Shown here: positions 1-32,046 of the stretch, in pieces
How positions within the stretch are numbered: the first letter of the stretch is position 1
Layout: each line of letters starts with the position of its first letter
Source of the DNA: Rhizobium sp. Q54
GTDB taxonomy: Bacteria; Pseudomonadota; Alphaproteobacteria; UBA828
Assembly: GCA_945892755.1 (NCBI GenBank)
Contig: CAMDDO010000036.1
Coordinates: forward strand, 1-32,046
DNA length: 32,046 bases
Direction of reading: 5' to 3'
Notes under the pieces: model-generated
What the model saw: the letters and a program-made list of their open reading frames with translations, nothing else
Databases searched by the model: none
What the model was told of the DNA's origin: nothing
Program-made: the position numbers and the translations under genes

Positions 1-838
<838 letters not shown>

Positions 839-863
839 GGCCCGCTCCAATTGGATCGCGCCA

Positions 864-893
864 TGTATACGGTATGGGGTCCCGTACCTACAA
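864..893 (-). promoter_or_regulatory. Possible parE promoter
   Basis: On the minus strand TTGTAG (893-888) and TATACA (869-864) are separated by 18 bases, a fair match to sigma-70 -35 and -10 boxes. The -10 box lies 25 bases before the parE ATG. The fit is only moderate and no start site is known. Confidence 0.3.
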
Positions 894-900
894 CAAGATG

Positions 901-967
901 TGGGGCCGGCGAGTTCCCCCGGCGGCCCCAGTGGCGTGGCCGGCATGGGCTGCAACCATGCCGGCCA
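901..967 (-). terminator. Two tandem hairpins between the small exported protein gene and parE
   Basis: The arms TGGCCGGCATGG (937-948) and CCATGCCGGCCA (956-967) form a perfect 12-bp stem with a 7-base loop. Next to it TGGGGCC (901-907) pairs with GGCCCCA (924-930). They lie 20 bases past the stop of the minus-strand gene at 987-1238, where a terminator would be expected. No T-run follows the stem, so an intrinsic terminator is plausible but not proven. Confidence 0.45.
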
Positions 968-986
968 GCGCACCCAATCAGGCTTG

Positions 987-1238
987 TTACTCGACTTTGA
1001 GGATGGCCTTGGCCTTAGCCAACGTCTCGACCGACTTGGCGTGGTCGCCACTATTGTGGAGCGCCTCGCCTTCATCGCGTAGCTTCATGACTTCCGCCTT
1101 ATCGGCCTCGCTTAGCTCGGCGGTCTTGAGCGCGGCGTCGATTTTTCCAACGTCCATCGGGCATTGGCTGGCAAGCGCCGGCGCCGCGACCAACGCACCG
1201 GCCATCGCCAAGACCGGCAATATGTGCAAGATTCGCAT
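987..1238 (-). CDS. Small exported helical protein of unknown function
   Basis: An 83-residue protein with a typical Sec signal peptide: a basic n-region (MRILH), a hydrophobic core to about residue 20 and an ALAS cleavage site near residue 24. The mature part is about 59 residues, begins SQCPMDVGKIDAAL and is otherwise charged and predicted helical (ALKTAELSEADKAEVMKLRDEGEALHNSG). It has one cysteine. The start at 1238 is chosen because GGGAGG lies just upstream; the frame is open 27 codons further up but that would bury the signal peptide. Small periplasmic proteins of this pattern occur in alphaproteobacteria, but I know no function. It stands alone between parE and a divergent DsbA-family gene. 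Confidence 0.75.
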   Translation of the reverse strand: MRILHILPVLAMAGALVAAPALASQCPMDVGKIDAALKTAELSEADKAEVMKLRDEGEALHNSGDHAKSVETLAKAKAILKVE

Positions 1239-1410
1239 CGTTCCCTCCCGCTCTGACGCAACCATGCGCCATTTCATGGGGTTCAAGCCTGGCACGCGCC
1301 GCGCCCCCGTCCAAATCACAAGTTTGTGGCGGCATGGGCCGGCAAGTTACTGAATAGGAACCGAAAAGCCACGGGGCGAAAGCGCCGGGCCGAATCAGGA
1401 TCAGGGCGCG

Positions 1411-2019
1411 ATGCTGACCATCGAAGTCTATTCGGACTATGTTTGTCCCTATTGCTTCCTCGCGGAAGGGCCGCTCGAAGCCGCCGTCGATCGCTTCCCC
1501 GGCCAGGCCACGATCGATTGGCGACCGTTCGAATTGCGGCCGCATCCGACTCCAACGCTCCGGCCGGAGGGCGACTATCTGCAAAAGGCGTGGTCATCCT
1601 CTGTCTATCCGATGGCCGAGGCGCTTGGGGTCAAGATCGTGCTCCCCGGGGTCTCGCCTCAACCCTATACGCGCCTCGCTTTCGAAGGCGCGTTGTTCGC
1701 CGCCCAGCACGGCGCCGGCCGGGCCTACAACCACCGCATGTTCACCGCCTTCTTCCAGGAGGAGCGCGACATCGGCGAGCCGGCGGTGCTGATCGACCTG
1801 GCCGCGGAGATCGGCCTGGCGCGCGACGACTTCGCGGCCGCGCTCGAACAGCGCCTGTACCGAGAGCCTTGCGCACGCCTCTTGCGCCACGCCTATGAGA
1901 CGCTCGGGGTTTCCTCGGTGCCGACCATCGTGGTCGGCCGGCGCGCGGTCGCTGGCCTGGTGCCGCAAGAACGCCTCGAGGCCATGATCGCCGCCGAACT
2001 GGAAGGGGCGGAAGCCTAG
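1411..2019 (+). CDS. DsbA-family (FrnE-like) thiol oxidoreductase
   Basis: A 202-residue thioredoxin-fold protein of the DSBA family. The active-site motif CPYC sits at the end of the first strand (VYSDYVCPYCFLAEG, about residues 7-21). The helical insertion follows, and the conserved cis-proline loop appears as VSSVPTIVVG near residue 170. There is no signal peptide, so it acts in the cytoplasm, unlike classical DsbA; this fits the FrnE and 2-hydroxychromene-2-carboxylate isomerase-like branch. The CPYC cysteines argue for a redox role (protein disulfides) and against the isomerases, which lack the second cysteine. The substrate is unknown. It is divergent from the small exported protein and overlaps the convergent TfoX-N gene by 4 bp at its stop. 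Confidence 0.88.
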   Translation: MLTIEVYSDYVCPYCFLAEGPLEAAVDRFPGQATIDWRPFELRPHPTPTLRPEGDYLQKAWSSSVYPMAEALGVKIVLPGVSPQPYTRLAFEGALFAAQHGAGRAYNHRMFTAFFQEERDIGEPAVLIDLAAEIGLARDDFAAALEQRLYREPCARLLRHAYETLGVSSVPTIVVGRRAVAGLVPQERLEAMIAAELEGAEA

Positions 2020-2423
2020 GCTTTCCGCCGTGGCGCGGGTTTCTTGGCGGGCGCTTTCTTGGCGGTCGATTTTTTCGCCGGTTTCTTCTTGGGTGGCAAT
2101 GCGGCCGTATAGCTGAGCGCTTGAGCCACCCAGTTCTTGGCGCTTTGCGAGGTCATTTCGGGCGGCAAGGCGACGTATTCGCGCATCGGCCGACCTGGCA
2201 TCGGCTCGAAGATCGCGGCACCCTTGGTGCGGAGAAGCGTTGCGCGTCCGGCCTCGCCCAGCCGGACAATCATCGATTCTTGATGCAGCCCGGTGAACAT
2301 CTGCCCGTTCACGAAGGCGCAAGGGTAGCCGAACATCTGGCGCCGCTCGACACGCGGATCGTCGGGCAGCGCTTTATCGAAGAAGTCGATCAGCTCCGGC
2401 GGCGATTTTCTCCAGCTCGGCAT
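2016..2423 (-). CDS. TfoX N-terminal domain protein with a basic Lys/Ala/Pro tail
   Basis: A 135-residue protein. Residues 1 to about 100 match the TfoX-N fold: SPPELIDFFDKAL, then RRQMFGYPCAFVNGQMFTGL, the RLGEAGRATLL helix and FEPMPGRPMREYVALP. The last 25 or so residues are a Lys/Ala/Pro-rich tail (PPKKKPAKKSTAKKAPAKK) like the C-termini of histone H1-like bacterial proteins, which suggests nucleic-acid binding. TfoX of gammaproteobacteria controls competence, but stand-alone TfoX-N proteins such as this have no settled role. The start at 2423 has GGGGGA in ribosome-binding position; an upstream in-frame start at 2441 is possible. It ends convergently with the DsbA-family gene, sharing 4 bp. 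Confidence 0.82.
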   Translation of the reverse strand: MPSWRKSPPELIDFFDKALPDDPRVERRQMFGYPCAFVNGQMFTGLHQESMIVRLGEAGRATLLRTKGAAIFEPMPGRPMREYVALPPEMTSQSAKNWVAQALSYTAALPPKKKPAKKSTAKKAPAKKPAPRRKA

Positions 2424-2507
2424 TGTGTCCCCCGACAACAAAGGGCCGCGCTCGAAGCCGCGCGCGGCGTTGCCCCGGCTCAGGTCGCGACCGTTCGCGC
2501 CGGCGGG

Positions 2508-3002
2508 CTATTCGATCGGCGTGACGTCGACGCCGTCGTTCGAGCGGTCGGTCGAGGTCGCCAGGTCTTGGCGCGGCGCCATCGTGATCGAAACGCGCGA
2601 GCCGCCGAACGAGAAGGTACGGCCCTCGATCTGGATGGTCGCGATCCGGTCGGCGCGCGCGAAGCTGAGCACGCTGACCTCGGACTGAATCGACGCAAGC
2701 GTTTCCCAACCGAAATTGGGCATGCGATCGCGGTAGAAGGCGAAGGCTTTTTCCGGCGACAGGCCGGTGTTCAAGACCAGCCGTCCGGTCCAGCGATCGA
2801 GACTGCCGAGCACGAGCGAGTCATCGACCACCTGGTCGGCGCCGCTCGGCATGGGCACGTCCGAGATGCCTTGCGCCGCGCTCTGCTGGGTGGCGCCCGC
2901 CTTCGGGCCCACCGGCTCGGGCTGCGTGCAGGCGGAAAGGCCCAGCCCGCTCAAGACGAGCACGACCGCCAGCGCGGAAAGCCTGCCGCGAATCGAAACC
3001 AT
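2508..3002 (-). CDS. Putative lipoprotein of unknown function
   Basis: A 164-residue protein with a lipoprotein signal: basic n-region (MVSIRGR), hydrophobic stretch, then the lipobox LSAC with the acylated Cys at residue 25, followed by TQPEPV, a tail suited to outer-membrane sorting. The mature domain has SDVPMPSGAD, then RLVLNTGLSPEKAFAFYRD, GWETLASIQSE and IEGRTFSFGGSRVSI. The pattern resembles small alphaproteobacterial lipoproteins in which an alpha-beta domain reads out peptide or polymer contacts, but I do not recognise a named family. An alternative start at 3023 would lengthen the n-region by 7 residues; neither start has a strong ribosome-binding site. Its neighbour upstream is tRNA-His. 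Confidence 0.75.
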   Translation of the reverse strand: MVSIRGRLSALAVVLVLSGLGLSACTQPEPVGPKAGATQQSAAQGISDVPMPSGADQVVDDSLVLGSLDRWTGRLVLNTGLSPEKAFAFYRDRMPNFGWETLASIQSEVSVLSFARADRIATIQIEGRTFSFGGSRVSITMAPRQDLATSTDRSNDGVDVTPIE

Positions 3003-3105
3003 GAAGGCATCGTAACACGCCATGCCCAGGCGCCAAACGCCCGGACTGCGCCTTTGCCTAGGTCAGCAGCGTGGGAATTCCACGGGGCGACGGACGCCAT
3101 GGCGG

Positions 3106-3183
3106 TGGGGCGAGCGATGGGGCTTGAACCCACGACCCCCGGATCCACAATCCGGTGCTCTAACCAGCTGAGCTACGCTCGCC
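3106..3183 (-). tRNA. tRNA-His (anticodon GTG)
   Basis: On the minus strand the sequence folds as a full tRNA. The D-arm is AGCTCAGCTGGTTAGAGC, the anticodon arm is CCGGA-TTGTGGA-TCCGG with anticodon GTG, and the T-arm is GTGGGTTCAAGCCCCAT in outline. Counting back from T8 there are eight acceptor bases (GGCGAGCG) that pair with CGCTCGCC, so the extra G at position -1 that marks histidine tRNA is encoded opposite C73. The 3' CCA is encoded (3108-3106). There is no intron. Confidence 0.96.
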
Positions 3184-3205
3184 ATTCCGCGCAAGAACGC
3201 GCGCG

Positions 3206-3234
3206 TGGATAATATGGGGGCGCCACCCCGTCAA
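3206..3234 (-). promoter_or_regulatory. Possible promoter for tRNA-His
   Basis: The minus strand has TTGACG at 3234-3229, a 5/6 match to a -35 box. At 17 bases' spacing there is TATCCA (3211-3206), and TATTAT overlaps it at 3214-3209 with a short 14-base spacer. The -35 box contains the stop codon of the aminotransferase gene. The tRNA would start about 20 bases downstream. Confidence 0.35.
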
Positions 3235-4418
3235 GCAATCGCCGCCTTGCCGGCGAGGCCGAGCAAGCGGCGGATGCGCTGGCATGCTTCAAGAATCTCT
3301 TCGGTGCTGGCGGCGTAGGAGAAGCGCAAATAGCCCTCGCCCATGGCGCCGAAGCTGGTGCCCGAGATCACCGCGACACCGGCTTCCTCCAGAAGCCGCG
3401 TTTGCAGCTCGCGCGACGAAAGCCCGGTGCCTTCGATATTGGGCATGGCATAGAAGGCGCCGACCGGCTCGACGCAACGGAAGCCGGGGATCTGGTTGAG
3501 CTCGCGCAGGATGACCCGGCGTCGATGGTCGAACGCTTGGCGCATGCGCTCGACCGAGTCTTGCGGCCCATTCAGCGCTTCGGCGGCGGCGAATTGGGTC
3601 GGCGCGTTGACGCAGGAATTGCTGTTGACCGCGAGGCGCGTGGCGTGCCCGGCCATGCCCTTGGGCCACACGCCATAGCCGATGCGCCAGCCGGTCATCG
3701 CATAGGTCTTGCTCCAGCCATCGAGCAGGATGACCCGGTCGCGGATCGAGGGATAGGACAGCAACGAGACATGCGGGTTGTTGCCATAGGTCAGGCGCCC
3801 ATAGATCTCGTCGCTCATGATTGCGACCTGAGGATGCTTCTCGAGGCCGGCGACCAGCCTATCGAACTCGGCCTTCGGCGCCACGCCGCCGGTCGGATTG
3901 GCCGGGCTGTTGAGCATGATCAGGCGCGTGCGCGGCGTCAGCCTGGCGAGCACTTCCTCCGCGTTGAACGAGAAGCCGTTTTTCTCATAGAGCGGGATCG
4001 GCACGGGCGTCGCGCCGGCGAACTCGATGACCGAGCGATAGATCGGAAAGCCGGGGTCGGGATAAAGAATCTCCACGCCCGGCTCGCCGAACATCAGCGC
4101 GGCGAAGAACATGGTGACCTTGCCGCCCGGCACGACCACGACGTCGTCGGGGTTGATCTCGACCCCCCGATGCCGGCGGATATCGGCGGCGACCGCTTCG
4201 CGTAGCGGCAAAATACCATTGGCCGGCGTATAGCCATGATGCCCGTCGCGCAGCGCCTTGATCGCCGCCTCGACGATATTGTCGGGCGTGCGGAAATCGG
4301 GCTGGCCGATGCCGAGATTGATGATGCTCTTGCCGGCGGCCTCGAGCGCCTTGGCGCGGGCCAGCACCTCGAATGCCGTCTCGGTGCCAAGGCGGGCCAT
4401 TCGCTCCGCCAATTTCAT
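3231..4418 (-). CDS. Class I/II pyridoxal-phosphate aminotransferase
   Basis: A 395-residue fold-type I aminotransferase of the aspartate aminotransferase superfamily. It transfers amino groups between amino acids and 2-oxo acids in the cytoplasm. Visible motifs: NLGIGQPDF (residues 35-43), GYTPANGILPLREA, NSPANPTGG (170-178, cofactor-binding Asn), SDEIYGRL (202-209, Asp203 and Tyr206 for the cofactor), and SKTYAMTGWRIGYG with the Schiff-base Lys at residue 237. The substrate Arg lies in GYLRFSYA near the C-terminus. Length is normal. The start at 4418 follows GGAGGAAG. The amino-acid specificity cannot be read from sequence; members of this subgroup act on aspartate, alanine or aromatic residues. 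It is transcribed away from glnB. Confidence 0.9.
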   Translation of the reverse strand: MKLAERMARLGTETAFEVLARAKALEAAGKSIINLGIGQPDFRTPDNIVEAAIKALRDGHHGYTPANGILPLREAVAADIRRHRGVEINPDDVVVVPGGKVTMFFAALMFGEPGVEILYPDPGFPIYRSVIEFAGATPVPIPLYEKNGFSFNAEEVLARLTPRTRLIMLNSPANPTGGVAPKAEFDRLVAGLEKHPQVAIMSDEIYGRLTYGNNPHVSLLSYPSIRDRVILLDGWSKTYAMTGWRIGYGVWPKGMAGHATRLAVNSNSCVNAPTQFAAAEALNGPQDSVERMRQAFDHRRRVILRELNQIPGFRCVEPVGAFYAMPNIEGTGLSSRELQTRLLEEAGVAVISGTSFGAMGEGYLRFSYAASTEEILEACQRIRRLLGLAGKAAIA

Positions 4419-4490
4419 CGCGCTTCCTCCGTCTCGTTGGGCGCGGCACTATGCCAAAGCAAAGCCGGGCGCGAAAGCCTCGGTCCAGCC

Positions 4491-4527
4491 TGACGCCTGT
4501 TTAGGCAGACTGCCTGGTTTTTTGGCA
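4491..4527 (+). promoter_or_regulatory. Putative NtrC binding region upstream of glnB
   Basis: TGCCTGGTTTTTTGGCA (4511-4527) fits the TGC-N11-GCA core of NtrC sites. Its centre (4519) lies about 108 bases before the start site predicted from the sigma-54 promoter, the usual enhancer distance. A weaker half-match TGA-N11-GCA lies at 4491-4507, 20 bases (two helix turns) upstream. A perfect palindrome AGGCAG-A-CTGCCT (4503-4515) links the two. The spacing supports the reading; the outer bases of the consensus are not conserved. Confidence 0.6.
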
Positions 4528-4585
4528 TCGGCTGGGGCGGGGCGGACATCAACGAGGAGAGCGTCCCCGGTTTTTCAGCGCTTAG

Positions 4586-4993
<408 letters not shown>

Positions 4994-5077
4994 ACTGGAA
5001 AGCGCCCAGGAAATACCGTACTCACTGCGTACCGACACCCCCTCCTTACAAGCAGCCGAGAACTAGGACGAAGCGAC

Positions 5078-6487
5078 ATGAGCGACGCAACAAGCGTTTT
5101 GGCGACGATTAAAGAGAAGGACATCGTCTACGTCGATTTCCGGTTCACCGACCCGCGCGGCAAGTGGCATCACACGGCTCAGCATGTGGTCACGGTCGAC
5201 GAAGCGATGTTCACCGACGGCGTGATGTTCGACGGCTCCTCGATCGCCGGGTGGAAGGAGATCAACGAGTCCGACATGATCCTCATGCCGGATCCCTCGA
5301 CCGCCACGATCGATCCGTTTTCGGCGCAGCCGACCATGATCATCACCTGTGATGTGATCGAACCGTCGACCGGTCAGCCCTACCCGCGTTGCCCGCGCTC
5401 GATCGCCAAGCGCGCCGAAGCCTATCTGGCTTATTCCGGTATCGGCGACACGGCGTTCTTCGGACCCGAGGCCGAGTTCTTCGTGTTCGACGATGTGCGC
5501 TATGAGGTCTCCGGCCATCAGGCTTTCTATTACCTCGATCAGGAGGAAGGGCCCTACAACTCCGGCCGCAAATATGAGAACGGCAATACCGGCCACCGGC
5601 CGGTCGTGAAGGGCGGCTATTTCCCCGTGCCGCCGGTCGATTCAATGTCCGACATGCGGGCTGAAATGCTCTCGCACATGGCCGATATGGGCCTGCGCGT
5701 CGAGAAGCACCACCATGAGGTCGCGCCCTCGCAGATGGAGCTCGGCTGCACCTTCGAGACCCTGGTGAAGTCGGCCGACTTCATGCAGATCTACAAATAC
5801 GTCGTGCACATGACGGCACACTCGTACGGCAAGACGGCGACCTTCATGCCGAAGCCGATCTACGGCGACAATGGCTCGGGCATGCACGTCCACCAGTCGA
5901 TCTGGAAGGACAAGAAGCCACTGTTCGCCGGCAATGGCTATGCCGACCTCTCGAACATGGCACTTCACTATATCGGCGGCATCATCAAGCACGCGCGCGC
6001 GCTGAACGCCTTCACCAACCCGACCACCAACAGCTATAAGCGCCTGGTGCCGGGCTTCGAGGCGCCGGTGCTGCTGGCCTATTCGGCGCGCAACCGCTCG
6101 GCCTCGTGCCGCATCCCGCATGCCGCGAGCCCGAAGGCCAAGCGCGTCGAAGTGCGCTTCCCCGACCCCTCGGCCAACCCCTATCTGGCCTATGCCGCGA
6201 TGCTGATGGCCGGGATCGACGGCATCGAGAACAAGATCCATCCGGGCGATGCGATGGACAAGAACCTCTATGATTTGCCGCCCGAGGAGCTCAAGAACGT
6301 GCCGACGGTGTGTTCGAGCCTGACCCAGGCGCTCAATTCGCTTGAGGCCGATCATGCGTTTCTGCTCAAGGGCGAGGTGTTCTCGAAGGACGCGATCGCC
6401 GGCTATATCGCGCTCAAGCGCGAGGAGCAGCAGGCCTTCGACCTGGCGCCGCACCCGATCGAATTCAAGATGTATTACAGCGTCTGA
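5078..6487 (+). CDS. glnA: Glutamine synthetase type I
   Basis: A 469-residue dodecameric glutamine synthetase (GSI-beta) that joins ammonia to glutamate with ATP in the cytoplasm. Motifs in order: [19 protein letters not shown] (49-67), [12 protein letters not shown] (metal-binding Glu, 128-139), [22 protein letters not shown] (211-223), [12 protein letters not shown] (265-276), [18 protein letters not shown] (314-331, the mobile Glu loop), SASCRIP, and NLYDLPPEE with the adenylylated Tyr at residue 398. The adenylylation site means GlnE control is likely. AGGA lies a few bases before the start at 5078. It is co-transcribed with glnB and followed by a strong 15-bp hairpin. Confidence 0.98.
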
Positions 6488-6499
6488 AACCCGCGCGCC

Positions 6500-6533
6500 C
6501 CCTTCCTCCCTCCGAACTCGGAGGGAGGAAGGG
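6500..6533 (+). terminator. Strong hairpin after glnA
   Basis: Arms CCCTTCCTCCCTCCG (6500-6514) and CGGAGGGAGGAAGGG (6519-6533) form a perfect 15-bp stem with the loop AACT, 12 bases past the glnA stop. No T-run follows directly (TTTTT comes 13 bases later), so it may stop transcription or protect the mRNA end. The same palindrome, slightly changed, recurs at 7021-7053. The rest of the 272-bp gap to tatA shows no gene. Confidence 0.7.
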
Positions 6534-6759
6534 CGGAAACACATGTTTTTCCGGGGTTGGAGGGTGGTGAACGAGGCGGCCGGCCGGCCGCCCTCTAGTT
6601 CGGCCGGTTCATCGCGCTTTACATCCCTCGCCGCTTCGTGCTTGAATTCGCTGACAATTCATCCGACGGCCTGCGCCCCGCACCGAGCCTACGAGACAGG
6701 CTCCCCCGCCCGACATCGCCGCGGCCGTCCACACCGTCTGACCCGATGGAGAGAGTCTC

Positions 6760-7005
6760 ATGGGCGCGTTCAGCATTTGGCATATCGTTATCGTTTTGGT
6801 CGTGATCCTGCTCGTGTTCGGCGCTGGCAAGCTGCCACGCGTGATGGGTGATTTCGCGAAGGGGATCAAATCCTTCAAGGCCGGCATGAAAGAGGGTGCG
6901 GAGCCACCGCCAGCGACGCCGACGCCGCCGGCCGGCAACGTCACCGACGCGCGCGCGACGACCGAGGCGTCAAACACGACGACCAACACGGGCGAGAAAG
7001 TCTAA
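6760..7005 (+). CDS. tatA: Sec-independent (Tat) translocase subunit TatA
   Basis: An 81-residue TatA/E protein. It oligomerises in the inner membrane to form the passage for folded twin-arginine substrates. One N-terminal membrane helix ([20 protein letters not shown], about residues 6-25) is followed by the [21 protein letters not shown] hinge and amphipathic helix pattern, then a Pro/Thr-rich hydrophilic tail. The FG pair and the following helix fit TatA rather than TatB. GGAGAGAG precedes the start. No tatB or tatC lies beside it, which differs from tatABC operons, so the partners must be elsewhere. The downstream gene sufA converges on it. Confidence 0.93.
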
Positions 7006-7020
7006 GACGGGCACCCAATT

Positions 7021-7053
7021 CCCATCCTCCCTCCATCTCGGAGGGAGGATGGG
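7021..7053. terminator. Shared hairpin between tatA and sufA
   Basis: Arms CCCATCCTCCCTCC (7021-7034) and GGAGGGAGGATGGG (7040-7053) make a perfect 14-bp stem with a 5-base loop, placed between two convergent stop codons (7005 and 7058). It can serve as a bidirectional terminator. It is a second copy of the palindrome after glnA, with a paired T:A to A:T change that keeps the stem. Confidence 0.65.
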
Positions 7054-7057
7054 GTTG

Positions 7058-7405
7058 TTACTGGGTCGTCGAAAAGCTCTCCCCGCAGCCGCAGGTGCTC
7101 TTCACGTTCGGGTTCTTGAACACGAAGGACGAGCCGAGCTTGTCGGTCTTGAAGTCGAGCTCGGTGCCGATCAGGAACATCACGGCGCGCGCGTCGATCA
7201 CGACGGTGACGCCCTTGTCCTCGACCACCTCGTCGAACTTTTCGACCTTGGTGGCGTAATCCATCGTATAGCTCATGCCCGAGCAGCCGGCGTTCTTGAC
7301 GCCGATCTTGAGGCCGAGCGCGGGCTCGGGCTCGGCCCGTTGCGACATCAGCTCCTTGACCCGCGCGGCCGCGGCATCACTGAGCGAAAGCATGTTCTTT
7401 TTCAT
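7058..7405 (-). CDS. sufA: A-type iron-sulfur carrier SufA
   Basis: A 115-residue A-type carrier that receives Fe-S clusters from the SufBCD scaffold and passes them to apoproteins. The three cluster ligands are visible: Cys in NAGCSGMSY and the CGCGE pair in STCGCGESF near the C-terminus. The N-terminal helix is LSLSDAAAARVKELMSQR. The start at 7405 (MKKNMLSL) gives the normal family length; the frame is open for 13 more codons to 7444, but those overlap a repeat-rich spacer. It is the last gene of the SUF operon, 113 bases after sufT, and that spacer contains a palindromic element. Confidence 0.92.
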   Translation of the reverse strand: MKKNMLSLSDAAAARVKELMSQRAEPEPALGLKIGVKNAGCSGMSYTMDYATKVEKFDEVVEDKGVTVVIDARAVMFLIGTELDFKTDKLGSSFVFKNPNVKSTCGCGESFSTTQ

Positions 7406-7427
7406 TATCGTCGATCTCTCGTCGTTC

Positions 7428-7500
7428 GCCTCATCCTTCGACAAGCGCAGGATGAGGCCCTAGGCGATGCCCTCATGCCGAGTCAGTCGAAGCATGAGGG
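7428..7500. repeat. Dispersed palindromic element (two hairpins) between sufT and sufA
   Basis: Two hairpins in a row. GCCTCATCCT (7428-7437) pairs with AGGATGAGGC (7449-7458), and CCCTCATGC (7470-7478) pairs with GCATGAGGG (7492-7500). The loops carry TCGACAAGC and AGTCAGTCGAA. Motifs of the type CCTCATCCTTCGACAAGC...AGGATGAGG are scattered between genes in many alphaproteobacterial genomes. It lies inside the suf operon and may affect expression of sufA relative to the upstream genes. Confidence 0.75.
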
Positions 7501-7518
7501 TAATCTCCCAACAGATGG

Positions 7519-7973
7519 CTAAAACATCCCGGTTTCCAGCCTGGCGGCCTCGCTCATGCGATCCTTCGTCCAGGGCGGATCCCAAACCAGCTCGACATCG
7601 ATCGCGCGCGCCTCGGGCACATGCTCCTCGATCGACGCCTGCACCATGCCGGGCATCTGGCCGGCGACCGGGCAGCCCGGCGCGGTCAACGTCATTTTCA
7701 CGAACAGGTCGTTCGCGGCCGTAAGCTTCACCTCATAGATCAGTCCGAGCTCATAGATGTTGACCGGGATCTCCGGGTCATAGACGCCCTTGAGCGCGGT
7801 CAGGATTTTCTCCTCGAGGGGATGCCCCTCGAGCGGCAGAACCGCCTCGCTCTCGCTGGCGGCGGGCGCGGCTGGTGCCGGGGCCGCGGGCCCTTCGCCC
7901 GCCGGCGACCATGGCTCGCGCGTCTCCGACGCCGCGACCCCGCCGCGCTCCTTGAGCAAACCCAAAAATCGCT

Positions 7974-7977
<4 letters not shown>
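7519..7977 (-). CDS. sufT: SUF system Fe-S maturation protein SufT (MIP18/DUF59 family)
   Basis: A 152-residue protein. After an N-terminal part of about 50 residues rich in Ala, Pro and Gly, the MIP18 (DUF59) domain begins: EEKILTALKGVYDPEIPVNIYELGLIY in outline, then VKMTLTAPGCPVAGQMPG with the conserved Cys, and DVELVWDPPWTKDRMSEAARLE. This is the SufT type, an auxiliary factor in Fe-S maturation that is normally found in suf operons. The start at 7977 is fixed by the ATGA overlap with the sufU stop; the frame is open far upstream but only as a shadow of sufU. The Ala/Pro-rich N-terminus is likely a flexible linker. Confidence 0.88.
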
Positions 7978-8434
<457 letters not shown>

Positions 8435-8435
<1 letters not shown>

Positions 8436-9691
8436 CAGCCGAAAATCTCCCTGACCTTTTCGAGCCCGCGCGCCAGCGCCTCGACCTCATCGATCGTGTT
8501 GTAGAGGCCGAAGGACGCGCGCACCGTGCCCGGAATGCCGAAGCGCTCCATCACCGGCTGCGCGCAATGATGGCCGACGCGCACCGCGATGCCTTCGTGA
8601 TCCAAAATTGTCCCGATATCGTGCGGGTGCACGCCGTCGAGCGTGAAGGAAACGATCGCCGCCTTGGGCCGCGCGGTGCCGTAAATCTTCAGGCCTGGAA
8701 TCGCGCCGAGGCGCGCGCTCGCCGCATCGAGCAGCGCCGCCTCATGCGCGGCGATGGCCAGGCGGTCGAGCCCGTTCAGAAAATCGATCGCGGCGCCCAG
8801 ACCAATGGCGTCGGCGATCGGCGGCGTGCCGGCCTCGAAGCGCGCCGGCGGCGGGGCGAACTCGGTCTTCTCGAAGCTGACCGAAAGGATCATGTCGCCG
8901 CCGCCCTGATAAGGTGGCATCGCCTCAAGGAGACGTTCCTTGCCGTAAAGCACGCCAATGCCGCCCGGGCCATAAAGCTTGTGGCCGGAAAAGACATAGA
9001 AATCGCAATCGAGCGCCTTCACATCCACCGCTTCATGCACAATGCCTTGCGCGCCGTCGATCAAGACCGCCGCGCCAACGCCATGCGCCATCCGAATGAT
9101 CTCGGCCACGGGCGGCATGGTGCCGAGCGCGTTCGAGGTTTGCGTCACGGCGACAAACTTGGTGCGCGCGTTCAACAGACGCTCATACTCGTCCATCCGG
9201 AAGGCGCCGCCGGCATCGACCGGTACGACGCGGATCACGATACCGAGCCGCTCGCGCAATAATTGCCAGGGCACGATATTGGCGTGGTGCTCGAGCACCG
9301 AGAGCACCACCTCATCACCCGCCTTCAAGAATCGCGCGCCATAACTTGACGCGACCAGATTGATCGCCTCGGTCGTCCCTTTGGTGAAGACGATTTCGCC
9401 CGGCGAAGCCGCGCCGATGAAGCGCTGCACCTTGGCCCGCGCGCCTTCATAGGCTTCGGTCGCAACCTGGCTGAGCTGATAAACGCCGCGATGAATGTTG
9501 GCGTAGCCGGTCTCATAGACCCGTGAGATCGCCTCGATCACCGCGCGCGGCTTTTGCGCGCTGGCGCCGCTATCGAGAAATACGAGCGGTTTGCCATGGA
9601 CGCTGGTTCCGAGAATCGGAAACTCGCGCCGCACCGCCTCGACGTCGAAGACCGGCGCATTGCGCCTCATGGGGGAACTGGCCGAATTCAT
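8435..9691 (-). CDS. sufS: Cysteine desulfurase SufS
   Basis: A 418-residue group II cysteine desulfurase. It takes sulfur from cysteine as an enzyme persulfide for Fe-S cluster assembly. Motifs: FPILGTSVHGKPLVFLD near the N-terminus, NIHRGVYQLS, FTKGTTEAINLVA, LEHHANIVPW (His stacking on the cofactor), DGAQGIVHE, FSGHKLYGP with the Schiff-base Lys, and VGHHCAQPVM carrying the catalytic Cys, followed by RASFGLYNT. The start at 9691 overlaps the sufD stop (ATGA); an ATG-free extension to 9721 is a shadow. The neighbouring sufU supplies the sulfur acceptor. Confidence 0.95.
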
Positions 9692-11016
9692 GCCGGGCCT
9701 GCCGCGTGGAGCGCGAGCCAAGCCGCGATGCGGGCGGCGAAATAGCCGCGCACCGCCTCGTCCGCGATGCCCTCGATGGTCTCGCCGATAAAGCCCTCGA
9801 CCAAGAGCGCGCGCGCGGCCGCCTCGTCGAGCCCGCGCGCCCTCAAATAGAACATCTGCAGCGGGTCGAGCGCGCCGGCCGAGGCGCCATGGCTACATTT
9901 GACGTCATCAGCGTAGATTTCGAGCTCGGGCTTGGCATCGGCTTCGGCGCCCTTGGAGAGCATCAGCGCGCGGCAGAGCTGATGCGCGTCGGTCTTGACC
10001 GCCCCCTTGTGCACGATGATGGTGCCCTGAAACGTGCCGCGCGATTCGTTGTCGAGCACACCCTTGTAGACCTCGCGGCACGAGCCATGCGGCATCAAAT
10101 GCTCGATCCGCGTGGTGTTGTCGCAATGCTGCTTGCCGCCAATCAAATAGCCACCATCGAGACGCGCCTCGGCATGCTCGCCTTCGAGCCTGACGACGAT
10201 TTCGTGACGCGACAACGCGGCACCCAGCGTCAGCACCGTGCTTTCATAGCGCCCGCCTCGCCCGACCGAGACATCGACCAGCGCCAAATGGTGCGCGTCC
10301 ATCGTCTCGTCTTGAAGTTTGGCGTGGCGTACCATCGCGTCATGGCCGACCGCGATTTCGGTCACCGGGTTGGCCCAATAGGCGCCCGCCTCGCCGATAT
10401 GACTCTCGATCAATGCGAGCTGGCTGCCCGCGCCCGCATCGACGATCAGGCGCGGATGAAAAGCGACCGGCGACGCACCGGCCGCGCCGATGAAGACCAG
10501 ATGCACCGGCCGGTCGAGCGCGATGCCAGCGTCCAATGTGATCAGCACACCATCACTGAAGAACGCCGTGTTATAGGCCGCGAGCGCATGACCCCGTACC
10601 GCCTCGGATCGGCCGATCAGGCCGGCGAGCGCGGCGGGATCTGCCGTCAAGACGTCACCAAGACCGCGCACCGTCGCGCCCTTGGGCAACGCGGCAAGGT
10701 CCGAGAACGCGGCTTCGAGGCGTCCATTGACGAAGACCAGACGATGGGCGCTTCGTCCAAGCTCGGCCTTCGCCATCGCATGACGCACATGGTCCGGCGA
10801 AACATCGCCAACAACCGCGAAACGGCGCTCGGCGAGCGGCTGAAGATTGGTGTATTTCCAGGCCTCGACGCGCGGGCTCGGCAGACCATCGGCGATCAGC
10901 GCGCGCGCTTCGGTGCGCAAGCCGACCAGCCAATTGGCCAGCACCGGCGCGTGCGCGGCCGTCTCGCCATAAGGAAAGGCGATCCGTCGCGCGTGCTTCT
11001 TCGTGGTGGCGGCCAT
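9688..11016 (-). CDS. sufD: SUF scaffold subunit SufD
   Basis: A 442-residue SufD, partner of SufB in the SufBC2D scaffold and needed for iron entry. The N-terminal helical part has PSPRVEAWKYTNLQPL, the region that contacts the cluster site in other SufD proteins. The right-handed beta-helix core follows, with HLVFIGAAG, HDAMVRHAKLQDE, VSVGRGGRYESTVLTLG and HGSCREVYKGVLDNESRG. The C-terminal signature is KCSHGASAGALDPLQMFYLR followed by ARALLVEGFI. Length is normal. It is 13 bases after sufC and overlaps sufS by 4. Confidence 0.94.
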   Translation of the reverse strand: MAATTKKHARRIAFPYGETAAHAPVLANWLVGLRTEARALIADGLPSPRVEAWKYTNLQPLAERRFAVVGDVSPDHVRHAMAKAELGRSAHRLVFVNGRLEAAFSDLAALPKGATVRGLGDVLTADPAALAGLIGRSEAVRGHALAAYNTAFFSDGVLITLDAGIALDRPVHLVFIGAAGASPVAFHPRLIVDAGAGSQLALIESHIGEAGAYWANPVTEIAVGHDAMVRHAKLQDETMDAHHLALVDVSVGRGGRYESTVLTLGAALSRHEIVVRLEGEHAEARLDGGYLIGGKQHCDNTTRIEHLMPHGSCREVYKGVLDNESRGTFQGTIIVHKGAVKTDAHQLCRALMLSKGAEADAKPELEIYADDVKCSHGASAGALDPLQMFYLRARGLDEAAARALLVEGFIGETIEGIADEAVRGYFAARIAAWLALHAAGPA

Positions 11017-11029
11017 CGCGCTCTATATC

Positions 11030-11782
11030 CTAGGCCGCCGCGACCGGCATGACGCCGGCATAACCCTTGGCCTCGAGCTCGCGCGCGAGATCGGGCCCGC
11101 CCGAACGCACGATGCGCCCGCGCGACAGGATATGCACGACATCGGGCGTGATGTAATCCAAGAGGCGCTGATAATGCGTGATCACCAGCATGGAGCGATC
11201 GGCGCGCCGCATGGCGTTGACTCCCGCGGCGACGACGCGCAACGCATCGACATCCAGCCCCGAATCGGTTTCATCGAGCACCATGAATTTGGGCTCGAGC
11301 AACATCATTTGCATCACTTCATTGCGTTTCTTCTCGCCGCCCGAGAAGCCCACGTTCAAGGCGCGCTTCATCATCTCTTCGCTGATGCCGAGCGCTTCGC
11401 GCTTGGCCTTGGCCAGCTTCAAGAACTCGAACGCGTCATATTCCTTTTCGCCGCGCGCCTTGCGCACGGCGTTGACCGCGGTCTTCAGAAACGTCGCGCT
11501 GGCCACGCCCGGCACTTCGACCGGATATTGGAAGGCGAGGAAAATACCCGCGCGCGCGCGTTCCTCGGGCTTGAGCGCCAATAAATCGCGGCCCTCGAAG
11601 GTCACGCTGCCCTCGGTCACCTGATAGCCCTCGCGCCCCGCCAGCACATAGGAGAGCGTGCTCTTGCCCGAGCCGTTCGGCCCCATGACCGCGTGAACCT
11701 GGCCAGCGCCGATGGTGAGATCGAGGCCGTTCAGGATTTCGCGGCCATCGACGGTCGCGTGCAGATTTTTGATCTCAAGCAT
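11030..11782 (-). CDS. sufC: SUF ATPase SufC
   Basis: A 250-residue ABC-type ATPase that drives conformational change in SufBC2D; it is soluble and not a transporter. Walker A is GPNGSGKSTLSYVLAG, the signature is GFSGGEKKRNEVMQM, and Walker B is PKFMVLDETDSGLDVDAL. The switch His is in LVITHYQRLL. The sequence opens MLEIKNLHATVDGREIL, as in other SufC proteins. The gene is separated from sufB upstream by a 164-bp spacer holding a cloverleaf repeat, the largest gap in the operon. Confidence 0.96.
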   Translation of the reverse strand: MLEIKNLHATVDGREILNGLDLTIGAGQVHAVMGPNGSGKSTLSYVLAGREGYQVTEGSVTFEGRDLLALKPEERARAGIFLAFQYPVEVPGVASATFLKTAVNAVRKARGEKEYDAFEFLKLAKAKREALGISEEMMKRALNVGFSGGEKKRNEVMQMMLLEPKFMVLDETDSGLDVDALRVVAAGVNAMRRADRSMLVITHYQRLLDYITPDVVHILSRGRIVRSGGPDLARELEAKGYAGVMPVAAA

Positions 11783-11824
11783 GTCCGTTTCTCTCTCAGC
11801 CGACGCTGCCTTTCCTCGCTCTTC

Positions 11825-11902
11825 TCGTCATTGCCGGGCTTGACCCGGCAATCCAGCTTCATGAAGAAGCCTGGATGCCCCGATCAAGTCGGGGCATGAC
11901 GA
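11825..11902. repeat. Cloverleaf-like dispersed palindromic element in the sufB-sufC spacer
   Basis: Outer arms TCGTCAT (11825-11831) and ATGACGA (11896-11902) enclose three hairpins. The first is ATTGCCGGG-CTTGA-CCCGGCAAT (11830-11852), the third is ATGCCCCGA-TCAAG-TCGGGGCAT (11875-11897), and the middle is a weaker CCAGCTTC/GAAGCCTGG stem. Elements of this kind (TTGCCGGGCTTGACCCGGCAA with a CTGGATGCCCC half) are very common between genes in alphaproteobacteria. It lies inside an operon and could change transcript stability or read-through into sufCDSUTA. Confidence 0.85.
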
Positions 11903-11946
11903 AAGTGGGGAAGGTGTTCGCCGCTCCTACTCCTTTGATGCCATTC

Positions 11947-13422
11947 TCAGCCGACGCTGCCTTCGAGGCTGACGCCGACCAGTTTCTGTGCCTCGACCGC
12001 GAATTCCATCGGCAAGACCTGGAGCACCTCGCGGCAGAAGCCGTTGACGATCAGCGCCACCGCGTCTTCCGTGCCGATGCCGCGGCTGCGGCAATAAAAC
12101 AGCTGGTCGTCGCTGATCTTCGAGGTGGTCGCCTCGTGCTCGATATGCGCGCTCGGATTGCGCGATTCGATATAGGGCACGGTGTGCGCCGCGCAATTCG
12201 GGCCGATCAGGAGCGAATCGCATTGCGTGTGGTTGCGCGCGCCTTCCGCACCCGGCAGCACGCGGACGAGACCCCGATAGGTCGCGCTCGAACGCCCGGC
12301 CGAAATGCCCTTGGAGATGATCCGGCTCGAGGTGTTCTTGCCGATATGAATCATCTTGGTGCCGGTATCGGCCTGCTGGCGATTATTGGTGATCGCGATC
12401 GAATAGAATTCGCCGACCGAATGGTCGCCCTGCAGGATGCAGCTTGGGTATTTCCAGGTGATCGCCGAGCCGGTTTCGACCTGGGTCCACGAAATCTTCG
12501 AATTGCGGCCCCGGCAGGCGCCGCGCTTGGTCACGAAATTGTAGATGCCGCCTTTGCCTTCGGCATCGCCCGGATACCAGTTCTGCACGGTCGAATATTT
12601 GATTTCGGCGTCGTCGAGCGCGACCAACTCGACCACCGCGGCATGGAGCTGGTTCTCATCGCGCATCGGCGCGGTGCAGCCCTCGAGATAGCTCACATGC
12701 GAGCCTTCATCCGCGATGATCAGCGTGCGCTCGAATTGCCCGGTCTTGGCCGCGTTGATGCGGAAATAGGTCGACAATTCCATCGGGCAGCGCACGCCCT
12801 TCGGGATATAGACGAACGAGCCGTCGGTGAAGACCGCCGAGTTCAACGTGGCGAAGAAATTGTCGGCATAGGGCACCACGCTGCCGAGATATTTCCGCAC
12901 CAGCTCGGGGTGCTCGCGCACCGCTTCCGAGATCGAGCAGAAGATCACGCCCATCGAGGCGAGCTTGTCCTTGAAGGTGGTGGCGACCGAGACGCTGTCG
13001 AACACCGCATCGACCGCGATGCCGGCCAAGGCCGCGCGCTCGGCCAAGGGAATGCCGAGCTTTTCATAGGTTTTCAGAAGCTCGGGATCGACCTCATCGA
13101 GTGATTTCGGGCCGGTCGATTTCGGCGCCGCGTAATAGTAGGCGTCCTGATAATCGATCTTGGGGTAGCTGATCTTGGCCCAGGCGGGCTCCTCGGGGCC
13201 AAGCGAGAGCCACAGCCGATAAGCCTTCAGACGCCAATCGAGCAGCCATTGCGGCTCGTTCTTCTTGGCCGAGATGAAGCGCACGATGTCTTCGCTCAGA
13301 CCTTTCGGCGCGAAATCGGATTCGATGTCGGTGACGAAGCCATAGCGATACTTTTCATTGACCAGCGCGTCGATTTGCGCGGCGTTGTCGGCCGCCCGCG
13401 CCTCCGCGTTTCGCTCAACCAT
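11947..13422 (-). CDS. sufB: SUF scaffold subunit SufB
   Basis: A 491-residue SufB, the subunit on which Fe-S clusters are built. It begins [20 protein letters not shown], then [19 protein letters not shown] and the beta-helix core. Conserved stretches include [70 protein letters not shown] and [15 protein letters not shown]. The last part reads [20 protein letters not shown] with the Glu-His and Cys residues used by the family. The start at 13422 shares 8 bases with the end of the regulator gene (ATGGTTGA). An upstream frame extension to 13476 is not needed. Length is as expected. Confidence 0.95.
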
Positions 13423-13885
13423 GGGGCGCCCCTTCCGACCGATGCGGGCGCGGCGCCTCGCCAGCGGGCGGCACATAGGCGCTCGCCTCGATCATCTGGG
13501 CCAGCGAAACCTCTTCGAGTGCGACCCGAATGGCATCCGTCACTTTTTGCCAGGGGCTGCGGATCGAGCAGAAGCTTTCCAACCCGCAATGTCCGGGCGA
13601 ACCCTCCAGGCAATCCGCCAGCGCGATCGGTCCATCGATCGCCACGATCAGGTCGGCAACCGAGATTTCGGCCGCCGCGCGGCGCAGCGTATAGCCGCCC
13701 TTGGCGCCGCGTTGGGAAGTCAAAATATCGTGGCGCGCCAATAGTTTGAGAAGCTTCGTTGCGCTCGGCAACGGGACCCCGGTAGCCTGCGCGACCGAGG
13801 CCGCAGTGTGCATATCCTCGGCCCGGCGGGCGATGTGCGTCATCGCCACGACGCCGTAGTCGGCCATGCGGCTCACTCTGATCAT
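13415..13885 (-). CDS. Rrf2-family SUF regulator (Fe-S sensing repressor type)
   Basis: A 156-residue Rrf2 winged-helix regulator of the type linked to SUF operons. The helix-turn-helix region is [11 protein letters not shown], then [23 protein letters not shown], and the wing is [12 protein letters not shown]. Three cysteines sit in the sensor loop ([20 protein letters not shown]), spaced as in IscR-like cluster binders. The gene is the first of the suf operon and overlaps sufB, so it most likely controls itself and the suf genes by binding the palindrome directly upstream of its start. The C-terminal tail after residue 135 is disordered. It matches the SUF assembly regulator type rather than IscR of the ISC operon. 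Confidence 0.9.
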
Positions 13886-13900
13886 CGGGGTCTCGATAAT

Positions 13901-13921
13901 ATAGGACGGATTTCGTCCTAT
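13901..13921 (-). promoter_or_regulatory. Palindromic operator of the suf operon
   Basis: ATAGGACG-N5-CGTCCTAT is a perfect 8-bp inverted repeat (13901-13908 and 13914-13921), centred 26 bases before the regulator's start codon. On the minus strand it overlaps a -10-like TATATT (13903-13898), so a bound protein would block RNA polymerase. The Rrf2 regulator just downstream is the likely ligand. The AT-rich flank (TAAATAAATAGG) contrasts with the GC-rich surroundings. Confidence 0.75.
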
Positions 13922-13991
13922 TTATTTAGACGTTCCGGCGCGGATGTCAACCGTCCGATCGCGGATCGCACCGGAGCGGAGGGCCGGCGGC

Positions 13992-14621
13992 CTAATGGAC
14001 AAACGGCGCCTCGGTGCGCTTCTTGATCTCTTCGATCGAAATATCGGGTGCCTTCTCGATCAGCTTCAGGCTCTTGCCGCCAATCTCGAAGACGCCGAGA
14101 TCGGTAATCACGAGATCAACCACGCCCCTGCCGGTGAGGGGCAGAGAGCACGATTTGACCAGTTTGGCCGAGCCGTCCTTGGCGTTGTGCTCCATCAGCA
14201 CGACCACGCGCTTGACCCCGGCGACCAAATCCATCGCGCCTCCCATGCCCTTGACCATCTTGCCGGGGATCATCCAATTGGCGAGGTCGCCATTGCCCGC
14301 GACTTGCAGCGCGCCGAGGATCGACATGTCGATATGGCCGCCGCGGATCATGGCGAAGGATTCCGCGCTGTCGAAATAGACCGATTCCGGCAGCTCCGAG
14401 ATGGTCTGCTTGCCGGCGTTGATCAGATCGGGGTCGACCTCGTTCTCGCTCGGGAACGGCCCCATGCCGAGCATGCCGTTCTCGCTTTGCAGCGTGACGT
14501 TGACGCCCTCGGGAATGTAGTTCGCCACCTCGGTCGGCATGCCGATGCCGAGATTGACATAATAGCCGTCTTTCAACTCGGCCGCCGCGCGGCGGCACAT
14601 TTGTTCAAGCGTCCAGGGCAT
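13992..14621 (-). CDS. scoB: 3-oxoacid CoA-transferase subunit B
   Basis: A 209-residue beta subunit of a type I CoA-transferase (succinyl-CoA:3-oxoacid or 3-oxoadipate). It moves CoA from succinyl-CoA to a 3-oxo acid so it can be split to acetyl-CoA. Motifs: YYVNLGIGMPTEVANYIP, VTLQSENGMLGMGPFP with the catalytic Glu, FDSAESFAMIRGGHIDMS, GAMDLVAG and HNAKDGSAKLV. Length is normal. GGAGG precedes the start. It lies 20 bases after scoA. Substrate (acetoacetate or 3-oxoadipate) cannot be separated by sequence reading; no protocatechuate genes are nearby, which slightly favours ketone-body use. Confidence 0.9.
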   Translation of the reverse strand: MPWTLEQMCRRAAAELKDGYYVNLGIGMPTEVANYIPEGVNVTLQSENGMLGMGPFPSENEVDPDLINAGKQTISELPESVYFDSAESFAMIRGGHIDMSILGALQVAGNGDLANWMIPGKMVKGMGGAMDLVAGVKRVVVLMEHNAKDGSAKLVKSCSLPLTGRGVVDLVITDLGVFEIGGKSLKLIEKAPDISIEEIKKRTEAPFVH

Positions 14622-14641
14622 GTTGGCCTCCTTCCCCTACT

Positions 14642-15340
14642 CTACTTCCGCACGGTACGGCGCTCGATGCGCTTCTCATAGCGCGCGCCCTGAATGATCC
14701 GACTGACATAAATGCCGGGCGTGTGGATGTGGTTGGGATCGAGCTGGCCGACCTCCACCAATTCCTCGACCTCGGCGACTGTCACCTTGCCGGCGGTCGC
14801 CATCGGCGGATTGAAATTCCGCGCCGTGCGGCGATAGACCAGATTGCCGTTCTTATCGCCCTTCCAAGCTTTGACGATCGAAAGATCGGCGACCAGCGCG
14901 GTTTCCATAATGTAGGCCTCGCCGTCGAACTCGCGCGTCTCCTTGCCGTCGGCCACCACCGTGCCGACGCCGGTCTTGGTGAAGAACGCTGGAATGCCGG
15001 CACCGCCGGCGCGGCAGCGCTCGGCCAGCGTGCCTTGCGGGTTGAACTCCAATTCCAGCTCGCCATCGAGAAATTGCTTCGCGAAGGTCGCGTTCTCGCC
15101 GACATAGGACGAAATCATTTTCTTGATCTGGCGGGTCTGCAGCAGAATCCCAAGGCCGAAATCGTCGACGCCGCAATTGTTACTGACCACGGTCAGGTTC
15201 TTCACGCCCGAATCGCGCAAGGCGAGAATGAGATTTTCCGGGATGGCGCAAAGCCCAAAGCCGCCCGCCATGATCATCATGCCATCGCGCAACAGACCGT
15301 CGAGCGCCGCTTTGGCGTTGGGGTAGACCTTTTTTGACAT
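14642..15340 (-). CDS. scoA: 3-oxoacid CoA-transferase subunit A
   Basis: A 232-residue alpha subunit of the same CoA-transferase, pairing with subunit B downstream. It opens [17 protein letters not shown], then the glycine-rich [34 protein letters not shown], the [10 protein letters not shown] loop, [19 protein letters not shown] and the [14 protein letters not shown] / [10 protein letters not shown] stretch. All are characteristic of this subunit. The two genes form a small operon, with the suf regulator next in the same direction after 106 bases, where the suf operator sits, so separate transcription is likely. Confidence 0.92.
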
Positions 15341-15492
15341 TCGTCTCTCTCGTCGATCGCGGCCAGGGCCGGCCGGCCGTGGGGCCGCTAGTATGCCGAC
15401 CGGGGCGGGTCTTGCCTAGCCGGTACGGCCATGCTTTCGCTCGCCATGCCTCAGCCCATAAAGTGTGGCGCTGAACAAAGAAAGGCTCCGCC

Positions 15493-16614
15493 ATGGCCAA
15501 GATCAAATCGGTCGCCGCGCTGACCGTGAAAATCCCGCTCGACAAGGTCACCTCGTTCGCCCGCCGCACGGTACACGAGCGCTTCTACACGCTGGTCCGA
15601 GTCGAGACCGATGACGGGCGTCACGGCATCGGCTTTTGCTATGTCGGCAGCGCGGGCGGCGAGCTTGCCTCGCTCGCGGTGCGCGAATTGTTCGCGCCGA
15701 TGCTGATCGGCGAGGACCCACATCGCACCGAGGGGCTTTGGAGCGAGATGTATCAGCACGCGATTCTGCAGGGCCGCGCCGGCTCTGTCATGCGTGCGCT
15801 CTCGGCGATCGACACGGCGCTATGGGACCGCAATGCGAGAGCGGCCGATATTTCGCTGGCGCGCTATTTGGGCGCCTCGGCGCGTAGCGCCGTGCCCGCC
15901 TATGCCAGTGGCGGCTATTATCTCGACGGCAAAACACCCGAGATGCTGGGCGAGGAATGCGCCGGACGCGTTGCCCAGGGCTTCAAGGCGGTCAAGATCA
16001 AAGTCGGCCGACTGGGTCTGGCCGAGGAGGAAGCGCGCGTCAAAGCCGCGCGCGCGGCGATCGGGCCCGCCGTGCTCCTCATGCTCGATGCCAACAATGC
16101 CTGGAGCGACGTGCCAACCGCGCTGGCGTTTTGCCGGCGCTATGAGCCTTATGACCCCTATTGGATCGAGGAGCCGTTCAGCCCGGATGAGATCGACAGC
16201 CATGCCCGCCTCGCCGCCTTGACATCGATCACGGTGGCGACTGGCGAAATCGAGGTCGGGCGTTGGCGTTTCAAGGAACTGCTCGATAAACAGGCCGCCG
16301 AAATTCTGCAGACCGATGCCGCGGTGTGCGGCGGCATCAGCGAGTGGCGTCGTATAGCGGCGCTCGCCGCGGGCTATGGCGTGACCATCGCGCCGCACTG
16401 GTTCCACGATTTGCACGTGCACCTCGTCGCGGCGACACCGAATGCGACGTTCGTGGAGTTGTTTCCCGACGATCAAGTGCTGAATTTCCGCCGGCTGGTA
16501 GACCGCCAACTCGAGTTCAAGAATGGCGCACTGGTCGTACCAATCGGACCCGGCCTTGGCTTCGATTTCGACGGCGCGGCGCTCAAGCGCTATGGCCTCG
16601 GCGACTGGCGTTGA
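15493..16614 (+). CDS. Mandelate racemase/muconate lactonizing enzyme family protein
   Basis: A 373-residue enolase-superfamily enzyme, which abstracts a proton next to a carboxylate to form an enolate bound to Mg2+. The N-terminal capping domain is residues 1 to about 125. The barrel carries GFKAVKIKVGRLG with the KxK catalytic Lys pair, and the metal ligands LMLDANNAW (Asp), WIEEPFSPDE (Glu) and ATGEIEVG (Glu). QTDAAVCGG and APHWFHDLHVHL follow; the latter gives the His of the opposite-face acid-base. This places it in the mandelate racemase subgroup (acid sugar dehydratases, racemases). The exact substrate is not readable. It stands alone, divergent from the CoA-transferase operon. Confidence 0.87.
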   Translation: MAKIKSVAALTVKIPLDKVTSFARRTVHERFYTLVRVETDDGRHGIGFCYVGSAGGELASLAVRELFAPMLIGEDPHRTEGLWSEMYQHAILQGRAGSVMRALSAIDTALWDRNARAADISLARYLGASARSAVPAYASGGYYLDGKTPEMLGEECAGRVAQGFKAVKIKVGRLGLAEEEARVKAARAAIGPAVLLMLDANNAWSDVPTALAFCRRYEPYDPYWIEEPFSPDEIDSHARLAALTSITVATGEIEVGRWRFKELLDKQAAEILQTDAAVCGGISEWRRIAALAAGYGVTIAPHWFHDLHVHLVAATPNATFVELFPDDQVLNFRRLVDRQLEFKNGALVVPIGPGLGFDFDGAALKRYGLGDWR

Positions 16615-16634
16615 ATCGCGGCCGAGGGGCATCG

Positions 16635-16664
16635 CTGGACCCTGTGTCAGGCCGGGGCATCGCG
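16635..16664. repeat. Possible decayed copy of the dispersed palindrome
   Basis: The stretch CTGGACCCTGTGTCAGGCC followed by GGGGCATCGCG resembles one half of the cloverleaf element at 11825-11902 (CTGGATGCCCC..TCAAG..GGGGCATGACGA), with several mismatches that destroy the stem. It sits in the 3' region after the enolase-superfamily gene. Low confidence. Confidence 0.3.
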
Positions 16665-16690
16665 TTCCGCCTCTTGTCGTCGTGGCGGAG

Positions 16691-16870
16691 ATGAGGCAAA
16701 TTTCGCCCGCGCTACCAGCCAGCCTTGGCTCGGGGCAACTCAAGGGGGAGATTGGAGCAACGAAGTTCAGTGGTAGAGGTGTTGCCATCGTCGGCCTGCT
16801 GGTTGTCGGCATTGCGATATCCGCATGCACGGCCAAGAAGGGAGGCGATGAAGGAAGCGTCACTCTATGA
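16691..16870 (+). pseudogene. Lipoprotein signal out of frame with the globin that follows
   Basis: A 59-codon frame from the ATG at 16691 ends TGA at 16870. It encodes a lipoprotein signal: a long n-region, the hydrophobic run VAIVGLLVVGIA, the lipobox ISAC (Cys46) and TAKKGGDE. In the next frame, at 16848, begins the haemoglobin domain. Removing one G from the GGG at 16840-16842 would join them as ...CTAKKEAMKEASLYDRLGG, a lipoprotein-anchored globin. I infer a frameshift, either real or a sequencing error; alternatively it is a leader peptide whose translation is coupled to the globin start. Confidence 0.6.
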
Positions 16871-17210
16871 TCGTCTGGGTGGTCTCGGCCCGATCACCGG
16901 CGTGGTCGACAAGTTCGTCGGCAATGTCGCGGCTGACCAGCGCATCAACGGGCGGTTCGCCAAGGCCAATATTTCGCTGCTCAAGACCCGGCTGGTGCAG
17001 CAGATTTGCGAGGCGACGGGCGGGCCGTGCAAATACCAGGGCAAGCCGATGGACATCGCGCACAAGGGCATGAACATCAACGAGGCGGAGTTCAACGCCA
17101 CGGGCGAGGCGCTGGGCAAGGCGCTCGATGATTCCGGCGTCGCCGCGAAGGAGAAGAACGAGCTGCTCGCGGCGATCGGCTCGATGCAGCCTGACATCGT
17201 CGGCAAATAG
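16848..17210 (+). CDS. Group 1 truncated haemoglobin
   Basis: A 120-residue 2-on-2 truncated haemoglobin (group I) that binds haem and O2 or NO. It opens ASLYDRLGGLGPITGVVDKF, then the glycine-rich NGRFAKAN, the ICEATGGPCKYQGKPM segment and the proximal-His motif AHKGMNI with His72. Length is right for the globin domain alone. The ATG at 16848 has GGGAGG only two bases upstream, an unusual spacing that favours the idea that the natural start is further up in the lipoprotein signal (16691). If so, the protein would be anchored at the envelope rather than cytosolic. A c-type cytochrome follows 72 bases downstream. Confidence 0.88.
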   Translation: MKEASLYDRLGGLGPITGVVDKFVGNVAADQRINGRFAKANISLLKTRLVQQICEATGGPCKYQGKPMDIAHKGMNINEAEFNATGEALGKALDDSGVAAKEKNELLAAIGSMQPDIVGK

Positions 17211-17282
17211 GCTTGCCACCAACCATCGAGGCCGCGCGGACCGCCAGGCTCGCGTGGCCTCGTATTTTCTCGGGGGGACGCT

Positions 17283-17819
17283 ATGCTTCGCAACGCGATG
17301 ACTCTTGCTCTAGCCTTGTCGGCGCTTGGTTTTCTGGGTCTCGCGCCGCTCGCGGCCGAGGCCGGCAGCGCCAAGGTCGAACGCGGCAAATACCTGGTCA
17401 ATCTGGGCGGCTGCACGGATTGCCACACATCAGGCTATTTCTTCGGCAAGCCGGACATGACGCGCTATCTCGGCGGCTCGGACGTCGGTTTCCAAATGCC
17501 GGGTCTCGGCGTCTTCTATGCGCCCAACCTGACGCCCGATAAGGAAACCGGGCTCGGCAATTGGAGCGCGAAGGAGATCAAGACGGCGTTCCAAACCGGT
17601 GTCAGGCCCGATGGGCGTATCTTGGCGCCGATCATGCCGTGGCCGGCGCTGGCCGGGCTGAGCGACGAGGACGCCGACGCGATCGTCGCTTATTTGCAGT
17701 CCTTGCCGCCGGTCAAGAACAAGGTGTCGGGGCCGTTCGGCGTCGGCGAGCAGCCGAGCTCGTTCGTGATGATGATCGTGCCGGGCGCGCAAGGCGTCGC
17801 GCCGCCAGCGCCGCAATAA
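17283..17819 (+). CDS. Exported single-haem c-type cytochrome
   Basis: A 178-residue class I cytochrome c with a Sec signal peptide (hydrophobic LALALSALGFLGLAPLAAEA to about residue 26). The haem site CTDCH occurs in YLVNLGGCTDCHTSG, and the distal Met is likely in APIMPWPALAGLSDEDA. The last part has ADAIVAYLQSLPPVKNKV. The sequence pattern matches the cytochrome subunits of periplasmic dehydrogenases. It ends 8 bases before the convergent stop of the molybdenum hydroxylase gene. It is a candidate electron acceptor for that or another periplasmic enzyme, an inference from proximity. It is not in an operon with the hydroxylase. Confidence 0.9.
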   Translation: MLRNAMTLALALSALGFLGLAPLAAEAGSAKVERGKYLVNLGGCTDCHTSGYFFGKPDMTRYLGGSDVGFQMPGLGVFYAPNLTPDKETGLGNWSAKEIKTAFQTGVRPDGRILAPIMPWPALAGLSDEDADAIVAYLQSLPPVKNKVSGPFGVGEQPSSFVMMIVPGAQGVAPPAPQ

Positions 17820-17827
17820 GCGCGACG

Positions 17828-20140
17828 CTATTCCTCTAGCATCGCCCGCAGCACTCTTTCCGGTGTCAGCGGCAGGCGCGTGATGGACTTGCCGATGGCA
17901 TTGGCGACCGCGTTGGCGATGGCGGCTGCCGCGCCAACCAGCGGCGGCTCGCCAATGCCGCGCGCGCCGAAGGGGTGCGAGGCTTCGGGCTTCTCGATTA
18001 GCACGCACTCGATTTTCTTGGGTACTTCGAGCGCGCTCGGAATCTTGTAATCCATGAAGGAGGGGTTCGCGAGCCGGCCGTCCTCGAACACCATGTCCTC
18101 GAACAAACCATAGCCCAGGCCTTGGGCGAAGCCGCCTTCGATTTGCCCAACCGTCGCACCCGGATTGATCGCGCGCCCGACATCGTGCACGCAGACCGCG
18201 CGCATGATCTCCACCGCGCCCGTCACCTCGTCGATCTCGACCTCCACCACCTGCGCGCCGAAGGTATAAATGCCGACCGCCTCGAACGACAGCCAGCCCG
18301 ACATTTTGGTGTGGCTCTTATCCATGGCGTGGCTCGCCATGACCGCGCTCGAGCCCGTCACCGGACCCCCCACCGCCCAGATCGAACGCGCGGCGACATC
18401 GGCGAAACTCACTTCGGCATTGCGCCGCGAACCGCCCGTGACCACGACCCGCCCGCCGGGCGCGAGCGAGACCTCATCGCGCGTGACGCCGAGCATGGCG
18501 GCGGCGTGCTCGATGATTTGATCGCGCACCTTGAACGCCGCCTCGCCAACCGCCTTGCCGACCATGAAGGTGACACGGCTGGCATTGGTGCCCGAATTAT
18601 AGGGTGCGGAATCGGTGTCGGGCGTCGCGAGGTTGATCTGCTCGACCGGCAGTTGAAACGCCGAGGCCGCCATCTGCGCGAGCGCCGTATCCGAGCCCTG
18701 GCCAATATCGACCGCGCCGACCTGCACCGCGATGGTGCCGTCGTTTTGCAAGCGCACGATCGCGCCGGTCGAAAGGAAGGCCGAGGAATGCGCCATGGCG
18801 GCAACGCCGCGCCCGCGCCTTTTGCCAAGCGGCGCCGGCGCCAAAGGCTTTATCCAGCCTGCGCGATCGCGAGCGGTCTCGAGGGCTTCAACCAGCGTGC
18901 TTTCCGTCACCGCCTGGCCGCCGAACCAGCGCGCGCCCTTGGGCAGCGCGTTCTTGATGCGAAACTCGATCGGGTCCATGCCGAGTTTCTTGGCGAGCGC
19001 ATCCATTTGGGATTCGCTCGCGAAGGTCATTTGCGGGTTGCCGAAACCACGAAACGCCCCGGCGCGCATGCGGTTGGTATAGACCGCATGGCCTTCGCAA
19101 TGGACGTTCGGAATGTCATACGGCCCGCGCACGAAATAGAGCGCGAAATTCATCACCGCCGGGCTGTCATCGGCATAGGCGCCGCCGTCGAACCAAAGCT
19201 CGCATTCGCGCGCGACCAGGCGCCCTTCCCTGGTCGCGCCGGTCTTGAGCCTGATCCAACCCGGATGGCGCGAACGCATGGCGGTCATGTCTTGGTTACG
19301 CGAGAGCACAAGCCTGACCGGCGCGCGCGCCTTCTTGGCCAACAAGACGGCGATCGGCTCGATGGTCGCCTCCGACTTGCCGCCGAAGCCGCCGCCGACG
19401 CGCGGCGCGATGCAGCGGATCTTGGTCATCGGAAGGCCGAGGCATTCGTGCAAATTGGCTTGCGTGCGGAAAATGCTTTGGGTCGAGGACCAGACCGTGA
19501 CCTTGCCCGAGGGATCGAACGCGGCGAGCGCCGCGCAGGGCTCCATATAGGCGTGGTATTGCGCGGCGATCGCATAAGTCTCCTCGACCACGGCATCGGC
19601 CATGGCGAAGCCCTTCGCCGGATCGCCCTGCGTCGCGATCGAATGGGCGAGCAGATTGCCGCGCCCGACCGGCGCGTCGTAGATCTTGGTGTATTTGGCG
19701 AAATCCTCGTGCAGCAGCGGCGCGCCGTCGCGTAGCGCCTCTTCGATGGTGGTCACCGCCGGCAGAGGCTGATAGCGCACCTCGATCAATTGCGCCGCGC
19801 GCCGCGCGGTCTCGACATCGATCGCCGCGACCGCCGCGACCGGTTCGCCGATATAGCGCACCTTGGCTTTGGCGATCGCGGTCTCGTCCTTCACCACGAG
19901 GCCCATATAGCGGAACTCGATATCATCGCCCGTTACCACCGCGCGCACGCCGGGCAGCGCCATCGCCTCCGTTATGTCATAACCGAGGATGCGCGCATGG
20001 GCGTGCGGGCTTTGCACGATCGCGCCGTGCAACATGCCGGCCATCACCATGTCGCCCGCATAGAGCGCGGCGCCGGTCGCTTTTTCGCCAGCCTCGCGAC
20101 GCGGCAGACTGAGGCCAATGGGAGCACCGGGTGCGTTCAT
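17828..20140 (-). CDS. Molybdenum hydroxylase large subunit (xanthine dehydrogenase family)
   Basis: A 770-residue molybdopterin-binding subunit that hydroxylates an aromatic or aldehyde carbon with water as oxygen donor. The N-terminal hammerhead domain has EKATGAALYAGDMVMAGMLHG. Cofactor motifs are RVGGGFGGKSEATIEP, MRAGAFRGFGNPQ and the GARGIGEPPLVGAAAAIAN segment with the catalytic Glu. The AFRGFG loop lacks the Cys of CO dehydrogenase (the CSFR-type loop), so it is not CoxL. The start at 20140 overlaps the iron-sulfur subunit by four bases (ATGA). The substrate is not readable; known relatives act on nicotinate, isoquinoline, aldehydes or 4-hydroxybenzoyl-CoA. Confidence 0.9.
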   Translation of the reverse strand: MNAPGAPIGLSLPRREAGEKATGAALYAGDMVMAGMLHGAIVQSPHAHARILGYDITEAMALPGVRAVVTGDDIEFRYMGLVVKDETAIAKAKVRYIGEPVAAVAAIDVETARRAAQLIEVRYQPLPAVTTIEEALRDGAPLLHEDFAKYTKIYDAPVGRGNLLAHSIATQGDPAKGFAMADAVVEETYAIAAQYHAYMEPCAALAAFDPSGKVTVWSSTQSIFRTQANLHECLGLPMTKIRCIAPRVGGGFGGKSEATIEPIAVLLAKKARAPVRLVLSRNQDMTAMRSRHPGWIRLKTGATREGRLVARECELWFDGGAYADDSPAVMNFALYFVRGPYDIPNVHCEGHAVYTNRMRAGAFRGFGNPQMTFASESQMDALAKKLGMDPIEFRIKNALPKGARWFGGQAVTESTLVEALETARDRAGWIKPLAPAPLGKRRGRGVAAMAHSSAFLSTGAIVRLQNDGTIAVQVGAVDIGQGSDTALAQMAASAFQLPVEQINLATPDTDSAPYNSGTNASRVTFMVGKAVGEAAFKVRDQIIEHAAAMLGVTRDEVSLAPGGRVVVTGGSRRNAEVSFADVAARSIWAVGGPVTGSSAVMASHAMDKSHTKMSGWLSFEAVGIYTFGAQVVEVEIDEVTGAVEIMRAVCVHDVGRAINPGATVGQIEGGFAQGLGYGLFEDMVFEDGRLANPSFMDYKIPSALEVPKKIECVLIEKPEASHPFGARGIGEPPLVGAAAAIANAVANAIGKSITRLPLTPERVLRAMLEE

Positions 20141-20613
20141 GGCGCGAGCCTCGACGCGGCAAGGCTGATCGCTTCGATCACTTTCGCATAGCCCGAACAG
20201 CGACACAGATTGCCGGAGATCGAATGGCGGATGTCATCGTCGCTCGGTCGCTTGTTCTCCGTCAGCAAGGCGGTTGCCTGGATGATCATGCCCGGCATGC
20301 AGAATCCGCATTGGATCGCCCCGGCATCGAGGAACGCTTGCTGCACCGGGCTGAGCGTGTCGCCCTGCGCCAGGCCTTCGACCGTGACGATCTCGACGCC
20401 CGGCAAGGTGGCCGCAAGCGCGAGACAGGCACGGGCCGGCGCGCCATCGACCAACACCGTGCATGAGCCGCACACGCCTTGCTCGCAGCCGTTCTTTGTG
20501 CCGGTCAGGCCAAGATCATCGCGCAATACCGCCATCAACGTGCGCGTCGCCGGCACCGACACGCGATGCGTCGCGCCATTCACCTTGAACTCGACCGCCA
20601 CGCGCTCGCTCAT
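20137..20613 (-). CDS. [2Fe-2S] subunit of the molybdenum hydroxylase
   Basis: A 158-residue electron-transfer subunit with two [2Fe-2S] clusters. The ferredoxin-like N-domain carries NGCEQGVCGSCTVLVDG and a fourth Cys in ARACLAL. The helical C-domain carries QCGFCMPGM and NLCRCSGY. This is the usual small subunit of xanthine dehydrogenase-type enzymes. It overlaps both neighbours by four bases, so the three subunits are translated together. Confidence 0.94.
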   Translation of the reverse strand: MSERVAVEFKVNGATHRVSVPATRTLMAVLRDDLGLTGTKNGCEQGVCGSCTVLVDGAPARACLALAATLPGVEIVTVEGLAQGDTLSPVQQAFLDAGAIQCGFCMPGMIIQATALLTENKRPSDDDIRHSISGNLCRCSGYAKVIEAISLAASRLAP

Positions 20614-21455
20614 CGTGCGTCCTTCGCCTGGGCCGCGCGGATCGCGCGCTTGACCAGGCGTGGAATCAAGCGCCTTCGATAGTCGGCACTGCCGCGCACA
20701 TCGTCGAGCGGGTCACTGGCCGCGACCAATAGGGCGCCCGCGTCGTTGATTGCCGCATCGCTCAATTGGCCGGCCTGTAATTCCGCCTCGGCCTCGGCCG
20801 AGCGCACCGGCACCGGCCCGACACCGCCGAGCGCGATCCGCACGCCCCCGCGCCATAGCGCAACCGCAACCGAAACGGTGGCGAAATCGCCCTCGACGCG
20901 CGCGAATTTTTCGTAGTGCGTGCGTGCCTGGTTCAGGCTCGGCGGCAAAATGATTGCCGCCACGATTTCGCCTTGGCCAAGGGCGGTGGTGAGAAAGCCT
21001 TGGAAAAAATCACTGGCCGGAATCTCGCGTTTGCCTTTGGGCCCAACCGCCTCGATCACAGCGTCAAGCGCGACCAGCGCCGGCGGATAGTCCGCGCTCG
21101 GATCGCCATGCGCCACGGCGCCGCCGATCGTGCCACGATTGCGGATCGCCTCATGACCGATCCGCCCAGCGGCCTGGGCCAACAGCCGATGACCGTCGCG
21201 CAGCACGTCGCTCCGCGCCAACCCAGCGTGTGTGGTCATCGCGCCAATCCGAACCGATCCGTCGGACCGCTTCTCGATCCCCTTCAACGCCGCGATGCGA
21301 TGCAGAGAAATGATCTGGCTCGGGCTCAAAAGGTCGGCATTCAGCATGGCGACCAGGGTTTGCCCGCCGGCGAGCGGGCGCGCCTCGTCATCGGCCGCGA
21401 GAAGGCGGATAGCCTCGTCGAGGCGCTCGGGGGCATGAAAGCGGGTCGTCGTCAT
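20610..21455 (-). CDS. FAD-binding subunit of the molybdenum hydroxylase
   Basis: A 281-residue FAD subunit of the hydroxylase, handing electrons to the final acceptor. The FAD contacts are LAGGQTLVAMLNADL near residue 30 and RNRGTIGGAVAHGDPSADYP near 110. The C-terminal region is the usual CO dehydrogenase flavoprotein type. It is the first gene of the three-gene operon (FAD, then [2Fe-2S], then Mo subunit). It is divergent from a VOC protein gene, with a 77-bp gap that must carry both promoters. Confidence 0.93.
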   Translation of the reverse strand: MTTTRFHAPERLDEAIRLLAADDEARPLAGGQTLVAMLNADLLSPSQIISLHRIAALKGIEKRSDGSVRIGAMTTHAGLARSDVLRDGHRLLAQAAGRIGHEAIRNRGTIGGAVAHGDPSADYPPALVALDAVIEAVGPKGKREIPASDFFQGFLTTALGQGEIVAAIILPPSLNQARTHYEKFARVEGDFATVSVAVALWRGGVRIALGGVGPVPVRSAEAEAELQAGQLSDAAINDAGALLVAASDPLDDVRGSADYRRRLIPRLVKRAIRAAQAKDAR

Positions 21456-21532
21456 TCCGGCCCAGCTTGTTATGCTGGCGCGGTTCTGGCAACTGGTTCG
21501 ATCAGGTAGCCGGCAATCAGGGAGACACCATC

Positions 21533-22066
21533 ATGAGCAGACTTTTTGGCGCGATCCGGCAGAACGGCTATGTCGTGAAAGATATTCAGGCCGCCATGCG
21601 CCATTGGTCCGAGGTGATCGGGGTCGGCCCGTGGTTTTACAACGAGGCCGTACCCCTGCTTGATTTCACCTATAAAGGCACGCCGGCCGCGCCGATCTGC
21701 TCGGTCGCCTTCTCCAATTCCGGCCCGCTTCAGATCGAGCTGATCCAGCAGCGCAACGACGCGCCGACCCTGTTTCGCGATTTCCTCGCGGCCGGCCATG
21801 AGGGGCTGCAACATTTCGCCTATTGGAGCGAGAATTTCGATGCCGATCGGGCCAAGGCGCTCGCGCTCGGTTACCGGGTCGGCCATGAAGGCTCGACCGG
21901 CAAATACGGCCCCTTCACCTATTTTCAGACCGAGAGCCATCCCGGCACTGTGGTCGAGCTCTCCTCGGTCATCGGGATCAAGAAAAAACTCTTCGCCTAT
22001 ATCGCGGATGCCGCCGAGCAATGGGATGGCCGCGATCCAATTCGCGCCTTCCCGAAGCTGGACTAA
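21533..22066 (+). CDS. VOC-fold (glyoxalase/epimerase-like) protein
   Basis: A 177-residue member of the vicinal oxygen chelate superfamily, closest in look to methylmalonyl-CoA epimerase-like proteins. It opens MSRLFGAIRQNGYVVKDIQA, followed by AMRHWSEVIGVGPWFY, then LQIELIQQRND and HFAYWSENFD, with FQTESHPGTVVELS at the end of the second module. His and Glu metal ligands are plausible (GLQHFAYW and TVVELS). The start at 21533 has GGGAGA upstream. The reaction is unknown. It overlaps the convergent amidohydrolase gene by four bases. Confidence 0.82.
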   Translation: MSRLFGAIRQNGYVVKDIQAAMRHWSEVIGVGPWFYNEAVPLLDFTYKGTPAAPICSVAFSNSGPLQIELIQQRNDAPTLFRDFLAAGHEGLQHFAYWSENFDADRAKALALGYRVGHEGSTGKYGPFTYFQTESHPGTVVELSSVIGIKKKLFAYIADAAEQWDGRDPIRAFPKLD

Positions 22067-23364
22067 CGCGGCATCAGCGCGGGCGGAGCCTTGGTCTTGC
22101 GCGCGAAGTCGGTCGTGGCGGGCCGACCCGGCAGGTTGAGCCGCGCGTCCATGCGCGGGCCTTCGGCGATCACCTTGCCACGGCGCACGACAAAGAGACG
22201 TGGCGGACGATTGCGGATCGCCTCGCTCGGCGAAGCCGCCTGCAAGACGACGAGGTCACCATGGCAACCGGGCGCGAGGCCATAGCCCTCGAGGCCGAGC
22301 GCGCGCGCGGGGTTCTCGGTCACCGCCTTGAAGCAGAGCGCCAGTTGATCATGCCCGGCCATCTGGCCGACATGCGCGCCCATATGGGCGACATCCAACA
22401 TATCGCCGCCATTGAGCGGGCCCCAGGGGTCCATCGCCGAATCCTGACCGAACGAGACATTGACGCCGGCCGCCATCAGCTCCGGCACGCGCGTCATGCC
22501 ACGCCGCTTCGGATAGGTGTCGTGCCGTCCCATCAAGAGAATGTTCGCGGTCGGGTTGGCGACCGCGTGAATACCCGCCTCGGCGATCAGCGGGATCAAT
22601 TTGCTCGCATAATAGTTATCCATCGAATGCATCGAGGTCAGGTGCGAGCCGGTGACGCGGCCCTGAAGGCCAAGCCGTACCGTCTCGGCCGCCAGCGTTT
22701 CGATATGGCGCGAATGCGGGTCGTCGCTTTCGTCGCAATGCAGATCGACGCGAAGGCCGCGCTTCGCCGCGATCTCGCACAACAGGCGCACGGACTCCGC
22801 GCCCGCCGCCATGGTGCGCTCGAAATGCGGAATACCGCCGACGACGTCGACGCCCATCTCAAGCGCCTTCTCGAGATTTTTCACGCCGACCGGCGAACGC
22901 AAATAGCCGTCCTGGGGAAAGGCGACGAGCTGAAGGTCGATATAGTCCTTCACGCGCCGCCGCACCTCGAGCAGCGCCTCGACATCGAGCAACGTCGGAT
23001 CGGTCGTATCGACATGGCTGCGGATCGCCAAGAGACCGCGCCCAACCGCCCAGTCGCAATATTCGAGCGCGCGCTCGACATACCAATCATGGGTCATGTG
23101 AGGCTTCATCTCGCCCCAGAGCTGAATGCCCTCGAGCAGCGTGCCGGTGCGGTTGTAGCGCGGGAAGCCGACCGAGAGCGTCGCATCCATGTGGAAATGC
23201 GCATCGACGAAGGGCGGCGTGACCAAGCAGCCCGTCGCGTCGATCTCGCGCGCGCCTTGCGCCTTGAGCGCGGGTTCCGCGGCCGCGATCTTGCCGCCCT
23301 TGATGCCGATATCGATTCCCGTCCGCCCATCGGGCAGATTGGCCCGCCGCACGATCAAGTCCAT
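22063..23364 (-). CDS. Cytosine deaminase-like amidohydrolase
   Basis: A 433-residue amidohydrolase of the cytosine deaminase/N-isopropylammelide type, which hydrolyses C-N bonds of heterocycles using a metal. Ligand motifs are HFHMD (His56, His58), DLHCDESDDPHSRH, GSHLTSMHSMDN and the catalytic-Asp stretch FGQDSAMDPWGPLNGGD. They match CodA's HVHLD, HCDEIDD and GHDDVFDPW in order. The start at 23364 follows GGAGG; upstream in-frame codons overlap the next gene and are unlikely. It is 28 bases after the acetamidase/formamidase gene in the same direction, forming a two-gene operon for a cyclic or amidine-like nitrogen compound. The exact substrate is not readable. Confidence 0.87.
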   Translation of the reverse strand: MDLIVRRANLPDGRTGIDIGIKGGKIAAAEPALKAQGAREIDATGCLVTPPFVDAHFHMDATLSVGFPRYNRTGTLLEGIQLWGEMKPHMTHDWYVERALEYCDWAVGRGLLAIRSHVDTTDPTLLDVEALLEVRRRVKDYIDLQLVAFPQDGYLRSPVGVKNLEKALEMGVDVVGGIPHFERTMAAGAESVRLLCEIAAKRGLRVDLHCDESDDPHSRHIETLAAETVRLGLQGRVTGSHLTSMHSMDNYYASKLIPLIAEAGIHAVANPTANILLMGRHDTYPKRRGMTRVPELMAAGVNVSFGQDSAMDPWGPLNGGDMLDVAHMGAHVGQMAGHDQLALCFKAVTENPARALGLEGYGLAPGCHGDLVVLQAASPSEAIRNRPPRLFVVRRGKVIAEGPRMDARLNLPGRPATTDFARKTKAPPALMPR

Positions 23365-23392
23365 TGTCGCTCCCTCCGGGTTCTCTCGCTTC

Positions 23393-24352
23393 TCAGTCGA
23401 ACACGACGCGCGGCAAATAGCACGACACCACCCAATTGGGCCGATCGACGATCTCGCTGATACGCAAATCGGCGCACACGCTGCACAGCATATAGGCGTG
23501 AGCCGCATCCATGCCGCGCCATTTGCCGAGCCGCTCGATCATGCCGCGTACCGCGTTCTTCGAGGCCTCCATCAGATCAGGACCAATTCCCGTGGTGACC
23601 TCATAGCCTTTGACGTCGAGATGGCGCGACACCGGGCCAGGCGTCTCGAAACGCGGGAAGCGCAGGCGCTCGCCCTTCACCAATTCGATCTTGGCCGTCA
23701 CGCTCGCGATCGATTCTATCGCGGTGCCACAGACCTCGCCATCGCCTTGCGCGCAGTGCGGATCGCCAATCGAAAACAGCGCGCCTTTTACTTGCACCGG
23801 CAAATAGAGCGACACGCCGAAGCTGAGATCGCGAATATCCATATTGCCGCCGCTGTCATAGGGCGGGATGGTCGAGTGGCTGCCTGCTTCGGCGCGCGCC
23901 ACGCCGATCGTGCCGCAGAACGGCTTCAAGGGCACGCGCGCGAGGCTCGACATCGCCGCGGGCTGCCTAAAGCTCGTGTCGTAGGACCAGATGTGGAGCG
24001 AGGCCTCCGGAAAATCCTCGGCGAGCAGGCCGAAGCCCGGCACGATGCCGGTCCACGCCCAGCCAACGCCGGCGAACTCCAAGAGCGTCACTTTGAGCGC
24101 ATCGCCCGGCTCGGCGCCGTCGACATAGACCGGCCCGGCGATCGGGTTGACGCGCGCGAAATCGAGCGTGACCAGCGCGGCGGCGGTCGAACTCTTGCTC
24201 AGCTGACCACACAGCGCATCGATATCCTTGAACTCGACGGTTTCGCCCGGCGCGATGGTCAGCGCGGGTTTTCGGGCCTTGTCCCAATTAAGATGCTGGT
24301 GCGCGGCGTGGATCGTATGGTGGCCCCGCTTGCCCGTCGCGGACTTGTCCAT
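23393..24352 (-). CDS. Acetamidase/formamidase family protein
   Basis: A 319-residue amidase of the FmdA/AmdA family, which hydrolyses short amides to ammonia and an acid. It opens with HHTIHAAHQHLNWD, then GDALKVTLLEF, PPYDSGGNMDIRDL and GDPHCAQGDGEVCGTAIE. These are the metal-site and active-site blocks of the family. The Cys in GDPHC stands where many members have Ala, a small difference. It lies upstream of the amidohydrolase on the same strand, so hydrolysis of a ring followed by amide cleavage is a plausible two-step route; that is inference. It is divergent from the flavoprotein gene. Confidence 0.87.
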   Translation of the reverse strand: MDKSATGKRGHHTIHAAHQHLNWDKARKPALTIAPGETVEFKDIDALCGQLSKSSTAAALVTLDFARVNPIAGPVYVDGAEPGDALKVTLLEFAGVGWAWTGIVPGFGLLAEDFPEASLHIWSYDTSFRQPAAMSSLARVPLKPFCGTIGVARAEAGSHSTIPPYDSGGNMDIRDLSFGVSLYLPVQVKGALFSIGDPHCAQGDGEVCGTAIESIASVTAKIELVKGERLRFPRFETPGPVSRHLDVKGYEVTTGIGPDLMEASKNAVRGMIERLGKWRGMDAAHAYMLCSVCADLRISEIVDRPNWVVSCYLPRVVFD

Positions 24353-24444
24353 CGGCTTTCCTTGTCTTGCTCGTTCAGGGCAAGCGTAGCATCGCTCGAA
24401 GGCACTTTGTAGGATGCATGAGCAGGGCAGTGGGAGCGCACAGG

Positions 24445-25767
24445 ATGAACCGGACGGTTGGGCTGTTTCCGAAAGAGGATGCGACCAATGGCTGGAGCCG
24501 TATCCTGCCGGCGCGCGCGCCGGCGCCACGGCTCAAGGGCGATCGGCGCGCCGATTGGCTGGTCATCGGGGCGGGCTTTGCCGGGCTCGCGGCAGCGCGC
24601 CGTCTGGCCGAGAATCGGCCCAATGACTCGATCGTGTTGATCGATGCCCATGAGGTGGGCGAAGGCGCGTCGGGGCGGAATTCAGGTTTTGCCATCGACC
24701 TGCCGCACAATGTCGGCGGCGATTTCGCCGAGCTCGAAGGCTCGCAGCGCTATATCCGGCTGAGCCGCGCCGCGATCGCCGCGCTCGAGGTCGCGGTGGT
24801 GCGCCATGGCATCGAATGCGGTTGGCGGCAGCGCGGCAAATATCACGGCTGCTCCTCGATCAAGGGTCATCGCGAGGTGCTTGAGCCGTTCGCCAAGGAA
24901 TTATCGGCACTGGGCGAACCGTTCCGCTGGCTTGATCGCGCCGCTTTGGCCAAGGAACTCGGCACGAACTATTTCCATTCGGCGCTCTATACGCCGGGCT
25001 GCGTGCTGGCCAATCCGGCCGCGCTGGTGCGCGGCTTGGCGAGGAGCTTACCGGACAACGTAACGCTGCATGAGCACACGGCGGTCACGTCGTTCAGCGC
25101 CAATGGCGCGATCCGCGCCGAGACCCCGCATGGCAAGATCGAAGCGAAAGGCGCCATCCTTGCCGTGAACGGCTGGGCCAAAGCGTTCGGGTTTTTCGAG
25201 CAGAGCCTGATGACCATGGCGGCCTATGCCAGTTTGAGCCGGCCGCTGAGCGATTCCGAACACGCGCTCTTGGGCGGCATAGCCGATTGGGGCCTCACGC
25301 CCGCCAATGCGCTGGCCGGCGTGACCATGCGCTATACGCCCGAGCGGCGCATTCTGGTGCGGCAACGCTTTTGCTATGCGCCACGCTTCACGCGACCCGC
25401 CGGTGAATGGCAGAAAGTGCGCGCCGACCATGAACGCATCTTGCATGCCCGCTTCGCGATGCTGCCGAACGTCACGATCGAGCACACCTGGCGCGGCTTC
25501 GTCTGTCTATCGCGCAATCAGGCGCCGGGCTTTGGCCGCGTTGCGCCCAATCTTTATGCCGCGGTCTGCCAGAACGCGGTCGGCGTGACCAAGGGCACGA
25601 TCGGCGGCCTGCTCGCGGCCGATCTGGCGACGGGCCGAGACAATTCATTGATCGCCGACATGGAAAGCCTGGGCACACCGGCACGCCTGCCGCCGCGCCC
25701 GTTCCTCGATCTCGGCGTGCGGGCACGCTTCGCCGCCGAGCTTTGGCGCTGGCGCTCCGAGCGATAG
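24445..25767 (+). CDS. FAD-dependent oxidoreductase (DAO/OrdL-like amine oxidase)
   Basis: A 440-residue flavoprotein of the D-amino-acid oxidase superfamily, resembling gamma-glutamylputrescine oxidoreductase and OrdL. The dinucleotide-binding motif is WLVIGAGFAGLAAARRL (GxGxxG at residues 42-47), followed by EVGEGASGRNSGFAI, which holds the FAD loop. C-terminal family blocks are HTWRGFVCLSRNQAPGFG and NAVGVTKGTIGGLLAADL. It probably oxidises an amine or amino acid to an imine. The start at 24445 has GGGAG upstream; an earlier ATG at 24418 is possible. It is 8 bases before the redoxin-oxygenase gene and likely co-transcribed. Confidence 0.86.
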   Translation: MNRTVGLFPKEDATNGWSRILPARAPAPRLKGDRRADWLVIGAGFAGLAAARRLAENRPNDSIVLIDAHEVGEGASGRNSGFAIDLPHNVGGDFAELEGSQRYIRLSRAAIAALEVAVVRHGIECGWRQRGKYHGCSSIKGHREVLEPFAKELSALGEPFRWLDRAALAKELGTNYFHSALYTPGCVLANPAALVRGLARSLPDNVTLHEHTAVTSFSANGAIRAETPHGKIEAKGAILAVNGWAKAFGFFEQSLMTMAAYASLSRPLSDSEHALLGGIADWGLTPANALAGVTMRYTPERRILVRQRFCYAPRFTRPAGEWQKVRADHERILHARFAMLPNVTIEHTWRGFVCLSRNQAPGFGRVAPNLYAAVCQNAVGVTKGTIGGLLAADLATGRDNSLIADMESLGTPARLPPRPFLDLGVRARFAAELWRWRSER

Positions 25768-25775
25768 AGACACGA

Positions 25776-26828
25776 ATGGCAGAGCCTCAGGCACGGCCCG
25801 CACGCTTCACCATCGGCGACATCGTTCCTTCGTTCAATCTTTCACGGCCCGATGGCACGGTGCTCGATATCGGGGGCGATGAGTGCGCGGGGCATTTTCG
25901 CGTGCTTCTGTTCGGCGCCGGCGCGAGCGCAGGCGCGGCGATGGCCGACGCGCACCGCGCGCTGAGCCAAAAGCGCGCGGCGCTCGCCAAGCATGGCGCG
26001 CTGCTCTACGCGGTTTGGCCCGGCCCGCCAAATCGGGCCGCGACGAGCGAGGCATCGATCGCGCCATTATTCGATCCCGATCGACGCATCGAAGCCGCGT
26101 TTCGCCCTGACACGCAGCCAGCCGAACGGCCGTTCGCGATCGTGCTCTGCCCGAACCAGCATTTGCTATTTCTGAGCGCGGATTTGACCGTTGAGTTCGA
26201 CGCCATGGTGGCCGCCATCACCCGCGAGGCTAGGCATTTTCGGCCGTCCGAGGGCGGACGCCAACCGCCGGTCCTGATCGTGCCCCGCGTCTTCAGCGCC
26301 GAGGATTGCAAGGCGTTGATCGAACGCTTCAAGACCGAGGGCAATGTCTATGTCGAGCCCGGTCATGGCGACAAGGGTCTGACGCAGGACTACAAGATGC
26401 GCATCCCGGAATATGGCCGCGACGACCGCGTCGATCATTGGCTGATGAACCAGGCGACAATCGGCTTCATCAATGAGCGCCTCAAGCGGCGCTTCCTGCC
26501 CGAGGTGCGCAAGGCGTTCGCCTACAACATCACGCGTCACGAAGCCTATCGCATCACGAAATACGAAGGCGCGCGCGGTGGCGAGCTGCACGGCCATCGC
26601 GACAACAGCGAATTGCGCGTCGCGCACCGCCGCTTCGCGCTTTCGATCAACCTCAACAGCGAGGCGTTCGAGGGCGGCGGCCTGCGCTTTCCCGAATATG
26701 GTGGGCAGGTTTATCGGCCGTCGAGCGGCACGGCGCTGCTGTTCTCAAGCGGCTTGCTGCACGAGGCCCTGCACGTGACCAAGGGTCGGCGCTTCGTGCT
26801 CTTGGGCTTCATGTTCGGCGAGAGTTGA
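25776..26828 (+). CDS. Redoxin-like domain fused to a 2-oxoglutarate/Fe(II) oxygenase
   Basis: A 350-residue two-domain protein. Residues about 10-155 have the look of an AhpC/peroxiredoxin fold (FTIGDIVPSFNLSRPDG, then FRVLLFGAGASAGAA), but the loop where the peroxidatic Cys belongs has none. Residues about 165-348 are a prolyl-4-hydroxylase-type oxygenase: HEAYRITKYEGARGGELHGH in outline, HxD as H274-R-D276, distal His in LLHEALHV (His329) and the 2-oxoglutarate Arg in TKGRRFVLL. So the hydroxylase site is complete while the redox site is missing. It follows the amine oxidase gene by 8 bases. The hydroxylated substrate is unknown; the fusion suggests a protein or small-molecule partner. Confidence 0.84.
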   Translation: MAEPQARPARFTIGDIVPSFNLSRPDGTVLDIGGDECAGHFRVLLFGAGASAGAAMADAHRALSQKRAALAKHGALLYAVWPGPPNRAATSEASIAPLFDPDRRIEAAFRPDTQPAERPFAIVLCPNQHLLFLSADLTVEFDAMVAAITREARHFRPSEGGRQPPVLIVPRVFSAEDCKALIERFKTEGNVYVEPGHGDKGLTQDYKMRIPEYGRDDRVDHWLMNQATIGFINERLKRRFLPEVRKAFAYNITRHEAYRITKYEGARGGELHGHRDNSELRVAHRRFALSINLNSEAFEGGGLRFPEYGGQVYRPSSGTALLFSSGLLHEALHVTKGRRFVLLGFMFGES

Positions 26829-26841
26829 GCTCGCCCGGGCG

Positions 26842-27417
26842 CTACATCGCCTCGGCCTTTTCGATCAGCACGTCCTTGGCCGGCACGTCGTCGAACTGGC
26901 CGACGCGGTGCGTCTCGACGCCCTCGATCGTCTCGACCACGTCCATGCCCTCGACCACGGCGCCGAACACGGCGTAGCCCCAACCGTCCGGGCTCTTGGC
27001 GCGGAAATTCAGGAAGGCGTTGTCCTTGGTGTTGATGAAGAACTGCGCCGAGGCCGAATGCGGATCGGACGTGCGCGCCATCGCGATCGTGCCGCTCGTG
27101 TTCTTGAGACCATTGTCCGCCTCGTTTTTGATCGTCGCATTGGTCGGCTTCTGGTCCATGCCGGGCACGAAACCGCCGCCCTGGATCATGAAATCCGGAA
27201 TCACACGATGGAAAATCGTGCCGTCATAGTGCCCGGCGCGGACATAACCGAGGAAATTCTCGACCGTCTTGGGCGCCTGTTCGGGATAGAGCTCGATCAC
27301 GATCGCGCCGAGGTTCGTGGTCAACCTGACGCGCGGCTTCTCGGCGGCGGAGGAACCGTCACCCGAGGGCGCGAACAGAATACCGGCGGCCAAGGCCACG
27401 ACGAAGGGACGAATCAT
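26842..27417 (-). CDS. Exported cyclophilin-type peptidyl-prolyl isomerase
   Basis: A 191-residue cyclophilin that isomerises proline bonds. A signal peptide ([19 protein letters not shown]) and SSAAEK at the likely cleavage site place it in the periplasm. Active-site blocks are [17 protein letters not shown] with the catalytic Arg, [20 protein letters not shown] and [14 protein letters not shown]. The start is the ATG at 27417 with GGAGAG upstream; the preceding TTG is not needed. It converges on the oxygenase gene with a 13-base gap and follows the PxpB-like gene after 87 bases, so it may be the last gene of that operon or separate. Confidence 0.9.
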
Positions 27418-27504
27418 CAAGCTCTCCAGTGCCTGCGCCGGGGCCCGATCGCCGCCGGCGGCGCATCATGTTGAAACCGCAAGCGCGGCGCAACCGCCTT
27501 TCGC

Positions 27505-28323
27505 TCAGCCATGCTGCTTCAAATAACCGGCGACGTCGAAGACGTCGTCCCGAATGTCATAGGCATATCGGCCGGACTGTACGGCGTCCCAAATCTCGTC
27601 ATATTCGAGCGGGCTGACCGAATAATAGCGCATGCGGTCGCCGGCCCTGATCAACACGCCGTCCTCGGGGAAGCCCTTGTTGCGCGGCGTGGGCTCATAG
27701 AGGTTGACCGCAAGCCGGCCGATCAATTGGTAGCCGCCGGGGCTCGCGACCGGATAGGGCCCGGTCGAAAAACCGGCCAAGGCAAGGCAGCGCGCCGGGG
27801 TGTAGCTGCGCGGCACCTTGTATTTCGGCGCGGTGATCCATTTCGATGGGTCGAGCACGCGCGAAAAATAGCAACCCGGCGTGAAGCCGACGCAGACCAC
27901 CCAATAGTCCGACGCGGTGTGGGTCTCGATCACCTGCTCGACCGTCAGATTGTTGCAGCGCGCGACGAAATCGATGTTCTTGTCGACGTTGCAGCGACGC
28001 GCCGTCTCCGCGCTCCACGGATCGTCGTACCAGACCGGTAGCCGGACATAGCGCGACTTGAGCGTCGTCAGGTCTTTCACCCGAGGCAGGAGCGGGCGGA
28101 TCGCCGCCTCGAGACGGGCGTGAGAGGTCGCCTCGGCGTCAAACACCAAGCCGAGCTCGCGCAAGGAGGGAATGACCTCGATCACGCTCGAAATCGCCTC
28201 GGCCTCGAGCGCCTCCTTCAGCGCCAGTACGCGGAAATTCAGCAGGAGATTCGCCTCGTCGCCGAACTCGACCGCGAGATAGCGATCACCCAGCGGGCGG
28301 AAGATCGGCTCGTCATAGATCAT
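27505..28323 (-). CDS. PxpB-like protein (5-oxoprolinase/allophanate hydrolase subunit 1 family)
   Basis: A 272-residue member of the KipI/PxpB family. With PxpC and PxpA such proteins open cyclic lactams (5-oxoproline) using ATP. Family blocks are FRPLGDRYLAVEFGDEAN, LRELGLVFD, VGFTPGCYF, GFSTGPYPVASPGGYQLIGR and RAGDRMRYYSVS. It differs from typical PxpB by its length (about 40 residues longer) and by the stretch SRVLDPSKWITAPKYKVPRS in the middle. No pxpA (LamB/YcsF) is in the window. The start at 28323 overlaps the PxpC-like gene by four bases (ATGA). Divergence suggests a substrate other than 5-oxoproline; that is inference. Confidence 0.82.
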   Translation of the reverse strand: MIYDEPIFRPLGDRYLAVEFGDEANLLLNFRVLALKEALEAEAISSVIEVIPSLRELGLVFDAEATSHARLEAAIRPLLPRVKDLTTLKSRYVRLPVWYDDPWSAETARRCNVDKNIDFVARCNNLTVEQVIETHTASDYWVVCVGFTPGCYFSRVLDPSKWITAPKYKVPRSYTPARCLALAGFSTGPYPVASPGGYQLIGRLAVNLYEPTPRNKGFPEDGVLIRAGDRMRYYSVSPLEYDEIWDAVQSGRYAYDIRDDVFDVAGYLKQHG

Positions 28324-29339
28324 GCGCCCGCCCTCATGGTCGCCTCGGCCGCCTTGAGCGCGCGCCATTGCGCGAGGCCGATTTCGCGCGCCTGGTTCGC
28401 GCCGATCGCCTTGAAACGCAGCATGGCGCCAGGCACCAATTGGCCCATCTTGCCGAGATCGTTCGTGATCACGGTCGCGATCTTGGCATAGCCGCCCGCG
28501 GTCGGGTTCTCGACTCCCATGACGATCGGCTCGATACCGCCCGGCACCTGGATGCCGCCGATCGGGATCACGTCATCGACGATGTCAGTCGGGCCCGAGC
28601 CGGCATCGCGCACCAGATACGCCGGTCGCTCATGGAGGGCGAGCTTGGGGCCGATCAGACGCATGCCCATGCGATCCGAGACCGGCGAGAGCTTCCACTC
28701 GACGCCGAGGAAGGTCTCGACGCCTTCCGGCGTGAACATGAAATCCTGCGGCCCGAGCACGACGTGGATCTCATTCGGCCGCTCGGGCCAGGGCGCGAGA
28801 TCATCAGGTAATTTTCGCCCGGCGACACGGCCGGACGAGGCGCGGGGCGTCCCAAGGCTCAGGCGATCGCCCGCTTTCAACGCGCGGCCGCCGAGCCCGC
28901 CCTGGCTGCCGCGAATATAGGTCGCGCGGCTGTTAAGATAGAGCGGCACATCGATTCCGCCGGCAATGGCCAGATAGCCGCGCGCGCCGCGCTTGACATA
29001 GCCCAATGCGAGCGTCGCGCCGGCCTTGACCGGCACCGCCTCGAACATCGGCATTGGCTGGCCGTCGAGCGCCGGCGCCATATCCGCCCCGGTCAGCGCG
29101 ATCACCGTGTCCCGCTCAAAGCGCAGGGTCGGCCCGCGCAGCAGCATCTCCAGCCCGGCATCGCCCGGCGGCTCGCGGCTCAAGGGCGGCGGCGTCAGGC
29201 TGTTACCGACCAGAAGATTGCCGAGGGCGAGCGCGTAATAGTCCTGCGCGCCGGCGGGCGGAATGCCGCGCGACAAATAGCCCGGCCGACCGCCATCTTG
29301 CACCGTGGTCTGAATGCCCGCCTGTAGCACGTCGATCAT
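28320..29339 (-). CDS. PxpC-like protein (allophanate hydrolase subunit 2 family)
   Basis: A 339-residue KipA/PxpC family protein, partner of the PxpB-like subunit. It opens MIDVLQAGIQTTVQDGGRPG, then YLSRGIPPAGAQDYYALALG, LLRGPTLRF, ALTGADMAPALDG, GYLAIAGGIDVP and VLGPQDFMFTPEGVETFL. Relatives usually read NPPG before the LE.. block; here ten residues (SLTPPPLSRE, 29172-29201) are inserted between the N and PPG without a frameshift. It is 1 base overlapped (TGATG) with the ABC ATPase gene upstream. The gene order PxpC then PxpB is opposite to E. coli. Confidence 0.85.
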   Translation of the reverse strand: MIDVLQAGIQTTVQDGGRPGYLSRGIPPAGAQDYYALALGNLLVGNSLTPPPLSREPPGDAGLEMLLRGPTLRFERDTVIALTGADMAPALDGQPMPMFEAVPVKAGATLALGYVKRGARGYLAIAGGIDVPLYLNSRATYIRGSQGGLGGRALKAGDRLSLGTPRASSGRVAGRKLPDDLAPWPERPNEIHVVLGPQDFMFTPEGVETFLGVEWKLSPVSDRMGMRLIGPKLALHERPAYLVRDAGSGPTDIVDDVIPIGGIQVPGGIEPIVMGVENPTAGGYAKIATVITNDLGKMGQLVPGAMLRFKAIGANQAREIGLAQWRALKAAEATMRAGA

Positions 29340-30451
29340 CAAACGCCCTCGATCAGCACGCCGTTCGCATCGAACAGGCGAAGCGCGCTCGGATTTGCGC
29401 TCAACACGAGGCCCTTGCCAAGCGGATAGCGCGTCGCCGCGTCGGTTTCGATCTGGATGGCGTCCTGCTCGTGAAGGTAGCCGCCCTCGCCCACCGGCCG
29501 GCAGACAACGAAATTGACCCGGCCGAGATGCTCGGTCAACGCGACCTGGACCGGGAGGCCGGCCTCGCCCGACGCGCCAACCACCAACTCATGCGGCCTG
29601 ATGCCGACCAAGACCTCCCGCCCACCGGCCAGGCCAAGCCCATTCGGCGCCGGAAGGCTCGCCTTTGGCGCATCGACCGCGCGCAGCCGCCCGTCAAGCA
29701 ATCTCATGCGGAACAGGTTCATCGACGGGCTGCCGATGAAGCGCGCGACGAAACTATTGGCGGGGCGCGCATAGACCCGGTCGGGCCGATCGACTTGTTG
29801 CACCTTGCCGCCGCGCATGACCGCCAGCGTGGTCGAGAGCGTCATGGCCTCGGCTTGGTCGTGCGTGACATAGATGATCGTGACGCCGAGTGCCTGGTGC
29901 AGCCGGCCGAGCTCGATGCGCATCTGCTCGCGCAGCTTGAGATCGAGGTTCGACAGCGGCTCGTCCATCAGGAACACGCGGGGCTTCCTGATCATGGCGC
30001 GCCCGAGCGCGACGCGCTGCCGCTCGCCGCCCGATAGCTGCGCGGGCTTCTTGTGCAGAAGTTTCTCGATGCCGAGAATCGCCGCGGTCTCGCTCAGTCT
30101 TGTTTCGATCTCGGCCTTGGGCACGCGACGGTTCTTCAAATTGAACGTGATGTTCTGCGCGGCGCTCATATGCGGATAGAGCGCGTAATCCTGAAACACC
30201 ATGGCGATGTCGCGGTCGCGCGGCGAAAGCGCTGTGACGTCGCGCTCGCCGATGAACACGCGGCCTCGGCTCGGGTATTCGAAGCCGGCGATGATCCGCA
30301 GCAGCGTCGTCTTGCCGCAGCCTGACGGCCCGAGGATCGAAAAAAAGCTGCCCGGTTCGATCGCGAGGTCGACGCCATCGAGCGCGGCGATCTCGCCGCC
30401 GGCATAGGTTTTCGCGATGCCCTCGAGCCGAACGCCGACGATCTCGCTCAT
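29339..30451 (-). CDS. Sugar-type ABC transporter ATPase (UgpC/MalK family)
   Basis: A 370-residue importer ATPase of the MalK/UgpC family. Walker A is GPSGCGKTTLLRIIAG, the Q-loop is AMVFQDYALYPHMS, the signature is LSGGERQRVALGRAMIRKP, Walker B is RVFLMDEPLSNLDLK and the switch His is in YVTHDQAEAM. The C-terminal TOBE domain includes VGIRPHELVVG. The start at 30451 follows the permease stop by one base. Family members power uptake of sugars, glycerol phosphate and other polar solutes; specificity is set by a binding protein outside the window. Confidence 0.93.
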   Translation of the reverse strand: MSEIVGVRLEGIAKTYAGGEIAALDGVDLAIEPGSFFSILGPSGCGKTTLLRIIAGFEYPSRGRVFIGERDVTALSPRDRDIAMVFQDYALYPHMSAAQNITFNLKNRRVPKAEIETRLSETAAILGIEKLLHKKPAQLSGGERQRVALGRAMIRKPRVFLMDEPLSNLDLKLREQMRIELGRLHQALGVTIIYVTHDQAEAMTLSTTLAVMRGGKVQQVDRPDRVYARPANSFVARFIGSPSMNLFRMRLLDGRLRAVDAPKASLPAPNGLGLAGGREVLVGIRPHELVVGASGEAGLPVQVALTEHLGRVNFVVCRPVGEGGYLHEQDAIQIETDAATRYPLGKGLVLSANPSALRLFDANGVLIEGV

Positions 30452-30452
30452 G

Positions 30453-31268
30453 CTAGCGCAAGGCCCCCAGACTGACACCGCGCACCATCTCACGCTGCAA
30501 CAAGAATACCACGACGATCAGTGGCGCGAACGAGACCACCGCGCCCGCGGTCAGGAAGCCCCAATCGGTCTGGAATGGCGTGATCGTGCTGCCAAGCCTG
30601 ACCGGCAGCGTGACCCAGGTGTCTTTGGTAAGAAGAAAGGCGAACAGGAACTCGTTCCAGGCGAACACGAAGGTGAAGATAGTGGTCACCGCAATGCCGC
30701 CCTTGGTCAGTGGCATGACGATGAAAAAGAGAATCTTGAGCGGCTTCGCGCCATCCGCGCTGGCGGCTTCGTCGATCGATTTCGGCACCTCGGCGAAGAA
30801 GCCCTGCAACATCCAGATCGCGAACGGCAGCGAAAACGACAGATAGACGATGACCAGGCCCGGATAGGTGTCAAGCAGCTTGGCGCGGCTCAGGATCAGA
30901 TAGAACGGTACCACCACCGAGATCGGCGGCAGCATGCGAAGCGAGAGGATCCACATGCCGATCTTCTCGCGGCCCCTGAGCGAGGAGCGCGCCAGGGCAT
31001 AGGCCGCGAGCGAGCCCAAGAAGATCGACACAATCGTGGTGCCGCCCGCCACGCCCAAACTGTTCAGCAAATAAGTGCCGTAATTCTTGTCGCGAAACAG
31101 CTCGGCATAATTTTCGATCGTGGGCACGAAGGCGAAGGACGGCGTCAGGCCGGTCAGCCCGCCTTCGGGCTTCAATGAGGTCATCGCGGTCCAGGCGATC
31201 GGAAACATCCAGGCCGCGAGCACGACCAGGAGTGGCACCATCCAGAGCATGGCGGTCCTGCGCCGCAT
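30453..31268 (-). CDS. ABC transporter permease (MalG/UgpE type)
   Basis: A 271-residue inner-membrane permease with about six hydrophobic helices, the first being MLWMVPLLVVLAAWMFPIAW. The ATPase-coupling EAA loop reads DEAASADGAKPLKILFFIV. The N-terminal part has the MalG-type TSLKPEGGL and NYAELF segment. The start at 31268 has no strong ribosome-binding site but lies 4 bases after the previous stop, so coupling is likely. Partner of the other permease and the ATPase. Confidence 0.92.
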   Translation of the reverse strand: MRRRTAMLWMVPLLVVLAAWMFPIAWTAMTSLKPEGGLTGLTPSFAFVPTIENYAELFRDKNYGTYLLNSLGVAGGTTIVSIFLGSLAAYALARSSLRGREKIGMWILSLRMLPPISVVVPFYLILSRAKLLDTYPGLVIVYLSFSLPFAIWMLQGFFAEVPKSIDEAASADGAKPLKILFFIVMPLTKGGIAVTTIFTFVFAWNEFLFAFLLTKDTWVTLPVRLGSTITPFQTDWGFLTAGAVVSFAPLIVVVFLLQREMVRGVSLGALR

Positions 31269-31272
31269 AGCG

Positions 31273-32046
31273 CTAACGCCGCTCCATGCCGATCGCACCC
31301 TGGCGCGAGATGGCGCGGATCAGGAGCGTGATCACGATGGTGACGACGCCGAGCAGCACGAGCGAGGTGGCCGCCGCGTCGCCCATCTGGAAATTGACGA
31401 AGGCGCTTTCCCAGGTCAGCACGGGGAGCGTATAGGACGCATCGCCCGGCCCGCCTTGCGTCGTCGCCACGATGATCTCGAAGGCGCGCAGGAGATCGAT
31501 CAGGCGCAATAGAAGCACGATCACCAGCACCCGCTTCAGGAGCGGGATCGTGATCAAGAAGATCTGGCGGAACAGGCCGGTGCGATCGAGCTCCGCCGCC
31601 TCGTAGAGCGAGCGCGGCACGGCATACATGCCGGCGAGCACGATCAAAAACACAAACGGCGTCCATTGCCACACGTCGATCGCGATGATGGCGAACAGGG
31701 CGATGTCGGTATCGGAGAGCCAGCCGATCTTGTCGATACCGAGCAGGCCGAGCATGTAGTTGATCACGCCGAAATCGCGCTGGTACATGAAGCGCCACAT
31801 CACCGCGGCGACGATCGGCGCGACCAGGATCGGCGTGGTCAATAGCGTGCGCACGATCGACATGCCGGGCAGGTCGCGCAGCCGATGAACCCAGGCCGCC
31901 AGCACGAAGCCGAGCACGAACTCGACGCCGAGCGCGGTGAACGCGAAGACGAACATGCGCGAGAGCGCGATATGGAATTTCGGAGAGATGAACAGATAAT
32001 AGGCCACCTCGAACAATGGCAATTTTCGGCTGATATAGTGTTTTGA
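31273..32046 (-). CDS. ABC transporter permease (MalF/UgpA type), 5'-truncated by the window
   Basis: The C-terminal 257 residues of a MalF-type permease. The frame is open to the window edge (beginning SKHYISRKLPLFEVAYYLFI), so the first helix and true start are outside. About five membrane helices are visible, and the EAA loop is YEAAELDRTGLFRQIFLITI. The stop at 31273 is 4 bases before the second permease start. A substrate-binding protein gene probably lies beyond the right edge; it would help identify the cargo. Confidence 0.9.
   Translation of the reverse strand, partial: SKHYISRKLPLFEVAYYLFISPKFHIALSRMFVFAFTALGVEFVLGFVLAAWVHRLRDLPGMSIVRTLLTTPILVAPIVAAVMWRFMYQRDFGVINYMLGLLGIDKIGWLSDTDIALFAIIAIDVWQWTPFVFLIVLAGMYAVPRSLYEAAELDRTGLFRQIFLITIPLLKRVLVIVLLLRLIDLLRAFEIIVATTQGGPGDASYTLPVLTWESAFVNFQMGDAAATSLVLLGVVTIVITLLIRAISRQGAIGMERR

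Follow-up and report, generated by a model that had tools for sequence, protein, structure and literature searches.

Gene content of the operon

The window, meaning the whole analysed stretch of 32,046 nt, is a complete contig (C36) of a draft genome (G000), so that nothing can be read past its right edge on C36. Twenty other genomes used for comparison are labeled G001-G020. The following features lie at the right end of the window:

27505..28323, minus strand: PxpB-like gene (CT_C_D), 272 aa from an ATG at 28323; a longer reading frame extends to 28368
28320..29339, minus strand: PxpC-like gene (CT_A_B), PF02626 at 279.9 bits (cut-off 25)
29339..30451, minus strand: ABC ATPase of the MalK/UgpC type, PF00005 and PF17912 (OB_MalK); a longer reading frame extends to 30493
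30453..31268, minus strand: ABC permease, GlcU/MalG/UgpE-like, PF00528 at 63 bits; a longer reading frame extends to 31298
31273..32001, minus strand: 3' part of an ABC permease, UgpA-like, PF00528 at 57 bits; apparently cut by an insertion sequence
32002..32046, no strand assigned: right-hand end of an insertion sequence resembling IS5, adjoined by TATT at 31998-32001

Read along the minus strand, the genes are closely packed in the order permease, permease, ATPase, PxpC-like and PxpB-like. Direct reading of the junctions gives a gap of 4 bases between the permeases, a single base between the stop of the second permease and the ATG of the ATPase, a TGATG overlap of the ATPase stop with the PxpC start, and an ATGA overlap of the PxpC stop with the PxpB start. 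Reading frames, domains and junctions confirm the importer operon with overlapping or nearly touching PxpC and PxpB genes that was proposed in a first-pass annotation. The proposed reversal of gene order holds as well, since E. coli has the order B-C-A and the window has C before B. The PxpB-like protein reaches 162.3 bits with PF02682 (cut-off 22.1), scored on the longer reading frame, and alignments with homologs begin at the start codon at 28323. The top NCBIfam match of the ATPase is UgpC at 399.7 bits, under the cut-off of 432, and every NCBIfam match of the second permease is likewise under its cut-off. No PxpA match was found within the 32,046 nt of the window. A promoter scan returned 0 sites (0.9 expected), and terminator-like sites numbered 7 (4.1 expected, sd 2.3).

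Probable interruption of the importer genes

The last 45 bases of the window come from the terminus of an IS5-like element, and the start of the transposase resembles records annotated as IS5 family. The first-pass annotation had placed a permease at the right edge. A BPD_transp_1 frame does run from the edge to 31273, but its first 45 bases (32002-32046) belong to the insertion sequence, and the protein aligns to the permeases of G002 and G017 only from YYLFIS onward. The remaining part of this permease is found on contig C72 together with a binding protein gene. The 4-base flank TATT is common to C72 and C36 and is absent from four other left ends of the element, which is represented by five left-end copies, all at most 42 bases from contig ends. 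The joined flanks of C72 and C36 match G002 at 80.9% over 1705 columns. We infer that the two contigs are contiguous. C72, the probable continuation, holds the start of the permease, the gene for the binding protein and an ABC set of the amino-acid type.

The C72 binding protein gene contains an in-frame TAG and shares 86% identity with the SBP_bac_1 protein of G002; its membership of the window operon follows from the inferred contig join. The importer is thus probably disrupted in this assembly, both by the insertion in the first permease and by the stop codon in the binding protein gene. Given a draft genome and an inferred join, the stop and the insertion could be artefacts of the assembly or of the sampled population. 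The frames of PxpC, PxpB, the ATPase and the second permease are all open in the window. A PxpA gene just past the right edge was considered and rejected: C36 ends there, and neither the last 10 kb of C72 nor the G002 counterpart carries one. The case serves as a caution, as the operon is cut off from view at a contig edge that most likely marks the insertion of a mobile element within the operon itself.

Relatives of the importer

The make-up of the importer is of the CUT1 type, which we take to be a sugar-type class, with the ATPase and two permeases in the window and an SBP_bac_1-like binding protein gene on C72. G002, a genome of the same genus, has the operon intact in the order binding protein, permease, permease, ATPase, PxpC and PxpB; the 16.7 kb examined there contain no PxpA. 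The G002 binding protein belongs to SBP_bac_1, shows a weak likeness to sugar-binding proteins (best 1.6e-7, YcjN) and is 21-28% identical to plasmid-borne binding proteins among the 15 of 62 records listed. Calling the substrate from the binding protein was therefore abandoned, as the matches are weak and point to sugar-binding proteins rather than known lactam binders. In G017, a PxpB from a different clade comes after an orthologous importer (binding protein 71%), which speaks for a genuine link between importer and PxpB. Of the earlier reading, the link between importer and PxpBC pair gains support from the single tight gene run and from its recurrence, unbroken in G002 and again in G017; processing of the imported solute by the pair would follow from this link. 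A different substrate or partner, suggested alongside, may or may not apply. Candidate substrates are 5-oxoproline or another lactam.

Divergence of PxpC and PxpB

The window pair is divergent from 5-oxoprolinase, as the first-pass annotation had stated. The PxpB scores 99.3 bits with TIGR00370, under the cut-off of 145.55, and the PxpC scores 193.4 bits with NF045499, under the cut-off of 500. The other three PxpB in this genome and the PxpB of G011:C65 also fall short of the TIGR00370 cut-off, and those of E. coli and Methylobacterium pass it. In the PxpB tree, the window pair and two relatives (G002, G011:C65) form one clade (100/99), nested in a larger one of 15 rows (100/98) that also takes in the C63 type and two actinobacteria. 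A separate group (100/100) holds the PxpB of E. coli, Methylobacterium and A. lipoferum. PxpA adjoins such pairs of the 15-row clade in both actinobacteria and in G009.

Among strongly conserved columns, counted by eye, the window proteins carry the consensus residue of the remaining rows in 19 of 21 for PxpB and in 50 of 57 for PxpC, where the other 7 differ. PxpC residue 278 carries an Asp-to-Glu change specific to the clade; this change and the C-before-B order are the features cited for a possible specialised module. Between G000 and G002, dN/dS is 0.12 for PxpB and 0.18 for PxpC. The PxpB insertion was considered as a special trait and rejected: 66/66 non-canonical rows, the two urea carboxylases among them, each fill at least 60% of the columns without residues in the three canonical rows. 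The C-terminal part of this result is possibly overstated, since trimming had reduced two of the canonical rows to their matched domain.

PxpA genes and distribution of the clade

The window genome has two PxpA genes (C16, C3) and four PxpBC pairs. On C16, PxpA, a biotin carboxylase (by Pfam) and PxpBC stand in a row. The C3 PxpA passes the NCBIfam cut-off for a PxpA subfamily (274.1 versus 226 bits) and forms one 11-row clade (100/99) with the PxpA beside the sister pair G011:C65, where the order A-C-B is followed by a Liv-type ABC importer. In G004, G005 and G008, PxpA of the C3 type also lie next to different PxpBC pairs, so that a partnership with the window pair is not proven by this relationship. 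G002 has the pair and lacks a C3-type PxpA, with one PxpA of a wider 13-row clade (96/96). The PxpA of G011:C107 is itself part of a separate importer operon.

Across pairs counted in the bacterial family of the window, PxpA lies within 3 kb of only 11 of 51, so that the missing neighbor is ordinary in this family; the count sets aside 13 B or C genes that lack a partner, and contig ends may hide further PxpA. The lack of PxpA noted in the first-pass annotation is thus correct for the window and carries little meaning, with two PxpA in the genome and 40/51 pairs in the same situation. A C-first order was flagged for six of the 51 pairs. Three form the window clade. The other three (G010:C35, G007:C16, G002:C201) are parts of tandem double sets; there we assign the preceding C to the first set, from trees for G010:C35 and G007:C16 and by analogy for G002:C201. 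The three pairs of the window clade are the only ones read as C-before-B.

Of the 13 genomes G000-G012, 12 have more PxpB matches (E 1e-30) than PxpA matches (E 1e-10), the exception being G012 with two and three. A PxpA match at G012:C161 stands outside the PxpA tree and the pair count, and G013-G020 were searched for PxpB and PxpA and stand outside trees and pair count. This leaves two options: shared use of PxpA, or PxpBC that in some cases work on their own. The excess of PxpB raises a testable question on how a widespread enzyme is assembled and how many lactams it covers.

Searches for a wider distribution of the clade yielded few members. Among 385 genomes of the class (E 1e-60) there were five matches: the window genome and G002, which represent the clade, and three of the C63 type (44-47%). 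This sample is partial, as the clade member G011 is not among the matches. A phylum sample of 398 genomes (E 1e-70) gave no match beyond the window's own genome, and a pattern scan of genome contigs returned seven loci, two of them known clade members. The literature matches listed, in the portions available, include no ABC-linked PxpCB without PxpA.

Proposed function and alternative explanations

We slightly favor a reading, drawn from sequence, in which the importer would take up a lactam-like solute, PxpCB would activate it with ATP, and a PxpA encoded elsewhere, with the C3 PxpA as best candidate, would open the ring. The uptake half appears recently broken in the window genome, while PxpC and PxpB remain open. 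Points against this reading are the occurrence of C3-type PxpA next to different PxpBC pairs, the lack of that type in G002, the weak sugar-binding likeness of the G002 binding protein and the 7 deviating PxpC columns.

A drifted but ordinary 5-oxoprolinase, supplied with 5-oxoproline by the importer and completed by any of the cell's PxpA, is a somewhat unlikely alternative. The C3 PxpA passing its cut-off fits this explanation, as do the proximity of pxpABC to an amino acid ABC importer in Methylobacterium and the C. glutamicum uptake gene within the pxpTABC operon, according to PMC13274462. The missed PxpB and PxpC cut-offs, the separate placement of the canonical PxpB and the sugar-type binding protein of G002 argue against it. 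The first-pass annotation held that a canonical pxpA elsewhere, together with a firm grouping with 5-oxoprolinases, would make the pair ordinary; PxpA was indeed found elsewhere in the genome, but the pair does not group with canonical 5-oxoprolinases. Unlikely, too, is that PxpCB no longer works and that the entire operon is a decaying remnant. Two separate upstream lesions in the same operon would agree with decay, and the insertion may be polar, but four frames remain open and dN/dS is low for PxpB and PxpC, a measure with little power for recent loss.

Improbable to us is a biotin-dependent carboxyltransferase of the urea carboxylase kind, with the biotin carboxylase that feeds it encoded at another genomic site. 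The window PxpB scores 120.4 bits with the urea carboxylase model compared to 99.3 with the PxpB model, the top PDB match of the window PxpC is urea carboxylase, and at PxpB columns 124, 167, 168 and 175 the window shares its residue with urea carboxylase instead of showing the one usual in the canonical rows. The C16 gene row and a biotin-carrier gene adjoining PxpBCA in Thermomicrobium point the same way. However, no biotin carboxylase or carrier is found among the window operon genes, columns 135, 166 and 171 keep the PxpB consensus where urea carboxylase departs, and urea carboxylases fall outside the window clade in a quick tree. Beyond lactam processing by a single pair, several PxpBC pairs in the family, some with importers, might form a modular system sharing fewer PxpA encoded elsewhere, with the window pair as one specialised module, dedicated to some lactam different from 5-oxoproline; we consider this doubtful.

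Comparison with known systems

As in the PxpABC 5-oxoprolinases of E. coli and C. glutamicum, two carboxyltransferase-like subunits are encoded together, and a PxpA from the same Pfam family is present in the window genome. Unlike PxpABC, the window has C before B, PxpA outside the operon, both subunits under equivalog cut-offs and a separate clade. The division of work assumed here, in which PxpBC phosphorylate and PxpA decyclises, follows PMC13274462. C. glutamicum pxpTABC, as presented there, shares the linkage to an uptake gene and differs in using a secondary transporter rather than an ABC importer.

On plasmid AZO_p2 of A. lipoferum 4B, PxpB-PxpC are followed by an ABC ATPase, a binding protein and two permeases. 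This stretch likewise combines PxpBC with an ABC importer and has no PxpA, either annotated (the PLSDB annotation being incomplete) or by PxpA queries. In contrast to the window, B precedes C, the PxpB falls in the E. coli group and the importer lies downstream. The carboxyltransferase domain of urea carboxylase (3va7, 5i8i) has the same two subdomains and the long PxpB form, whereas the window proteins are separate, without adjoining biotin genes, in another clade and, for PxpB, far under the TIGR02712 cut-off of 1303.85 bits. CUT1/MalFGK-type importers share the MalK-like ATPase with OB domain, the two BPD_transp_1 permeases and, in G002, SBP_bac_1; the tie to PxpCB sets the window importer apart. 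The arrangement is mildly unusual and of a known kind.

Importer linkage and gene content of the operon

The draft genome of Rhizobium sp. Q54 spans 117 contigs totalling 3.27 Mb, with tool estimates of 100% completeness and 1.21% contamination, and the window is the entire contig C36. At its right end, the minus strand carries tightly packed genes for two permeases, an ATPase, a PxpC-like (CT_A_B) protein and a PxpB-like (CT_C_D) protein, in that order (27505-32001). The overlapping or nearly touching genes described in the first-pass annotation were borne out, and PxpA (LamB/YcsF) matches are absent across the whole contig, as it had also claimed. Its observations on the operon hold overall, and its interpretation only in part. 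Near the operon, 17828-24529 encodes, all on one strand, molybdenum hydroxylase-like proteins, an amidohydrolase resembling cytosine deaminase and a formamidase-like protein, which may form a catabolic cluster for nitrogen compounds.

G002, a genome of the same genus, retains the complete order of binding protein, two permeases, ATPase, PxpC and PxpB on its contig C2. An orthologous importer in G017 (contig C183; L197:5945-11191), with a binding protein 71% identical, is followed by a PxpB recognized by Pfam; no PxpC was found behind it. The eight best matches of this PxpB (53-56%) all come from pairs adjoining a biotin carboxylase. The occurrence of the same importer with two PxpB clades argues for a functional link between importer and PxpB. 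Contig C107 of G011 is the mirror case of the window operon: a MalK-type ABC importer is followed by PxpA (L171:429-6772), with PxpBC absent within 3 kb and a pair like that of the window genome's contig C63 about 11 kb further along.

Pairs standing apart from PxpA are common in the family. Across 13 genomes (G000-G012, including G001 at just 67% completeness), PxpA lies within 3 kb of 11 of 51 adjacent PxpB-PxpC pairs, a count that excludes 13 single B or C genes and overstates lone pairs because of contig ends. PxpB hits outnumber PxpA hits in 12 of the 13 genomes, the exception being G012 (two against three). By the narrower count of pairs, the excess holds in 10 of 13, with equality in G004, G011 and G012.

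An insertion element at the contig edge

The terminal segment 32002-32046 does not match the permease of relatives and represents one end of an IS5-like element, present in several copies, at which contigs break off. On the operon strand it terminates in TTCGAGGTGGCC. Apart from one mismatch in 12 positions, this is an inverted match to GGCTACCTCGAA, which lies at the end of C72. On that contig, a binding protein gene (86% to G002; L196:8402-9796) is followed by the permease start, and 107 bases from the left end of the IS close the contig. Genes of an amino-acid-type ABC importer precede the binding protein gene. The left-end stretch occurs in four full copies and one of 28 bases, all at most 42 bases from contig ends. 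Translation of its start gives matches to records, some of them annotated as IS5 family transposase (best annotated row 78%). The flank TATT is common to C72 and C36 and is absent from the four remaining left ends. Joining the two flanks by script restored the frame found in G002. The C72 binding protein frame contains a single in-frame TAG, at a position that is TGG in G002 and Trp in G017. Taken together, the IS ends, shared flank, restored frame and TAG suggest that uptake was lost in the window genome, with the join and the stop both depending on a single draft assembly. The loss may be recent, since dN/dS against G002 is low (0.08 to 0.21 in five comparable operon genes or parts).

Relationships of the PxpBC pair

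The first-pass annotation had described the pair as divergent from 5-oxoprolinase and proposed a PxpB phylogeny. The pair falls outside both the curated cut-offs and the 5-oxoprolinase grouping, and should therefore not be filed as such. In the careful tree, run alongside a quick one, window PxpB groups with those of G002:C2 and G011:C65 (branch supports 100/99). These three rows nest in a clade of 15 rows (100/98) that also takes in the C63 type and two actinobacteria, and PxpB of E. coli, Methylobacterium and A. lipoferum forms a group apart (100/100), which leaves window PxpB outside it. The PxpC quick tree unites the same three rows (99); several long branches meet in both PxpB and PxpC trees, so deep joins are unsure. 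Among the 51 pairs, C-before-B order was read only in these three; three more C-first pairs flagged by script all lie inside tandem double sets and were not read as such. PxpC residue 278 is Glu in all three pairs. It is Asp in 96% of rows outside the 15-row clade, and in E. coli, urea carboxylase, the two actinobacteria and all C63-type rows.

That the pair is instead a biotin-linked carboxyltransferase has some support, as urea carboxylase scores favour this reading and four residues are common to the window pair and urea carboxylase, but biotin genes are absent from the window operon. The pair, though not classed as 5-oxoprolinase, may work like one.

A candidate partner and a proposed mechanism

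Family searches of the window genome recovered four PxpBC pairs (on C16, C36, C46 and C63) and two PxpA genes. One PxpA, on C16, heads a row with biotin carboxylase (Pfam), PxpB and PxpC (L014:6113-10201); similar sets also occur in related genomes. The other, on C3, stands alone amid an ABC importer, cupin, SDR and zinc dehydrogenase (L015:6854-15001), scores above an NCBIfam cut-off for a PxpA subfamily (274.1 bits against 226) and lies about 3 kb from HyuA/HyuB-like genes. HyuA-like genes also occur near PxpBC pairs at several loci of the family.

The C3 PxpA is the best candidate partner of the window pair, though not proven. It falls within one 11-row clade (100/99) with the PxpA of G011:C65, where minus-strand HyuA- and HyuB-like genes adjoin plus-strand PxpA-PxpC-PxpB followed by a Liv-type ABC importer. 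C63-type pairs likewise have PxpA next to them in G009 and G013 and, judged from hit positions, in G015 and G020. Two observations count against a fixed partnership: in G004, G005 and G008 the C3-type PxpA neighbours different PxpBC pairs, and G002 lacks this type (best PxpA there 42%).

For PxpABC, the prokaryotic 5-oxoprolinase, the assumed division of labour is phosphorylation of 5-oxoproline by PxpB and PxpC, and ring opening and dephosphorylation by PxpA (PMC13274462). By analogy, an imported lactam would be activated by the window PxpCB, and its ring would then be opened by PxpA acting in trans.
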